NCBI RefSeq assembly: GCF_027594425.1
Contig: NZ_CP115159.1
Location: forward strand, 2,689,001-2,753,000
Length of the DNA stretch: 64,000 nucleotides
Origin: Zunongwangia sp. HGR-M22
Lineage (GTDB): Bacteria > Bacteroidota > Bacteroidia > Flavobacteriales > Flavobacteriaceae
Reading direction: 5' to 3'
Made by a program: the position numbers and the translations under genes. This document shows, piece by piece, positions 1 through 64,000 of the stretch (its first letter is position 1; each line of letters starts with the position of its first letter). Under the pieces are notes generated by a model. That model saw only the letters and a list, made by a program, of their open reading frames with translations. It was not told where the DNA came from and searched no databases.

Positions 1-71
1 CTGAACATTTACTGCCATTATTAGAGGAATGTATTCCGCATTACGAAGTATTAAAAAAGCGATCTATTTAA
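1..71 (+). CDS. 3' end of an unidentified CDS
   Basis: The reading frame starting at base 3 is open from the window edge and ends at TAA 69-71, giving 22 residues that end PHYEVLKKRSI. The tail resembles the C-termini of some glutathione S-transferases and of some sulfotransferase or HAD-type proteins, but it is too short to assign. The next gene begins 46 nt downstream on the same strand. Confidence 0.5.
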   Translation, partial: EHLLPLLEECIPHYEVLKKRSI

Positions 72-117
72 AAAATCCAGAATTCGCTATATTTGAAGCA
101 CTCTCAAACTCAAAACA

Positions 118-687
118 ATGCAGGAACGCTTAGCTATTATCAATATTTTCAGATTTAATAAAAAAGAGATTCACGACTATGATAAAAAAATTAAAACACT
201 AAATAGGTGGTCTTACTTTATCACTTTTTATTGCGTTCTCGCCTGGTCTTTAATCTTATCGACCATCGTATTGGATCTTAGTGGAAATAACTCTTTTTTA
301 GCGTGGAACGAAGCTGGAGTTTTGGTAATGATGGCTATCGTGGCTTTGATATTTTGTTCTAAAATTCTTAGCCAAATTAAATTAATAAAACACGAGAAAT
401 TCCTACAAAATACTTCAACGATTACTACCGCTAATAACGATGAATTTGAAAATTTGGTAAAAAAAGCAAATCTTAGATTTTATCCAGAACTTCCACTGGC
501 TATTTTAGGTTTTATAATACTTATTTCCGCAGTAATAATTACCGTTTTTGATGATAAGCAATACAGCACATTAATTTGGAACTACGCGAAAATTGCCATC
601 ATATTATTCTTCGCCATCGAAGTATTTTCTATTCTGAAGCTACAAAAAGAACTGAAAATAAACATCCAGAAAACTGAAAATCGGTGA
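118..687 (+). CDS. four-helix integral membrane protein, unknown function
   Basis: This 189-residue protein is not a family I recognise. After a charged N-terminus it has four hydrophobic stretches, at roughly 32-53, 65-85, 126-145 and 157-172. The second and third are separated by a polar loop of about 40 residues, and the protein ends in a basic tail. It is therefore probably an inner-membrane protein with both ends in the cytoplasm. The ATG at 118 is the first in the frame and has no clear Shine-Dalgarno, as is normal in this phylum. It may share a transcript with the truncated gene upstream. I see no catalytic motif. Confidence 0.7.
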   Translation: MQERLAIINIFRFNKKEIHDYDKKIKTLNRWSYFITFYCVLAWSLILSTIVLDLSGNNSFLAWNEAGVLVMMAIVALIFCSKILSQIKLIKHEKFLQNTSTITTANNDEFENLVKKANLRFYPELPLAILGFIILISAVIITVFDDKQYSTLIWNYAKIAIILFFAIEVFSILKLQKELKINIQKTENR

Positions 688-970
688 TTTAACCTTTATC
701 TCTAATAATTAAATATTTTGAAAATATGACAACAATGTTAGTCGCATTTTGAGGATTGGCATTAAAATTGAAATATTTCCATTAGTGTGCGATAAATAAA
801 TCGTAAGAGAGAAAAAGTAATCCTATTATATAAAATGTAGGCCTTAACATTAACTAATCATAGTTGTTAAGATATTCTCAAAGTGTAGATTCTTAATCAA
901 AATTATTTTGAATGCCAATCTATTAATAATAGGTTTACAGGATATTAATTCAAGAAAAAGAGAAAATTTT

Positions 971-1450
971 ATGTTGAAGTCAAAAAAGATTGCAGGTTTA
1001 CTTTTTGCATTTGCCCTTATGGCTGGTACCGCTGCCGTAGCACAAACACCTGCTATGCAGCAACAACAAGAGGTAAATGTAGATGTAAGTGATGCTGAAC
1101 TTTCTAAGTTTGCCAAAGCATATCAAGGTTTGAGAATGATGAACCAACAGGTAAATCAAAAAATGATGAAAACTGTTCAGGATGGTGGTATGGAAGTACA
1201 ACGATTCAATGAAATTCATCAAGCAAGTCAGGATCCAAATAAGGAAGTTGAAGCTAGCGAAGAAGAGCTAGAACAACATGCAGCTATCTTATCTGAAATA
1301 GAAGGCATGCAAGGCGAATTTCAGAAGAAAATGGAAACCACGATAAAAGATCAGGGATTAACTGTAGAACGTTACCAGAAATTGGCAATGGCACTACAAT
1401 CAGATCAAGAATTACAATCTCGTTTGCAAAAAATGATGCAACAAGGTTAA
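971..1450 (+). CDS. secreted DUF4168-type protein
   Basis: A 159-residue protein with a clear Sec signal peptide (KKIAGLLFAFALMAGTAAVAQ, cleavage after AQ). The mature part is helical and rich in Gln, Met and Glu. The segment DAELSKFAKAYQGL and a second copy of the helical pattern near the C-terminus match the DUF4168 family, whose role is unknown. An in-frame ATG at 908 would place 21 polar residues ahead of the signal peptide, so the ATG at 971 is preferred. A strong hairpin terminator follows 27 nt after the stop. It probably acts in the periplasm or envelope. Confidence 0.8.
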   Translation: MLKSKKIAGLLFAFALMAGTAAVAQTPAMQQQQEVNVDVSDAELSKFAKAYQGLRMMNQQVNQKMMKTVQDGGMEVQRFNEIHQASQDPNKEVEASEEELEQHAAILSEIEGMQGEFQKKMETTIKDQGLTVERYQKLAMALQSDQELQSRLQKMMQQG

Positions 1451-1477
1451 TTAACGCTTTAGATTTTAAAATATTAG

Positions 1478-1506
1478 AGCAGCAATTTTTTATTGCTGCT
1501 TTTTTT
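1478..1506 (+). terminator. intrinsic terminator after the DUF4168 gene
   Basis: A perfect 9-bp stem AGCAGCAAT/ATTGCTGCT with a 5-nt T loop is followed by six T residues. Confidence 0.9.
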
Positions 1507-1578
1507 ATGTGTTAATCGGGCTAATTAAAGTATTTTTAAATCCATTTTAACAGCAGGCACTTTAAACAAAACCTGACA

Positions 1579-2280
1579 TTGCTTAAATTGAACCAAAAAA
1601 AATTGAAATCACGAATCAAGATCACCACGCTACTATTATTGCTAAGCTGTATCTTCTCTAACATTTGTGAAGCCCAACACATGAAACAAAAAGATAGTTT
1701 AAAATTTACCAATAAAATTGTACCCGACACTATTTGGAGAGAAGCTTACGTAGCCTTGTCCCATTATCCAGAACTAAAAGACACCCCTATAACGCTTAAG
1801 TTCAAAAAAAATATTAAAAAATCTTTTATGCAGGCGCAACCCAGCTTTTGGGGCATCTTTAAAAATCGCAAAAAAAGATCATACTACATTTTTATAAATG
1901 AAAAAATAGAGATTGAAGACGAAGTGTTTACAGTAACCTCTGCACCATCTGAAGTTATTGTAGGATGGATTGGGCATGAACTAGGCCATATAATGGACTA
2001 TAGAAATCGTAGTGGTATAAATTTACTATGGTTTGGAATAAGATATCTCACTTCTAAAAATTATATCCGGGAAGCTGAAAGAGCTGCAGATACCTACGCT
2101 GTAAACCATGGATTAGGAGAAAATATTATCGCTACCAAAGATTTTATTTTGAATCAATCCAATCTTTCAGAAAAATATAAAAGCAGAATAAAAAAGCTCT
2201 ACCTTTCTCAAGAAGAAATAGTAGAGCTTGTTGAAGAGCTTGATGAAATCAAAGAGGAAAAACTAAATGAAAAAGACTGA
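1579..2280 (+). CDS. secreted HExxH zinc metallopeptidase-like protein
   Basis: This protein of up to 233 residues has a signal peptide (ITTLLLLLSCIFSNICEAQ) and a zincin motif HELGH at about residues 133-137, in the context GWIGHELGHIMDY. A downstream EAERAADTYA segment supplies the likely third zinc ligand, as in M48-like peptidases. A low-complexity acidic/basic C-terminus follows. The start is uncertain. No ATG lies before the signal peptide, and the candidates are TTG at 1579, 1588 or 1603; the last gives the most typical signal peptide. It converges with the GH3 gene, with only 2 nt between the two stop codons. Substrate unknown; it probably acts in the periplasm. Confidence 0.72.
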   Translation: MLKLNQKKLKSRIKITTLLLLLSCIFSNICEAQHMKQKDSLKFTNKIVPDTIWREAYVALSHYPELKDTPITLKFKKNIKKSFMQAQPSFWGIFKNRKKRSYYIFINEKIEIEDEVFTVTSAPSEVIVGWIGHELGHIMDYRNRSGINLLWFGIRYLTSKNYIREAERAADTYAVNHGLGENIIATKDFILNQSNLSEKYKSRIKKLYLSQEEIVELVEELDEIKEEKLNEKD

Positions 2281-2282
2281 TT

Positions 2283-3821
2283 TTAGCCTTTTTCATTTAA
2301 CTGTTTTTGAACAAATTTTTCAAATTCTGCAAATTTCTCTTCGTTCATTACTTTTTCCATTTTCACCTGTCCACCTTTCTTTTTGTTCGCCCCACTCCAC
2401 TCTGGGAAAATCTCTGGCGGCACTTTAGTTACTTTTACACCTTTTAAAGCTTTGCTTCTAGCTACGCCATAGTTTTTGTTGGCATTTTTAAGACTTTTAT
2501 CCAAGGCTTCTGCTAATTGTTCGTTAGAATTATCAGCGGTGGTTCCTAAGTACCATGAGTGATAAAATTCACCATCTTCAAATCTTTTTGCAGCAATGGT
2601 AAATTCAGGAATCTTAATATCAAATTTTTCTTCTAGCTCCTGCACGGCATCATTCATCTTATTTACAGATAATTGCGAACCTACAACATTTAGGAAAAAT
2701 TTAGTTCTACCTGTTATTCTTATTTCAAAGTTTTCTTTATCGGTAAATTTAATAGTATCTCCAATGATATATCGCCATGCCCCTGCAACAGTACTTATTA
2801 GAAGCACATATTCTTTTTCTTCTTCAACATCTGCTAAAGGTATTGTTGGAGCATCTTCAGTTAAAGAACCATCCTGGTTAATATATTCTGGCTCAAATGG
2901 AACAAATTCAAAGTATATTCCGTTATCCAAAATAAGCTTCATACTTTTAGAATCTGGATTACTCTGTAAAGCCAAAAATCCTTCTGAAGCTAAATAAGTG
3001 TCTATTATTTTTATAGGTTTCCCCATTAAAGCCATAAAACTCTTTTGGTAAGGCTCAAAAGCTACACCACCACTAGCGTAAACCTGTAAGTTTGGCCAAA
3101 TTTCATGGATATTGTCTACGTTATGATATTCTATAACTTTTTTCAACATCAATTCCATCCAGGAAGGTATGCCGCTTAAAGCTCCAATATCCCAATTCTT
3201 AGCATTTTCAGCAATACGCTCTACACGCTCGTCCCAGTCTTCAATCTTAGAAATCTCTTCTCCCGGTTTATAATAACTACGAAACCAAAACGGAATGTTA
3301 CTCGCACTTATCCCACTTATTTCTCCTTCTTCATGATCCCCCTCATGTTGAAGATCTGTAGAACTTCCCAGCATCATAATACCTTTCTCAAAAAACTCGG
3401 GCTCAAGATCAAAATTGGCTAAAGCTCCTACTTGCTTGATCCCAGCATTTCTAATACTTTCTACCATCTCATCTGTAACCGGGATTCTTTTACTTGATTT
3501 TCCGGTAGTTCCAGAACTTAGTGCGAAATAATGTGGTTTACCTGGCCAGGTAATATCTTCAGCTCCCTCGTGTATTTGCGACCACCAACGATCGTTAAGT
3601 GTTTTATAATCAAAATAAGGCACCTTTTCTGCAAATGCCTTTTCAATATTTTCTGCTTCTAGAATTTTAGAAAAGCCGTAAAATTTTCCGAAAGAAGTAT
3701 TCTTAGCTTTTTCAAGCAAATTTGTAAGTACTTCTTTTTGTGCCTTAAAAGCATCTGGTTCAGAAACTATAGTTCCTCTTAAGTCAATTAAACTTTTAAT
3801 TATTGATCCTCTTATAGCCAT
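2283..3821 (-). CDS. GH3 auxin-responsive promoter family protein (acyl-adenylate-forming)
   Basis: A 512-residue cytoplasmic protein of the GH3 superfamily, which adenylates carboxylic acids and transfers them to an amine. The ATP-binding motif LSSGTTGKSSKRIP lies at residues 101-114. Further family features are YLASEGF, which aligns with the GH3 motif around the adenylate, and YRYIIGDTIKF-like WRYIIGDTIKF. Plant GH3 enzymes conjugate jasmonate or auxin to amino acids. The bacterial substrates are unknown, so only the chemistry class can be inferred. The length fits the family. No pathway genes flank it. Confidence 0.88.
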   Translation of the reverse strand: MAIRGSIIKSLIDLRGTIVSEPDAFKAQKEVLTNLLEKAKNTSFGKFYGFSKILEAENIEKAFAEKVPYFDYKTLNDRWWSQIHEGAEDITWPGKPHYFALSSGTTGKSSKRIPVTDEMVESIRNAGIKQVGALANFDLEPEFFEKGIMMLGSSTDLQHEGDHEEGEISGISASNIPFWFRSYYKPGEEISKIEDWDERVERIAENAKNWDIGALSGIPSWMELMLKKVIEYHNVDNIHEIWPNLQVYASGGVAFEPYQKSFMALMGKPIKIIDTYLASEGFLALQSNPDSKSMKLILDNGIYFEFVPFEPEYINQDGSLTEDAPTIPLADVEEEKEYVLLISTVAGAWRYIIGDTIKFTDKENFEIRITGRTKFFLNVVGSQLSVNKMNDAVQELEEKFDIKIPEFTIAAKRFEDGEFYHSWYLGTTADNSNEQLAEALDKSLKNANKNYGVARSKALKGVKVTKVPPEIFPEWSGANKKKGGQVKMEKVMNEEKFAEFEKFVQKQLNEKG

Positions 3822-4071
3822 TTTATGGTCGATTTAATTTTATTTTGAAGATAATTAAATCTAAACAGCTCTTATATTTATTGGCTTTGATTTATAAAAT
3901 TTTTAACGAGTACAGTGTTTTATAAAAACAACCTTTTGAAGAATATAAAATAAAGGCAGATAAAATTATAGTATTTATATTATGTTAAAAGCTTTTTTTA
4001 CTTATTTTGCAATTAATATATGATATATAGCCCTGAAAATTAAATATTAATATATTTTATTTTAACTACAC

Positions 4072-4659
4072 ATGGATTCTAAAATTCAACAAAATTCTTC
4101 CAGATACCCTATAATATCTTACGATGAAGCTTCAGACAAAGTGAAAGCCATCTATGATGATACGAAGAAAACACTACAGTTACCTTTTGTCCTAAACTGG
4201 TTTAAATGCCAGGGATCAAACGCTATCCTTCTTGAAGGAAACTGGAACAAATTGAAAAACACTTTAATGAAGGGAGATGTTCCTAATGTTTTAAAGCAAC
4301 TTATTATCTATAATGTTTCAAAATCCAGAGGTTGTAATTATTGTTCGCATGCTCACGGTATTTTTGCTGATAGTATGAGTTCAATGATCTCTGAGGAAGA
4401 AGGTTTTAAAGCTACAGAAAATATTAATTCTCCTTCTATGCCCGCCAGCTATAGAAAAGCAGTGACCATTGTCACCAAAGCAGCACTTAAGCATAGTGAA
4501 ATTTCAGACGACGATTTTGCTGAACTAGAAGGTGTAGGATTTTCAAATGCTGAAATACAGGAGTTAATGGCACAAGCAGATCTTGTAAACATGTTAAATA
4601 CCATTGCCGATGTTTCTGGAATTAAAATAGATAATGAATTATTAGAAACTCCAGAATAA
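4072..4659 (+). CDS. AhpD-like / carboxymuconolactone decarboxylase family protein
   Basis: This 195-residue all-helical protein has the AhpD-type redox motif C88-x-x-C91-x-x-x-H95 (CNYCSHAH), so a thiol-disulfide or peroxidase-related role is likely. A pre-motif region QLPFVLNWFKCQGSN is typical of the AhpD-core family that includes macrophage-infection/peroxidase-related proteins. It starts a tight run: the sensor gene begins 19 nt after its stop and the receiver overlaps the sensor. That context suggests the enzyme and the signalling pair respond to the same stress, which is inference. No true decarboxylase function is implied by the family name. Confidence 0.85.
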   Translation: MDSKIQQNSSRYPIISYDEASDKVKAIYDDTKKTLQLPFVLNWFKCQGSNAILLEGNWNKLKNTLMKGDVPNVLKQLIIYNVSKSRGCNYCSHAHGIFADSMSSMISEEEGFKATENINSPSMPASYRKAVTIVTKAALKHSEISDDDFAELEGVGFSNAEIQELMAQADLVNMLNTIADVSGIKIDNELLETPE

Positions 4660-4678
4660 AGTTCTCACCTAATTTTTA

Positions 4679-5548
4679 ATGGCCTCCATTCAAAACAATG
4701 CATCGCAATTATATAGAATTACCTACGAGGCCTATTCTAAATTTGCAAATGCAATTAATAGATGCAGTACTTTAGAGGAAGTAGGAAAAATAGCAGAAAA
4801 GCATTTAAAATATATACTAAATTTTCATCTTTTTAGGATAACTATTGAACAGCAAAATGAGCTTCTAGAATATTCCTTATGTAAAAATGAAATTTTGGTT
4901 AATAATAAAAGCTTAGCCGATCTTCATTCTCTAGATAAAGAATTACTAAGAACAGGTATACCTGTTAGAACAACAAATATTCCAGAGGATTTTATCGATC
5001 AAAGATTAGACGTCGCTACTTTAAAAAATCCGTTACTGTGGTCGTGGTTATTCGATAAAGGAGATCATAGAATTCTCATTTCTTTAATTGGTGATGATAC
5101 CAGACCATTCGCTACTAGAGATATCGAAATCTTAAAATTAGCTGCAGACAGTTTTGATGCTAAATTTAAAGAGATTACCCTGAAAAAAGAATTGGCAAAA
5201 AAAAATAGTATTCTTGAAGAAGCTTTACATACTATTAAAGTCCAAAACAATGAAATAAACGAAATTAACAAGAATCAAAAAGAAATAATTAAAAAAAGGA
5301 CAAATGAAATTACCCTAAAAAATAAAAAATTATTGAAAATTTCTGTCCTTAATGCACACAATGTAAAAGAGCCACTATCAAGAATCCAGGGAATCATTGA
5401 ATTATTTGATATCATGGACGACGAAAGCTGTAGAAAAGAATTATTACCCATGCTGAAGATTTCTGCTGAGGAAATGGATAAGGTTGTAAAAAAGGTAATA
5501 GAAATGGCCTCGAAAGAATTAATACAATTAAATGCTAATAAAAAATGA
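4679..5548 (+). CDS. GAF-like sensor with phospho-acceptor (HisKA-like) region but no ATPase domain
   Basis: This 289-residue soluble protein has a GAF-like N-terminal domain (about 1-165), a long coiled coil (about 165-215) and a histidine-kinase dimerisation segment NAHNVKEPLSRIQG with His227. In ordinary kinases this corresponds to HELRTPLtrI. The protein stops about 60 residues after this His, enough for the second helix of the dimerisation domain but not for the N, G1, F and G2 boxes of the catalytic domain. The stop is genuine in this frame and overlaps the receiver start in an ATGA arrangement, so it does not look like a frameshift. It could receive phosphate from another kinase or act as a phosphotransfer scaffold. 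Confidence 0.8.
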   Translation: MASIQNNASQLYRITYEAYSKFANAINRCSTLEEVGKIAEKHLKYILNFHLFRITIEQQNELLEYSLCKNEILVNNKSLADLHSLDKELLRTGIPVRTTNIPEDFIDQRLDVATLKNPLLWSWLFDKGDHRILISLIGDDTRPFATRDIEILKLAADSFDAKFKEITLKKELAKKNSILEEALHTIKVQNNEINEINKNQKEIIKKRTNEITLKNKKLLKISVLNAHNVKEPLSRIQGIIELFDIMDDESCRKELLPMLKISAEEMDKVVKKVIEMASKELIQLNANKK

Positions 5549-5913
5549 CCCCAATCATTTTAGTTGATGATCAACCTATTGCAAATTTCATCACAAAAAA
5601 AATACTCGAAAACGCGGGATATATCGAAAATATCAAAGATTTTACCGATGGCACCATCGCATTAGAAGAGGTGAAACGCCTTAGCAATTCTATTATTCTT
5701 CTAGACCTTAATATGCCGAAAATGTCTGGATGGGAATTTATGGATGCTATGCAAAACTTAGGCTTAAATAATAAAATTATAATTCTATCTTCCAGCACAA
5801 GTGAAATCGACATAGCCAAAGCTAAAGAATATTCATTTGTAATGGATTATGTTGTTAAACCACTTAACAAATCGAAATTTCTTAAAATCGCTCCATTTTT
5901 GAAAATGGATTAA
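5545..5913 (+). CDS. single-domain CheY-like response regulator
   Basis: This 122-residue protein is a lone receiver domain. It shows the acidic pocket D8-D9 (LVDDQP), phospho-acceptor D54 (LLDLNMPKMSG), a conserved Ser region (ILSSSTS) and the switch Lys K105 (VVKPLN). There is no output domain, so it must act by protein contact or as a phosphate relay. Its ATG overlaps the stop of the sensor gene (ATGA), which implies translational coupling. A strong terminator follows 21 nt after the stop and closes the AhpD-sensor-receiver run. Confidence 0.9.
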   Translation: MTPIILVDDQPIANFITKKILENAGYIENIKDFTDGTIALEEVKRLSNSIILLDLNMPKMSGWEFMDAMQNLGLNNKIIILSSSTSEIDIAKAKEYSFVMDYVVKPLNKSKFLKIAPFLKMD

Positions 5914-5934
5914 AAATTTCGAATATTAATATTT

Positions 5935-5971
5935 ACCGCAAAGTTAATGTCTTAGCTTTGCGGTTTTTTTT
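5935..5971 (+). terminator. intrinsic terminator after the response regulator
   Basis: A 9-bp stem ACCGCAAAG/CTTTGCGGT with a 12-nt loop is followed by eight T residues. The T tract ends 2 nt before the next start codon. Confidence 0.88.
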
Positions 5972-5973
5972 AT

Positions 5974-6207
5974 ATGAATAATAATCAAGAAGAATTACTA
6001 AAACTGGCGTATACAAAAATGCCATTCGGAAAATACAAGGATTGGTACTTATCAGATATTCCAGAGCCTTACTACGTCTGGTTTAACAAAAAAGGGTTTC
6101 CCGCCGGAAAATTTGGAAATCAATTAAAACAAGTTCACGAACTTAAAGTGAACGGTATGGAAATATTACTGAAAGAAATACGTAAAAGATATCCAAAACC
6201 TCTATAA
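5974..6207 (+). CDS. DUF3820 family protein
   Basis: A 77-residue protein matching the DUF3820 family. The conserved pattern PFGKYK-x-W-x-L-x-DIPEPYYVWF, then KKGFPAGKFG and a final ELKVNGMEILL, is present throughout, and the length is normal. Some proteobacterial members have been annotated as quorum-sensing-regulated virulence factors, but the molecular role is unknown. The ATG lies only 2 nt after the T tract of the preceding terminator. The gene is therefore either read as a leaderless transcript or depends on readthrough. Confidence 0.85.
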   Translation: MNNNQEELLKLAYTKMPFGKYKDWYLSDIPEPYYVWFNKKGFPAGKFGNQLKQVHELKVNGMEILLKEIRKRYPKPL

Positions 6208-6319
6208 ATTAATTTTTAAAATTCGCTCAATTCCCATAAAACATCTAATTTAAAAAGCCTTAAAGAATCCTTAAATATTAGGCTTTAATTTTAGCCGCTT
6301 TTTCTATTCTTCTTCGTAA

Positions 6320-7984
<1,665 letters not shown>

Positions 7985-8149
7985 TGCCACTTTGACACCT
8001 GTATAATTATTGGTCGCTTTTTTGACTAATATCAACTTTACCGTGATTAAAGTAATTAGGTGAAAAATATAAAATAAGTTATTTCAGAAAAGTCCGTAAC
8101 GAAGCAAAGCTTCATCTAAGGATTTAAAGATTTTTAGGAAAATTTTAGA

Positions 8150-10015
8150 ATGGAAGAAAAGAAGATTGATATCCAATCCATTATTGGATTTATTTTAATT
8201 GGAGGAATTTTAATCTGGATGCTATATACTAATAGTATGGAGCAGCCACAAGAGGAAACAACTGCTCCCGCTACTACAGAGCAGGTTACAAACTCTCCAA
8301 ACAGCAATCAGCAACTAGCAAACGAAAACAACAACAATGCAGCTGTCAGCGATTCTGCTGCATTGGCGCAAGCACAAAACAGGCTTGGTGCTTTTGGATA
8401 TTCTGCTACTCTAGCTTCAGCAAAAGAAAACACTACTGTTATAGAAAACGATGTTTTAAGGCTAGAAGTTTCTAATAAAGGTGGATATATTAAAGAGGCT
8501 GTTTTAAAAAATTATAAAACTTACGATTCTATACCAGTTTATCTGGTAAAAGATGGTAATGCTAATTTCAATCTTAATTTCAATACAACAGATGGACGTA
8601 CTTTAGATACAGAAAATCTGTATTTTGAACCTAGCGTATCCAAGAATGGTGATAGCGAAATTCTGTCCATGAAATTAAAAGTTTCAGAAGATAAATTTCT
8701 GGAATACAGATATGCGCTAAAACCCGGCGATTACATGATGGATTTCAGCATTCGTTCTCAAGGTTTAGCGAGCGTTTTAAATGGATCGCAACCCATCAAT
8801 TTTGATTGGGATTTAAAAGCGTATCGTCACTCTAAAAGTATTTCTTACGAAAATAAATACACCGTATTGGCGTACGAATACGAGGATGACAAATACGATG
8901 ATCTAGGCCACGGCGATGATGAAGAAACAGATGAGAATATTTCTTACATCGCTTACAAACAACACTTTTTTAGTTCTATTTTACTAACCGACACTCCTTT
9001 TAAAAACGCTAAATTTCATTCTAAAAATTTAGTTGAGGATGAAGAAGTAGATACACTGTATACAAAGGCTTTTGCAGCCAGTGCACCTTTGGAACTTCAA
9101 GGCGGTGAGTTGAATTATAATATGAACTGGTATTATGGTCCAACAGATTATAAAATTCTAAAAGAATACAACCGTAACCTAGATGAAATTGTTCCTTTAG
9201 GATGGGGAATTTTTGGATGGATTAACAAGTATATTTTTATTCCATTCTTCGCTTTCTTAAGTAGTTTCTTACCTAGTTATGGTATTGCTATTATCGTGAT
9301 GACCATTGTGGTTAGAATTGTACTTTCTCCGGTAACGTATAAATCTTACTTATCTCAGGCCAAAATGAAGGTTTTACGACCAGAGATTAACGAGATTAAC
9401 GAAAAGTATAAGGATAATGCGATGAAGAAGCAGCAGGAAACCATGAAGCTGTATAGCAAAGCGGGCGCCAGCCCTATGAGTGGTTGTTTACCGGCTTTAA
9501 TGCAAATTCCTGTTTTCTATGCATTATTTCAGTTTTTCCCAAGTGCATTCCAGTTAAGACAAAAGAGTTTCCTTTGGGCAGACGATTTATCAAGCTACGA
9601 TGTTATTGCAGAACTACCTTTCCATATTCCATTTTATGGAGAACACGTTAGTTTATTCCCAATCTTAGCTTCTGTAGCCATTTTTATCTATATGCAAATG
9701 ACTACAGGACAAAGCATGCAGGCCAATCAACAGCCGGGAATGCCAAACATGAAGTTCTTAATGTATCTATCGCCACTAATGATGTTATTTTTCTTTAATA
9801 ACTACGCCAGTGGTTTATCTTTATACTACTTCACCTCTAACCTAATTACTATTGGGATTATGTTAGTGATTAAAAATGTGATTGTAGACGAAGATAAAAT
9901 ACATGCTAAAATTCAGGCAAATAAAGCAAAACCTAAAAAGCAAAATAGGTTTACCAGAAAAATGCAGGAAATGATGGAGCAGGCTGAAGAACAGCAAAAG
10001 AAAAACAAGAAGTAA
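8150..10015 (+). CDS. yidC: membrane protein insertase YidC
   Basis: A 621-residue inner-membrane insertase for Sec-dependent and Sec-independent proteins. The first transmembrane helix lies at about 12-28 (IGFILIGGILIWMLY). A Gln/Asn/Ala-rich linker and a large periplasmic domain (about 90-350) follow. The C-terminal YidC/Oxa1 core starts near WGIFGWINKYIFIPFFAFL and contains the conserved SPMSGCLPALMQIPVFYALF-type segment. The tail is strongly basic (KPKKQNR, KKNKK), suited to ribosome contact. The ATG at 8150 places the first helix at the expected distance. A bidirectional terminator follows. Confidence 0.98.
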   Translation: MEEKKIDIQSIIGFILIGGILIWMLYTNSMEQPQEETTAPATTEQVTNSPNSNQQLANENNNNAAVSDSAALAQAQNRLGAFGYSATLASAKENTTVIENDVLRLEVSNKGGYIKEAVLKNYKTYDSIPVYLVKDGNANFNLNFNTTDGRTLDTENLYFEPSVSKNGDSEILSMKLKVSEDKFLEYRYALKPGDYMMDFSIRSQGLASVLNGSQPINFDWDLKAYRHSKSISYENKYTVLAYEYEDDKYDDLGHGDDEETDENISYIAYKQHFFSSILLTDTPFKNAKFHSKNLVEDEEVDTLYTKAFAASAPLELQGGELNYNMNWYYGPTDYKILKEYNRNLDEIVPLGWGIFGWINKYIFIPFFAFLSSFLPSYGIAIIVMTIVVRIVLSPVTYKSYLSQAKMKVLRPEINEINEKYKDNAMKKQQETMKLYSKAGASPMSGCLPALMQIPVFYALFQFFPSAFQLRQKSFLWADDLSSYDVIAELPFHIPFYGEHVSLFPILASVAIFIYMQMTTGQSMQANQQPGMPNMKFLMYLSPLMMLFFFNNYASGLSLYYFTSNLITIGIMLVIKNVIVDEDKIHAKIQANKAKPKKQNRFTRKMQEMMEQAEEQQKKNKK

Positions 10016-10033
10016 TATTTTCTGATATAAAAT

Positions 10034-10065
10034 AAAAAAGCCATTCCTAATAGAATGGCTTTTTT
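10034..10065. terminator. bidirectional terminator between yidC and the fasciclin gene
   Basis: A 13-bp perfect stem AAAAAAGCCATTC/GAATGGCTTTTTT with a 6-nt loop has A and T tracts on both sides, serving the two convergent genes. Confidence 0.92.
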
Positions 10066-10086
10066 ATTTCTTGAGATTGAACCTTC

Positions 10087-11052
10087 TTATTCAATTATTA
10101 TTTGATCAACTACCTGAATTACGCCATTTACAGCCTGAATATTTGGCGTAGTTATATTAACAACAATTTCATTTTCTAAAATAATTTTCGGGCCGTTATC
10201 TTCGTAAAATTTCAATTGTCTACCACTATTTGCGGTCACATTCAATGTGTCAACAATTGCTTCGGTGCGTATGTTTTCTGCTGAAATAATATGATTTTCA
10301 ATTATCCTTTCTAAAGTATTCTGCGGAATATCACTAATACTCGCATAATCATTAGCTTCTAAAAAGTTTTGAATAGCTTCCTCTGAAGCCTGCAAAATTG
10401 TATAAACTTCTTCTTCAGATCTCAAATCTTCTAAATAATTTCGCGAAGAATTAGCTGAAAGCAAACTATAAAAACTAAGTGCTGATTCTTCCTGACTTAC
10501 CAACAAAAAATCATCAATCTTAGGTAAAGATAAAAATGTTTTTATAGGATTTAAATATCCATTATCAAGTTTAATATTAGCTTGGGCGATTACAACCTCT
10601 GCTTCATTATTTATATAAAAAATATGATCTGCTGTAGACGTATACATACTTAGTAAGCGATCTGATGCATTCCCTATGGCTAAGCTTCTAATATAGCCGT
10701 CAGGAAACTCACCCAACGTTATAGCACCTGGTTGAACATGATAACGTAAATAATTTTCTAATGCATCTAGGGGTACATCATTAATATTGGTAAAATCATT
10801 ATCAGATAAAAAGCTATTAAAAGCTGCGTTAGTAGGCGCAAAAATCGTGAACTGCTGTGTCGTGTTTAAAAGGGAATCTAATCCAGTACGATTTAGACCG
10901 GCTGCCAACACCGAATAATTTGAATTATTCAAAAGAAAATTGCTAATTGTGTTTTCAGCTATATTTACATCTCCAGGATCATCTGAAGTACCACATGAAA
11001 AAAATGATGAACACAAAACAAAAAATAGTACGATCTTTGATAATTTCAGCAT
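10087..11052 (-). CDS. fasciclin (FAS1) domain lipoprotein
   Basis: A 321-residue protein with a lipoprotein signal ending FFSC at Cys20. Two FAS1 domains follow, at about 36-170 and 175-321. The first carries the typical H1 motif FTIFAPTNAAFNSF; the second is more divergent but ends with the H2-like VNGVIQVVDQII. FAS1 domains mediate adhesion or small-ligand binding at the cell surface. The role here is unknown beyond envelope localisation. It is transcribed divergently from the MORN-repeat gene, 92 nt away. Confidence 0.9.
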   Translation of the reverse strand: MLKLSKIVLFFVLCSSFFSCGTSDDPGDVNIAENTISNFLLNNSNYSVLAAGLNRTGLDSLLNTTQQFTIFAPTNAAFNSFLSDNDFTNINDVPLDALENYLRYHVQPGAITLGEFPDGYIRSLAIGNASDRLLSMYTSTADHIFYINNEAEVVIAQANIKLDNGYLNPIKTFLSLPKIDDFLLVSQEESALSFYSLLSANSSRNYLEDLRSEEEVYTILQASEEAIQNFLEANDYASISDIPQNTLERIIENHIISAENIRTEAIVDTLNVTANSGRQLKFYEDNGPKIILENEIVVNITTPNIQAVNGVIQVVDQIIIE

Positions 11053-11144
11053 AGATTCATCGATATTTATATTTGATGGAGACTAAAATAAGTAGAGAAT
11101 AATTAATATTTGTGTAATATCTGTTAATTTGAAAACCCCAATTT

Positions 11145-11807
11145 ATGAACGTATCACTTAACTTAAAAAAGATAAATATTTCTAAGCTCGCCATAGTGAC
11201 GATACTTTTATTTTTTTTCCAAGGTCTAATTGCTCAGGAAGGCCCTAATCAAAAAGATGCCCAAGGCAAAAGAGATGGCTTATGGAAAGTAAATTTTCCA
11301 GGAACCAACCAAACAAAGTTTGAAGGAGTCTTTAATCATGGTAAAGAAACAGGAAAATTTAAGTTTTACAAACAAGGTTATGATCAACACCCAAGCGCTA
11401 TTATGGATTTTGAAACCGGTAGTGATTCGGTTGCTGTAAAATACTACACCCAGAAGGGCGAAGTAATTAGCGAAGGAATGATGTTAAATAAAAAACGCGC
11501 AGGGAAATGGACTATTTACCATCATGAAAGCGATCAAATAATGATGTCTGAATTCTACAAAGATGGAAAATTAGATGGTCCTCAAACCACTTATTTTAAA
11601 AATGGAAAGATTGGTGAAAAAACAAATTATAAAAACGATATTAAGAACGGAAAGAGCCAGATTTACGCAGATAACGGCCAGCTCTTACAAGATTTAAACT
11701 ATAAAAATGGAGAATTAGATGGTCACCAAACCTATTATAATCCGGCAGGCGAATGGGTTGCCGAAGGTGATTATGATAATGGCAGACGAATTGAAGATCA
11801 AAATTGA
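11145..11807 (+). CDS. secreted MORN-repeat (YwqK-like) protein
   Basis: This 220-residue protein has an N-terminal signal peptide (LAIVTILLFFFQGLIAQ). It then carries tandem MORN-like repeats of the form G-x-W-x-x-Y-x-x-x-G, for example GLWKVNF, GKWTIYH, DGPQTTYFKNG, NGKSQIYADNG and DGHQTYYNPAG. Databases often label such proteins YwqK-family antitoxins, but nothing here suggests a toxin partner. A periplasmic or surface structural role is more plausible. The start gives a proper n-region before the signal core. Confidence 0.85.
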   Translation: MNVSLNLKKINISKLAIVTILLFFFQGLIAQEGPNQKDAQGKRDGLWKVNFPGTNQTKFEGVFNHGKETGKFKFYKQGYDQHPSAIMDFETGSDSVAVKYYTQKGEVISEGMMLNKKRAGKWTIYHHESDQIMMSEFYKDGKLDGPQTTYFKNGKIGEKTNYKNDIKNGKSQIYADNGQLLQDLNYKNGELDGHQTYYNPAGEWVAEGDYDNGRRIEDQN

Positions 11808-11860
11808 TTAAAATAAGCTATTTTATATTTGATTTTTAGATATTAAAATACGACAAATAC

Positions 11861-11886
11861 AAAGGTGGCTTTCGTCACCTTTTTTT
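11861..11886 (+). terminator. terminator after the MORN-repeat gene
   Basis: A 7-bp stem AAAGGTG/CACCTTT with an 8-nt loop runs into seven T residues. It lies 53 nt after the stop. Confidence 0.75.
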
Positions 11887-11892
11887 ATTTCG

Positions 11893-11900
11893 TAATTTTG
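11893..11900 (+). promoter_or_regulatory. candidate -7 box upstream of mnmA
   Basis: TAATTTTG is an exact match to the Bacteroidota -7 consensus TAnnTTTG, 65 nt before the mnmA start and just after the previous terminator. I see no clean TTTG -33 box at the right spacing, so the call is tentative. Confidence 0.4.
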
Positions 11901-11965
11901 TACACTTTATTTCGACTTTATAATCGATCAATCCAAAAAGGCTTGGTCTATCAAGTTTAATTTCT

Positions 11966-13153
11966 ATGAAAAAAGTTGTAGTAGGACTCTCGGGTGGTGT
12001 AGATAGTAGTGTTTCAGCATATCTTTTAAAAGAACAAGGATACGAGGTTATTGGATTATTCATGAAGAACTGGCATGATGATTCTGTTACCATTTCAGAC
12101 GAATGTCCTTGGTTAGAAGATAGCAATGATGCAATGATCGTTGCTGAAAAATTGGGTATTCCATTCCAGACGGTAGATCTAAGCGAGCAATACAAAGAGC
12201 GCATTGTAGATTACATGTTTAATGAATACGAACGTGGTAGAACACCTAATCCAGATGTACTGTGTAATCGTGAGATTAAGTTTGATGTTTTTATGAAGAT
12301 TGCTTTGTCTCTAGGCGCAGATTATGTGGCTACAGGTCATTATTGCCGAAAAGCAGCGTTTGAAACTAATGGAGAAACTACCTATCAATTATTATCTGGG
12401 AAAGATAATAATAAAGACCAGTCTTATTTTCTTTGTCAATTAACTCAGGAGCAACTTTCTAAAACCTTGTTCCCTATTGGCGAACTTCAAAAATCTGAAG
12501 TTCGAAAAATAGCTACAGAACAAGAACTTATTACGGCAGATAAAAAAGACTCACAAGGTCTTTGTTTTATAGGAAAAGTTCGTCTTCCAGATTTTCTTCA
12601 GCAGAAACTAAAGGCTAAAGAAGGTAATATTATAGAAATTAAATCGGATATCGCAACTTATAAAAATGATATTCCTGAATTTGAATCTAAAATTGAAGAA
12701 TTGAAATTTCTTGCTCGAAAACACCAATATCAACCCAATGATGGGAAAATAGTTGGTAAACATCAGGGTGCGCATTATTTCACCAAAGGACAACGTAAAG
12801 GTTTGGCCGTTGGCGGAACACCAGAGCCGCTTTTCGTAATAGATACCGATGTTGAAGAAAATGTAATTTATACGGGGCAGGGAAAAAATCATCCAGGGAT
12901 TTATAGAAAAGCACTTTTTATCAACAAAGATGAAGTGCATTGGGTTCGTGAAGATTTACGATTAAAAACAGATGAAACCAAAAAAATAAAAGCGAGGATT
13001 CGATACCGACAGCCTTTACAGGATACTACGCTACATCAAACTGAGCATGGCATGTATGTAGTTTTCGAAGAGCCGCAAGCTTCTATTACTGAAGGTCAAT
13101 TTGTCGCCTGGTATGAAGGTGAAGAATTATTAGGATCTGGAGTAATTTCTTAA
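11966..13153 (+). CDS. mnmA: tRNA-specific 2-thiouridylase MnmA
   Basis: A 395-residue enzyme that adds the 2-thio group to U34 of Lys, Glu and Gln tRNAs, using ATP and a persulfide relay. The PP-loop [16 protein letters not shown] is at residues 5-20. The catalytic pair is Cys100 ([12 protein letters not shown]) and Cys200 ([10 protein letters not shown]). An insertion of about 45 residues after Cys200 (roughly 212-255), compared with E. coli MnmA, is usual for Bacteroidota and explains the extra length. The nitronate monooxygenase-like gene starts 20 nt downstream and probably shares the transcript. Confidence 0.97.
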
Positions 13154-13173
13154 ATTTCAGAAAATAACCTGCA

Positions 13174-14127
13174 ATGTCTACAAATAGGATCACTCAGCTT
13201 TTCAAAGTAAAATATCCACTTATCCAGGCCGGAATGGTTTGGGCAAGTGGCTGGAAACTGGCTAGTGCTGTGAGCAACGCTGGCGGATTGGGAATTATTG
13301 GTGCAGGTTCTATGTATCCTGAAGTTCTTAAAGAACATATCCTAAAATATAAGAAAGCTACAAATAAACCTTTTGCCGTTAATGTGCCGCTTCTCTACCC
13401 CAATGCTGAAGAGATTATGCGCATTATAGTTGAAGAAAAAGTTCCTATAGTTTTTACTTCTGCCGGAAATCCTAAAACCTGGACAAAACATTTACAGGAA
13501 AACGGAATTGTTGTAGTGCATGTCGTGAGTAGCGTAAAATTTGCATTGAAATCTCAGGAAGCTGGAGTAGATGCTATTGTTGCTGAAGGTTTTGAAGCTG
13601 GTGGCCATAATGGAAGAGATGAAACTACAACCTTCACGCTCATCCCGATGGTAAAAGAAAAAATTGAGATTCCGCTTATCGCAGCAGGTGGAATCGCAAC
13701 TGGTCGCGGGATGTTGGCAGCAATGGTTTTAGGCGCCGATGCAGTACAGATTGGGAGTAGATTTGTAGCTTCAAAAGAAGCTTCTTCTCATATCAATTTC
13801 AAAGAAATGGTTGTTGAAGCGCAGGAAGGCGATACCAAATTAACCTTAAAAGAGCTTGCGCCGGTAAGATTATTAAAAAATAAATTTTTTCAGGATATAG
13901 AAACTCTTTATGCTGAACACGCTTCTAAAGAAGATTTAAAACAACTATTAGGTCGTGCCAGAGCAAAGAAAGGAATGTTTGAAGGTGATTTAGAAGAAGG
14001 TGAACTTGAAATTGGTCAAATTTCAGGATTAATAAATACCATTAAACCGGCTGCCGAGATTGTAAACGAAATTATTGAAGAATTTGAAATGGTCAAAAAC
14101 GATATGTCTAAAATCAATTTGAAATAA
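13174..14127 (+). CDS. nitronate monooxygenase family FMN enzyme
   Basis: A 317-residue TIM-barrel flavoprotein of the nitronate monooxygenase / 2-nitropropane dioxygenase family. The N-terminal YPLIQAGMVWASG matches the family FMN-binding start. The phosphate-binding glycines are in IPLIAAGGIATGRG and GADAVQIGSRF, and GFEAGGHNGRD carries the His conserved in the active site. The family oxidises nitronates to aldehydes or ketones and probably detoxifies propionate 3-nitronate; the actual substrate here is unproved. Its 3' end overlaps the convergent minus-strand gene by 14 nt. Confidence 0.9.
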   Translation: MSTNRITQLFKVKYPLIQAGMVWASGWKLASAVSNAGGLGIIGAGSMYPEVLKEHILKYKKATNKPFAVNVPLLYPNAEEIMRIIVEEKVPIVFTSAGNPKTWTKHLQENGIVVVHVVSSVKFALKSQEAGVDAIVAEGFEAGGHNGRDETTTFTLIPMVKEKIEIPLIAAGGIATGRGMLAAMVLGADAVQIGSRFVASKEASSHINFKEMVVEAQEGDTKLTLKELAPVRLLKNKFFQDIETLYAEHASKEDLKQLLGRARAKKGMFEGDLEEGELEIGQISGLINTIKPAAEIVNEIIEEFEMVKNDMSKINLK

Positions 14128-16837
14128 CCTTATCCCTATCTTTTACCGGATATAAAAATTCTTTATATCCAATTTGGCCATTTTCAGTAATAACTTCTAT
14201 AATTACTAAAACTTCTTTCACATCATCAGGATTGTAAAATGAGATTTCTGCGGGAGTTTCGCCTGTATGTTTTACTTGAGGATTCCAATAAATCACGGTT
14301 CTAAGATCTGGTTCCTCACTTTCTAGCCGATCTTTATTTTGGTAATTAGGTTGATAAAACGTTTTTGATGTTGCAAAACCATTAACCGATGTTCTTAAAA
14401 TACCTTTAGGCTTTTGTGCTCCAAAAATTCCTTTTTTACCATGTGTATATATTGCAATGACATCACCCTGCGGTGGAATTTCTAAGGGATTGGCGTATGG
14501 ATAAGCTTCGGTATATAATCTTGAAAAGTTATTAGCAAATCGGATAATTTCAACACTTTTAACTTCACTTGGCGGAATATTGGGAATCAATGGATAATTG
14601 AGGTTATTCACCACTATCCCATCGATCATCATAATAGTGACACCAGCGCCACTCATAACTTTTGCTCGCAAAGCTGCGCCAGGTTCCTGGATATCACGCT
14701 GAATTTGTATATCTTCTGGAAAATTAAACAATAAAACACTGTAAAGACCATAGGACCAACCTTTTTCTTTTTCCTGAATATCACTTCCTTTTATCACAAC
14801 ATCTGGTTTCCCGGCAAGATCTGCCGTTTTCTGTCGTTCTTCAGTCATATCATAAGCTTCCAAAACAACTTCATCCAATTCGGTTATTCCTTCAGCGATC
14901 TCATAACTATTTATTTTTTGCATGTTTTGGCGTTCATGCTTTATAATTTCAGAATAGACACTGTCTGGCTTTTCGATTTTTAAACGTTCCTGAAAAGAAA
15001 TTGAAGGTGGTTCATTTGGAATGAGCTCAACATCAAAATTCCTCTTGCTGCCGTTCTTTTTACTCTGAATCACAACTTCATTAGAATTATCCTGTAAATT
15101 GTCAATATTGAAATAAAAATAACCAAGACTGTCCGTTTTACTAGTTTGAAGGATAGGAGTATCTCCAAAAGACATTAGCGACATTTCCACATTTTCTTTA
15201 GGCTTCTGGAACAAAGCACTTTTTACCCGGCCTTCTATCGTTAAAATAGGTTCAACATTAAAATCGAATGAAACAGCAGTTGTGTCGTATTTATAATTTC
15301 GCCATCCCTGAGTAAGTAATAAAACATCAATATCTCGAAACCTGTAAGCATCGTCCCTATTAAAATAAAATCCAGGATCTTCAATCTCGCCTCGAAGTTC
15401 AGAAGTAAGATAAAAATAAGGCAAAATCGAATTCCGTTTCTTATAACTATTTCGCAAATGATCATTGGCTATAGATAAAACCGAAAATTCTGCTTCCACA
15501 GGATTTCCGTTTTTATCTTTTACTGCGATACTAAGATTGGTCTTTTCTCGTGCGTGATATTCTTTTTGATCGCCCATTACTTCTATTGAAATTGCATCCT
15601 TAGATAAATCATTAAAAAATAAGCGTTCTGCTACTGGATTTTGATTTGCATCCAAAAGTGTAAAACAGTTTATCCCTGAAGGAAATTTGTCTGAGGATAC
15701 AAAGGTTTTAAATTGGCCATTGGTAATTTTACCTTTAATGTAAAACATATTTAAACCTCTAAAACTGCATCGAATTTTTAGGGAATCGGTAGTTTGTGTA
15801 GTAGTAGCAATAAAACCTATACGATTTCCCGTTTTTCGCACTGAAAGTGTAGCGCCCTTCTCAACTGCCTTAGGAACTTTATAAGTTGCCACCTTACCTT
15901 CAGTATTAGTAATTTTGGCTATATAATCTTTATTTTTTTGAGGTTGAAAAATAATCATTCCCATTCCCAAATCATTCGTTTTAAAGGATGTTATACTGTC
16001 AAGATCTTCATCTAGTATAATTCCTTCTGTATAGCGGCCATAGCCTTTAAAATCTAAAGCCTTTATTCCTAAGACATTTTTGTGATCGGTTAACATTTTT
16101 CCACTTTCCGGTAGAAATTGTAAGTCTATTTTCTCTTTTTCCAGACTTACCGTTCTGTTGGCGTTAAATCCATTTTCAGTAAATAGCTCGATACTTACAA
16201 ATGATGGATCATCAAGAAGTTCATAATCTAAAACAAAACGATCATTGTTCTTCTTTAGTTGTATTGAATCTGTCTTATTGCCGTCAAAATTTAAACCTAC
16301 AAAAATTTTTCGGCCCTGTAAACTATCTAATTTTTCAGGTTGAATTATAGCTTTTAGAAAATCACCTTCTTTTTTCTTGACAATTTCAACATTAGTAATA
16401 ATCTCTTCATTATTTGAAGATTTTGGATGAACATTTATATATTTTGAATACATAAAATCTTGCCCAAAATTGCGATTCCATTGGGTATATGCTCGAATTT
16501 GATAGAGTCCTTCTGAAATTTGGCGTGGGAGGTCAAAATAATTATGCCCTGAACCATTTACAATTTTCAATAATTTGTGGCTTATAATTTGATGCTCCGG
16601 ATCTATTAAATCTACATGCAAAACCCCAGAACGTTCTGATGGTTTATGATCAATATTATTAAGCACCAAAGCTTTAAACCAAATAGTGGTTTCTTTTAAA
16701 TAATGATCACGATCGGTTTGTAAATAGATCTTTTCAGCATACACTGCATCTGAAACTATTCTGTCCTGTTGAGCAATTAAGGGTAGGTTGAACAAGGCTA
16801 GACAGATACCTAAAATGAAGTACTGTTTTAATTGCAT
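14114..16837 (-). CDS. secreted MG2-like / TonB plug-domain protein without a barrel
   Basis: This 907-residue protein has a signal peptide (YFILGICLALFNLPLIAQ). A macroglobulin-like beta domain follows (AEKIYLQTDRDHYLKETTIWFKA, typical of MG2 in Bacteroidota). Further beta-rich modules follow, including a carboxypeptidase-regulatory-like repeat (about 525-600). Near 680-790 lies a TonB plug-like segment (VTIMMIDGIVVNN, then VKSVEIIRFAN). No outer-membrane beta-barrel follows. Such proteins are frequent in Flavobacteriia; their function is unknown but probably lies at the outer membrane or in the periplasm. The 14-nt tail overlap with the plus-strand gene is unusual but both frames are intact. 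Confidence 0.82.
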   Translation of the reverse strand: MQLKQYFILGICLALFNLPLIAQQDRIVSDAVYAEKIYLQTDRDHYLKETTIWFKALVLNNIDHKPSERSGVLHVDLIDPEHQIISHKLLKIVNGSGHNYFDLPRQISEGLYQIRAYTQWNRNFGQDFMYSKYINVHPKSSNNEEIITNVEIVKKKEGDFLKAIIQPEKLDSLQGRKIFVGLNFDGNKTDSIQLKKNNDRFVLDYELLDDPSFVSIELFTENGFNANRTVSLEKEKIDLQFLPESGKMLTDHKNVLGIKALDFKGYGRYTEGIILDEDLDSITSFKTNDLGMGMIIFQPQKNKDYIAKITNTEGKVATYKVPKAVEKGATLSVRKTGNRIGFIATTTQTTDSLKIRCSFRGLNMFYIKGKITNGQFKTFVSSDKFPSGINCFTLLDANQNPVAERLFFNDLSKDAISIEVMGDQKEYHAREKTNLSIAVKDKNGNPVEAEFSVLSIANDHLRNSYKKRNSILPYFYLTSELRGEIEDPGFYFNRDDAYRFRDIDVLLLTQGWRNYKYDTTAVSFDFNVEPILTIEGRVKSALFQKPKENVEMSLMSFGDTPILQTSKTDSLGYFYFNIDNLQDNSNEVVIQSKKNGSKRNFDVELIPNEPPSISFQERLKIEKPDSVYSEIIKHERQNMQKINSYEIAEGITELDEVVLEAYDMTEERQKTADLAGKPDVVIKGSDIQEKEKGWSYGLYSVLLFNFPEDIQIQRDIQEPGAALRAKVMSGAGVTIMMIDGIVVNNLNYPLIPNIPPSEVKSVEIIRFANNFSRLYTEAYPYANPLEIPPQGDVIAIYTHGKKGIFGAQKPKGILRTSVNGFATSKTFYQPNYQNKDRLESEEPDLRTVIYWNPQVKHTGETPAEISFYNPDDVKEVLVIIEVITENGQIGYKEFLYPVKDRDKVISN

Positions 16838-16909
16838 AGCAATGGTAAAGTCTAAATATACAAATTAGAATATAAAGACTAGTATTTCAGCAATTTAAAA
16901 ACAGCAATA

Positions 16910-16964
16910 AAAAAAACTTCGATAATAATTTTGACTTTTTTTGCCAAACTACTATCGAAGTTTT
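16910..16964 (-). terminator. long-loop terminator for the small membrane protein gene
   Basis: A perfect 12-bp stem (16913-16924 with 16953-16964) flanks a 28-nt loop. Read on the minus strand it is followed by a T run, placing it 38 nt after the stop of the gene ending at 17002. Confidence 0.65.
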
Positions 16965-17001
16965 AGCGTAAAATCCCTAACTGAACAGGGATACGCGAAA
17001 A

Positions 17002-17262
17002 TTAATATTGTGAACCGGCACCGGCCAGTATCGCCATTCCGCCAAGAAAAACAAAAAAGATAATGGCTAAAATGATAAATATGGCATATAGCAATAACAT
17101 TCCTTTAGCCCAGTTGCTACGGGTATGATTTAAATCAGCGCCAAATGCCCAAACTAACAACATAACGATACCAATAAACGGAACACCCGCTACGAAAATA
17201 TAAAGCGCCCATTTTTTTGGTGAAATATAATTAGATTGTTTTGGTTGATTGTAGACTTCCAT
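17002..17262 (-). CDS. small two-helix membrane protein
   Basis: An 86-residue protein of unrecognised family. A basic N-terminus (QSNYISPKKW) precedes two strongly hydrophobic helices, about 20-42 and 53-80, separated by a short polar loop (GADLNHTRSNWAKG). It ends in a Gly/Ala-rich tail. Probably an inner-membrane protein. It is a separate transcription unit, with a hairpin terminator downstream and 115 nt to the gene upstream on the same strand. Confidence 0.75.
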   Translation of the reverse strand: MEVYNQPKQSNYISPKKWALYIFVAGVPFIGIVMLLVWAFGADLNHTRSNWAKGMLLLYAIFIILAIIFFVFLGGMAILAGAGSQY

Positions 17263-17377
17263 TAACTTTGGTTTTATTTATAAATTTAGAGATGCAAGCT
17301 ATGATATAGTAGCCTGATTCTAATGCAAATTTTATGGTTTTATTTTAATCTGTGAAACCTAAAAAAGAGCAGCAAAA

Positions 17378-17779
17378 TTATGCGTAAATAAACTGAATAT
17401 CTTTTTCAATATCAGGATGTAAACTGTAAAACACGGGACAGGTCTTAGCCGCATTCTGTAAAATTTTTCTATCCTTTTCGTCTAAATTTTCTGCTAAGGT
17501 GAGTTTAACTTCTATTTTCGAAATACGCCTAGGTTCACTAGCCATAGTCTTGGTAACTTCCGCAGTGGCTCCTTTAATAGAAATTTGCATTGCTTCGGCC
17601 TTTATTCCCATAATGGTGAGCATGCAAGTCGCTAGTGCAGTAGCTACGGCATCTGTTGGTGAAAAAGATTCTCCCAGGCCATGATTATCTACTGGAGCAT
17701 CTGTAATTATTTTAGTACTGCTTTGCAGATGTTCTGCTTCAGTCCTTAAATTCCCTAAGTATGTTACTTTTGCTGTCAT
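17378..17779 (-). CDS. OsmC family protein
   Basis: A 133-residue protein of the OsmC/Ohr family with the two conserved redox cysteines Cys52 (LATCMLTIMG) and Cys114 (KTCPVFYSL). Family members reduce organic hydroperoxides through these cysteines. The sequence is closer to the OsmC-like YhfA type than to Ohr. It overlaps the 3' end of the LysM gene by 41 nt in another frame, so the two are probably co-translated. The length is normal. Confidence 0.9.
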   Translation of the reverse strand: MTAKVTYLGNLRTEAEHLQSSTKIITDAPVDNHGLGESFSPTDAVATALATCMLTIMGIKAEAMQISIKGATAEVTKTMASEPRRISKIEVKLTLAENLDEKDRKILQNAAKTCPVFYSLHPDIEKDIQFIYA

Positions 17780-19757
17780 CGGCTATTTGTAAAGTTAAGT
17801 CTGGATTTATCTGAAGAATATAAACGGCTTTATTTCTAAATCCACCACCTGGTTGTGGTTCGTATAAAAATTTATTTTCGTTGTATTCCGTAAACACTTT
17901 TAAATCTTTGAAAGAAGAATAAATATCTTTAGATGCCGTTAACCTTAATAAAACATCCATTGTTAAATCATAACCTCTTACCGCATATTGATTAGGCGTT
18001 ACCCCAAATTCATCTTTGTATTTCTCTAGAAATTCTGTCGATAGCTCTGGATCATATTCTTTATCTAAAGAGGGATAATGAAAACATAACTTGCCTAAAT
18101 CTATATTAGAAATACTTTCGTTATCATAACTATCACTCTTGTTTGTAGTGAATAAGGTGATATCAAGTTCGTCTCTTAAAAGTCGGTTTAAAGCTGAAAC
18201 TGTACTGCTAATAACACCAACGCTGCTTGACTCTAAAATCACCCAGTTTTGTGCAGTTGGTGGCAACACTTTTTTAAGTTCAGCTTCAGAAACATAGCCG
18301 TTACTGGCGTTTATTATTCTTGCTGAAGGAAATATTTGATTAAGCCTATTTCTGGTTTGATACGCATTGGCATCTGCAACGATGACGATATTTTTATCTT
18401 GTCCGAATTTTCGAAGATAATCGATCATCGTATTTTGCATTGTCTCTTTAGTAGGTCGGGCTATAAATAAATTATTCCCTCCCTGCATCTCTTTATCAGA
18501 AAGTGGAGTAAATACAGGAATATTTTCTCTTTTTAAGCGCTGAGCGGCAGCCTCGGTAGTGGCTTGTAAAAATGGGCCAATAACAGCATCTACATTGCTA
18601 AAATCATTGGTATTTATTGTATTGGCAACCTCAGAAGCACTCCTTTTACTATCGTACACTTTCACGTTAGTACTTATTCCCAACTCCTTGGCATCTTCGA
18701 TAGCCATTTTTGCACCACTATAAAAATCAAGGCTTATCCTTAAAACACGATCATCTAAAATCGCATCTTTATAAATATTAGTGGAATCCCGTCGAATTTT
18801 ATCCAAACTATACGGAAGCATAAAGACCAAATTCTTAGGACTGAAGTTAGACAAGGAATCCTTCAAATTTATTTTTTTTCCTTGTAATTCTTCTGCTGCA
18901 CTGGTTAAAGTTGGCTCTACCCAATTATCTGGATCTTGTTCTTCTGGATTAGGTACTTTTAAAACCATTCCCCACTCTAAACCTTCTTTTTCTATGATAG
19001 GATTTAAAGCTAAAATAGAATCCTGAGTGACATGAAAGCGTTGTGCAAGACCAAATAATGTTTCCTGCGGCTTCACTTCATAAAACTCAAATTTCTTGTC
19101 TAATAATACTACCGGCTCTGGAGAAACATTAGTTCCTACCTTCAGCATAATACCAGGTTGCAAAACATCGACCGTTGGATTTAGAGCTTCTAATTCTTTA
19201 ACAGTAAGACCGTATTTTCTGGCAATGCCATATTTGGTTTCCTTTGGTAAAACTACATGCTCTCTTATCTCATTTTCGTCAAATTTTTGCCTTATTTCTT
19301 CTTTTGAAGAATTGCCAGGTTTGGCAATAACGCGATCAATTTTTCTAAAAACTGGAATTCGGATAGTTTCGCCCTTCTGTAATTCTTTTGAATACAGTTG
19401 CTTATTATATCGTTTTATAGCTTCAACTTCAACATTGTATTGCTGCGATAGGCTATAAAGCGTTTCTTTCTTTTTTACTTCATGCTGCTTGAATTCAACC
19501 GGCTCTAAACTAGACGTACCAACTTTAGCTGGCATACCTTTATCTCTTTCTGCAATAGGAATTACCAGCTTAGAAGATTCTTCGATACCATTTTTTGCAT
19601 CTGGATTATATTTGTAAATATCCTCTTCAGAAATATCATAATCCTTGGAAATACTGTAAACAGTTTCTCCTTTTTTTACTGTATGATATTTAAACTCCTG
19701 CGAAAAAGCAGAAATACTTATTATACAGAAAAAACAAATAAAAAAAAGGTATCTCAT
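17739..19757 (-). CDS. LysM repeat protein fused to a type 1 periplasmic-binding-protein domain
   Basis: A 672-residue secreted protein (signal RYLFFICFFCIISISAFSQ). Four LysM modules follow at about 22-66, 88-137, 168-208 and 224-270. Each has the pattern H/Y-x-V-K-x-x-E-T-x-x-x-I/L-S/A and ends xxxKVP. From about 305 a type 1 periplasmic-binding fold begins (MLPYSLDK, then DAVIGPFLQATTEAAAQRL). The LysM modules should anchor it to peptidoglycan while the C-terminal domain binds a ligand or structural partner. It sits 38 nt downstream of guaA and overlaps the OsmC gene, so guaA, LysM and OsmC look like one operon. Confidence 0.9.
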   Translation of the reverse strand: MRYLFFICFFCIISISAFSQEFKYHTVKKGETVYSISKDYDISEEDIYKYNPDAKNGIEESSKLVIPIAERDKGMPAKVGTSSLEPVEFKQHEVKKKETLYSLSQQYNVEVEAIKRYNKQLYSKELQKGETIRIPVFRKIDRVIAKPGNSSKEEIRQKFDENEIREHVVLPKETKYGIARKYGLTVKELEALNPTVDVLQPGIMLKVGTNVSPEPVVLLDKKFEFYEVKPQETLFGLAQRFHVTQDSILALNPIIEKEGLEWGMVLKVPNPEEQDPDNWVEPTLTSAAEELQGKKINLKDSLSNFSPKNLVFMLPYSLDKIRRDSTNIYKDAILDDRVLRISLDFYSGAKMAIEDAKELGISTNVKVYDSKRSASEVANTINTNDFSNVDAVIGPFLQATTEAAAQRLKRENIPVFTPLSDKEMQGGNNLFIARPTKETMQNTMIDYLRKFGQDKNIVIVADANAYQTRNRLNQIFPSARIINASNGYVSEAELKKVLPPTAQNWVILESSSVGVISSTVSALNRLLRDELDITLFTTNKSDSYDNESISNIDLGKLCFHYPSLDKEYDPELSTEFLEKYKDEFGVTPNQYAVRGYDLTMDVLLRLTASKDIYSSFKDLKVFTEYNENKFLYEPQPGGGFRNKAVYILQINPDLTLQIADDSKSNILREFKD

Positions 19758-19795
19758 TTTGTTGAATTTTTGGCTTTATAGGTTCAATACAAATT

Positions 19796-21325
19796 CTATT
19801 CCCATTCAATCGTAGCTGGTGGCTTAGAACTAATATCGTACACTACCCTATTAACGCCTTTTACTCTATTTATTATTGTATTAGAAGTCTTTTGTAAAAA
19901 TTCGTAAGGTAAATTTACCCAATCGGCCGTCATACCATCGGTAGATTCTACCGCTCTTAAAGCAACCACCTGCTCGTAAGTACGCTCATCTCCCATTACA
20001 CCTACAGATTGTACCGGTAAAAGAATTGCTCCTGCTTGCCAAACTTTATCGTAAAGACCCCAATCTCTAAGCCCCTGGATAAAAACGTGGTCTACTTCCT
20101 GCAATATTCTTACTTTCTCTGCAGTAATATCACCTAAAATTCTAATCGCTAAGCCTGGCCCAGGGAATGGATGGCGTCCTAAAAGCGTTTTATCTATACC
20201 TAGCTCGGCTCCTACTCTTCGTACTTCATCTTTAAAAAGCATTCTTAATGGCTCTACCACTTTCAACTTCATAAAATCTGGCAACCCACCTACGTTGTGA
20301 TGCGATTTAATGGTTACTGAAGGACCATTAACCGAGATTGATTCAATTACATCTGGATAAATTGTTCCCTGTGCTAAATAAGTAACATCCTTTATTTCAT
20401 GAGCCTCATCATCAAAAACTTCAATAAAAGTGTTTCCTATCGCTTTTCTTTTTAATTCAGGATCGCTTATTCCGGCTAAAGCATCAAGAAAACGTGCAGA
20501 AGAATCTACTCCTTTTACATTTAATCCCATGTCTTTATACTGGTGAAGAACATCTTCGAATTCATTTTTTCTAAGCAAACCGTTGTTCACAAAAATACAG
20601 TAAAGGTTTTTACCAATAGCTTTATGTAAAAGCATTGCTGCTACCGTAGAATCTACACCTCCACTAAGACCTAAGACAACTTTGTCTTCACCAATCTTTT
20701 CTTTTAGCTCTCCTACAGTTAAATCTACAAATGCACCTGGCGTCCAGCTTTGTTCAACACCTGCGATGTGCACCAAAAAGTTTTCTAATAATTGCTTACC
20801 ATCGGTAGAGTGATAAACTTCAGGATGAAACTGGATTGCAAAAGTTTCTTCACCTTCAATACGATATGCCGCGTTCAAAACATCGGTTGTACTTGCAAGC
20901 CTTATACTATTCTCAGGTAATTCTTTAATAGTATCACTATGGCTCATCCAAACCTGAGAGTTTTCCTTGATGTTATCAAAAAGTGGCTCGGCGTCTTTAA
21001 TTCCAGAAAGATTTGCTCTACCATATTCTCTGGTTTCAGAAGGTTCTACTTTACCGCCATGAAAATGGGCTAAATACTGAGCACCATAACAAACAGCAAG
21101 TACCGGTAATTTACCTCTAATTTGAGACAAATCGGGATGTGGAGCATCTTCTGCTCTTACTGAAAACGGACTTCCTGAAAGGACAACCGCTTTAAAGCCT
21201 GAAAGGTCTTGTGGAACTTTATGAAATGGGTGAATCTCGCAGTAAATATTTAATTCTCTTACACGCCTTGCTATCAATTGCGTGTACTGCGAACCGAAGT
21301 CTAAGATGAGTACGTTATTTTGCAT
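19796..21325 (-). CDS. guaA: GMP synthase (glutamine-hydrolysing)
   Basis: A 509-residue enzyme converting XMP to GMP with glutamine and ATP. The N-terminal class I glutamine amidotransferase domain has [12 protein letters not shown] with the nucleophile Cys, and FHPEVYHS. The ATP-pyrophosphatase domain begins at [16 protein letters not shown]. The C-terminal dimerisation domain ends KPPATIEWE, the normal terminus. The ATG at 21325 is chosen because a longer frame would need TTG at 21331, only two codons upstream. It heads a run with the LysM and OsmC genes. Confidence 0.98.
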
Positions 21326-21564
21326 GCGCAAAATTAAGAATTTGAGCTAAAAATAAAATACAATCTACAATTATTTTACACTTAGTTTTTTACTAACAAA
21401 TTAACCTCATATTTAATAGAAATAATTTACAGAATCCTATCTAAGTATTTTAAAGGTTAATAACATTAAGAAACTGCTATTTTGGAAGCCATGCCTTGGT
21501 GATTAAAACTTTTTGCATTTAATTTGTTTTAACCTAATTTTAACTTAACCTAAATCTCCCCAAG

Positions 21565-21696
21565 ATGACTAATCGAACAGAAGAAGAAATGATGAGCTCT
21601 CTACATCCATCCCGATCAATTTTAGAATTGGTGTATTACATTATGACGGTAGTATGTGTTGTAGGCATTGCAATTATTATTTGCCAATTATCGTGA
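21565..21696 (+). CDS. 43-residue single-helix membrane protein
   Basis: A small frame, ATG to TGA, encodes a charged N-terminus (TNRTEEEMMSSLHPSRS) and one hydrophobic helix at about 20-42 (VYYIMTVVCVVGIAIIICQL). It starts in a gap between divergent guaA and the SIMPL gene and ends 48 nt before the SIMPL start on the same strand, so the two could be co-transcribed. No family is recognised. The clear amphipathic-then-hydrophobic layout argues for a real gene, but there is no independent support. Confidence 0.5.
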   Translation: MTNRTEEEMMSSLHPSRSILELVYYIMTVVCVVGIAIIICQLS

Positions 21697-21744
21697 TTAT
21701 TCTAAAGATTAAAGCTTAATTTTATTGCATAAAACTTACGTGCT

Positions 21745-22470
21745 ATGAAATATTTAAGTGCTATTATCTTTTCTATCGCTATTGTTATTGCTGCCTGGTT
21801 TTTGGGCGATGCTTATGTGAGCAGAGCTAATCCAGATGGCAGCATATCTGTTACCGGTGCTGGTAGTGAGAATTTCACTTCAGATCTTATTGTTTGGGAA
21901 GGAGAGTTTAGCCAGATGAGCGAAAATCTTGAGACGGCTTACAATCAACTGAACAGAGATAAAACTACCGTTCGAAATTATTTAATAGAAAAAGGTATAA
22001 AAGAAGAAAATATTGTTTTCAACTCGGTTCAAACTAATGAACAGCGTGAACAACAATACCAAAATGGGAATTATATAGGCAGTATTTTTAAAGGTTATCA
22101 ACTTACGCAAAGTGTAAAAATCGAGTCTAATAATGTCGAATTAATTGAAGGTGTTTCCAGAGAAATTACTGAATTATTGAATAAAGGTGTTCAGTTTAAT
22201 TCTACTCCACCTAGGTATTACTACACTAAAATAGCCGATTTAAAGATTGAGATGATTTCTAAAGCTACTGAAGATGCCAGGTTAAGAGCCGAGCGAATAG
22301 CATCAAATTCAGGAGAAACTCTAGGCGATCTAAAAAGTGCAGATATGGGTGTCTTCCAAATTACAGGGCAAAATAGTGGCGAAGATTACAGCTGGAGCGG
22401 AGCTTATAATACCGCTGACAAAAAGAAAACTGCCAGTATTACGATGAGGCTGGAATACGAGATTGACTAA
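21745..22470 (+). CDS. SIMPL domain (DUF541) protein
   Basis: A 241-residue protein with an N-terminal membrane anchor or signal (AIIFSIAIVIAAWFLGDAYV) followed by a SIMPL domain (about 35-238). Features are the opening ISVTGAGSENFTSDLIVWEG, the central YQLTQSVKI strand, and the helix KATEDARLRAERIASNSGETLGDL, which is strongly family-typical. SIMPL proteins (E. coli YggE, mammalian SIMPL) are oligomeric periplasmic proteins of unclear role, sometimes linked to oxidative stress. The hydrophobic segment has no obvious cleavage site, so it may stay anchored. Confidence 0.9.
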   Translation: MKYLSAIIFSIAIVIAAWFLGDAYVSRANPDGSISVTGAGSENFTSDLIVWEGEFSQMSENLETAYNQLNRDKTTVRNYLIEKGIKEENIVFNSVQTNEQREQQYQNGNYIGSIFKGYQLTQSVKIESNNVELIEGVSREITELLNKGVQFNSTPPRYYYTKIADLKIEMISKATEDARLRAERIASNSGETLGDLKSADMGVFQITGQNSGEDYSWSGAYNTADKKKTASITMRLEYEID

Positions 22471-22500
22471 TTAGAACTAGTTAGAACTAGTATTGAGTAG
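22471..22500 (+). repeat. tandem decamer directly after the SIMPL stop codon
   Basis: TTAGAACTAG occurs twice exactly, followed by a diverged third copy TATTGAGTAG. The array begins with the base after TAA. The TTAGA core recalls the heptamer arrays found elsewhere in the window. Confidence 0.7.
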
Positions 22501-22508
22501 TTCGATTT

Positions 22509-22534
22509 ATATTCTGAATTCAAATTCAGAATAT
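22509..22534. repeat. 12-bp perfect inverted repeat
   Basis: ATATTCTGAATT and its complement are separated by CA. No T tract follows, so this is not a standard terminator. Confidence 0.7.
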
Positions 22535-22615
22535 ATAAACTTCAATATTAGATTTAAGATTATTGAGTTTGTTTAAAATATTAAGCTTAATTCTCCAATT
22601 GAGCTCTCAAATAAA

Positions 22616-22651
22616 AAAAGCTGAAAGCTCAATCATGAGCTTTCAGCTTTT
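22616..22651. terminator. bidirectional terminator between the SIMPL and decarboxylase genes
   Basis: A 15-bp perfect stem AAAAGCTGAAAGCTC/GAGCTTTCAGCTTTT with a 6-nt loop lies between convergent genes, with A/T tracts on both flanks. Confidence 0.92.
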
Positions 22652-22677
22652 TACTTTATAAAATTTCAATCTATAAA

Positions 22678-24042
22678 TTACTTCATCGATTCTAATATCT
22701 TATCGATATCGTCTTCCGTAGTATCTGGATTGATAAAGCAAAAACGAGCTATCGTTTCTTTTTTCCATTTTGTCGGGGTAACTAAGGCAAAACCAGAATT
22801 GTGATTCTTATACGTCCAATCTCGATACTGCTCTGGCGACCAACCTTTTCTTCTAAATAACACCACAGATAAACTTGATGGTCTTACAAGCTCAACATGA
22901 TCGATAGCTTCTATCTTTTTAGCAGCTATTTGAGCAAGTTCAATTCCTCTTTCTACTGCTTGTCTATATTTATCGGTTCCGTGCATTGCCAAAGAAAACC
23001 ATAAAGGCATTCCTCGCACACGGCGCGTTAACTGGATTTGATAATCTGCAGGATTAAATCCTTGCGCTCCTTCATCTTTAAAGATTTCTAAATAAGCTCC
23101 TTTTTGAGAATGAGCGTTTTTAGCATGCTCTAAATTTTTATAAATTACTGCTCCACAATCATAAGGTGAGAATAACCACTTATGGGGATCGATCGTAATA
23201 CTATCTGCTTTTTCAATTCCGTTAAATAAATGCCTAACCGAATTTGCAGCAAGTGCTCCGCCACCATAAGCACAATCTACATGAAACCAAACATTTTCCT
23301 GCTCGCAAACATCTGCAATAGAGTCCAGTTCATCTATAATTCCGGCGTTGGTCGTTCCGCCAGTTGCTACGACTGCGAAAAGTCGTTTTCTATCTTTTTC
23401 TTCAAGTTCTTTAATGGCATTCTGAAGCGCTTCTCCAGTAAGTTTATCATCATGATTATCGATCATTACCACATCGGCATCAATAACTTTTGCCATTGCT
23501 TGTACTGAACTATGGGCACCATCTGAGGTAAGAAGTAAACCACGAACACTTACGTTATCTGAAGATCTTCTTCTCCATTCTTCTCTAGCAGCAACCATCG
23601 CAGATAAATTTGCCGCGGTTCCTCCACTGGTAAATACACCAAATGCAGTTTCTGGAAGACCAGTTAAAGAAACCATCCACTTCATGGCTTGATTTTCACA
23701 GAATATTCCTCCTGCACCTTCCATCCAGTACGCTCCGTGGATACTAGAAGCCGATGTTACCAAATCAAACATAATTGCTGCTCTGGTTGGTGCGGCAGGC
23801 ACAAACGCTAAATGTCTTGGATGATCGATAGGCACGCAGGCTTTTACCAACACATCTTTAAACATTTTAAAAGCATTTTCTCCGCCAATACCTTCTGGAG
23901 TGATGGTCTCTCCAACCATCTCTAATAATTCTGATTCTTTCTTTGGAGATCCAAGCTCTGGAGTAATATTCGAGATACGATCTATGGTATATTTCATGAC
24001 ATCTAAAGTCATTTCGACCAAGTCCATATCTATCGTATGCAT
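22678..24042 (-). CDS. PLP-dependent group II decarboxylase family protein
   Basis: A 454-residue pyridoxal-phosphate enzyme of the aromatic-L-amino-acid / glutamate decarboxylase superfamily. Visible motifs are the cofactor-phosphate region FTSGGTAANLSAMVAARE, the PLP-stacking and Asp region WFHVDCAYGGGALA, and the Schiff-base Lys in TIDPHKWLFSPYDCG. The substrate cannot be told from sequence alone. An upstream TTG frame would overlap bshC, but ATG 24042 follows the bshC stop by one base and is preferred. The tight coupling to bshC suggests co-expression. Confidence 0.88.
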   Translation of the reverse strand: MHTIDMDLVEMTLDVMKYTIDRISNITPELGSPKKESELLEMVGETITPEGIGGENAFKMFKDVLVKACVPIDHPRHLAFVPAAPTRAAIMFDLVTSASSIHGAYWMEGAGGIFCENQAMKWMVSLTGLPETAFGVFTSGGTAANLSAMVAAREEWRRRSSDNVSVRGLLLTSDGAHSSVQAMAKVIDADVVMIDNHDDKLTGEALQNAIKELEEKDRKRLFAVVATGGTTNAGIIDELDSIADVCEQENVWFHVDCAYGGGALAANSVRHLFNGIEKADSITIDPHKWLFSPYDCGAVIYKNLEHAKNAHSQKGAYLEIFKDEGAQGFNPADYQIQLTRRVRGMPLWFSLAMHGTDKYRQAVERGIELAQIAAKKIEAIDHVELVRPSSLSVVLFRRKGWSPEQYRDWTYKNHNSGFALVTPTKWKKETIARFCFINPDTTEDDIDKILESMK

Positions 24043-24043
24043 T

Positions 24044-25660
24044 TTATTTTGTTCCAAAAGTGATAATTTTAAAATGTTGTTCTAATGGGTTTAGTTCAGC
24101 AAAAAGTTTTTCTAGAAGTTCCTGCCCATAGGTGGAATAAACTTCAGAAAAATTGGTTTGCCGTTCCTGTAAATTTCGATTAGGAAATAATTGATTTTGT
24201 AAATCTGCAATTCTACTTACCTCATCTTTCAACTTCCGCTTTTGTGCTTTCAATAAGCGTTTTTCAAGATGATCTAAGCCTTTTAGTTGTTTTACTTCCT
24301 GAGCTTTTACCGCTCCAAGAAAAGATTTATCTGTTTTTTCAGCTAAATCATACATTTCCTGAAACTGATTCACTAAGTGTTCTTTTTGTTTACTAAAATC
24401 GATATCAATATTCGATATTTTTCGAACCTTTCGATTAATAAGTTCGTGTTGCTGAAGAAAAAGTTCTTTGTTCGAAATAGCTAGCTTTTCTCGCTTTTCT
24501 CTTTGCTTTTCGGTTTGGATTAATGCCGAATTTCGTAATAAAAGCATTGGGAAAGGCACATTTTCGGCTTCAAAATAATCTTTCAGCTCCAACCAGTATG
24601 CTAATTCTCCGCCACCGCCGATATAGCATAAATTGGGCAAAATCACTTCCTGAAAAAGCGGGCGCATCATCACATTCGGGCTAAAATGTTGTGGATATTC
24701 CTCCAACTCAGCTAAGATTTCATCCTTAGTCCATTCAATCTGCTTTTCATGAACGTAAAATTTATCATCCCGTTTTATAATACGTTCTCGATAGCCATTA
24801 TTCAGATAAAATAAATTGATCTCGCGAGGATTTACCTGAACATTATAGCCAAGATTCGACAAATCCTCAACTTTATTTTTCGTGTTTTCAATAGAACGTT
24901 GCTCTAACAATTCATTTTTAGCATAAGGAATAAACAACTTTTTTAACTCCCGTTGTTGCGCTCCCATAATTACCAGACCATATTCCTTAAATAGCCCATT
25001 GGCCAGATAACGTGTCGCTTCCGTTAAATTTGTATGTTCTAAGTATGCTTTTTTAAATAATGATTTTAGATATTCGGCATCTTGCCCACCTCCTATTTCT
25101 GCGGAAAAAAGTTCGAAAACTTCATCGAGACCTTCAGTAGATAAATACCCAACGGCATCGATCCCAGCTCCTTTTTCTTCTGAATTCCACTGAAATTTCT
25201 TTCCGTTTAAATTGAAGTAATTAATTTCAGCAAAATCATGATCTTCTGTCGCCATCCAGTAAATCGGCACAAAATCATATTCTGGATGCTCCTTTTTAAG
25301 GATTTTCGTAAGATTGATTACAGAAATGATCTTATATAAAAAGTAAAGCGGACCTGTAAAAAGATTTAATTGATGCCCGGTAGTAATTGTAAACGTAGTA
25401 TCCTTAGAAAGCGCTTCGATATTGGCCAAAGTAGATTCTGAAATTTCGAAACCATCGTATTGCTTTTTCAGGCTTTCTACTAAAACCTCCCTGTTTTCAG
25501 CAGAAAAAGCTTGTTGCTTTTCTTTAATCTGAGCTTTAAAATTTCCAATCTCTGGAAAGCGATTATAAAAAGAAGCTAACTCTTCCTTTTGATCCAGATA
25601 ATCCAAAATAAGTTTGGAGAAATAATTGGTTTCGGAATACGAAATACAATCGGTAGGCAT
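24044..25660 (-). CDS. bshC: bacillithiol biosynthesis cysteine-adding enzyme BshC
   Basis: A 538-residue protein of the BshC family, the putative ligase adding cysteine to glucosaminyl-malate in bacillithiol synthesis. Typical features are TGHQLNLFTGPLYFLYKIIS, YWMATEDHDFAEI, the FSPNVMMRPLFQEVILPNLCYIGGGGELAYWLELK-like central block, and a long C-terminal coiled coil (about 425-520). The start MPTDCISYSET is the family norm, so the ATG at 25660 is chosen over an upstream TTG at 25681. No bshA or bshB lies in the window; in this phylum they are usually dispersed. Confidence 0.95.
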   Translation of the reverse strand: MPTDCISYSETNYFSKLILDYLDQKEELASFYNRFPEIGNFKAQIKEKQQAFSAENREVLVESLKKQYDGFEISESTLANIEALSKDTTFTITTGHQLNLFTGPLYFLYKIISVINLTKILKKEHPEYDFVPIYWMATEDHDFAEINYFNLNGKKFQWNSEEKGAGIDAVGYLSTEGLDEVFELFSAEIGGGQDAEYLKSLFKKAYLEHTNLTEATRYLANGLFKEYGLVIMGAQQRELKKLFIPYAKNELLEQRSIENTKNKVEDLSNLGYNVQVNPREINLFYLNNGYRERIIKRDDKFYVHEKQIEWTKDEILAELEEYPQHFSPNVMMRPLFQEVILPNLCYIGGGGELAYWLELKDYFEAENVPFPMLLLRNSALIQTEKQREKREKLAISNKELFLQQHELINRKVRKISNIDIDFSKQKEHLVNQFQEMYDLAEKTDKSFLGAVKAQEVKQLKGLDHLEKRLLKAQKRKLKDEVSRIADLQNQLFPNRNLQERQTNFSEVYSTYGQELLEKLFAELNPLEQHFKIITFGTK

Positions 25661-25776
25661 AGACTTTTTTTGAGAATGCAAAGATACCGAATGTATAACT
25701 TTTTTGCACTAATTTTTAGTTAATTCGCCCATCTAAGCTATCTTTACTACCCTAACGTTAACCCCTCACTTATTTT

Positions 25777-28248
25777 ATGAAGAATAAATTACTACTTTTT
25801 GCCTTCGTAATGTTTAGTTTTATAAGCCTTACAGCACAGGTAAAATCGCCCTCAGAATTTTTAGAATACGAACTCGGTAGTCAGTTTTCTAGACATGCAG
25901 ATGTTGTAAATTATTTTGAACACATTGCAGAAAATTCTCCTTTGGTAACTTACCATACCTATGGAAAAACGAATGAAAGGCGACCACTTACTTACGCAGT
26001 AATTTCTTCGGAAGAAAACTTATCAAACATTGAAGACATCAGGAAAAACCACTTAAAACAAACCGGAATCTTAGACGGTGACCCCACTACCGATAAGGCG
26101 ATCGTTTGGTTAAGTTATAACGTTCATGGTAATGAGGCTTCGAGCACAGAAGTTTCGATGAAAACACTTTATCACCTTATTACAGAGAAGCAGGATTGGT
26201 TAAAAAACACCATCGTTATTATAGACCCTTGTGTAAATCCAGATGGTCGTGATCGTTATGCCAACTGGTATAATCAGGTGAAACAAACGCCTTTTAGCAC
26301 GTCACAAGATGCTGCTGAACATTACGAACCCTGGCCGGGTGGCCGACCAAACCATTATTTATACGACCTAAACCGTGACTGGGTTTGGGCTACACAGGTA
26401 GAAACCCAAAGCCGTTTAAAAATTTATAATCAGTGGATGCCGCACATTCATGTAGATTTTCATGAACAAGGAATAAACAATCCGTATTATTTTGCTCCCG
26501 CAGCAGAACCTTTTCATGATATTATCACACCATTTCAGAGGGATTTTCAGACAAGAATTGGTAAAAACAATGCTAGGTATTTTGATAAAGAAGGATGGCT
26601 GTTTTTTACAAAAGAGAGTTTTGATTTGCTTTATCCAAGCTATGGCGACACCTACCCAACCTACATGGGAGCAATTGGGATGACGTATGAGCAAGCAGGC
26701 CACGGTCGTAGTGGATTAGGTATCGAAACCGATCAGGAACATACGCTAACTTTAAAAGATCGTATCGATCATCATTTTACTACGGGAATTTCAACCATAG
26801 AAATGGCTTCTAAAAACGCAGAAGAACTGGCAAGTGAATTCAGCAACTACTTTAAAAACACCGACAGGAAATATGAAACTTTTGCACTCAACGGAAATAA
26901 AGATAAAATCGACGCGCTAAAGGAATTGCTAGATCGTCACGAAATCAAATATTCTACAGCAAATTCAGGAGAAAAAATTTCTGGGTACAGTTTTACAAAA
27001 AACGAAAATGGAAGTTTAACTACTACCGATCAAACTGTACTGGTAAGCACTCAGCAACCAAAAGGTCACATGGTGGAAGTGCTTTTTGAACCAAAAACCA
27101 AACTTAACGACTCGGTTACTTACGATATTACGGCATGGAGTTTACCCTATGCCTACGGACTTGATGCAGTGGCGAGTTCTAAATCTTATTCAGGAAAAGG
27201 TGAAGCTGAAAAATCGAAAGTTAACAATACTATTAATGCTGAAGGTGCTGGCTATATCGCTAACTGGAAAAGTATAAAAGATGCTGAATTTTTAGCGGCT
27301 TTATTAAAACAAGAGGTAAAAGTTAGATTTAGTGAACTTCCTTTTTCTTCGGAAGGGAAAAAATTTAATGCCGGGACTTTAGTGATTACTAAAAGTGATA
27401 ATAAAAACTTAGAAAATTTCAATGACATTGTGGTTGAAACGGCTAATGAATTTGAAAGAGAATTGACTGTTGCCAATACAAGTTTTGTAAGTAGCGGACC
27501 CGATTTTGGATCACCAGACATGAAGCTTATCGGAAATCCTAATATCGCGGTGTTACGTGGCGAAGGAACTTCTTCATTAAACTATGGCGAAATCTGGTAT
27601 TTCTTTGAACAGGAACTAAATTTCCCGATTACTGCTTTAGGTACCGATTATTTAAACCGAATCGATCTTAGCTCTTATGATATCCTAATTGTTCCTGAAG
27701 GTCACTACGGAAGCACCTTAGGTGAGACAGCGCTTAAGAAAATTAAAGATTTTGTTAGTGCTGGTGGCAAAATGATTACAATAGGTAGAGCTGTAGGTAA
27801 TTTTGCGGGCAAAGATGGTTTCAGCATTAAAGAAAATCGTGTTGAAGAAAATAAAGAAGATACCAATACTCCGAATCTTACACCTTACAGCATGAGACAG
27901 AGAGAAAGCATTAAAAATAATAGCCCAGGAAGTATTGTAAAAACAACAGTTGATAATACTCATCCACTGGCTTTTGGATATGATAAAACATATTTCAGTT
28001 TAAAGTTAAGCAGCAGTAATTACGGACTTCTAAGCAATGGTTATAATGTTGCTTATATGCAGGAACCTCAAGTTGTTTCTGGATTTGTGGGAAGCGAAGC
28101 CTATAAAACACTAGAGAATTCTGTTGTTTTTGCTGAAGAAAATATGGGGCGTGGTAGCGTAATCTATATGGTGGACAATCCATTATTCAGATCATTCTGG
28201 CAAAACGGTAAGCTCTTTTTCGCGAATGCCTTGTTTATGGTGAAATAG
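25777..28248 (+). CDS. secreted M14 family zinc carboxypeptidase
   Basis: An 823-residue secreted peptidase (signal LLLFAFVMFSFISLTAQ). The zinc ligands His117 and Glu120 are in SYNVHGNEASS, with DPCVNPDGRDRY and YDLNRDWVW following and the third ligand in HIHVDFHEQG. The C-terminal third (about 590-700) resembles a class I glutamine-amidotransferase-like fold (YDILIVPEGHYG, FVSAGGKMITIG), a common addition in Bacteroidota M14 proteins. Substrate unknown. A heptamer array starts with the base after its TAG stop, and the M16 peptidase gene follows on the same strand. Confidence 0.92.
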   Translation: MKNKLLLFAFVMFSFISLTAQVKSPSEFLEYELGSQFSRHADVVNYFEHIAENSPLVTYHTYGKTNERRPLTYAVISSEENLSNIEDIRKNHLKQTGILDGDPTTDKAIVWLSYNVHGNEASSTEVSMKTLYHLITEKQDWLKNTIVIIDPCVNPDGRDRYANWYNQVKQTPFSTSQDAAEHYEPWPGGRPNHYLYDLNRDWVWATQVETQSRLKIYNQWMPHIHVDFHEQGINNPYYFAPAAEPFHDIITPFQRDFQTRIGKNNARYFDKEGWLFFTKESFDLLYPSYGDTYPTYMGAIGMTYEQAGHGRSGLGIETDQEHTLTLKDRIDHHFTTGISTIEMASKNAEELASEFSNYFKNTDRKYETFALNGNKDKIDALKELLDRHEIKYSTANSGEKISGYSFTKNENGSLTTTDQTVLVSTQQPKGHMVEVLFEPKTKLNDSVTYDITAWSLPYAYGLDAVASSKSYSGKGEAEKSKVNNTINAEGAGYIANWKSIKDAEFLAALLKQEVKVRFSELPFSSEGKKFNAGTLVITKSDNKNLENFNDIVVETANEFERELTVANTSFVSSGPDFGSPDMKLIGNPNIAVLRGEGTSSLNYGEIWYFFEQELNFPITALGTDYLNRIDLSSYDILIVPEGHYGSTLGETALKKIKDFVSAGGKMITIGRAVGNFAGKDGFSIKENRVEENKEDTNTPNLTPYSMRQRESIKNNSPGSIVKTTVDNTHPLAFGYDKTYFSLKLSSSNYGLLSNGYNVAYMQEPQVVSGFVGSEAYKTLENSVVFAEENMGRGSVIYMVDNPLFRSFWQNGKLFFANALFMVK

Positions 28249-28340
28249 AATTTTAGAACCTAGATTTTAGATACTAGAGCTTAGATTCTGGATAAGAATG
28301 CTGAATGCTGAATGCTGAATGCTGAATGCTGAATGCTGAA
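28249..28340 (+). repeat. heptamer array, degenerate TAGAnnn phase ending in six exact TGCTGAA units
   Basis: From 28250 the sequence reads as consecutive 7-mers in one phase: ATTTTAG, AACCTAG, ATTTTAG, ATACTAG, AGCTTAG, ATTCTGG, ATAAGAA, then six identical TGCTGAA (28299-28340). The array starts directly after the M14 stop and ends 16 nt before the next start codon. Confidence 0.9.
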
Positions 28341-28356
28341 ATTTAAATTGTAAAAA

Positions 28357-31173
28357 ATGACATTTAAAAAAATATTTGCCTTTTTGTGCTTTTTGGTGGT
28401 TTGTAAGCTAAATGCGCAGGAAGATAGTTCTCTAAAAGTAAACTTTGAGAGTTTTACCTTATCAAACGGACTTCAAGTGATACTGCATACCGATCATTCA
28501 GATCCTGTGGTTGCGGTTGCGCTTACCGCACATGTAGGTTCGGCTAGAGAAAAACAAAATCGTACCGGTTTTGCACACTTATTCGAACATTTATTATTTC
28601 TGGAATCAGAGAATCTTGGAAAAGGTGGACTCGATAAAATGAGTGCAAAAATTGGCGGTTCTGGCGCCAATGGCTCTACCAGCCGCGATCGTACAAATTT
28701 CTTCCAGACTGTTCCTAAAGATGCTCTTGAAAAAATGATTTGGGCAGAAGCCGATAAACTCGGATACTTCATCAACACAGTAACCGAACCTGTTTTAGCG
28801 AAAGAAAAGCAGGTCGTTAAAAACGAAAAACGCCAGAGCTACGATAATCGCCCTTACGGACATACAATGTATGTGATTGATAAAAATCTATATCCTAAAG
28901 ATCATCCGTACAATTGGCAGGTTATCGGGAGTCTGGAAGACTTACAAAATGCGACGCTTCAGGATGTAAAAGATTTCTATAACAAATGGTATGTTCCTAA
29001 TAATGTAATCTTAACGATTGCTGGAGATTTTGATAAAGACCAAGCAAAACAATGGGTTCATAAATATTTTGATGAAATTCCTTCAGGAGAGGAAATCAAA
29101 AGACAAGAAAAGCAATTAGTAGAGCTTAAAGAAACCAAAAAACTGTATTACGAAGATAATTTTGCACGCCTACCCGAACTTACTATGGCATGGCCTAGCG
29201 TTTATTCGTATCACGAAGACTCCTATGCGCTTTCCATTCTTTCAGAATATTTAAGTAGCGGAAAAAATGCGCCCTTGTATAAAAAATTAGTTGAAGAAAA
29301 AGAGCTCACCGGTTCAGTAAGAATGTACAATTACACTTCAGAACTTGCAGGCGAAATTTTACTTCAGGTAAGAGCTTATAACGGAAAAGATTTGGATAGT
29401 GTTGCCACTGCTATACAAGAAACTTTTGCTGAATTTGCCCAAAATGGAATTTCAAACAAAGATCTTAAACGAATAAAAGCTGGACAAGAAACCAGCTTTT
29501 ATAATAGTGTAAGTAGCGTTTTAGGAAAAGGCTTTCAGTTAGCCCAATATCAGATTTTCGCTGACGATCCTAACTTTATCAATAAAGAAATGGATAAGCT
29601 TTTAGCGGTAAGTAAAGAAGATGTAATGCGAGTGTTCAACAAATACATTAAAGATCAACATTATGTTGCTACCAGTTTTGTTCCTAAAGGTGAAACCACT
29701 TTAGCTTTAGAAAATTCTGAACTTGCTGAAATTGATGAAGAAAAAATTGTTGAAAATGCTGAAGATGATTTTGATGCCTCCCAAAAAGCCAATTACGCCA
29801 AAACACCATCCAGCTTTGATCGAAGTGTAGAGCCGCCTTATGCCGCAACACCGCAGCTTACGACTCCCGAAGTTTGGAAAGACTTTATGCCTTCAGGAAT
29901 GCAAGTTTACGGAATCACCAATAATGAAATTCCTTTAGTAAAATTTGAATTTCAAATAGATGGCGGACTTCTATTAGAAAAGCTAAATAAAACCGGAGTT
30001 TCCAATTTACTGGCGGAAGTTTTAGGCAAAGGAACTGCTACAAAAACGCCGGAAGAATTAGAAGAAGCTATTGCGCTGCTAGGTGCTAATATTCGAATAA
30101 ATTCAGGCAAAACTCAAATTAGCGTTTCGGGAACAACTTTAGCCAAAAACTTTGAAGAAACGATTGCTCTTGTTGAAGAAATTCTACTAGAACCCAGATG
30201 GGATGAAGAGGAGTTTAAACTGGCAAAACAACAGGTACTTAGCGAACTGGAAGAAGAAAAGGCAAATCCAAATGCTATTGCAGATCTGGAGTTTCAAAAA
30301 TTAATTTACGGCAAAAGAAATATACTTTCTAAGAATACTTTAGGTACAAAAGCTTCAGTAAAAGCAATTAGTCTTCAAGATTTAAAAGAATATTATAAGG
30401 AAAATTTAACGCCACAGAGAACCAAATTTTTAGTGGTTGGAGCGCTCGATAAAAATCTGGCTACCGATGCTCTAAAATCGCTTTCTGCGAATTGGCCTGC
30501 GAAAAATGTTCAGCTTCCTAAAATTGCTGAACCTCAACTTCCGCAGCAATCAAAGGTTTATTTTTACGATGTGCCGGGTGCAAAACAGTCAGTTTTTAGA
30601 TTTGGAGCTCCGGCAATGTCTGCCAGAAATGAGGATTTTTATCCTGCTGAAGTTATGAACTATCGATTAGGCGGTGGCAGTTTTGCTTCACAACTTACAC
30701 AGCAATTGCGAGAAGGCAAAGGCTATACTTACGGAATTAGATCTGGATTTTTTGGTGATGAATATGTAGGTCCTTTTATGATTTCGACCGGAGTTAGAAC
30801 GAATATTACAGATGATGCAGCAAAGCTTGTTCAGCAGATATTAGAAGATTATCCACAAGATTTTAATCAACATGATCTCGAGGTTACTAAAAGTTATATG
30901 ATTAAAAGTAACATGCGGAAATTTGAAACTTTGGATGCTAAACTAAATATGCTTAGTGAAATAAGTAATTTTAACCGAGAATACGATTATATTAAACAAA
31001 GAGAACAATTAGTAAATAACTTAGGTATTCTTGAAGTGCAAGATTTGGCTAAGAAATACATTAATCCAAAACGGATGTATTATTTAATTGTTGGTGATGC
31101 TGAAACTCAACTTGAAAAATTAACAAACTTAGGTTTTGGCGAACCAATCCTTATCAATGCTGAAGAAAAATAA
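28357..31173 (+). CDS. secreted M16 family (insulinase-like) zinc peptidase, two-domain
   Basis: A 938-residue secreted protein (signal IFAFLCFLVVCKLNAQ) with tandem M16 units. The N-terminal unit has the inverted zinc motif H74-x-x-E77-H78 (HLFEHLLFLES) and a downstream Glu in VVKNEKRQSYDNRPYG. The C-terminal unit (about 510-930) lacks the HxxEH motif and should be the structural half, containing GKGYTYGIRSGF, the R/Y pair that binds substrate. This is the standard active/inactive arrangement of the family. It follows the M14 gene and ends at a bidirectional terminator. Confidence 0.93.
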   Translation: MTFKKIFAFLCFLVVCKLNAQEDSSLKVNFESFTLSNGLQVILHTDHSDPVVAVALTAHVGSAREKQNRTGFAHLFEHLLFLESENLGKGGLDKMSAKIGGSGANGSTSRDRTNFFQTVPKDALEKMIWAEADKLGYFINTVTEPVLAKEKQVVKNEKRQSYDNRPYGHTMYVIDKNLYPKDHPYNWQVIGSLEDLQNATLQDVKDFYNKWYVPNNVILTIAGDFDKDQAKQWVHKYFDEIPSGEEIKRQEKQLVELKETKKLYYEDNFARLPELTMAWPSVYSYHEDSYALSILSEYLSSGKNAPLYKKLVEEKELTGSVRMYNYTSELAGEILLQVRAYNGKDLDSVATAIQETFAEFAQNGISNKDLKRIKAGQETSFYNSVSSVLGKGFQLAQYQIFADDPNFINKEMDKLLAVSKEDVMRVFNKYIKDQHYVATSFVPKGETTLALENSELAEIDEEKIVENAEDDFDASQKANYAKTPSSFDRSVEPPYAATPQLTTPEVWKDFMPSGMQVYGITNNEIPLVKFEFQIDGGLLLEKLNKTGVSNLLAEVLGKGTATKTPEELEEAIALLGANIRINSGKTQISVSGTTLAKNFEETIALVEEILLEPRWDEEEFKLAKQQVLSELEEEKANPNAIADLEFQKLIYGKRNILSKNTLGTKASVKAISLQDLKEYYKENLTPQRTKFLVVGALDKNLATDALKSLSANWPAKNVQLPKIAEPQLPQQSKVYFYDVPGAKQSVFRFGAPAMSARNEDFYPAEVMNYRLGGGSFASQLTQQLREGKGYTYGIRSGFFGDEYVGPFMISTGVRTNITDDAAKLVQQILEDYPQDFNQHDLEVTKSYMIKSNMRKFETLDAKLNMLSEISNFNREYDYIKQREQLVNNLGILEVQDLAKKYINPKRMYYLIVGDAETQLEKLTNLGFGEPILINAEEK

Positions 31174-31194
31174 AATCAATAAAACTGAAAAAAT

Positions 31195-31223
31195 AAAGCC
31201 CGAATTTCAATAATTCGGGCTTT
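31195..31223. terminator. bidirectional terminator between the M16 and TonB receptor genes
   Basis: A 12-bp perfect stem AAAGCCCGAATT/AATTCGGGCTTT with a 5-nt loop is followed by T residues and sits between convergent genes. Confidence 0.92.
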
Positions 31224-31229
31224 TTTTAT

Positions 31230-33449
31230 CTAAAATCGATAAGAAATAATTCCTTTTAAAAAGAACGGTGTTCCCGGTGTAAAATGAATTTCTTCTACCG
31301 GTTGGGTTTCAGAAGCTAAACGCGTAGTTGTTGCAAATTGAGTTTCATTCCAATCGGTATCAAAAATATTCTGTATCGAAAGTCCAAAATCAAAATGATT
31401 CCAACGATAGCCTGCGTTAAAATCGAAAACTGTATAGCCTTCAGCAGTGATAGAATTGTCTTCATTTGCTGGACGGGAATTCATGTGTCTTGCATGTAAA
31501 CCACCGTAAACTCCTGAAGGATGGATAATGTTTATTCCCGAAGTTAACGTAAAATCTGGCGCTAGCGGAATATAATCTTCCCCGTCTGGTTCGTCTTTGG
31601 ATCTTGCTAATGTTCCATTAACATCAAGATCATAATTTAACCAATCAAATGGCTGATAGCGTAAACTAAAATCGAATCCTTTACGCACTGTTTTTCCGCT
31701 TGGTTCTACAACGGCTTCATCACCTACGTAAACAAATTCCTGCTCTAGATATAAATACCAAAGCGCAGTATTAAGAATTAATTTTGGAACAGGTTTCCAT
31801 ATAAATCCAAGATCACTACCGTAAGCTGCGGGTAAAATTTCGTTTCCTTCACGCTGAACTACAACTCGAGTATCGTTGGAATGGAAACTTTTCCCTGATT
31901 TTAAGTAAAGCTGAACATTGTCTTTAAGGTTATATAAAATATTCAGTTTTGGACTTAAAGCGGTTTTATTTTCAGCATTATTTGTGTATTGCTGAATGAG
32001 CCCATCTTCATAAACAAACTTGAAGTAATCTAATCGTAAACCTGGGTTTAGTGTCCAATTTCCGAAGTGAAAATTGGCATTGGCAAAAACCGAATAATTT
32101 GTCTCGTTAATATCTCCGAAACTCAAAGAATCCAAAACTTCTGCCCTATTTACCGTATGCGACAACTCGTTATTTCGACTTTGATCGTTTCTAAGTGAAA
32201 TTCCGGCTTCAAAATCGCCATTAAAATTATCAGTATAAAATTTATGATGATACGTATTCGTTACTCCATAAATCTCCCGCCTTTCTTTTTGTTTAATCTG
32301 ATCTCCGTTTTCAGGATCATTCAGAAAAAAGGTAAAATTAGAAAATAAAAGAAAGTCATATTTTGAATAAAATAAAGTAGTAGAAAAGCCAGACTGATCG
32401 TCAATCTGATATTCGTTATTTAAAATGATATTTGTTCGGCTGGTTTCTCCACCTTCTGTATCATCAATAGCGCCAAATCTGGAAATTAAACCCGATTCCA
32501 CTACGCGCTGCGGAATTTGCCCGGAAGCATCCCATTCACTCGTAAAATAAGAAACGATCGCTTTAAATCTATTTTTAGCTGAAAGTTGACCAACATACTT
32601 ACCCATTAGATTAATTCGGCTAAATAACTGCGGACTATCAAACGGGCCATCTGTTGCCAGATATTCTGAAGCGATATAGGCCGATTCTTTTTTAGAATCT
32701 AAAACTTTAAACATTCCTACTAAACGTTGGGTATTAAATTGCCCAATTTCAGCCTTTATTACATTGTCGTCTAAACGATCTTTAGTTTCAAAAGAGACAA
32801 AACCTGCAGTAGAAAAATTTCCTTTATTAGCTGCATAAGGACCCTTGCCAAAGTTAACACCATTTACCGTTTCTGGAATCAAAAAGTGAAGATCTGCATA
32901 TCCTTGTCCGTGCGCATGAGAAACCAGATTTACAGGCATACCGTCTACACTTACATTAATATCGGTACCGTGATCGATATCAAATCCACGAAGAAAAATC
33001 TGTTCTGCTTTTCCCCCACCTGCATGCTGACCGATAAATAATCCCGGTACGTAGCGCAATAGATCCTGAGATGAATTTACTGGATTTACACGGGTATTTA
33101 TTTCAGAAAAGATACTTAGAGCATTGATTTTTGGAGCAATAACTATTTCATCTATAAGATTCATCTTTGTTTGGAGCTTTATCGTATACGCTTCCGATCC
33201 ATCTGCCTGTAAATATTGAGTAGCAAAACCAATATGATGAATTTTAATACTATCATTTTTTTTAGCTGAAATACCAAAGTTTCCCTGAGCATCGCTATGC
33301 GTGTGGTGGCCGCTTTTAAGATTTAGTATATAAGCTTCGGTAACAGCATTATTCTTGTCGTCAACAATTTTTCCTGAAATGGTATTTTGACTGAAAGCCA
33401 CTAAAGAACATAAAAAAAACGCCACTAGGAGCGTGTAGAGTTTTAACAT
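31230..33449 (-). CDS. TonB-dependent outer-membrane receptor
   Basis: A 739-residue receptor: signal LYTLLVAFFLCSLVAFSQ, a carboxypeptidase-regulatory-like domain (about 22-100), a plug (about 115-230, with INVSVDGMPVNLVSHAHGQGYADL) and a 22-strand-type barrel ending ISYRF, with a terminal Phe as required for BAM assembly. An upstream in-frame ATG at 33503 would bury the signal peptide, so ATG 33449 is used. The plug is His-rich (SHAHGQGYADLHF), which hints at a metal-containing ligand, but this is only inference. It is not paired with a SusD gene. Confidence 0.93.
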   Translation of the reverse strand: MLKLYTLLVAFFLCSLVAFSQNTISGKIVDDKNNAVTEAYILNLKSGHHTHSDAQGNFGISAKKNDSIKIHHIGFATQYLQADGSEAYTIKLQTKMNLIDEIVIAPKINALSIFSEINTRVNPVNSSQDLLRYVPGLFIGQHAGGGKAEQIFLRGFDIDHGTDINVSVDGMPVNLVSHAHGQGYADLHFLIPETVNGVNFGKGPYAANKGNFSTAGFVSFETKDRLDDNVIKAEIGQFNTQRLVGMFKVLDSKKESAYIASEYLATDGPFDSPQLFSRINLMGKYVGQLSAKNRFKAIVSYFTSEWDASGQIPQRVVESGLISRFGAIDDTEGGETSRTNIILNNEYQIDDQSGFSTTLFYSKYDFLLFSNFTFFLNDPENGDQIKQKERREIYGVTNTYHHKFYTDNFNGDFEAGISLRNDQSRNNELSHTVNRAEVLDSLSFGDINETNYSVFANANFHFGNWTLNPGLRLDYFKFVYEDGLIQQYTNNAENKTALSPKLNILYNLKDNVQLYLKSGKSFHSNDTRVVVQREGNEILPAAYGSDLGFIWKPVPKLILNTALWYLYLEQEFVYVGDEAVVEPSGKTVRKGFDFSLRYQPFDWLNYDLDVNGTLARSKDEPDGEDYIPLAPDFTLTSGINIIHPSGVYGGLHARHMNSRPANEDNSITAEGYTVFDFNAGYRWNHFDFGLSIQNIFDTDWNETQFATTTRLASETQPVEEIHFTPGTPFFLKGIISYRF

Positions 33450-33624
33450 AAGAAGTAGATTTTCCAGCAAAAATAGGATATTCAGGCAATTCTTGAAGCT
33501 CACAGTTATAAAAAGTAACAGAATAATTATATTGCTATTTTTTCAAATAAATTATTGAATTTCATTCAATCTCAAGAAGATTAGAAACAAGTTTTTTAGA
33601 ATCATAATCACTATGATAAAAAAC

Positions 33625-33656
33625 AAAAGCTCTAAATATCGATTTAGAGCTTTTTT
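33625..33656 (-). terminator. terminator after the GDPD-phosphatase fusion gene
   Basis: A 13-bp perfect stem AAAAGCTCTAAAT/ATTTAGAGCTTTT with loop ATCG and flanking A/T runs lies 20 nt beyond the stop at 33677. Confidence 0.9.
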
Positions 33657-33676
33657 GATTTTGGATGAAGAGTGTC

Positions 33677-35443
33677 TTAGTTTTCTAATACTTCTAAAAT
33701 CTTATTGAAAATCTCGTTATTCTCATACACTCCTCTAAAAATATCAGCGTATGGACCATAGGCAAATACAGGAACCATCGTTGCCGTATGATCGTGCGTG
33801 GTAAAATCGCCTTCAATTTCATGATTTTTAATATTTCCCTGCGGAATGCTAAAACCGGAAGTTTCGTGATCGGCCGTAATAATCACTAAAGTGGCCGGAT
33901 TTTTATCTGCAAACTGAATCGCTTTAGTGATAGCTTTATCAAAATCGATCCCCTCTGTTACAATTCCGTTTGTCATATTAAAATGACCAAATTTATCAAT
34001 CTGAGCAGCTTCAACCATCATAAAAAATGGCTTTTCAGAATTTAAAAAAGTTAATGCATTTTCTACGGTTTTTGGTAATAGATCTTTTCTACCGTCTAGT
34101 ACAGAAGGCACACCGCCTTCCGCCATAAAATATCCTAATCGATCTGATTTGTTATCTGCAATATCTTCAAGATTAGCTGCTATTTCAAACGTATTTTGGT
34201 TAGAAAAATACTTAGCGCCTCCACCGGCAAAAAATGTTAATTTACTTTTTAATAAATCCTGAGCAATTTCAGCATTCATTCCGCGGTCTTTCTGATGTGC
34301 ATAAAATGCAGATGGCGTTGCTCCGGTAATCTCATCTGTAGTAATAACGGCTGTATTAAATCCTTTATCATTTAAAACCTCCGTTAAATTTGGAATTTTA
34401 TTTCCCGCGGTATTTACTCCAATAGCACGGTTATTGGTTTTTTCTCCGGTTGCCAATGCTGTTCCGGCAGCGGCAGAATCGGTTGTGAAATCGTCTGCTG
34501 AAGAAGTTTTTATAAAACCTATATTTTTTAATTGGGTAAGTGTAAGTTCCCCATTATTCGCTAAAACTGAAGAAGAAATTTGAGAAAGTCCGTTTCCATC
34601 CCCTATTAATAAAATTACATTTTTTACTGGCTCATGAGCGCCGTCATATTTAAAAGTAGGCTTGTACACTTCAGAAAATAATTCATTTTTATAAACACGA
34701 TCTTTTAAAGAAAAAAGATAAGAAGCACATTTAAATGGCTCATCGGTATTAATATAATTAACACCTAATTTTTCAAAAGCTTTCCAAGCCGATTTCGAAT
34801 CGGGTGTGCCCCAAAATCGGAAAGGTTTATTAAAACTATGCGCTTTTTCAATAACAGCAGTTACTTTTTGTAAATCTTCATGAGTAAATCTGCCTTTACC
34901 ATTCCAAACTGCATATTTTTTATAATCTACACTAATCATAGCCACTCGATCCCATTGTTCTGCCGTAAGTGGTTCTAGTTTTTGATAATCAAAAGCAATA
35001 AAATCGGGGTAATTTTTATAGTCTGATGGAAGCGGTTCATTCCCTGAAATTACAATCGAAATTTGTTGATTTTCGATTATCTCAGGATATTTTTTTATGG
35101 TTGCCACGATCTTTTTTAAAGTTGAAGTGGCTTCTGTTTTAACATCAATCATTAATTGAATTGATTGATTTTTGATCATAGAAAGCGCTAATCCTTCACT
35201 AATAGGTTTTAGATATAGACTTTCTAAAGTTCTTTCTTCATTAATTTCATTTTCAAAATGAGCTACAAAAAGTTTTCCGCCTCTCAAAAAAACATCGGCT
35301 TCGATCGAACTGGCTCCTGCGGCATAAGCCGTCCAGAACGGTACTTTTTGCTCATAATCATTATGAGAATGAATTTTGTAATCTTGTTGTGCGTTTACTA
35401 AAGTTGTACAAAATAACACGCATATTAAAAATATTTTTTTCAT
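33677..35443 (-). CDS. secreted fusion of GDPD-like (AIM6-type) domain and alkaline phosphatase
   Basis: A 588-residue secreted protein (signal KKIFLICVLFCTTLVNAQ). Residues about 22-265 form a GDPD/PI-PLC-like barrel of the AIM6-type group, with HSHNDYEQ, SSIEADVFL, LFVAHFENE and LMIDVKTEA. Residues about 285-588 are a classical alkaline phosphatase: VILLIGDGNGLSQ metal site, nucleophile Ser323 in TDSAAAGTALATG, and ITADHETSGF. The fusion could release a headgroup alcohol and then the phosphate from phosphodiesters. It is the last gene of a SusC-SusD run, 77 nt after SusD, which links it to uptake at the outer membrane. ATG 35443 is chosen to start the signal peptide. Confidence 0.88.
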   Translation of the reverse strand: MKKIFLICVLFCTTLVNAQQDYKIHSHNDYEQKVPFWTAYAAGASSIEADVFLRGGKLFVAHFENEINEERTLESLYLKPISEGLALSMIKNQSIQLMIDVKTEATSTLKKIVATIKKYPEIIENQQISIVISGNEPLPSDYKNYPDFIAFDYQKLEPLTAEQWDRVAMISVDYKKYAVWNGKGRFTHEDLQKVTAVIEKAHSFNKPFRFWGTPDSKSAWKAFEKLGVNYINTDEPFKCASYLFSLKDRVYKNELFSEVYKPTFKYDGAHEPVKNVILLIGDGNGLSQISSSVLANNGELTLTQLKNIGFIKTSSADDFTTDSAAAGTALATGEKTNNRAIGVNTAGNKIPNLTEVLNDKGFNTAVITTDEITGATPSAFYAHQKDRGMNAEIAQDLLKSKLTFFAGGGAKYFSNQNTFEIAANLEDIADNKSDRLGYFMAEGGVPSVLDGRKDLLPKTVENALTFLNSEKPFFMMVEAAQIDKFGHFNMTNGIVTEGIDFDKAITKAIQFADKNPATLVIITADHETSGFSIPQGNIKNHEIEGDFTTHDHTATMVPVFAYGPYADIFRGVYENNEIFNKILEVLEN

Positions 35444-35520
35444 AACAAATTTTAAAAAGGAAAGATGCTGTGTAGGGTACAGCATCTCTCTACTAAACAA
35501 ACTAAACTCAAACTAACACC

Positions 35521-37107
35521 TTACCATCCAATATTTTGAGGAATATCTGCTCCTTCGATTACCGTTGTAGGCAATGGCCAAACATTCATATAAGAGGGAT
35601 CGTAATTTCTGGCACTCCAAACTTCCTGAATAGTATAATCGGAATCTGGATTCGTTCTGTCACTATGGATTCGCCCATGTAGCGGCTTGCTGTACACTTC
35701 TTCTGCATCTCCCCATCTCACTAAATCGAAATGACGATTTGCAAATTCTCCTGCCAATTCTACGCGGCGTTCGTGTTTTAAATCTTCTAAAGTGGCTTCA
35801 GATATAGGATCTAAGCCCGCACGATCTCTAACTTTATTAAGCGGCTCATCACCATCTAAACCTTGCATAATTAAAGCTTCAGATTTCATTAAAAGTACTT
35901 CAGCATATCGCATTAAAGGCACGTTATAAACTGTAGTTGGATCGTCTCCATTACTATTAATATCAGTTCCTATAGGAGATTCATTTTTGAACTCATACAT
36001 GTATTTATTAAATTGAAAACCAGATAAAGAATTTTCAGAATAATACTTTCGGGTTTCGCCAAAATACTCAAATTCGTCTCCGTATTTTAAAATAGTCACT
36101 TCTCTTCGGGCATCACCTTCTTCATAAGCTTCATATAATTCTTCTGTTGGCTGGTAATACCCCCAACCATTATACTTACTCCATCCTTTATTCTCTAGCA
36201 TTACACCTGGTAGAATACTTCCTGCATTTACTCCAGAGTTTACTGACCAAATGTATTCGCTTGTCCAGTTATTTAAATGACTATGTAATAATCGATAATC
36301 TTCAGAAGGATTATCGGTATCAATTAAGGCTCTTCCTGATCCTGAGTTTATTACTTTATCTGCATAGGTAACAACATCGGCATATTTACTTTCATCGTAT
36401 TGCGCCCAGTATAAATAGGTTTTTGCAATATAGGCATTTGCAGCGTCTTTATGTGGCCGCCCATAATCTGCACCAGACATTTCTGTGAAAAGAGGTAATA
36501 ATTGTGCAGCAGCATCAAGATCGTTTACAATTTGTTCGTAATTCTCTCTTACACTTGAAGGACGTTCATAGCTTCCTGCTGGAGCTTCCATATTATCTAC
36601 AGTAATAATTGGTATTCCGCCATTTTCGCCGTCATCTCCATAACTATGCGCTAACCAGAAGTAGAAAAAACCACGCATAAAATACGCTTCTCCCATAGCC
36701 TGATTTTTTACATCCTCGCTGACATCCATTTCTGGAATATTTTTTAAAATATCGTTGGCTCTACGGATTACTTTGAAAGCTCTAGGATACATATTAGCCG
36801 TATAACCTTCATCCCCGGTACAAACAAAGTTTTTCACATTATCTGCATCTGCTTTAATACGACCGGTAATCATGTCGTCAGAAGCATTAATGTACCAAAA
36901 GAATCCTCGCCCAAACATTTCTGAAGTTCTCATTTCTTCATACATTCCGTTTACAGCTAATTGCACATCATCTGCGGTTTTCCAGAAATTACCGTAAGAA
37001 ACGCTTCCTTTGGAGTTTACATCGGTAAAATCATCAGAACACGAAGTAAATACCAATGCCGTTATAGCAGTAATCGCTATCGTTTTAAGTTTTATATATT
37101 TTATCAT
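35521..37107 (-). CDS. SusD/RagB family outer-membrane lipoprotein
   Basis: A 528-residue surface lipoprotein with a signal ending LVFTSC at Cys23. It has the SusD features NSKGSVSYGNFWKTADDVQLAVNGMYEEM, AYFMRGFFYFWLAHSYGD and a C-terminal LKHERRVELAGEFANRHFDLVRWG, which is strongly diagnostic. SusD binds the nutrient and closes the SusC channel. It starts 22 nt after the SusC stop. The substrate is unknown, although the following phosphodiesterase/phosphatase suggests a phosphorylated compound. ATG 37107 gives a normal lipoprotein signal. Confidence 0.95.
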   Translation of the reverse strand: MIKYIKLKTIAITAITALVFTSCSDDFTDVNSKGSVSYGNFWKTADDVQLAVNGMYEEMRTSEMFGRGFFWYINASDDMITGRIKADADNVKNFVCTGDEGYTANMYPRAFKVIRRANDILKNIPEMDVSEDVKNQAMGEAYFMRGFFYFWLAHSYGDDGENGGIPIITVDNMEAPAGSYERPSSVRENYEQIVNDLDAAAQLLPLFTEMSGADYGRPHKDAANAYIAKTYLYWAQYDESKYADVVTYADKVINSGSGRALIDTDNPSEDYRLLHSHLNNWTSEYIWSVNSGVNAGSILPGVMLENKGWSKYNGWGYYQPTEELYEAYEEGDARREVTILKYGDEFEYFGETRKYYSENSLSGFQFNKYMYEFKNESPIGTDINSNGDDPTTVYNVPLMRYAEVLLMKSEALIMQGLDGDEPLNKVRDRAGLDPISEATLEDLKHERRVELAGEFANRHFDLVRWGDAEEVYSKPLHGRIHSDRTNPDSDYTIQEVWSARNYDPSYMNVWPLPTTVIEGADIPQNIGW

Positions 37108-37129
37108 GATTTTCTTTTTTGTTTGTACA

Positions 37130-40100
37130 TTAAAATGATAAGGATAAACCAACTACATACTTGGAAGACAATGGATACCTACCTACATCCAAACCATTGT
37201 TTCCTACTTCAGGATCCATCCCTTCATAATCAGTAATGGTAAATACATTATCGGCTGAAGCGTAAATACGTAATGAAGAACCTTCAAAAATACTTTCCAT
37301 CGTGTGTCGAGGTAACGTATAACCTAATGTGATGTTTTTTAAACGTAAATAAGAAGCATTTTCTAAATACCAAGTAGAGTTAGTACCGAAGTTAGCATTA
37401 TCATCACTTGTAGCTAATCTTGGAATATCTGTTCCGGTATTTTCTGGTGTCCATGCATTTAACACACGATTATCAAGATTGTAACCTTGTAAAGAAGCGT
37501 TATAAGTAGAATACTTATAAGCATTAAAAGCTTTAGCTCCTGAGACTCCCTGGAATAATGCATTTAAATCCCAGTTTTGGTAATTTAAATTTAATCCAAA
37601 ACTATAGGTGAAATCTGGCAGATAGCTACCTACAAATTTACGGTCTCCACTATCGATTTTACCATCACCATTAGTATCTTCAAATTTAAAATCTCCGGGT
37701 TTTGCATTAGGCTGTATTAAGTCGCCGTTACTGTTAGTATATGCATTAATTTCATCCTGAGATTGAAATATTCCGGTTTGCGGTACCAAAAAGTAAGAAT
37801 ATAAATTCTCTCCTACTGCAGATCTAAAAGGTCTTAAAACCCCTCTTACATCATCGCTATTCTGAATAAAATCGATACCTGCTTCATTATAACCGTTTAA
37901 ATTGATTAACTCATTATCAATTTGACTTACATTACCGAAGATGTTATAACTAAAATCATTAATCTTTTCTTTATAAGAAACCGATAGCTCCCATCCGGTA
38001 TTTTTCACTTCACCACCATTTACATCGGGGGCTTCAAAACCTTGATGTGCATCAGCTAAACCAGGAATAATCATTCCTTTAGTTTTCTTTGAAAAATAAT
38101 CTGCGGTAATGCTTAGTTTATTTTTGAATAGACTTGCATCCAAACCTATATCAAAAGATTCTGAAGTTTCCCATTTCAAATTTGAATTTGATTGACGGCC
38201 TAAATACAAACCATTTGCATCATAAGCACCTTGCTCGCCCATAACGGCTAAGCTAGTTTGCATGGGAACATCAAAAGAGTAGTAACCTACGGTATTGATA
38301 TTTCCTATCTGCCCCCAAGAAGCTCTTAATTTCAAATCGCTTAAACTGTAAATATCTTCAATAGCCGGTAAATTTGATAAACGAACCGCTCCTGAAATCG
38401 ATGGGAAATAATCTGATTTATTATCTGAAGCCAATCTGGAAGTTTCATCTCTACGAATACTTGCCGATAAATAATACGTACGGTCGTAATTATACATAGC
38501 TCTACCAATGGCTGAAGTTAATACATCTTCATAAACATCAGTTTGTGCAGGTTGCAGTGAAGTGGCATTTCCCATATAATGGTTAAACTCACCTTCGCTA
38601 GCAAAACCTCTTCCTTCCTGATAATAATACTCATAATCGGTATGCTGAGAAGAGTATATAGCGGTAAGATCTAAATTATGCTTACCGAACGATTTTTTAT
38701 AGTTCAATTGATTATCCCAAATCCATCGATTTTCATCAGAATAACTCTGGTATAAATAATTTTGAGCATCAGATCTTCCAATTTCCGGAACTCTAGGCTG
38801 AAAGCGCTTACTTTTAGTATCGGTTAAAGCATAAGAGTAATTGGTTTTAAAAGTTAAGCCCTCAAGAATGTCATAGTTTAAATACACATTCGCATTTAGA
38901 TAATTTACGGGATTGCTAATCGTAGGACGTTTTAATAAAGCTACCGGATTATAAACATCACCATAAGCTCCACCAAAATCTGATAGACTTTGCGGTACTA
39001 CACCTTGGTAAGTTCCGTCTTCGTTATAAACAGAAGCTGCTGCCGGCATATAAATAGCATTGATGATTGCTCCTGAATATCCGTTGGAAGTATTGGTTCC
39101 AACCGCTTCAGATTTTGAGAAATATACATTTTCACCAATAGTGATTTTATCATTAAAATCGTAATCAGATTTCACCCTAAAAGAATAACGATCTTTACTA
39201 GTACCTACTAATACACCATCTACCTTGTTATATCCGAAAGAGGTTAAATAGCTTCCTTTTTCAGAAGCTCCACTAATATTAGCATTCAGATTATATATGG
39301 AAGCATCTCTAAAAATTTCATCCATCCAATCTGTACGAGTTACCGCACCCCATGGATTCTGATCTGGATTATGAGCAGATACTCTGGAAGCTCCTGCATT
39401 ATCTGCAGCGGTGTTATACACAAAATTGTTTTCCTCTGCATTTAGCGGAGTGGGTAAATTATTTGCTGATTGGAAACCTGCGTAAGCATCAAGATTTACA
39501 CGCATTTTCCCAACTTTACCTTTTTTAGTTTGAATAACTATTACTCCTGAAGCTGCTTGTGCACCATAAATAGCAGCAGAAGCGGCATCTTTCAAAACAC
39601 TTACAGATTCAATATCATTAGGATTAATTGGAGGGCCGTAATAAGGTACCCCATCTACAACAGTTAATGGAGATTGTCCATTTAATGTTCCTAAACCACG
39701 AATGGTGATATTAGAAGAAGAGGAAGGATCCCCTCCATCCTGAGCAACTGTTACACCAGGTAAATTTCCTTGTAAGAAATCTGAGAAATTTGAAACCGGG
39801 CGGCTTTCTAAACTTTCCATATTTCCTACAGAAGCAACTGCTGAGGTAAGGTCTCGTTTCTCTGAAGAACCATAACCAATAAGTACAATTTCATCTAAAG
39901 CATCAACAGATTCTTCTAAAACAATCTCTAAAGACTCATTTCCGCTGTAATTCTTGGTTTGGGATTTAAAGCCTATATAACTAGAGGTGATAGTTCCATT
40001 TTCCTTATTAACTTCCAGGATAAAGTTACCATCAAAATCGGTAACAGTTCCGTTACCACTATTATTATTCGCAACAATTGTAACCCCAGGAAGTGGCATC

Positions 40101-40201
40101 CCGTCCGATTTTGAGACTACCGTTCCCTTTAGCGTGTACTGCGCCATGACGCCCGACACGCAAAAAATGCTAAAAAGCACAAACAAATAGTAATTTTTCA
40201 T
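37130..40201 (-). CDS. SusC/RagA family TonB-linked outer-membrane protein
   Basis: A 1023-residue TonB-dependent transporter (signal YYLFVLFSIFCVSGVMAQ). It has an N-terminal carboxypeptidase-regulatory domain (TLKGTVVSKSDGMPLPGVTI) and the SusC box IVLIGYGSSEKRDLTSAVASV. The plug carries TIRGLGTLNGQSPLTVVDGVP, with DAASAAIYGAQAASGVIVIQTKKG at its end, and a large barrel ends KYVVGLSLSF. It pairs with SusD immediately downstream. The regulator gene upstream ends 174 nt before this start. ATG 40201 is preferred because 18 extra residues from 40255 would precede the signal peptide. Confidence 0.96.
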   Translation of the reverse strand: MKNYYLFVLFSIFCVSGVMAQYTLKGTVVSKSDGMPLPGVTIVANNNSGNGTVTDFDGNFILEVNKENGTITSSYIGFKSQTKNYSGNESLEIVLEESVDALDEIVLIGYGSSEKRDLTSAVASVGNMESLESRPVSNFSDFLQGNLPGVTVAQDGGDPSSSSNITIRGLGTLNGQSPLTVVDGVPYYGPPINPNDIESVSVLKDAASAAIYGAQAASGVIVIQTKKGKVGKMRVNLDAYAGFQSANNLPTPLNAEENNFVYNTAADNAGASRVSAHNPDQNPWGAVTRTDWMDEIFRDASIYNLNANISGASEKGSYLTSFGYNKVDGVLVGTSKDRYSFRVKSDYDFNDKITIGENVYFSKSEAVGTNTSNGYSGAIINAIYMPAAASVYNEDGTYQGVVPQSLSDFGGAYGDVYNPVALLKRPTISNPVNYLNANVYLNYDILEGLTFKTNYSYALTDTKSKRFQPRVPEIGRSDAQNYLYQSYSDENRWIWDNQLNYKKSFGKHNLDLTAIYSSQHTDYEYYYQEGRGFASEGEFNHYMGNATSLQPAQTDVYEDVLTSAIGRAMYNYDRTYYLSASIRRDETSRLASDNKSDYFPSISGAVRLSNLPAIEDIYSLSDLKLRASWGQIGNINTVGYYSFDVPMQTSLAVMGEQGAYDANGLYLGRQSNSNLKWETSESFDIGLDASLFKNKLSITADYFSKKTKGMIIPGLADAHQGFEAPDVNGGEVKNTGWELSVSYKEKINDFSYNIFGNVSQIDNELINLNGYNEAGIDFIQNSDDVRGVLRPFRSAVGENLYSYFLVPQTGIFQSQDEINAYTNSNGDLIQPNAKPGDFKFEDTNGDGKIDSGDRKFVGSYLPDFTYSFGLNLNYQNWDLNALFQGVSGAKAFNAYKYSTYNASLQGYNLDNRVLNAWTPENTGTDIPRLATSDDNANFGTNSTWYLENASYLRLKNITLGYTLPRHTMESIFEGSSLRIYASADNVFTITDYEGMDPEVGNNGLDVGRYPLSSKYVVGLSLSF

Positions 40202-40375
40202 GTTCTTTAAAAAGTTTAAGATTTTGGGCGAATGTAGGTTCAGAGAAGAATTCAATACTGCACTTTTGTTCCAAAAAAGTGTAATATTGATGCGAAATTG
40301 GTGTTATTTGGGCTTAAAATTCGCAGTTTAGTTACAGTAATATTGGCGTAACATTGGGCTAATCTAGCAGTAATC

Positions 40376-43300
40376 TTAGATTGTTTTTTGGAACTGTTTT
40401 TTATAGCGCTTCGGACTTTCACCAAAGTGTTTTTTAAACATTCTACTGAAGTATTTGGGATCGTTAAAGCCGCATTCAAAACCTATTTCGCTAATATTTA
40501 GGTTTCCGGTAAGTAATAAATGCTCTGCTTTTTGTAATCGCAGGTTTATAATAACATCAGATGGAGATTGATTTAAAATTTCTTTAAAAACCCTATATAC
40601 TTTAGTTCTGGATATTTCTAAACGCTTAAAAAGTCGATCTACATTAAATTGAGGGTTATCCAGTTCTTCTTCAATAATCTGTAATGCTTTTTTTACCGTT
40701 TTTTCATGTGGATTTAAAACCACATCATCACGATCCAGTTTCTCGTTTATTCGATCTATTTTGGTAGAATACGCTTGCTTTTGCGTATTGGTAATCATTG
40801 CAATCTTTTTATTCAACAAATCGGGACTTATCGGTAAATTTGCAATAGCGTTTATTCCGTTTTCAATTGCCCGTTCTTCCGTTGCCAGATTAATTGTTTC
40901 TGAAATATATAAACTTGGTATACGCTGAAATGAAGGTTGTTGTAACACTTGTTCAAAATCGCTCGAAAAAGCGGCATTATAAATAATAACAGCCGCTACA
41001 TGAAATTGATGTACTGCAGATGTTAACCCGTGTAAATCATGTTCAAAAAGTAAATCGCTCTGGGTTATATTTAAAAGCTGATTTAAAAATGCACTATCCT
41101 CCTGCTCGCAATACACCAGTATATAGCTTTTATCTTCATCTTTTGCTTGCTGTAAGTGTTTATACTGAAGAATTCCAGAAGCTTCCGATTGATTTTTAAC
41201 TGAAGTGACAGGAATCTGAATAGTAATCTCCAAGTTTTCAGAAAATATAACTTCAATCCTACCACAAAGTTCTTTCAGCAATAATTGAAATGCTTTGTAA
41301 TACGGACTAAAATTCGTGATATTTTGCCACTCTTTTTGAAGAAGCCCACTCGAGGCCTTTAATTCTATACATACATTATCTGAATGCAAACTGGTTTTAA
41401 AATCACATTTTTCATTATTTCCAGAGTATTTAAAAATTTCCAGAATAAGATATCTTAGCAATAATTTAAAACGTAATACATCTAAGCTGACTAAATTTTC
41501 CTCGGAAAACTTAAAAAATTGACAATTTGTTTCCGTATTATATTGATTAGCGCCTATTTGCTGATAAATTTTAGTGATAAGAGATTCAAAATCAATCTGT
41601 ACGGCAACACTTTCTCCCAATTCTGATATCTGATCGAGATAATCCCATTCTGAAATTTCTTCGATAAGCTTGGTTACTTCTCTTTCGACAGTTTCCGTAT
41701 CATTTTTTTCAGTATTTAAAAGCGCTGCTATTTTATTCAATTTCGATTTAAAATCTGATAAAAAGAACGTCTGGAATTTTTCAACTTCAAAATCTTTATT
41801 TTTTACATCTCGATGTAAGTTTAGAAGTTTTTCTTTTTGCTTGGCAATTTCAATATTCTTTTGCTCTAAATTTTTATTTGCATCCTGTAATTCTTTCTTC
41901 TGAGAAGCTATAACCGCAGTACGTTCTTCAATATTTTTCTCTAACTGGTATCTTATTTTTTTCGCGATTCTATTTCTTCTCACAAAAAAACCAATTCCTA
42001 TTAAAACAAATAATGCCAAGCAAAGTGTATAAAACCAAAATGTTTGATAAAAAGGTTTTTTGATATGAAGCTGAAAATATTGTGTTGCCTGATCTTTATT
42101 TGTATTATTCGAAATTTTAAAACTGTAATCTCCAGGTGCTAAATTTTTATAGCTAATTTCTGAATTATTAAAATACTGCCAATCTTTATCGATTCCTTCT
42201 AATTTGTACCAAACACTCCTCTTTGGCAAACCTGTATAAGTAACGGGAGTTATTGAAATAGAAATCGAATTATCCTGGTAGTCTTTAGTGAAGTTTTTAC
42301 TGAAGTTTTCTTTACCATCTAGCTTAAGAAAAAAATTAATCGGCTTTTGTGTAAAATGATAAGCATCTGGCTGAAAAAAACTGAGTCCGTTAATTCCTCC
42401 AAAAAACAAGGTTCCTTTCGCATCCTGAAAAGAAGCACCCTCAGAAAATTCTTGTGCCTGCCAGCCTTGTTCTTTTGGTAACTGCGTAATGGCATAATTT
42501 TTTTTATCAATAAACGCTATACCCTTGGTTGTACTTATCCAAACCTCATTTTCATTTGGCAACAAACTATACACCATATGGCTTGGCAATCCGTCGGCTT
42601 CGGTTAGATTTTTAATAATTCCCTGCGATTTCTTATAAATGCTAATTCCGCCTAAACTTGCTATCCACAATTCATCGCTAAAAGAATCCTGGTATAAACT
42701 GTATATGCTATTTCCCAGAAGACCATTTTCTGTATCAATAGTTTTTAAAATTCCTTTTGCTGTTGAAAATAATACGACACCATTATGGGCTGTAGCTAAA
42801 ACCAAGGTATCTTCAATTTTAATTAGTTCTCGAACATGAAAAGATGCTAATTCCTCTTGATGATCAAATGCTTCAAAACGATCTAATTTTCTATTATATT
42901 TTGCAACTCCACCCCAACACGCAATCCACAAATCATTAGCATCTTCAAAGAAAGAATAGTTTCTATTGGCGGGAAAGTTTTCAAAATCTTCAGCAGTGAT
43001 AAGCGAATATTTTTTGTTTTCAATCTTAATAATCCCGGCATAAGTTCCTACCCAAATAATTCCTTCAGAATCTGTAAATAAACTCCGAATTCTATTCCAA
43101 TCTGAATTCATTAAAGATTCTTCAATCGAAAAAGGGATATAGCAGTTTGTTTTTTTACTGAAATAATACAATCCATGGTTATAATAACCCAACCAAACTG
43201 CTCCGGATTGATCTTTTGTAATTCCCCGAATAGTTTCGTTGGGTAAATGCGGAAAGCTTTTTGGATGCGGAGTAACTGTGGTAATTTGCTGAGCTTCCCG

Positions 43301-44077
43301 ATATGTCATACTTACCCCGCCATCTTTATGAGCAAGCCAAATATTACCAAAATCATCTTCATAAAGCTTTTCAATTTCGTTACTGGTAAAACTGTAAGGC
43401 GAATAAGGATCGTATGTGTATTGTATTATCTCTTGATTGTTGAGATTCTGGGGAGTATTAGCTATAAAAAACAATCCGTTTTTACGCGAAGCATACCAGA
43501 TATTTCCTTCCCTATCTTTTAATACATCGTTTATTATAACATCAGGAAACTGATCTTTTAAAAGTTTCTGAAGAGGGCCGTAGTTTTCTTCTTTCAATAT
43601 CTCGGCTGCTGAAATTTCCTGAAAATGATCGCTCTTATAAGAAAAGTAACTATTGGAAGTTTTTACGGCTATTTCTCCAGATTTAGTTAACCGAAAAGTT
43701 TCTGGTTCCCAACTTAATTTGAAGTTTTTAAAAACTCCGTCTCCCTGATAATACGATATGGTATTATTATCATTTAATATCCAAATACGTCCATTTCTAT
43801 CTTTTTTAAAGGCACGAATCTCATTTCCGGCAATACTGGTAGAATCTCGAAATTGATGCTTAAAAACCTGAATCTGATTTCCATCGTAAACATTTAAACC
43901 ATCCCAGGTCGCAATCCACAGCCGGCCATCTTGATCGCTAATAATATCATTTACAGAGTTATTTGATAAACCTTCGTTGGTAGTTAGGGTTTTAAACTTC
44001 ATTTGCTGCGAAAACACGCTAGTGCAGAAAAACGCAAATATTAAAGCAACTATTGTAGGGAAATTATGCTTCATCAT
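40376..44077 (-). CDS. HTCS-like one-piece regulator with degenerate kinase and receiver
   Basis: A 1233-residue protein laid out as a hybrid two-component system: signal peptide, periplasmic propeller repeats (GRLWIATWDGLNVYD, GNIWLAHKDGG and others, about 25-590), a Y_Y_Y domain (YKNLAPGDYSFKI, about 590-665), one transmembrane helix (about 676-700), coiled coil, kinase-like region, receiver-like region (about 980-1090) and an AraC HTH (about 1127-1233, GFNDPKYFSRMFKKHFGESP). The usual FTNISHEFRTPL box reads FFLSDFKSKLNKI, without His. The N box and DxG are absent, and the receiver has VAAVIIYNAAF where the phospho-Asp should be. It sits just upstream of susC, its probable target. Signalling may be non-phosphorylating. 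Confidence 0.88.
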   Translation of the reverse strand: MMKHNFPTIVALIFAFFCTSVFSQQMKFKTLTTNEGLSNNSVNDIISDQDGRLWIATWDGLNVYDGNQIQVFKHQFRDSTSIAGNEIRAFKKDRNGRIWILNDNNTISYYQGDGVFKNFKLSWEPETFRLTKSGEIAVKTSNSYFSYKSDHFQEISAAEILKEENYGPLQKLLKDQFPDVIINDVLKDREGNIWYASRKNGLFFIANTPQNLNNQEIIQYTYDPYSPYSFTSNEIEKLYEDDFGNIWLAHKDGGVSMTYREAQQITTVTPHPKSFPHLPNETIRGITKDQSGAVWLGYYNHGLYYFSKKTNCYIPFSIEESLMNSDWNRIRSLFTDSEGIIWVGTYAGIIKIENKKYSLITAEDFENFPANRNYSFFEDANDLWIACWGGVAKYNRKLDRFEAFDHQEELASFHVRELIKIEDTLVLATAHNGVVLFSTAKGILKTIDTENGLLGNSIYSLYQDSFSDELWIASLGGISIYKKSQGIIKNLTEADGLPSHMVYSLLPNENEVWISTTKGIAFIDKKNYAITQLPKEQGWQAQEFSEGASFQDAKGTLFFGGINGLSFFQPDAYHFTQKPINFFLKLDGKENFSKNFTKDYQDNSISISITPVTYTGLPKRSVWYKLEGIDKDWQYFNNSEISYKNLAPGDYSFKISNNTNKDQATQYFQLHIKKPFYQTFWFYTLCLALFVLIGIGFFVRRNRIAKKIRYQLEKNIEERTAVIASQKKELQDANKNLEQKNIEIAKQKEKLLNLHRDVKNKDFEVEKFQTFFLSDFKSKLNKIAALLNTEKNDTETVEREVTKLIEEISEWDYLDQISELGESVAVQIDFESLITKIYQQIGANQYNTETNCQFFKFSEENLVSLDVLRFKLLLRYLILEIFKYSGNNEKCDFKTSLHSDNVCIELKASSGLLQKEWQNITNFSPYYKAFQLLLKELCGRIEVIFSENLEITIQIPVTSVKNQSEASGILQYKHLQQAKDEDKSYILVYCEQEDSAFLNQLLNITQSDLLFEHDLHGLTSAVHQFHVAAVIIYNAAFSSDFEQVLQQPSFQRIPSLYISETINLATEERAIENGINAIANLPISPDLLNKKIAMITNTQKQAYSTKIDRINEKLDRDDVVLNPHEKTVKKALQIIEEELDNPQFNVDRLFKRLEISRTKVYRVFKEILNQSPSDVIINLRLQKAEHLLLTGNLNISEIGFECGFNDPKYFSRMFKKHFGESPKRYKKQFQKTI

Positions 44078-44220
44078 AGCGCGCGAAACTAGCTATTAAT
44101 GCAGATTTCCTTATTACCTCTTTATTAAGCATTGATTGGAAACATTAAGAAATAGCTAAAATTATAGATTTTAGTTATTTCTTTTTTCTTAAAGATTCCA
44201 ACGCTCATCAAATAAAAAAG

Positions 44221-44257
44221 AAAGGCGCTAACCACTCAAGATTAACGCCTTTTTTTA
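44221..44257 (-). terminator. terminator after the GH2 gene
   Basis: A stem AAAGGCG-x-TAA/TTA-x-CGCCTTT with one internal mismatch, an 11-nt loop and an A/T-rich flank lies 14 nt beyond the GH2 stop. Confidence 0.7.
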
Positions 44258-44270
44258 AAGGAGATGCTAC

Positions 44271-46130
44271 TTAATCTTCGTATTCCTTTTCTTTCTTTTC
44301 GTAATACTTTTTTAAGGTATAAAAAGCTTTTTTCTTATTTCCCTGATTGTCTATTAAACCTTTACGGTTCCAGCCTTCCTGAAATTTAGGATTATTGCGC
44401 TTTGGAGATCTAAAATCTACCAGTATCCAGGGGGATAATCCCATAAAATTATCTGGCATCTGCTCCATCATCTTTAGAGTTTCTTCAAAATACCATTCCT
44501 GAAATTCTTCACTCCATCGCGTTTCTTTGTCAGCATGAAATCCGCCTTTTGCTCCTGCCCCGGTTTCGCTGAAAAATAAGGGCTTTTTATAAGCCGTTTC
44601 CCATTTTGATTTTACTTTGGCGTGAGGTAAATCACCATACCAGCCCAAATATTCATTTACCGAAACAATATCGGTATACTCTCCAAGCGGATCGTCGATA
44701 TAGTTTTTACCTCGATTATAGCCAACTTCCAAAGCTGCTGAAATTAATCTTGTATTATCCTTTTCTTTAGCGTGCATCACCAAACTTTTCATAAACCTGG
44801 TTCGGGCTTCACTAACAGGGGTTTCATTACCCACCGACCAGATTATTACAGATGCTCTGTTTTGATCTCTAATGATCATTTCATCTAATTGCTTCTTAGC
44901 TTTTTCTAAAACTTCATTATTTTTAAAATCAATTGTCCAGTACACCGGTATTTCACTCCACACTAAAATTCCTAATGAATCTGCAGCTCTCGTCATATAT
45001 TCGTTATGCGGGTAATGCGCTAATCGAACCATATTCGCATTTAAGTCTTTAACCCAACCAAATAATTTACTGGCATCATCTTTAGTGTTTGCTCTGCGAA
45101 CTTCAGGAGCAAATTCTTCATGCAAACTTATGCCGCGCATAAAAATCTCTTTTCCGTTAAGCAAAACATCTTTACCGGAAACTTCAACTTTTCTAAACCC
45201 GATCTGATCGGTCAACGTTGTTTCTCCCAAAGTAAATTCAACTTCGTAAAGCTTTGGATTTTCAGGCGACCATAATTCAATTTTTTTGGCATCAAAATTA
45301 AAAGTTGCTTCAGAACCAACAATATCGACTTTTTTCTTTAGGCCGATTTCAGGAATTTCAATAGTAACTTTTTCTTCGGAAGAAGTATTAGGGCCATTCA
45401 ATTTAAAATACCCTGAAATATTAAACTTCTTGCGCTTTATAGATTTTTCAATATCCTGTGACTGATCTAAATGCAAAGCATATTGCTGAATAAAATTCTG
45501 TGGTGTTATAATTAATTTTACATCCCGTGTAATTCCGCCATAATTCCACCAATCGGTATTTAAGGTAGGAACTTCATCGGCATAACGCTTATTATCCACC
45601 TTAACGACTAGAAAGTTCCCCGATTTTTGAAGCATTTCTTGGGGAATTTCAAAATTGAAAGGCGTAAAGCCGCCCTTATGCATTCCTAATTTCTTTCCGT
45701 TTAAATATACATGAACTTCGTAGTTAACTGCACCAAAATATAGAAAAACACGTTCCTCTTTATCCAATTCTGGTTTATCAAATTCTCGTTGGTACCAAAC
45801 CGATCCTTCGTAATATTTAAAAACATCATCCTTAGAATTCCAATCTCCCGGCACTTCTAGCGTATAATCGTCGCTATATTCATGTTCTTTTCTATCTGTT
45901 TTTTTATGAGGGTTGGGATTATTCCAATAGGCTTCGGGATCTTTTTCACCTTTTTCTTTATACCTGTAGTTGTAAAAACCAGTCTCGTAAGGATCAATAA
46001 GGTAATGCCATGTTCCGTTTAAGGAAACCTGCTTTCTATTTTGCGTGTTTATAATCAAATTCTCTTGTGCAAATCCAGACAGAGAACCGAAAAATAGTAT
46101 AACTGCTATAAGAAATCTTCTAAAAATCAT
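44271..46130 (-). CDS. secreted glycoside hydrolase family 2 protein (beta-glucuronidase/galactosidase-like)
   Basis: A 619-residue GH2 enzyme with a signal peptide (FLIAVILFFGSLSGFAQ). It has the N-terminal jelly-roll sugar-binding domain (YFGAVNYEVHVYLNGKKLGMHKGGFTPF), an immunoglobulin-like middle domain, and a TIM barrel. The barrel carries RLAHYPHNEYMTRAADSLGILVWSEIP, acid/base Glu in SVGNETP (near 434) and nucleophile Glu in FFSETGAG (near 522). The sequence is closest in style to bacterial beta-glucuronidases, but specificity cannot be settled by eye. It lies upstream of the HTCS-like gene on the same strand and may belong to the same nutrient locus. Confidence 0.93.
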   Translation of the reverse strand: MIFRRFLIAVILFFGSLSGFAQENLIINTQNRKQVSLNGTWHYLIDPYETGFYNYRYKEKGEKDPEAYWNNPNPHKKTDRKEHEYSDDYTLEVPGDWNSKDDVFKYYEGSVWYQREFDKPELDKEERVFLYFGAVNYEVHVYLNGKKLGMHKGGFTPFNFEIPQEMLQKSGNFLVVKVDNKRYADEVPTLNTDWWNYGGITRDVKLIITPQNFIQQYALHLDQSQDIEKSIKRKKFNISGYFKLNGPNTSSEEKVTIEIPEIGLKKKVDIVGSEATFNFDAKKIELWSPENPKLYEVEFTLGETTLTDQIGFRKVEVSGKDVLLNGKEIFMRGISLHEEFAPEVRRANTKDDASKLFGWVKDLNANMVRLAHYPHNEYMTRAADSLGILVWSEIPVYWTIDFKNNEVLEKAKKQLDEMIIRDQNRASVIIWSVGNETPVSEARTRFMKSLVMHAKEKDNTRLISAALEVGYNRGKNYIDDPLGEYTDIVSVNEYLGWYGDLPHAKVKSKWETAYKKPLFFSETGAGAKGGFHADKETRWSEEFQEWYFEETLKMMEQMPDNFMGLSPWILVDFRSPKRNNPKFQEGWNRKGLIDNQGNKKKAFYTLKKYYEKKEKEYED

Positions 46131-46262
46131 CAGCGTAATATTAAAATGATAGTTTATAGTTATAACCTGAACTCTATGGTTATCTTAATAAATGTAAATA
46201 ATACGCTTTATAAATAAAAGAAAATCAATAACTTTTATCGTAATAATTATTTATATCATAAA

Positions 46263-46294
46263 AAAAACCGCTGAAATTTACTTCAGCGGTTTTT
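46263..46294 (-). terminator. terminator after the SDR gene
   Basis: A 13-bp perfect stem AAAAACCGCTGAA/TTCAGCGGTTTTT with a 6-nt loop lies 21 nt beyond the stop at 46316. Confidence 0.9.
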
Positions 46295-46315
46295 GTATTT
46301 TCATTGCTTTTTCAA

Positions 46316-46978
46316 TTAAGCAAGAAATTTGTCTAAGGCTTCGCTTATTGTGTGATCGCCTTTACTCATTTCTATAATTTTACCTTTTGATTTTGGATTT
46401 TGCAATACGGCCAAAACAGTTTCTGCTACTGCCTGGCGTGGAATTTCAGAATTGACTTCATCGGGATTTTCAGACATCATTATTTTGCCAGCTACATCAT
46501 CAACGGTTAAAAGAACTGGGCGCAAAATTGTGTAATCTAAAGAACTTCTTTTTAGCTCTAAATCTGCATAGTGTTTTGCGGTGTAATAGGTTTTCATTCC
46601 GTCTACTTTACCCCAATATGAACGATCATCTGTATGTGAAGCACTTACCATTACAAATCGTTTTACTCCTTGCTTTTCAGCTTGATTAATAGATTTGATA
46701 GCGCCATCTAAATCTATTTCAATAGTTTTATCGTCACCGGTATTACCTCCAGATCCGGCTGAGAAAACCACCGCATCATAATTCTTAATTACATTTCCTA
46801 TAGCTTCAGGTGTATTTTCTAAACTTTCTACTACTGTGGCCACTCCCATTTCTTGAAAAAGTGGCTTTTGCTCTTCTTTTCTAATAAATGCAGTTGGTTC
46901 AAAATCTTCAGAAGCACTCATTGCTTTAGAAATTCGTTGACCAACTTTTCCGTGAGCTCCAATAATTAAAACTTTCAT
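46316..46978 (-). CDS. atypical SDR / NAD(P)-binding protein
   Basis: A 220-residue Rossmann-fold protein of the atypical short-chain dehydrogenase (NmrA-like, SDR_a5) group. The nucleotide motif is IIGAHGKVGQRI (G7-x-x-G-x-x-G). The region DAVVFSAGSGG follows, then FVMVSASHTDDRSYWG, and a Tyr-x-x-x-Lys-like YYTAKHYAD. Members bind NAD(P) and act in redox sensing or ubiquinone-related steps. The substrate is not known. It stands alone, with a terminator downstream and a non-coding stretch upstream. Confidence 0.9.
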   Translation of the reverse strand: MKVLIIGAHGKVGQRISKAMSASEDFEPTAFIRKEEQKPLFQEMGVATVVESLENTPEAIGNVIKNYDAVVFSAGSGGNTGDDKTIEIDLDGAIKSINQAEKQGVKRFVMVSASHTDDRSYWGKVDGMKTYYTAKHYADLELKRSSLDYTILRPVLLTVDDVAGKIMMSENPDEVNSEIPRQAVAETVLAVLQNPKSKGKIIEMSKGDHTISEALDKFLA

Positions 46979-47222
46979 ATCAATTTTTCTTTTTTGTTTA
47001 TTTTCAATGTAATTTTTCTTGCAGGATTTTTGACTTAAAATTCTATTAAAACTGAGTTTAGCTAAATTTATAGATTGATTTTAGCATGCAACTCAATTTC
47101 TATAGGCAATAAAACAAAAGATGAAGATGTAATCCAGTAAAAATTTTATACGGTAGCGTTAATTATTATTTTTCATATATCCTGCTGATTATGAATAGAA
47201 TATTTTCAAGAAGCTTAATAAC

Positions 47223-47558
47223 TTGATAAATATTGCATTGGTAGGAGCTTCAGTTATGCTACTACTTATCGTATACATTTTTGGAGAACGCCTGGGTATT
47301 TTTGAAGCGATTTTCAGCAAATCTATTCACCCCTTACAATTATTATTTCTTTCAAGGTTTTTGGTTTATAAAAGATCGGTGAGTTGGAATAAGGCAGGAA
47401 TGAATATTAGGCTGAATTGGTTCTAAGAAATATGTCTCTCATTTTCAAAAATTTCATCATTAGAGTTCAATAATGACACGCTGGAGATTCTAAAAACAAA
47501 TGACAAAACCTATCAAATTGATTTAGCAAACATTCAGCCAAAAGACCACAAAAACTAA
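47223..47558 (+). pseudogene. decayed small membrane protein with C-terminal PH-like segment, in-frame TAA
   Basis: One continuous frame codes for a transmembrane stretch (IALVGASVMLLLIVYIFGE), a loop and a beta-rich tail (NKAGMNIRLNWF, then ISSLEFNNDTLEIL and TYQIDLANI). It is interrupted by TAA at 47424-47426 in the middle of what looks like a bacterial PH-like domain. The frame continues to TAA 47556-47558. There is no ATG in this frame (TTG 47223). An ATG at 47191 in another frame encodes NRIFSRSLIT and may be the original start, separated by a frameshift. About 111 sense codons survive. No homolog can be named by eye. Confidence 0.6.
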
Positions 47559-47753
47559 TAAAAATTTTTAAGCAATACATACCGAACAATAAATTAAAAA
47601 TTGCTTATACCTAAAACACTTTTTATAATTTAGATGTAGAAAGTGTTTGCAAATTATTGTTAGGTATTGAAAAATAGTTTATTATAAATTCCTAGCTAGC
47701 TCAAAAAAGTTCTTCTCACTCATCTTTAAACTAAAAAATATTTATATATTTAT

Positions 47754-47765
47754 ATCGTGTACGAT
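47754..47765. promoter_or_regulatory. candidate operator palindrome upstream of the DoxX gene
   Basis: ATCGT-GT-ACGAT is a perfect inverted repeat 23 nt before the start codon, inside an A/T-rich promoter-like stretch. A dimeric repressor of MarR or TetR type would fit the size; this is inference. Confidence 0.4.
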
Positions 47766-47788
47766 TTAATCTTAAAAGATTTAAACAA

Positions 47789-48211
47789 ATGAAAACTTCG
47801 ATATTTCAAAATATTATGCGGGTGGTTCTTGGCGTAATGATGACACTGGCAGGTATTGGACACCTTACCTTTCAACGAGGGGAATTCCAGGCACAGGTAC
47901 CACGATGGTTACCAAGCTCACCAGAATTTATGGATTTTGTGGTAATTGCATCTGGTGTCGTGGAAATTTCGCTAGGCTTATGTCTTATCTTTTGGGTTAG
48001 TAAAAAAGTTAAGATTGGATTATTTTTAGCGATTTTTTATATTCTAATTTTCCCGGGAAACATTTCACAGTATACCAATGGAATCGATGCTTTTGGTTTA
48101 GACACCGATCAAAAAAGATTAATCCGATTATTCTTTCAGCCTGTATTAATTTTATGGGCGCTATGGTCTACAGGTGCTTTAAAATATTTGTTGAAAAAGA
48201 AAAATTCTTAG
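47789..48211 (+). CDS. DoxX family membrane protein
   Basis: A 140-residue protein with four hydrophobic helices and the DoxX-family opening IMRVVLGVMMTLAGIGHLTF. The charged loop QVPRWLPSSPEFMDFVVIASGVVEISLG and the end FFQPVLILWALW are also typical. DoxX-like proteins are membrane proteins often linked to redox stress or thiosulfate metabolism; the role here is unknown. A palindrome that could be an operator lies 23 nt upstream and a strong bidirectional terminator 19 nt downstream, so it is a single-gene unit. Confidence 0.88.
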   Translation: MKTSIFQNIMRVVLGVMMTLAGIGHLTFQRGEFQAQVPRWLPSSPEFMDFVVIASGVVEISLGLCLIFWVSKKVKIGLFLAIFYILIFPGNISQYTNGIDAFGLDTDQKRLIRLFFQPVLILWALWSTGALKYLLKKKNS

Positions 48212-48230
48212 CACCGAATATCATAAAACT

Positions 48231-48258
48231 AAAAAACCACCTCAGAAGGTGGTTTTTT
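48231..48258. terminator. bidirectional terminator between the DoxX and nrdA genes
   Basis: A 12-bp perfect stem AAAAAACCACCT/AGGTGGTTTTTT with loop CAGA lies between convergent genes. Confidence 0.92.
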
Positions 48259-48279
48259 TATTTCAATTTGTAATAAAGA

Positions 48280-49974
48280 TTAAGCTTCACAGCTTGAACA
48301 ATTCACGATATTCGATACAAATTCTTTAGATACACTTTGGCTTCTTTGATAATATAAAGTTTTTACTCCTAACTTCCAGGCCTCGATCATTAACTGGTTT
48401 ACATCTCTTACTGGAACTCCTGCCGGAATATTTAGATTTAAACTCTGTGCTTGATCGATAAATTTTTGTCTTACCGATGCCTGCTGGATAATCTCTAACT
48501 GACTAATCTCTTTAAAGGTTTTAAAGATATCTTTCTCTTCCTGAGTTAACGTTTCCAGGTGTTGAACACTACCATGATTTAGCATGATGCTTCTCCAGGT
48601 ATCTTCGTTATCCAAACCTTTTTCTTCCAACAATTGCTTCAGGTATTTATTCTTACGCATGAAATTACCTTTGGCAAGTCCTGCTTTATAGTAATTGCTA
48701 CTGAAAGGTTCTATTCCCGGTGATGTTTGCCCTAAAATTGCCGAAGATGAAGTGGTTGGCGCAATAGCCATCAAGGTAGTATTTCTTAAACCATAGCCTT
48801 TAAGTATCTCTGACTCCCCATAAATCGTGGCTAATTCTCTACTTGCCTTAGTTGCCTTTGCACTAATATCTTCAAAGATTTGGTGCGTTAAACCTTTTGC
48901 TCGCATTCCTTCAAAAGGAATTCTATTTTTCTGTAAGTACGAATGCCATCCCATCGCTCCTAATCCAAGCGCACGGTGATTTTTCGCGAATCTGTTCGCT
49001 GATGCTAAATAATGATTTCCTTCAGTTTTGGCGATAAATTCCTGAAGTACTCCGTCTAAGAAATAGATCGCTAACTTAACCGCTTCAGTATCTTTCCACT
49101 CATCGTAAAGCTCTAGGTTCATCGAAGATAAGCAGCAGATGAATGATTCGTCTTCTGTAGAAGGTAAAGCAATTTCAGAACAAAGATTACTAGAATGGAT
49201 CGTTCTGTTTTTATCTTTATAAACCTGTGGCTTAAATCGGTTAATATTGTCTTTAAATAAAATATATGGTAAACCTTTTTGCTGGCGACTTTCTAAAACT
49301 TTAGCCCAGATTTCCCGTTTATCAGAGTCGCCTTCGATCATCTCCTGCATCCAGTAATCTGGCACGCAAACGCCATAAAATAAATTCTGAATAGGATTAC
49401 CAATATTCTTAATTTCAAGAAACTCTTTAATATCTGGATGGTCTATATCCAAATAAGCAGCAAAAGCGCCACGACGCACACCACCCTGAGAAATAGTATC
49501 CATAGCAGTGTCAAAAAGTTTCATAAAACTTGTTGCTCCACTACTCTTCCCATTATCAGTAACAGCACTTCCACGACCACGTAACTCGCCAAAATATCCA
49601 GAAGTTCCTCCTCCAATTTTGGTTTGCATAATCACCTCTCCAAGCTTATGGGTAATCCCTTCAATATTATCTGGAACGTAAACATTAAAACAAGAAATTG
49701 GTAGTCCACGCTCGGTACCCATATTAGCCCAAATTGGTGAACTTAAACTCATCCAACCACGCTCGATCATTTCAATAAAAGCTTCAGCTAATTCAGGCTT
49801 ATATAATCTTTTGGCCGATGCATTGGCGATACGTTCTATAGCCGATTTTACCGTTTCTCCTTTTAATAAATAACCTCGATTTAAAATTTGCTGACTTTCA
49901 TCATTTAGCCACCAAAGTCTTTTGTTCTTTGGCTCGTCGGCAATTAAAGGCTGAGTTTCTACGTTCGTTGTCAT
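48280..49974 (-). CDS. nrdA: class I ribonucleotide reductase, catalytic alpha subunit
   Basis: A 564-residue alpha subunit that reduces ribonucleoside diphosphates. The active-site loop NLCSEI contains Cys265 and Glu267. PISCFNVYV carries one reducing Cys and the FICCLSSMNL segment its partner. The radical-path Tyr pair is in TLYYQRSQS, and the mobile C-terminal tail ends NCSSCEA. At 564 residues it is much shorter than E. coli NrdA (761) because the N-terminal ATP-cone activity domain is missing; the text begins directly with the R1 core (LWWLNDESQQIL). It lies 34 nt downstream of the beta-subunit gene. Confidence 0.97.
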   Translation of the reverse strand: MTTNVETQPLIADEPKNKRLWWLNDESQQILNRGYLLKGETVKSAIERIANASAKRLYKPELAEAFIEMIERGWMSLSSPIWANMGTERGLPISCFNVYVPDNIEGITHKLGEVIMQTKIGGGTSGYFGELRGRGSAVTDNGKSSGATSFMKLFDTAMDTISQGGVRRGAFAAYLDIDHPDIKEFLEIKNIGNPIQNLFYGVCVPDYWMQEMIEGDSDKREIWAKVLESRQQKGLPYILFKDNINRFKPQVYKDKNRTIHSSNLCSEIALPSTEDESFICCLSSMNLELYDEWKDTEAVKLAIYFLDGVLQEFIAKTEGNHYLASANRFAKNHRALGLGAMGWHSYLQKNRIPFEGMRAKGLTHQIFEDISAKATKASRELATIYGESEILKGYGLRNTTLMAIAPTTSSSAILGQTSPGIEPFSSNYYKAGLAKGNFMRKNKYLKQLLEEKGLDNEDTWRSIMLNHGSVQHLETLTQEEKDIFKTFKEISQLEIIQQASVRQKFIDQAQSLNLNIPAGVPVRDVNQLMIEAWKLGVKTLYYQRSQSVSKEFVSNIVNCSSCEA

Positions 49975-50008
49975 GGGAGTTTCAGGAATTTAATTTGTAA
50001 TCTTTATG

Positions 50009-50983
50009 TTAAAACAGGTCTGATGCAGTAATACTTTTATCGTGCTTGGTATAATCTACAGGGCGTCTAGCAAAGAAATCGTCTAAACTATTGGCAAAAA
50101 CTTCTTCTTCAAACCAAAGCATTGGCTGATATTCTGCAGAAGAGATATTGTATAATTTTGGAAGTCCGATACTTTTTAAGCTATCATCTAAACGGAATTT
50201 CATAAAATCCATTAGATTCTTTTTATCGATATTTTCTAATTCTCCGTTTTCGAAAATCCAATCTAGAATCTCGCCTTCAACTTCAATAGAAGTTTTAACG
50301 ATATTATTTAATTTCTGAATCATTTCTTCGTCGAAGTAATCTGGATATTCTTCACGAATTTGATTAATGATATAAATCCCGGCGTTGGCATGAATTTGCT
50401 CGTCTACTGAAGTCCATGCGATAATATTACTCACATTTTTCATAACGCCTTTAAAGCGGTTGAAAGAAAGTACGATGGCAAACTGACTAAACAGCGATAC
50501 ATTTTCGATTAAAATTGAAAACAATATTAATGAAGACACATATTCTCTAGGATCTTCTGCATTTGTATGTTCTAATGCTTCAGATAAATATTCAATTCTT
50601 TTTTTGATAGCAGGAACTTCTACAACTTTTGCAAACTCATTATTGTATCCCAGAACTTCCAAAAGTCTTGAATACGCCTGCGAATGTCTAAATTCACATT
50701 CAGCAAAAGTACTTCCTAATCCATTAAATTCTGGTTTTGGTAAATGCTTATATAGATCTCCCCAAAAGGATTTTACAGCAACTTCTATTTGCGCGATCGC
50801 CAACAAACTCTTCTTAACTACATCTTTTTCTCCTTCATTAAGATACGTGTGGAAATCCTGAATATCGCCAGTAAAATCGACTTCAGAATGTACCCAAAAC
50901 GACTGATTAATAGCATCTGTAAAATCTAAAACTCCAGGATACTCGAAAGGCTTATAATTTAGCCGCTTATCAAAAATACTCAT
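50009..50983 (-). CDS. nrdB: class I ribonucleotide reductase, radical-generating beta subunit
   Basis: A 324-residue ferritin-like beta subunit. Metal ligands are visible at Glu67 (IAQIEVAVKSF), Glu97 and His100 (CEFRHSQAY), and later ILIENVSLF and DEQIHANAG. Tyr104 is in the place of the radical tyrosine. There is no N-terminal ATP-cone, and an in-frame TAA lies four codons upstream of the ATG, so none is encoded further up. It is transcribed first, followed by nrdA. Confidence 0.97.
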   Translation of the reverse strand: MSIFDKRLNYKPFEYPGVLDFTDAINQSFWVHSEVDFTGDIQDFHTYLNEGEKDVVKKSLLAIAQIEVAVKSFWGDLYKHLPKPEFNGLGSTFAECEFRHSQAYSRLLEVLGYNNEFAKVVEVPAIKKRIEYLSEALEHTNAEDPREYVSSLILFSILIENVSLFSQFAIVLSFNRFKGVMKNVSNIIAWTSVDEQIHANAGIYIINQIREEYPDYFDEEMIQKLNNIVKTSIEVEGEILDWIFENGELENIDKKNLMDFMKFRLDDSLKSIGLPKLYNISSAEYQPMLWFEEEVFANSLDDFFARRPVDYTKHDKSITASDLF

Positions 50984-51550
50984 ACTGCTGTTGTGTTAAT
51001 AATGAAACAAAAAACAAATGCACAAACATCAATGGCTGGATTTAATTACAAATTCTATGAAATTTGCGAATACTGGTACCCTTAACCACTACTTTTATGC
51101 GAAAACAAAGATTATTACAACGAAGAAAGTGTTCTGGCTTATTAGCAATGCTAATTTGCAATACGTAAAGCTCATGGACTTCACATGATTCTCTTTAAAA
51201 AATTCAATAAAATTTCGTTCAATAATCTTAGATCAAAATTACAATCTAAGAAGGCATATTTTTGAAAAAATCTACTATACTTATTCACAATTTTGTGAAC
51301 AATTCTGAAACTACTGATTTATAAAGTTTTACATTTTATTTCATAAAACACTGAAAAAGAACATTTTAATTTACAAGCCCATCTCAATTGTTTACAAAAA
51401 ATGTAAACTTTTAAAATTAAAACACTGAAAACTAAAACACTGTAGTAGTTATAAAAAAAGGAGAGAATAATACAGATATACGCGCAAAGATAACAAAAGG
51501 AATGTATTAGTTAATCCCCTTTTTAGAAATAAAATTCAATAATTATTATT
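50984..51550. promoter_or_regulatory. long non-coding region upstream of nrdB with three palindromes
   Basis: This 567-nt stretch has no credible frame. It holds TTAGCA-A-TGCTAA near 51140, TTCACAA-TT-TTGTGAA at 51284-51299 and GTTTACA-AAAAA-TGTAAAC at 51390-51408. These are candidate regulator sites or RNA hairpins for the nrd transcript. I could not find a convincing NrdR-box pair. Confidence 0.5.
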
Positions 51551-52633
51551 CTATTTTAATATGGGCAATTCTTCTGCTTCACTATTTAAATCTAGTTCTA
51601 AAATTTTTGCAATAGTTGGTGCAAACTGCGAAGTGAAATATTGCTCTTTACTTTTTAATTCTCCACGTGCTTTAATTTTAGATCCAAAAGCAATAATCCA
51701 GGTCTGATTAGCTCCAATAATTTCCTCACCGTGCCCTCGCCAGGTATCATTTTTACCAGTTCCGGTACCGCGACCATGATCTGTTGTGATCAAAATACTT
51801 GTTTTGTCTTTATAGTAAGGATCGATATTTACATATTCCCATATTTCTTGGATCATTTTATCTGTCCGGTTAGCAGATTTTAAATAATCGTCATAACGGC
51901 CATCATGCGCAAAATCGTCGGTTTCGCCATAAGCGATATACAAGAGGTCGGGTTTGTCGTGACGTAATGCTTCCATCGCATAATTATGGGTAAAAACATC
52001 AAATCTTACACCGCCCCAGCGTTTTGGTGTCTCCTGCTGAATTTTATCTAAAAACAAAGCTTTTTCTGAGGGATGTTTGGATAAAGAAGATCGATATCCT
52101 GCATTTACAGGAATACCACTCCGTTTTTCATTCAGGATAAACGGGAAAACATCCCAACTTCCAAATGCCATAACTTTTTGCTTAAAACGCCTGCTGTTAT
52201 TTGCTATTTCTAAAATGGTTTTATTTGGATTATAATTTTTTTTGTTGCTATTGATACGCGCATCATCGGCTTTCCCAGTTAATATTTCATTATAACCAGG
52301 ATACGAAAAAACCATAGTATTAGTTAAGTTTACTTTGTTATTTTCCCAACGGTTACCAAGAATTACACCTTTTTCTTCAACATGGCTCCAGAAAAATGGA
52401 AATAGTAATTTTCTTCTCTTCTGAGCCGTTTCAGCCCAAAAAAGATTATTCAAACCACCAATATGGTCTACAAATGCTTCATTATTTATAAATAGAGAAT
52501 CAGCACCACCAAATAACTCCTGCCAGCGCAAACCATCCAAAGTGATAATAATAACCTTATCTTCCTGTTGCCCTCGGCAAAACTGCGTAAATAATAATAA
52601 GGCTAAGAATATAATTTTTAAACTTGTTTTCAT
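51551..52633 (-). CDS. secreted alkaline-phosphatase-superfamily enzyme (phosphodiesterase/sulfatase-like)
   Basis: A 360-residue secreted protein (signal IIFLALLLFTQFCRGQ) with the alkaline phosphatase superfamily fold. The metal site and nucleophile region are IIITLDGLRWQELFGG and NTMVFSYPGYNEILTG. AYGETDDFAHDGRYDDY follows, then ITTDHGRGTG with the late Asp-His ligands and GHGEEIIG. Family members cleave phosphate mono- or diesters; the substrate cannot be specified. It is transcribed away from the ABC gene, and the divergent gap is 305 nt. Confidence 0.88.
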   Translation of the reverse strand: MKTSLKIIFLALLLFTQFCRGQQEDKVIIITLDGLRWQELFGGADSLFINNEAFVDHIGGLNNLFWAETAQKRRKLLFPFFWSHVEEKGVILGNRWENNKVNLTNTMVFSYPGYNEILTGKADDARINSNKKNYNPNKTILEIANNSRRFKQKVMAFGSWDVFPFILNEKRSGIPVNAGYRSSLSKHPSEKALFLDKIQQETPKRWGGVRFDVFTHNYAMEALRHDKPDLLYIAYGETDDFAHDGRYDDYLKSANRTDKMIQEIWEYVNIDPYYKDKTSILITTDHGRGTGTGKNDTWRGHGEEIIGANQTWIIAFGSKIKARGELKSKEQYFTSQFAPTIAKILELDLNSEAEELPILK

Positions 52634-52938
52634 AATCCATTTTGAGCGTAAAATTAATACGATAAAATGCTCTATATAATATCGTAGTTTAAGAAAACTA
52701 TAATTTTTAAGATTAGATTATTTACTATCATTGCAAGCTTAAGGATATAAGATTATTAAAGAACTAAAAATTTTAATGGCATTTTAATCTCGATCCAAAG
52801 TATTTTTAATAGTTGCATTTTATATTCGCGTTTTATTTTAAAGATCGGTTGCAGTCGAATTTGATTGGACACAACTTTTGATTAATTTTAAAATCTAATA
52901 CAAGCATAAATCCTTAGATAAAAAACACACCTAAATAT
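52634..52938. promoter_or_regulatory. divergent intergenic region, no gene seen
   Basis: The 305 nt between the phosphatase-superfamily gene and the export operon is about 73 per cent A+T and has no convincing frame or hairpin. It must carry promoters for both directions, but no clear TTTG/TAnnTTTG pair stands out. Confidence 0.4.
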
Positions 52939-54543
52939 ATGGCCAAAAGTTCAATTTCTCCCTGGAAGAAATTATTTCATCTTCTTCAATTGGAAAGGCG
53001 TGATATTCTAAATGTTTTGTACTACGCCATATTTGCCGGGCTTATAGGACTTACAGTACCTTTGGGAATTCAAGCGATTATTAATTTAATCCAAGGAGCC
53101 CAGGTTTCAACCTCATGGATTTTACTTACTGGCTTGGTGACTACCGGTGTTGCTTTTGTAGGGGTCTTGCAGGTTCTTCAATTAGATTTGGTTGAAATTA
53201 TACAGGAGAAAGTCTTTGCTAGAATTTCTTTCGAGTTTATTTATAGATTTCCTAAAATGCGGGTTAGAGAATTAGAGAACTACTACCCCCCAGAACTTGC
53301 CAATCGCTTTTTTGATGTCTTGACTCTGCAAAAAGGACTTCAGAAATTATTATTAGAATTTCCCGCTGCGGTTATTCAAATTATATTCGGTCTTTTACTG
53401 CTATCCTTTTACCATCCTTTTTTTATCGGTTTTAGTTTATTGCTACTTGTATTAATTTTTGTGATTTTTAAATTCACTCTCACAAAAGCTTTAAAAAGTA
53501 GTATTATGGAATCCAAAAAGAAATATCACGTAGCTTTTTGGATACAACAGGTAGCCGGTAATTTTAGAGTTTTTAAAACTTTTCCAGACGAATACGAGCA
53601 AAATAAAAACGACAAACTCGTTACCAAATATTTAGACGAAAGACAAAATCACTTTAATACCGTAAAAAATCAGTTTAAACTAATGGTAGGTTTTAAGGTA
53701 ATTGTAACCTTAGGATTACTACTAATTGGGGGGTTATTAGTCTTAAATCAACAAATGAATATTGGACAATTTGTAGCCGCAGAAATTATAATTGTGATGG
53801 TCATCAATTCAGTTGAAAAAATTGGGTTTAGTTTAGAAACCATTTACGATATGGTAACTGCTGTAGAAAAATTGGACGAAGTAATTTCTAAAAAATTAGA
53901 TCGTAAAACAGGAATTAATGGAAACGATGTAAAACTTTTTCCTATTAAGATTGAAGGTCTTCATATAGAAAAAACTGTGGTTCCAGATCTTGTAATCAAT
54001 AGAGGCGACAAGATTAACCTTGTAGGATCTGAAGTGGTTATAAATGATTTCTTCCACTACCTCTCTGGAATGAAGAAAACCGATGAAGGCCGAATTTATC
54101 TTGACAAACAAGAAATAGCAAATATCAATATAGATAAATATCGAGATAAAATTGGATTGCTATTTAATACTGATAGTATTTTTGAAGGAACCATCTGGGA
54201 AAACCTTACCTTAAGCAATCCTAATATGAGTTCAGATCGTGTTTATGATATGCTAGAAGATTTTAAAATTATCGATCACATTAATAAGCTTCCCGAATCT
54301 TTAAACACCTACATTTTTTCAGGAAGTAGTAAAATAGGCGCTAAAACAGCAAAAAAAATATGCTTAATTCGTGAATTACTCAAACAACCAGAAATCTTGA
54401 TGATAGAGAAAGGATTTATACTTTCTAATAGTGATTTACAAGCATTAATTAAATGCGCAAATAGAGAAAATACCAGTATATTTCTTGCAGACGACAAAGA
54501 GCAAATTGAAGATTTCGAACCGCTTTATTTAAAAAGAAAATAA
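52939..54543 (+). CDS. ABC exporter-like protein with a degenerate, probably dead ATPase domain
   Basis: A 534-residue protein with a type I exporter membrane domain (about 1-320, five or six helices, e.g. FAGLIGLTVPLGIQAIINLI and IIFGLLLLSFYHPFFIGF) and an ABC nucleotide-binding-domain fold (about 335-534). Every catalytic motif is altered. The P-loop position (363-371) reads GSEVVINDF with no GKS/T. The Q-loop Gln is Asn (LLFNTDSIF). The LSGGQ signature is replaced by SSKIGAKTAKK. Walker B is LMIEKGF rather than LDE (485-492). The His-switch position is ADD (517-519). The frame is intact and the gene heads a tidy HlyD/TolC operon, so selection for a non-ATPase role is likely. Confidence 0.88.
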   Translation: MAKSSISPWKKLFHLLQLERRDILNVLYYAIFAGLIGLTVPLGIQAIINLIQGAQVSTSWILLTGLVTTGVAFVGVLQVLQLDLVEIIQEKVFARISFEFIYRFPKMRVRELENYYPPELANRFFDVLTLQKGLQKLLLEFPAAVIQIIFGLLLLSFYHPFFIGFSLLLLVLIFVIFKFTLTKALKSSIMESKKKYHVAFWIQQVAGNFRVFKTFPDEYEQNKNDKLVTKYLDERQNHFNTVKNQFKLMVGFKVIVTLGLLLIGGLLVLNQQMNIGQFVAAEIIIVMVINSVEKIGFSLETIYDMVTAVEKLDEVISKKLDRKTGINGNDVKLFPIKIEGLHIEKTVVPDLVINRGDKINLVGSEVVINDFFHYLSGMKKTDEGRIYLDKQEIANINIDKYRDKIGLLFNTDSIFEGTIWENLTLSNPNMSSDRVYDMLEDFKIIDHINKLPESLNTYIFSGSSKIGAKTAKKICLIRELLKQPEILMIEKGFILSNSDLQALIKCANRENTSIFLADDKEQIEDFEPLYLKRK

Positions 54544-54554
54544 AATTAATATAA

Positions 54555-55937
54555 ATGATCAATCTTTCTAATACAAAATTAGGCGGAAAAGTAAAGTTCG
54601 AAGACTTTAATGCTTTTTCGCTGATCGTGAAAAGAAGTCACCATAAGCTTCTTTCTAGGATTTTGTTAGGAACTTTTGTGTTTTTACTCATATTACTATT
54701 TTTCCCCTGGACGCAAACCATAAGTAGTAAAGGTTACGTAACTACATTGAAGCCCGATCAAAGACCCCAAACCCTGCAATCACCTATTCCGGGACAGATA
54801 CAAAAATGGTATGTTCAGGAAGGTGACTTTGTTAAGAAAGGAGATACGATTCTTCATATTACAGAAGTAAAAAATGAATATTTCGATCCTCTTTTAGTTG
54901 AAAGAACAGGCAATCAATTAACCTCCAAAAGTGGATCTTTAGAATCTTATGGTCAAAAAATTGAAGCGCTACAAAGGCAAATGCAGGCTATTCAGCGTGA
55001 AAGAGAATTAAAACTAGAACAAACCAGAAATAAGAGAAAGCAGGCAGATCTTAAAATAAATAGTGACAGTATTTCTTTAGAAGCAGCCAAAGTAAACCTA
55101 AGCATTGCCGAAAGACAATACAAACGTACAGCTGAATTATATGAAGAGGGTTTAAAGTCTAGGTTAGATCTAGAAACAAAGCAATCCAAATTTCAAGAAT
55201 CGCAGGCCAAAGTTATCGATCTCGAAAACAAATTGCTAAGTAGCAAAAATCAGCTATTAAATGCTATAATGGAAGTTAATCGTATTGAAGCCAATTATAT
55301 CGATAAAATTAATAAAATTGAAGGTGAAATTTCTACGGCTAACTCATCCAGATTCGACGCTGAAGCACAAGTCTCAAAACTAGAAAATTCGCTTTCAAAT
55401 TATCAAATAAGAAAAAATTTATTGTACATACGTGCGCCTCAGGATGGCTATATAAACCGGGCTCTAAAACAAGGTATTGGCGAGACTTTTAAAGAAGGTG
55501 AAAAACTGGTTACTATTATGCCTTCAAATATAGATATCGCGGTAGAAACTTATGTAGAGCCTATAGATTTGCCATTGCTTAATATCGGCGATCATGTAAG
55601 AGTACAATTTGATGGCTGGCCTGCGATCGTGTTCAGCGGTTGGCCGAACGCATCTTTTGGTACTTATGGTGCAAAAGTAGTAGCTATAGAAAATTTTATA
55701 AGCGATAATGGTAAATATCGAATTCTACTAACTCCAGATCTTAAAGAAAGGGATAAACATCAATGGCCAGAAGCTTTACGTGTAGGTTCTGGTGCAAGAA
55801 CCTTAGCTTTATTAGAAGATGTGCCAATATGGTACGAACTGTGGCGAAAATTAAATGGATTTCCTCCTAATTATTATACCAGCGCAGAAAAACAAACAGA
55901 CGGAAAGAAAAGTGATTCCAAAGATTCTAAAAAGTAA
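54555..55937 (+). CDS. HlyD-type membrane fusion protein
   Basis: A 460-residue periplasmic adaptor with one N-terminal transmembrane helix (LLGTFVFLLILLFFPW, about 35-55). A lipoyl half-motif follows (LQSPIPGQIQKWYVQEGDFVKKGDTILHI, about 75-105). Then come a long coiled coil (about 125-290) and the second lipoyl half (LLYIRAPQDGYINRALKQGIGETFKEGEKLVTIMPS). A beta-barrel domain and a Lys/Ser tail close the protein. It bridges an inner-membrane transporter to a TolC channel. It starts 11 nt after the ABC gene and ends one base before the TolC-like start. Confidence 0.93.
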   Translation: MINLSNTKLGGKVKFEDFNAFSLIVKRSHHKLLSRILLGTFVFLLILLFFPWTQTISSKGYVTTLKPDQRPQTLQSPIPGQIQKWYVQEGDFVKKGDTILHITEVKNEYFDPLLVERTGNQLTSKSGSLESYGQKIEALQRQMQAIQRERELKLEQTRNKRKQADLKINSDSISLEAAKVNLSIAERQYKRTAELYEEGLKSRLDLETKQSKFQESQAKVIDLENKLLSSKNQLLNAIMEVNRIEANYIDKINKIEGEISTANSSRFDAEAQVSKLENSLSNYQIRKNLLYIRAPQDGYINRALKQGIGETFKEGEKLVTIMPSNIDIAVETYVEPIDLPLLNIGDHVRVQFDGWPAIVFSGWPNASFGTYGAKVVAIENFISDNGKYRILLTPDLKERDKHQWPEALRVGSGARTLALLEDVPIWYELWRKLNGFPPNYYTSAEKQTDGKKSDSKDSKK

Positions 55938-55938
55938 T

Positions 55939-57336
55939 ATGCGAAAGTTAATTTGTCTATTTTGCTTTGCAGTTTTCAGTAATTTCTCTGCGGAAGCCCA
56001 AGAATCGGAAATCTTTACGCTTGAAGAGTTTCTGGCTATGGTAAAGCGCTATCATCCTATTGTGGCTCAAGCTAATCTAGATTTATCTGCCGCAGAGGCA
56101 AAATTATTGAAATCTCGCGGTGCTTTTGATCCTAAACTTGAAGGAGGCGTAAAAGAGAAAAACTTTAAAGGAACTGAATATTATTCTTTATGGAAAGGAA
56201 CTTTTAAAATTCCAACCTGGTATGGTATCGATCTAAAAGCTGGATACGAACAAAATGAAGGCTATTACTTAAATCCAGAAAATACCACGCCAGATGATGG
56301 TCTTTGGAGTGCCGGTGTAAATATTAGGCTTGCGCAGGGTTTGCTTTACAATGAAAGAATGAATAATCTTAAACTCGCTAAAATCTTTCAGCAACAATCA
56401 CAGGTAGAAAGGAATATCCAGATAAACCAGGTACTTGCAGATGCGACAAAAGCTTACGCAGATTGGGTTTATTACTACCAAAATACTTCAGTCTATGAGG
56501 AGTTTTTGGAGAATGCATTTATAAGATTTGAAGGCATTGCAACCTCTAGCAGACTGGGTGAAACTCCTGCCATCGATACGGTAGAAACGATGATAACCGT
56601 TAGGAAAAGAAGGTTGGATAAAAAGCAGGCCGAGCTTAAATTGCAAAAAGCAAAATTAGCTTTGAGTAACTATCTTTGGATAGAAGATATACCAATCGAG
56701 TTAGACGATCGATTGAGACCTCTACCAGAGAGCTTAAATTTTTCGGAAGCCTTGGGCATTGAAAGTTTATTAGGAAATGCTAAAGAAGTTGATGACCATC
56801 CTAAAATACAATCGCTCGAGTTCGATTTAGAAGCCTACGATCTTGATATTAGGTTGCGAAGAAATCAACTTTTGCCTAAAATAGATGTGGAATATAATTT
56901 TCTTTCCGAAGAAATAGATGATGCAGATTACATCAATGTAAATAATTATAAAGCTGGTGTAAAAGTAAGTTTCCCTTTATTCCTACGGAAAGAACGTGGC
57001 AATCTTAAACTGGCTAAAGTAAAAAGAGAGCAGGCAGAATTTAAAATAGCTGAAAGTCAATGGAAACTAAGTAACAAAATAAGAGCTACTGAGCGAGAAA
57101 TTCTTAGTTTACAGGAACAGGCCGTAATTGCTTCAGAAATTGTGACCGAAAGCCAGATCATGGTAGCAGCAGAAAAACGACTTTTTGAAATGGGCGAAAG
57201 TTCAATTTTCTATATCAATACAAGAGAAAATAAATTGATCGATGCTATTTTAAAAAGAAATAAAATAGACAATGAACTAAATCTAGCTATTGCCAAATTA
57301 TTCGAAACACTTAGGATCGAATATGAGAATGATTGA
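55939..57336 (+). CDS. TolC family outer-membrane efflux channel protein
   Basis: A 465-residue protein with a signal peptide (LICLFCFAVFSNFSAEAQ). Two TolC-type repeats follow: the first opens FTLEEFLAMVKRYHPIVAQANLDLSAAEAKLLKSRGAFDPK, the second near 310-400 with KVDEHP-like DDHPKIQSLEFDLEAYDLDIRLRRNQLLPKIDVEYNF. These long helices form the trimeric channel. The ATG at 55939 follows the HlyD stop by one base; an upstream ATG at 55855 would overlap HlyD and lack a signal. Together the three genes form a complete type I-style export set, except that the ATPase looks inactive. Confidence 0.92.
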   Translation: MRKLICLFCFAVFSNFSAEAQESEIFTLEEFLAMVKRYHPIVAQANLDLSAAEAKLLKSRGAFDPKLEGGVKEKNFKGTEYYSLWKGTFKIPTWYGIDLKAGYEQNEGYYLNPENTTPDDGLWSAGVNIRLAQGLLYNERMNNLKLAKIFQQQSQVERNIQINQVLADATKAYADWVYYYQNTSVYEEFLENAFIRFEGIATSSRLGETPAIDTVETMITVRKRRLDKKQAELKLQKAKLALSNYLWIEDIPIELDDRLRPLPESLNFSEALGIESLLGNAKEVDDHPKIQSLEFDLEAYDLDIRLRRNQLLPKIDVEYNFLSEEIDDADYINVNNYKAGVKVSFPLFLRKERGNLKLAKVKREQAEFKIAESQWKLSNKIRATEREILSLQEQAVIASEIVTESQIMVAAEKRLFEMGESSIFYINTRENKLIDAILKRNKIDNELNLAIAKLFETLRIEYEND

Positions 57337-57393
57337 TAAAAAAACGACCACATCTAAGTAGTCGGTTTAATTCTTAAAAATGATCCTGAATTT

Positions 57394-58815
57394 CTAAGTG
57401 GTGATAGGCTTCTTCTGCATCATCTTGCTAAAAACCAAATACAAAACTCCACACAACAGCCAAGCGGGAAGGGTTACGAATGATAAGAAAACATCAAATT
57501 GAACCGAAATAAAGTAAAAAACACAGAAGCTAATTACCCAAGCCCAAAATACCGCCTGATTAAATTTAGTTCCAGACTTTTCAGCGTAGAAAGATTGTAT
57601 ACCGAACTTTTTTCCGAAGAAATATTCAAAGACAATAATGGCGCCTATAGGTGCTAATATAAACCCGTAGAGCGCTACAAAACCTAATAGTTTCATTGCA
57701 AAGGCAGGGAATAATCCTGCAACAGTGGCCACGGTTCCTGCGATAATCGTCACCCAGGCGGTTGAAACTTTAGGGATGATGGCCTGAAAAGCTAAACCAG
57801 CACGATAGATTGTAGGGTTTGCGGTAGTCCAACCTGCTAAAACGACTGCAATAATTCCGAAGACTCCAATTGCATTATACGCTAATGGACCCGGCGCAAC
57901 AGATGGTGCTTCACCGCTTGCCGATATAGCCTGAGCTTCCGGAGATTTTAAATATACCGCATACAATAATGCTGCAGCAATCCAAGCAATATAATGACCA
58001 ATATATATACCGGCAGCGGTGGTCCATCCTGCACTTGGTTTTTTCGCAAAACGGAAAACCGATAAGTCCGACATCCCAATATGCATTGCCGCGTTGGCAA
58101 ACCAAGACCATAAGAATACGTGCCAAAACGTATATTTAATCTGCCCGGGGAAAGGTTCGCTTCCTTCGCCCCAAATATTCCAAAAATCAGAGAAACTATG
58201 CACATCTAAATTCACTAAAGAAACAATTCCGCAGATCACAAAAGCAGCTACGATAATCGGACTCATCCAATTGGCAGCTTTTGCTACGGTATTATAACCT
58301 TTGGCCGCGATCACAGAAATTACCGCTCCGATTGCCAATACGATAATTACCCAAGTAGCACTATTGGGCATTGTATCGGTGAGTTTTGGCATCTCCATAT
58401 CGAATGGAACACCAACTGCCGTAGCAGAAACCGTGATCATCGCTCCGGCCAAGAAGCAGAATAGAATTCCATTGGCCAAATTGTAAACTGTAACAAGTCG
58501 TTTTCCGCAGATTTTTTCTAAATGGTAATAAAGAGTATATCGAAACTTTGTGCCTATTTCAGCCGTTAAAAAACGCCAGCTCAAAACCGCCATTAAATTT
58601 CCTAGCAATAATCCAATAATTAAGTCGAAAGCACTAACTCCGGTAGTCAAAAAAAGTGGCCCGATCACAAACTCGGTTCCTGCCGCGTGCTCTCCGGCAT
58701 ACATTCCTAGAAAACTTTTCCAGCTTTTTAATTTGGATTCTGGTACGCGTTCACGCTCGAATTCTCCCGAAATTTCTTCGGTTAATATTTCTTCTTCTAT
58801 GTGTGCCTGACTCAT
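57394..58815 (-). CDS. NCS1-type (purine-cytosine permease family) transporter
   Basis: A 473-residue membrane protein with about twelve helices after a charged N-terminus. The opening GEHAAGTEFVIGPLFLTTGV and the helix 6-8 region (WSWFANAAMHIGMSDLSVFRFAKK, TTANPTIYRAGLAFQ) match nucleobase-cation-symport-1 permeases, which take up purines, cytosine, hydantoin or vitamins. The actual substrate is unknown. It is the last gene of a same-strand run with rhamnose-pathway-type genes, so it may import something made or used there. Confidence 0.88.
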   Translation of the reverse strand: MSQAHIEEEILTEEISGEFERERVPESKLKSWKSFLGMYAGEHAAGTEFVIGPLFLTTGVSAFDLIIGLLLGNLMAVLSWRFLTAEIGTKFRYTLYYHLEKICGKRLVTVYNLANGILFCFLAGAMITVSATAVGVPFDMEMPKLTDTMPNSATWVIIVLAIGAVISVIAAKGYNTVAKAANWMSPIIVAAFVICGIVSLVNLDVHSFSDFWNIWGEGSEPFPGQIKYTFWHVFLWSWFANAAMHIGMSDLSVFRFAKKPSAGWTTAAGIYIGHYIAWIAAALLYAVYLKSPEAQAISASGEAPSVAPGPLAYNAIGVFGIIAVVLAGWTTANPTIYRAGLAFQAIIPKVSTAWVTIIAGTVATVAGLFPAFAMKLLGFVALYGFILAPIGAIIVFEYFFGKKFGIQSFYAEKSGTKFNQAVFWAWVISFCVFYFISVQFDVFLSFVTLPAWLLCGVLYLVFSKMMQKKPITT

Positions 58816-59046
58816 TTTTTTTAAATGTTAGCTATCAGCGATTAACTTTCAGCTTTTATTTTGTTATTAATTTATTTCAATCGATTTAATAGAAATTTAT
58901 AAGTTTTAGAAATAATTTATTCTAAATTCTAATCCCTTCTCCATACAATTTTATTTCTGCTACCGCTACAATAAAATCACTCGAAGTGACAAACAATTTC
59001 AATAAGATTTCGTGCTTAATAAGAAAACTATTGACTTTCTCAACTG

Positions 59047-59077
59047 GATGAGATCCTAAAACAAGTTCAGGATGACG
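59047..59077. repeat. dispersed REP-like element, copy 1
   Basis: The sequence reads GATGAGATCCTAAAAC then AAGTTCAGGATGACG, with partial self-complementarity (AGATCCT / AGGAT). It shares its ends with two other copies at 60398 and 60717. Confidence 0.6.
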
Positions 59078-59090
59078 CTTTTCCTTTTCC

Positions 59091-59177
59091 TTATTTCTTT
59101 ATTCTCATCTCTAACCTCTCAAGTCTAATTTCTATATTTTATTTTCTAAACTCTAAAATCTCACCCCTTAACTCTAA
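59091..59177 (-). repeat. degenerate heptamer array after the lactate dehydrogenase gene
   Basis: Consecutive in-phase 7-mers read on the plus strand TTATTTC, TTTATTC, TCATCTC, TAACCTC, TCAAGTC, TAATTTC, TATATTT, TATTTTC, TAAACTC, TAAAATC, TCACCCC, TTAACTC. In gene sense the consensus is TTAGAnn-like, and the array abuts the gene's stop codon at 59178. Confidence 0.85.
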
Positions 59178-60329
59178 TCATTCCTTCACTAAATATTTCG
59201 GTAAATCGGTTACTTTTTCGCAACAAACTTGTTCTAAAACTTGTTGCAACTGCATTTTCAGCATAGCGATGGTATGGTCGCCACCTTCTTCACCCAAAGC
59301 GCCCACGCCGTACATAAACGATCGGCCTAAAAAGCTAAAATCTGCTCCGCTACTCATCACGCGAGCAATATCCGGACCTGAGCGTATACCGCTATCCATC
59401 ATTACCGTAATTCGATCTTTGTATTTTTCAGCAATATGTGATAAGGGTTTGATAGTCGATTCGCCTGCATCTAATTGGCGACCGCCGTGGTTAGAAACAA
59501 TGATTCCGTCGAAACCTAAACGAATGGCTTCTTCAGCATCTTCATCAGAAACGACACCTTTCAGTACTAATTTACCTTTCCACAGATCGCGGAGTGGTTT
59601 AATTTTTTCTTCATTCAATCTTCCGGAAAAAGTAGCATTCATCCAAGCGCCAAGCTGTTTAATGCTCATTCCTTTTTCCATATATATTTTCATTGTTGCG
59701 AAATTTGGAGCGCCGTGTTTTAGCGTTTGCATTGCCCAGACGGGTTTTCCCATTACCTGCAATACATTTCTAAAATTCATTTGCGGTGGCATTGCGAGTC
59801 CGTTTCTAATCTCTTTTGGACGATACCCAAAAGTGGGCACATCACATAAAATGACCAGAACCGGAACTTCAGCCGCTTCAGCACGTTTCAAAATATCATC
59901 ACGCAGCCAATCTTCGGTAGGATGGTATAACTGAAACCAAGCACGACCTTCAGTAAGTTCACTCGCGCGTTCAATGCTGGTAGAAGTTACCGTACTCAAA
60001 CAAAACGGAATGTTATGTTTGAGCGACGCTTTGGCTAAAATTTCAGGCGCGTTTGGCCACATTAAACCCTGCAAACCAATGGGTGAAATCCCGAAAGGCG
60101 CATCGTATTTTATACCAAACAATTCAGTTTCTAATCTCGATTTACTGTAATTTTTAAGGTATCTGGGTTTTAACTGAATTTCACGAATTTCATCTGTATT
60201 TCTTCGAATATTAATATTTTCATTACAGCCTCCGTCTAGATATTCGAATGCAAAACGCGGCATACGCTTTTGGGCACGCTCACGAAGCGATTCGATGGAC
60301 GGATATTCGGTGTTAAATGGAAAGGCCAT
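59178..60329 (-). CDS. lldD: FMN-dependent alpha-hydroxy-acid (L-lactate) dehydrogenase
   Basis: A 383-residue FMN TIM-barrel enzyme oxidising 2-hydroxy acids. Family motifs are FEYLDGGCNENI, the FMN-contact Lys in KLVLKGVVS and the active-site SNHGGRQLD, with MMDSGIRSGPDIARV and GRSFMYG following. In a rhamnose cluster it would finish lactaldehyde breakdown by converting L-lactate to pyruvate. The specific L-lactate assignment rests on context and family likeness. ATG 60329 gives the normal N-terminus; an upstream ATG at 60371 adds 14 atypical residues. A heptamer array begins directly after its stop. Confidence 0.88.
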   Translation of the reverse strand: MAFPFNTEYPSIESLRERAQKRMPRFAFEYLDGGCNENINIRRNTDEIREIQLKPRYLKNYSKSRLETELFGIKYDAPFGISPIGLQGLMWPNAPEILAKASLKHNIPFCLSTVTSTSIERASELTEGRAWFQLYHPTEDWLRDDILKRAEAAEVPVLVILCDVPTFGYRPKEIRNGLAMPPQMNFRNVLQVMGKPVWAMQTLKHGAPNFATMKIYMEKGMSIKQLGAWMNATFSGRLNEEKIKPLRDLWKGKLVLKGVVSDEDAEEAIRLGFDGIIVSNHGGRQLDAGESTIKPLSHIAEKYKDRITVMMDSGIRSGPDIARVMSSGADFSFLGRSFMYGVGALGEEGGDHTIAMLKMQLQQVLEQVCCEKVTDLPKYLVKE

Positions 60330-60397
60330 AGGGGTATTTTTTATAGCTTTGAGCTGTTGGCATTTGGCCATCAGCGTTTGTTTTATTTTCTATTTGT

Positions 60398-60447
60398 CGT
60401 CATTCTGAACTTAGTTGATGAGATCCCGGATCAAGTCCGGGATGACG
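60398..60447. repeat. dispersed REP-like palindromic element, copy 2
   Basis: An outer CGTCAT/ATGACG pair encloses an inner 8-bp stem ATCCCGGA-TCAAG-TCCGGGAT (60423-60443). The motif CATTCTGAACTT is typical of dispersed palindromes in many genomes. Copies resembling parts of it lie at 59047 and 60717. Confidence 0.75.
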
Positions 60448-60716
60448 GCTGTCTTGTTTCATTTTTACAGGATTTTCAAGCTGATTTTTATTTCAAATTT
60501 GATCATTCCTCCTTTTTTTCATTGCCAAAAAAAGTAGCAAAAAAGTCTAGTCTTATTTTTATTTCCTTGAATTGTTAGCAAAATAGCCTATCCTGCGCAA
60601 GGGAAACCGTTTCACTAATCCCTTGCTACAAATCCAACGCTGCGCCATTTTCCTACAATTGCTACAGAATTAAAAAGTAGGACGTTGTTTTCTTTTTTTA
60701 TTTCATATTTTTTTAA

Positions 60717-60747
60717 TCGTCATTCTATGCCTGACACGGAATCTCAT
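60717..60747. repeat. dispersed REP-like element, copy 3 (partial)
   Basis: CGTCATTCTATGCCTGACAC followed by GGAATCTCAT shares its CGTCATTCT start and ATCTCAT end with the copy at 60398. Confidence 0.5.
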
Positions 60748-60791
60748 ACTATTTTATCATTCCTTCATTTTGTCTTGTTTCCTGTATCTTG

Positions 60792-60868
60792 GTTCTTATT
60801 TTCTAACTCAAAACTTAAGATTGCCTATTCTAAAATCTAGCATCTATCGTCTAGACTCTAAACGCTAC
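60792..60868 (-). repeat. degenerate heptamer array after the FGGY kinase gene
   Basis: In-phase 7-mers read on the plus strand GTTCTTA, TTTTCTA, ACTCAAA, ACTTAAG, ATTGCCT, ATTCTAA, AATCTAG, CATCTAT, CGTCTAG, ACTCTAA, ACGCTAC. The phase continues to the kinase stop codon at 60865. Confidence 0.8.
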
Positions 60869-62250
60869 TTCGTCAACAACAGCGGAACTAATTTCTTCAT
60901 TCGGTAGTTTTCTTTTAAAAATTTAGCATCTACTTTTTTATTGGATATTACCATCGCCGCTCCTAAGGCTGAGCCTAAAGGTGAATGCGTTGATAATACT
61001 TTAAATTCGCTAAAATGATGCGCCATCAATTTCATAAACACATCATTATCGGTAAAACCACCATCAATATAAATTTTATGAATGGCTGAATTGCCAATCG
61101 CATTTCGAATCGTATGAATTTGCAATTCCATTAATTCAATCATTAATTGATGATAGGCTTCTTCAAACGTAGCAAAAGGTTTTAAATCGGTTTGATGTAA
61201 CTTTTTACGCTTCAGCGAAATTCCTTCAAATTTGAAATAAATAGAAGGATTTTCAATCAGTCGTAAATACAAATCCGAGTCAAATTCCACATTCCGATGG
61301 TATCCATATTCTTTTCCGTAGTATTCGCCTAGTTTTTCTACCTGAATTCGGTATTCATTTCCCATAAAAAATCGAGATGCTTTTACACGTTTTCCATCTA
61401 CCCGTAGGTAGTTCAGGCAATTATTTTTAATCGCTAATTCATCTAAACTTTCTTGGTTAAATGGATTTAGTGAAATACTCCAAGTTCCGGTAGAAAGTAG
61501 TAAAAATGATTTCTTTTTACTTAAAATATACGGCAATAGGGCAGAAGAACTATCGTGAATCCCAACCCCAATTTTAATTTTTTTGCCTTTATAAGAGGTG
61601 TTAATGCTGCTCGCGGTTGGAACTATGGGGCCGAATAACTGATCGAAACCTTCGGCATAAACCCATTCGTGATAATCCTCTTTATCATAATTCCACAAAT
61701 TAGTGTGGCAACCTATCGAGGTATATTCGCTTACCGGAATTCCGGTAAATAAAAACGACAAATATTGAGGCAAATGAAGCGAGTATTTAATTTTGCTAAA
61801 AATCTCAGGATATTTTTTCTTCAACCAAAATAATTGCAGTCCAGAATTCAACATTCCCGATTGTGGTGATGCTGTTTCTACTGCGATTTTCAATTCGCCA
61901 CCGTATTTCGCATAAAACGCATCGGTAATTTCCTTCTCAATCGGTTTCGTGTAGTTATATAAAGGCGTCAAGACATTTCCGTGATGGTCTAAATGCACTA
62001 AACTCGCTCCATAGGTCGAAAAATTGATCGATTTTACTTCAAATTCTTCACTTTCTAAAATCGAATGAAACGTATCTTTAATCCACTGCTTTAAAAGCGT
62101 AATATCCTCGGTAGGATAACCATCTTCATCTACCGTAAGTGGCAACCGCGTATATTCCCGAAAAACCTCCTGATAATCTTTATCGAACAAGAAAAATTTC
62201 TTGTTGGTTTTACCAATATCAAAAACAGCCGTTACTTTTTGTTTATCCAT
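60865..62250 (-). CDS. FGGY carbohydrate kinase, probably rhamnulokinase
   Basis: A 461-residue FGGY-family kinase. The ATP phosphate-1 region is TAVFDIGKTNKKFFLFD. The N-terminal domain continues with NFSTYGASLVHLD, and the catalytic core has IGVGIHDSSSALLPYI and LLLSTGTWSISLNPFN. The C-terminal adenosine site is KIYIDGGFTDNDVF. The family phosphorylates ketoses or polyols. The neighbouring rhamnose isomerase suggests L-rhamnulose as substrate, which is inference. ATG 62250 is the natural start; in-frame ATG 62310 adds 20 residues in an A/T-rich stretch. No aldolase is in the window and it is probably just outside. Confidence 0.85.
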   Translation of the reverse strand: MDKQKVTAVFDIGKTNKKFFLFDKDYQEVFREYTRLPLTVDEDGYPTEDITLLKQWIKDTFHSILESEEFEVKSINFSTYGASLVHLDHHGNVLTPLYNYTKPIEKEITDAFYAKYGGELKIAVETASPQSGMLNSGLQLFWLKKKYPEIFSKIKYSLHLPQYLSFLFTGIPVSEYTSIGCHTNLWNYDKEDYHEWVYAEGFDQLFGPIVPTASSINTSYKGKKIKIGVGIHDSSSALLPYILSKKKSFLLLSTGTWSISLNPFNQESLDELAIKNNCLNYLRVDGKRVKASRFFMGNEYRIQVEKLGEYYGKEYGYHRNVEFDSDLYLRLIENPSIYFKFEGISLKRKKLHQTDLKPFATFEEAYHQLMIELMELQIHTIRNAIGNSAIHKIYIDGGFTDNDVFMKLMAHHFSEFKVLSTHSPLGSALGAAMVISNKKVDAKFLKENYRMKKLVPLLLTK

Positions 62251-62362
62251 CTCGATAATCGAGAATTTAAAACTTCTTTTCAATTCATTACTGAAACGAT
62301 TCGAAGTCAAATTGTTAGTATGTAATCTCTCGGACTTTCCCAGAGAAAATTTTTATTTTTTT

Positions 62363-62378
62363 GGCGCGACCTTGCAGG
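62363..62378. repeat. short GC-rich hairpin CGACCT/AGGTCG
   Basis: CGACCT-TGC-AGGTCG sits in a GC-rich island (62356-62405) of unusual composition, with an outer GCGCGA/TCGCGC pair. It may be a remnant of a dispersed palindromic element. Confidence 0.5.
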
Positions 62379-62410
62379 TCGGGCTTTACGCTACAATCCA
62401 TCGCGCAGTT

Positions 62411-62454
62411 ATTTAGATCTTAGACCGCTTTGCTTTTAGAATTTAGATGTTAGA
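62411..62454 (+). repeat. short TTAGA heptamer cluster, plus-strand orientation
   Basis: ATTTAGA, TCTTAGA, then after a 9-nt interruption TTTTAGA, ATTTAGA, TGTTAGA. This cluster points the opposite way to the neighbouring arrays and is not directly at a stop codon. Confidence 0.6.
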
Positions 62455-62543
62455 CTTTTTTAATTTTATCTGTTCATTTTGTCTTGATACAAAACGAACC
62501 AAAAAATCAAGGCTTACGAACACATATCTAAATTTATCGTTCG

Positions 62544-62598
62544 ATGCCTAAATTTTAGGAACTCGCTATCGCTCAAACAGCCTAAAATTTTACGGCAT
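62544..62598. repeat. imperfect inverted repeat with 16-18-nt arms
   Basis: ATGCCTAAATTTTAGG pairs with CCTAAAATTTTACGGCAT around a 21-nt loop, differing by a 2-nt bulge. No T tract follows. Confidence 0.65.
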
Positions 62599-62651
62599 TT
62601 TCACTTCAAATTTTACGATAAGCTTTCGATAGGCCATTTTAAATTTTTCTT

Positions 62652-62732
62652 ATTTCTTCTATCTCGAGTCTATTATCTATATTCTAATTTCTATTCTCTA
62701 ACATCTCACTTTTCAAATCTAAATTCTAACTT
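62652..62732 (-). repeat. degenerate heptamer array after the rhamnose isomerase gene
   Basis: In-phase 7-mers read on the plus strand ATTTCTT, CTATCTC, GAGTCTA, TTATCTA, TATTCTA, ATTTCTA, TTCTCTA, ACATCTC, ACTTTTC, AAATCTA, AATTCTA and ACTTCTA (62729-62735), the last running into the stop codon of the isomerase gene. Consensus nnnTCTA, or TAGAnnn in gene sense. Confidence 0.9.
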
Positions 62733-64000
62733 CTACAATCCCGTTGCTACCGTTTTCAGTCCGCGAGCTTCAATAAGCGTATTACGAACATCAAAAGCTC
62801 GGTAGGCTTCAATCGGATTTACAGCTGCGCCGCTTTTAGCTCTTGCCGCTTTTACGATTGGGCGAACATCAGTTCTGTACGCATCCTGTAATATTTCCTG
62901 ACATTTAGTGACATCATTATTTTGCTGCGCTTCTTTCAATGCTTTCTGATCGACTAATAAAGCTTGCGCGTAGGCGATTAAAATAGCTTCCAGCGATTGC
63001 AATAAATCTTCCAACGGATCTTTAATATTATGGCTGGCGTCAATCATCCAAGCCGGATAGGGATTTTGCGGATTGTTTTCCATTCCGTAAACCAATTCAT
63101 TAAAAATCAAGAACAGGGCATAAGGCTTAATGGAACCTACCGTCAGATCATCGTCACCATATTTACTGTCGTTAAAATGGAATCCGCCTAATTTTCCTTT
63201 ATACATTAATGTCGCCACAATTTGTTCAATATTGGTATTCGGTAAATGATGCCCTAAATCAACCAACGTGAAAGCGCGATCGCCGCAAGCGTTGACGAGC
63301 ATAAATGACGTTCCCCAATCCTGAATGGTGGTGCTGTAAAAATTTGGCTCGTAAGGTTTGTATTCAATAAAAAGCTTCCAATCTTCTGGCATAGAAGCAT
63401 AAATTTCTTGTAAGCTTTTTTCAGTATTTTGCAAAGCATTTTGAAAATTCAGCTGACCGGGAAAACTTGCACCATCAGCCAACCAAACCGTTAAACTTTT
63501 AGAACCTAATTGCTGTCCAATTTTAATCACTTCTTTGTTATGTTCTACCGCATATTCACGAGAAGCTTTATCGATGCTGTTGAGTGAACCGAATTTATAA
63601 CTTTCTTTTGCATCAGGCTGATCCTGAAAGGTATTCGAATTCATCGCATCAAAAATAATATCGTGACTTTTAGCGATATCTTTAATCGCATTCACATCTT
63701 CAGGAATATCCCACGGAATATGCAAAGAAACCGCTCCTGCAGTTCTTGTTAAAGCGTGAAGAATACCAATATCGTCTAACTTTTGTTCTAAAGAAGAAGG
63801 CTCTCCGCCATAAGAAAAACGACCAAATCGCGTTCCACCGGCCCCTAACGCCCAACTCGGTATAGCCACTTGAAAATCGGCTAATTTTTGTATAATTTTA
63901 GCTATCGAAATTCCTTTTTTAGCAAATTTATTTCCTAAGAAATCGATTTCGTTTTCGAACGAATCGTTTTGTTTTTTATTGAATTCTGATAGTTGATCAG
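62733..64000 (-). CDS. rhaI: L-rhamnose isomerase (RhaI type), 5' end outside the window
   Basis: The frame is open from the window end to the stop at 62733, giving about 422 residues; a GTG at 63869 is internal, not the start. The sequence closely follows the Pseudomonas stutzeri-type L-rhamnose isomerase: PSWALGAGGTRFGRF, VSLHIPWD, FDAMNSNTFQDQP, KSLTVWLADGASFPGQ, FTLVDLGHHLPNTNIE and GGFHFNDSKYGDDDLTVGSI, which contain the His and Asp metal ligands of the TIM barrel. It interconverts L-rhamnose and L-rhamnulose and also some related aldoses. It heads the visible part of the rhamnose cluster. Confidence 0.92.
   Translation of the reverse strand, partial: DQLSEFNKKQNDSFENEIDFLGNKFAKKGISIAKIIQKLADFQVAIPSWALGAGGTRFGRFSYGGEPSSLEQKLDDIGILHALTRTAGAVSLHIPWDIPEDVNAIKDIAKSHDIIFDAMNSNTFQDQPDAKESYKFGSLNSIDKASREYAVEHNKEVIKIGQQLGSKSLTVWLADGASFPGQLNFQNALQNTEKSLQEIYASMPEDWKLFIEYKPYEPNFYSTTIQDWGTSFMLVNACGDRAFTLVDLGHHLPNTNIEQIVATLMYKGKLGGFHFNDSKYGDDDLTVGSIKPYALFLIFNELVYGMENNPQNPYPAWMIDASHNIKDPLEDLLQSLEAILIAYAQALLVDQKALKEAQQNNDVTKCQEILQDAYRTDVRPIVKAARAKSGAAVNPIEAYRAFDVRNTLIEARGLKTVATGL

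What the first reader, a model, noticed from the sequence alone, without database searches (positions are those of the whole stretch)
52939..54543. ABC exporter subunit with every ATPase motif lost, kept in an intact HlyD-TolC operon
The protein has the ABC exporter shape, but the P-loop Lys-Ser/Thr, Q-loop Gln, LSGGQ signature, Walker B Asp-Glu and switch His are all replaced. The frame is uninterrupted and its partners start 11 nt and 1 nt after the preceding stops. A dead exporter under apparent selection implies a different energy source, a regulatory or scaffolding role, or pairing with a second active ABC protein encoded elsewhere. Degenerate sites in heterodimeric exporters are known, but a full loss in a single subunit with its own adaptor and outer-membrane channel is unusual.
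Basis: partly seen in the sequence, partly recalled or inferred. Interest (0 to 1): 0.75.

Follow-up and report, generated by a model that had tools for sequence, protein, structure and literature searches.

The report
ABC exporter family without its ATPase
A bacterial export pump of the ABC type has kept its membrane half, its adaptor and its outer-membrane channel while its ATP-burning engine first lost its working parts and, in some relatives, disappeared altogether, which suggests that these pumps run on something other than ATP.

Summary
The 534-aa gene (52939-54543) heads an ABC–HlyD–TolC operon and has lost every ATPase motif. All six same-genus genomes share the loss. Among 169 full-length relatives sampled across its class, none has LSGGQ, 5 keep the Q-loop Gln, 12 the Walker B Asp-Glu pair, 10 the switch His; 134 keep Walker A. 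Of 20 out-of-class relatives read, 17 keep Walker A and B and mostly the His, so the ancestor probably hydrolysed ATP. In two separate clades the ATPase domain is gone: five genomes have a transmembrane-domain-only gene abutting hlyD, and 38 contigs fuse that domain straight to HlyD. The membrane part keeps a mostly charged set (E86, K132, S192, K195, E282) in all architectures, absent from the canonical exporters compared bar one Lys. Best reading: an ABC-derived membrane core working with HlyD/TolC without ATP hydrolysis, perhaps driven by the proton-motive force, as in the SbmA family, which is also thought to derive from an ABC transporter by NBD loss. ATP independence is well supported; energy source is inferred and cargo unknown. 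Pairing with an active ABC partner is unlikely.

The parts
52939..54543 (+). ABC-exporter-like protein, 534 aa; TMD about residues 1-318, pseudo-NBD about residues 319-534
53194..53196 (+). E86, in 181 of 181 class members of all architectures (D or E in the 17 out-of-class relatives L322-L338)
53332..53334 (+). K132, in 181 of 181 class members
53782..53784 (+). E282 in TM6, E in 180 of 181, D in 1
53815..53820 (+). E293-K294 in TM6, E in 171 and K in 173 of 181
54025..54051 (+). Walker A position, degenerate (G-SEVVINDF)
54166..54168 (+). Q-loop position, Gln replaced by Asn
54334..54348 (+). ABC signature position, IGAKT for LSGGQ
54394..54411 (+). Walker B position, ILMIEK; Asp-Glu replaced by Glu-Lys
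54490..54492 (+). switch His position, Asp
54555..55937 (+). HlyD-type periplasmic adaptor, 460 aa
55939..57336 (+). TolC-type outer-membrane channel (OEP)
   Evidence: start chosen by signal-peptide-like sequence

Best explanation
This is a three-part exporter whose inner-membrane part descends from a peptidase-containing/type-1-secretion-like ABC exporter but no longer hydrolyses ATP. The TMD, with HlyD and TolC, is the working unit. The NBD is a pseudo-ATPase kept as a structural, possibly ligand-sensing, piece in most lineages and discarded in two. Shown: motif loss, its spread in the sample, the NBD-less and fused forms, the operon, and the conserved TMD set. Follows from that: ATP hydrolysis by this subunit is not needed. 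Inferred: transport through the TMD is driven by the proton-motive force, with E282/E293 in TM6 and the E86/K132/K195 cluster as candidate proton or ion sites. Cargo unknown. My split: ATP-hydrolysis-independent about 0.85; proton-motive-force-driven given that, about 0.55.
For: (1) Of 169 full-length class members: LSGGQ 0, Q-loop Gln 5, Walker B D-E pair 12, switch His 10; none keeps more than 4 of 6 features. (2) Five genomes (three families) have a TMD-only gene of 333-339 aa; the adaptor overlaps it by 8 nt in four and starts 34 nt after it in one, with TolC next. (3) 38 distinct contigs carry TMD-HlyD fusions: 7 in the class sample plus 36 in the named set, less 5 that are the same contigs by length. 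(4) Two separate losses: each form is one clade in both trees, and one NBD-less clade is rejected (p-AU 8e-5; the groups were seen in the first tree before this test). (5) E86, K132, Y158, S192, K195, Y231, G264 and K311 are in 181 of 181 class members. The six canonical paralogs have none of E86, K132, S192, E282, E293 or K294; they share G264 (5 of 6), Arg at 311, and single matches at Y158, K195, Y231 and D304. ComA and PCAT1 lack E86, K132, S192, K195 and E282 in the printed alignments. (6) The second coupling-loop region is conserved where Walker A remains (F212 in 133 of 134) but mostly deleted in fusions (K213 column gapped in 25 of 36) and altered in TMD-only forms (R207 in 0 of 5). 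(7) Purifying selection in the genus (median dN/dS TMD 0.024, NBD 0.072; 11 and 13 of 15 pairs usable, dS near saturation). (8) The family adaptor was found next to 173 of 174 ABC genes that are not fusions. (9) Precedents: SbmA-type transporters, proposed to have lost NBD and coupling helices from an ABC ancestor and driven by protons (PMC13316013, passages and section 6); LmrA and MsbA membrane domains without NBD reported to carry out ion-coupled transport (PMC6155054, PMC4979069, passages).
Against: No transport, ATPase or energetics data. The conserved TMD set is also in the 17 out-of-class relatives that keep most ATPase motifs, so it did not arise to replace ATP and may serve cargo or HlyD binding. 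E282/E293 do not fall at the LmrA E314 position by offset to the Walker A Lys. The NBD-less clades did not gain a common set of acids: fusions gained R83, E243, K247, TMD-only forms others. Two Novosphingobium relatives lack E293, K294 and K311, and one lacks E86. In the LmrA study the NBD-less form gave no current under ATP plus membrane potential, and NBD-less MsbA was less efficient than the whole protein. The pseudo-NBD is kept under selection in the window's genus and present in most lineages, so it does something not explained here. The fusion model is poor (pLDDT 69.8, pTM 0.41).
Confidence: 0.52

Rival explanations
1. Scaffold: the TMD no longer moves cargo. It anchors and arranges HlyD so that HlyD-TolC can act as a passive or periplasm-fed conduit, or serve another pump.
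For: TMD-HlyD fusion fixes the 1:1 ratio reported for HlyB-HlyD (three HlyB dimers with six HlyD, PMC11026475, passage); NBD dispensable twice; the invariant residues could be an assembly interface.
Against: By helix limits (no coordinates available) many invariants lie along intracellular helix extensions and in TM6 rather than on the periplasmic side where HlyD's body sits; a mere anchor would not obviously need such conservation.
Confidence: 0.25
2. ATPase in trans: an active ABC exporter or a separate NBD encoded elsewhere powers the complex.
For: Heterodimeric exporters with one degenerate site exist (TM287/288, TmrAB; passages); the genome has five other ABC-exporter matches; in the YddA family separately encoded TMD and NBD are reported.
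Against: No LSGGQ and no Walker A/B in the window protein, so no composite site can form with a partner; no paralog above 22% identity; second coupling loop mostly lost in fusions; only two short weak NBD matches (E 0.03, 0.5) in the roughly 20 kb loci of seven NBD-less genes, while three of four control loci gave E 4e-12 to 4e-23 and the fourth, the window's own, none. Whole genomes of NBD-less members were not searched for a distant NBD.
Confidence: 0.08
3. Residual unconventional ATPase in lineages that keep Walker A.
For: 134 of 169 keep the Walker A consensus; two f49 proteins keep Walker A, D-E and His; four of eight f44 proteins keep an LSG.Q-like signature.
Against: Cannot apply to the window genus (Walker A lost), to the TMD-only or to the fusion forms.
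Confidence: 0.1
4. Pseudogene decay.
For: Motifs lost.
Against: Frames open in 6 of 6 same-genus genomes, low dN/dS, conserved operon over the class.
Confidence: 0.02

Closest known systems
SbmA/BacA (SLiPT) secondary peptide importers
   Same: ABC-exporter-type TMD without NBD or coupling helices, proposed to derive from a YddA-like ABC ancestor (PMC13316013, passages and section 6)
   Different: Importer; no SbmA_BacA Pfam hit at E 0.1 for the window protein or at E 0.05 for the TMD-only L073, only ABC_membrane (plus ABC_tran in the window); here HlyD/TolC partners, and intermediates with a pseudo-NBD survive
Peptidase-containing ABC transporters and type 1 secretion (ComA, PCAT1, HlyB with HlyD and TolC)
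   Same: TMD profile hits ComA 8e-14, PCAT1 2e-8, HlyB 1e-5; HlyD and TolC partners in one operon
   Different: Those are working ATPases (recalled); E86, K132, S192, K195 and E282 absent from ComA and PCAT1 (HlyB alignment not printed)
Engineered LmrA-MD and MsbA-MD
   Same: Membrane domain without NBD is reported to carry out ion-coupled drug transport (PMC6155054, PMC4979069, passages)
   Different: Laboratory truncations; LmrA E314 is not at the E282/E293 positions
Heterodimeric exporters with one degenerate site (TM287/288, TmrAB)
   Same: Degenerate NBD residues
   Different: They keep one working site (recalled; passage for TmrAB); here neither can form

Membership tests
Type IV ABC exporter (ABC_membrane + ABC_tran) | Six-helix exporter TMD | tested here: met
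   PF00664 6e-7; model helices; Foldseek to PCAT1 and others
Type IV ABC exporter (ABC_membrane + ABC_tran) | NBD with Walker A, Q, LSGGQ, Walker B D-E and switch His | tested here: not met
   all lost in the window protein; controls keep them, with small variants
Type 1 secretion system | Inner-membrane ABC part, HlyD adaptor and TolC channel encoded together | tested here: met
Type 1 secretion system | ATP-energised inner-membrane part | tested here: not met
   sequence only: motifs lost or NBD absent; activity itself not testable
SLiPT (SbmA/BacA) | SbmA_BacA domain match | tested here: not met
   no such hit at E 0.1 (window protein) or E 0.05 (TMD-only L073)
SLiPT (SbmA/BacA) | Proton-coupled transport with glutamate ladder | not testable with these tools
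   conserved acids E86, E282, E293 noted; coupling not shown

The most novel reading that the evidence does not exclude
A second, independent natural conversion of an ABC exporter into a secondary (ion-driven) transporter, this time inside a HlyD-TolC envelope-spanning exporter, with every stage alive today: near-complete ATPase, pseudo-ATPase, no ATPase domain, and the adaptor fused in its place.
Probability: 0.45. Interest if true: 0.92.

Novelty: new variant of a known kind. Interest (0 to 1): 0.82.

Why it matters
Whether ABC exporters can be powered by ion gradients has been argued from engineered truncations, and SbmA was the one natural NBD-less example met in the papers consulted here. 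This family supplies a graded natural series in which ATPase motifs, then the domain, vanish while the membrane part and the envelope-spanning partners stay. It makes the question directly testable and gives residues to test. It also means that genes of this family annotated 'ABC transporter ATP-binding protein' (as in the Aureibacter and Riemerella records) are probably not working ATPases.

Tried and rejected
Lone decay or pseudogene: rejected by shared losses in six genomes and low dN/dS. Heterodimer with a close paralog: no paralog over 22% identity. Assembly artefact for NBD-less forms: five TMD-only loci with the adaptor abutting or overlapping, one from a single-contig 7 Mb genome (G489), and 38 fusion contigs; all 36 named fusions are metagenome-assembled, so no isolate genome with a fusion was seen. 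LmrA E314 equivalence of E293: offset to the Walker A Lys is 74 in LmrA (numbers from PMC6155054) against 82-87 for nearly all rows here; not supported. TetR-like regulator elsewhere in the window genome: none at E 1e-3, without a positive control. N-terminal extra domain of about 130-180 aa in some relatives: no Pfam match, weak alignment, left unnamed.

Rows left out before counting: of 147 class genomes with a match, 142 are in the census; G272, G289, G291 and G427 were cut short in their contigs and G245 was not fetched; 40 further genomes come from the genus and family searches, where only part of the 118 family hits was read (48 full-length proteins of the window's family in all). L077 and L194, cut by contig ends, were dropped after alignment. 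L248 was truncated and not counted; L230 and L259, truncated fusions, are among the 38 but not among the 36 used for residue counts. L173 is only the part of a gene after an in-frame stop, and counts among the 169. Of 27 out-of-class matches, 20 were read.

Literature: full-text searches of the open-licence library listed no paper, by title and start of abstract, on an ATPase-less HlyD-TolC exporter or a TMD-HlyD fusion; only 10 of 94 papers were listed, and most subscription papers and all preprints are outside that library, so this is not proof of absence.

Full report
What is there. The gene at 52939-54543 is a 534-aa ABC-exporter-like protein followed by hlyD (11 nt gap) and tolC (1 nt gap from the likely start). 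The window lies in a 4.04 Mb single-contig genome. A same-genus genome, G005, is one contig of 5,128,187 bp, the size published for Zunongwangia profunda SM-A87 (PMC2864250, passages seen), so the window is most likely a Zunongwangia relative (inference from size). That its class is called Bacteroidia in GTDB is recalled.

The motifs. Against six canonical paralogs (five from this genome, one from G005) as controls, the window has no Walker A Lys, Q-loop Gln, LSGGQ, Walker B Asp-Glu or switch His. The controls keep Walker A, Gln and His in 6 of 6, strict LSGGQ in 4 and the catalytic Glu in 5. All six same-genus genomes share the losses. At family level 118 of 199 genomes have a relative at E 1e-60, at class level 147 of 295 at E 1e-40, and in a phylum-wide draw 76 of 296 with a TMD profile at E 1e-30.

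Census. 183 proteins from 182 genomes (142 of the 147 class genomes, 40 from the genus and family searches) were aligned. Two cut by contig ends were dropped, leaving 169 with an NBD, 5 TMD-only and 7 TMD-HlyD fusions. Of the 169: Walker A consensus 134, Q-loop Gln 5, LSGGQ 0, Walker B Asp 48, catalytic Glu 26 (both 12), switch His 10. Twenty out-of-class relatives of the 27 matched were read. Seventeen keep Walker A 17, Asp 17, Glu 16, His 14, but none has the Q-loop Gln or a strict LSGGQ; a few have LSTGQ. The other three (L339-L341) are degenerate like the class members and fall among class rows in the tree. So most catalytic parts were probably lost within the group that holds the class, and the Walker A Lys later and repeatedly (fewest changes 11 on the 150-row tree). 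In the window's clade the genus, L091 and Mesonia L273 form one branch without Walker A; Mesonia L283 and L287, not in the tree, look the same.

The NBD can go. In L072-L076 the ABC gene ends after the TMD (333-339 aa); the adaptor overlaps it by 8 nt in four and starts 34 nt after it in L073, with TolC next. In the fusion form the TMD runs directly into HlyD in one chain of 740-836 aa with TolC following: 38 distinct contigs, the 36 named ones all metagenome-assembled. A tree of TMD plus HlyD puts the TMD-only rows in one clade and the fusions in another (150 rows, FastTree; 76 rows, IQ-TREE), and forcing all NBD-less rows together is rejected (p-AU 8e-5; the grouping was known from the first tree, and letter make-up differs among rows, which can mislead). 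In the roughly 20 kb loci of seven NBD-less genes a canonical NBD gave only two short weak matches (E 0.03 and 0.5); three of four positive controls were found at E 4e-12 or better, and the fourth, the window's own degenerate NBD, was not.

What is kept. E86, K132, Y158, S192, K195, Y231, G264 and K311 are in 181 of 181; E282 in 180 with one Asp; E293 171, K294 173, D304 178. The six canonical paralogs have none of E86, K132, S192, E282, E293 or K294, with single matches at Y158, K195, Y231 and D304, Arg at 311 and a shared G264 in 5. ComA and PCAT1 lack E86, K132, S192, K195 and E282. The 17 out-of-class relatives with most ATPase motifs do have the set, with D or E at 86 and E in 16 of 17 at 282, so it belongs to the family, not to ATPase loss as such. 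Second coupling-loop residues (R207, F212, K213) are conserved where Walker A remains and lost or altered in NBD-less forms. Within the genus both TMD and NBD are under purifying selection, with the warning that dS is near saturation.

Spread. Plasmid records show the family in Persicobacter, Aureibacter and Riemerella, and more distant relatives (22-26% identity) in Novosphingobium, Sphingobium and Croceicoccus (19 records). Two Novosphingobium proteins examined have a badly degenerate NBD; they keep K132, Y158, S192, K195, Y231, E282 and D304 but not E293, K294 or K311, and one lacks E86. One is annotated beside HlyD and TolC.

Mechanism. The argument for no ATP hydrolysis is strong: in the window protein no site can be formed by a homodimer or with a partner, and two clades do without the domain. 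What drives export is inferred. Proton coupling is preferred because a TMD of the same fold (SbmA) is thought to have made this switch and lacks coupling helices (PMC13316013, passages and section 6), and because isolated LmrA and MsbA membrane domains are reported to carry out ion-coupled transport (PMC6155054, PMC4979069, passages), though not in every assay. A pure scaffold for HlyD-TolC is the main rival; the 1:1 fusion fits the published HlyB:HlyD ratio (PMC11026475, passage). Cargo is unknown. A TetR-like regulator often sits directly upstream (same strand in 92 of 167 class full-length loci with room to see it and 36 of 44 named or out-of-class ones; divergent in 5 of 6 class and 23 of 33 named fusions; 0 of 5 TMD-only and 0 of the 17 out-of-class loci L322-L338) but has no match in the window genome.

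Noticed in passing
upstream of ABC gene in relatives, e.g. L107:8755-9423: TetR-like regulator next to the operon in many relatives (same strand in full-length forms, divergent in most fusions), found in 0 of 5 TMD-only loci and with no match in the window genome.
   Followed up: partly
N-terminal about 130-180 aa of L079, L082, L085 and of out-of-class relatives such as L323, L326, L329: Extra N-terminal domain; no Pfam match for L079, L082, L085; weakly alignable. Perhaps a degenerate peptidase-like domain as in HlyB-type exporters (guess).
   Followed up: partly
L342, L343 (Novosphingobium plasmids): Alphaproteobacterial relatives with a strongly degenerate NBD; L342 has HlyD and TolC annotated downstream.
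   Followed up: partly
57394-58815, - strand: 473-aa membrane-permease-like protein downstream with no Pfam, NCBIfam or PDB sequence hit at E 0.1.
   Followed up: partly
L212-L246, L259: All named fusion genes come from metagenome-assembled Bacteroidota genomes; most carry no family name, a few are labelled Sphingobacteriaceae, Chitinophagaceae or Flavobacteriales.
   Followed up: no
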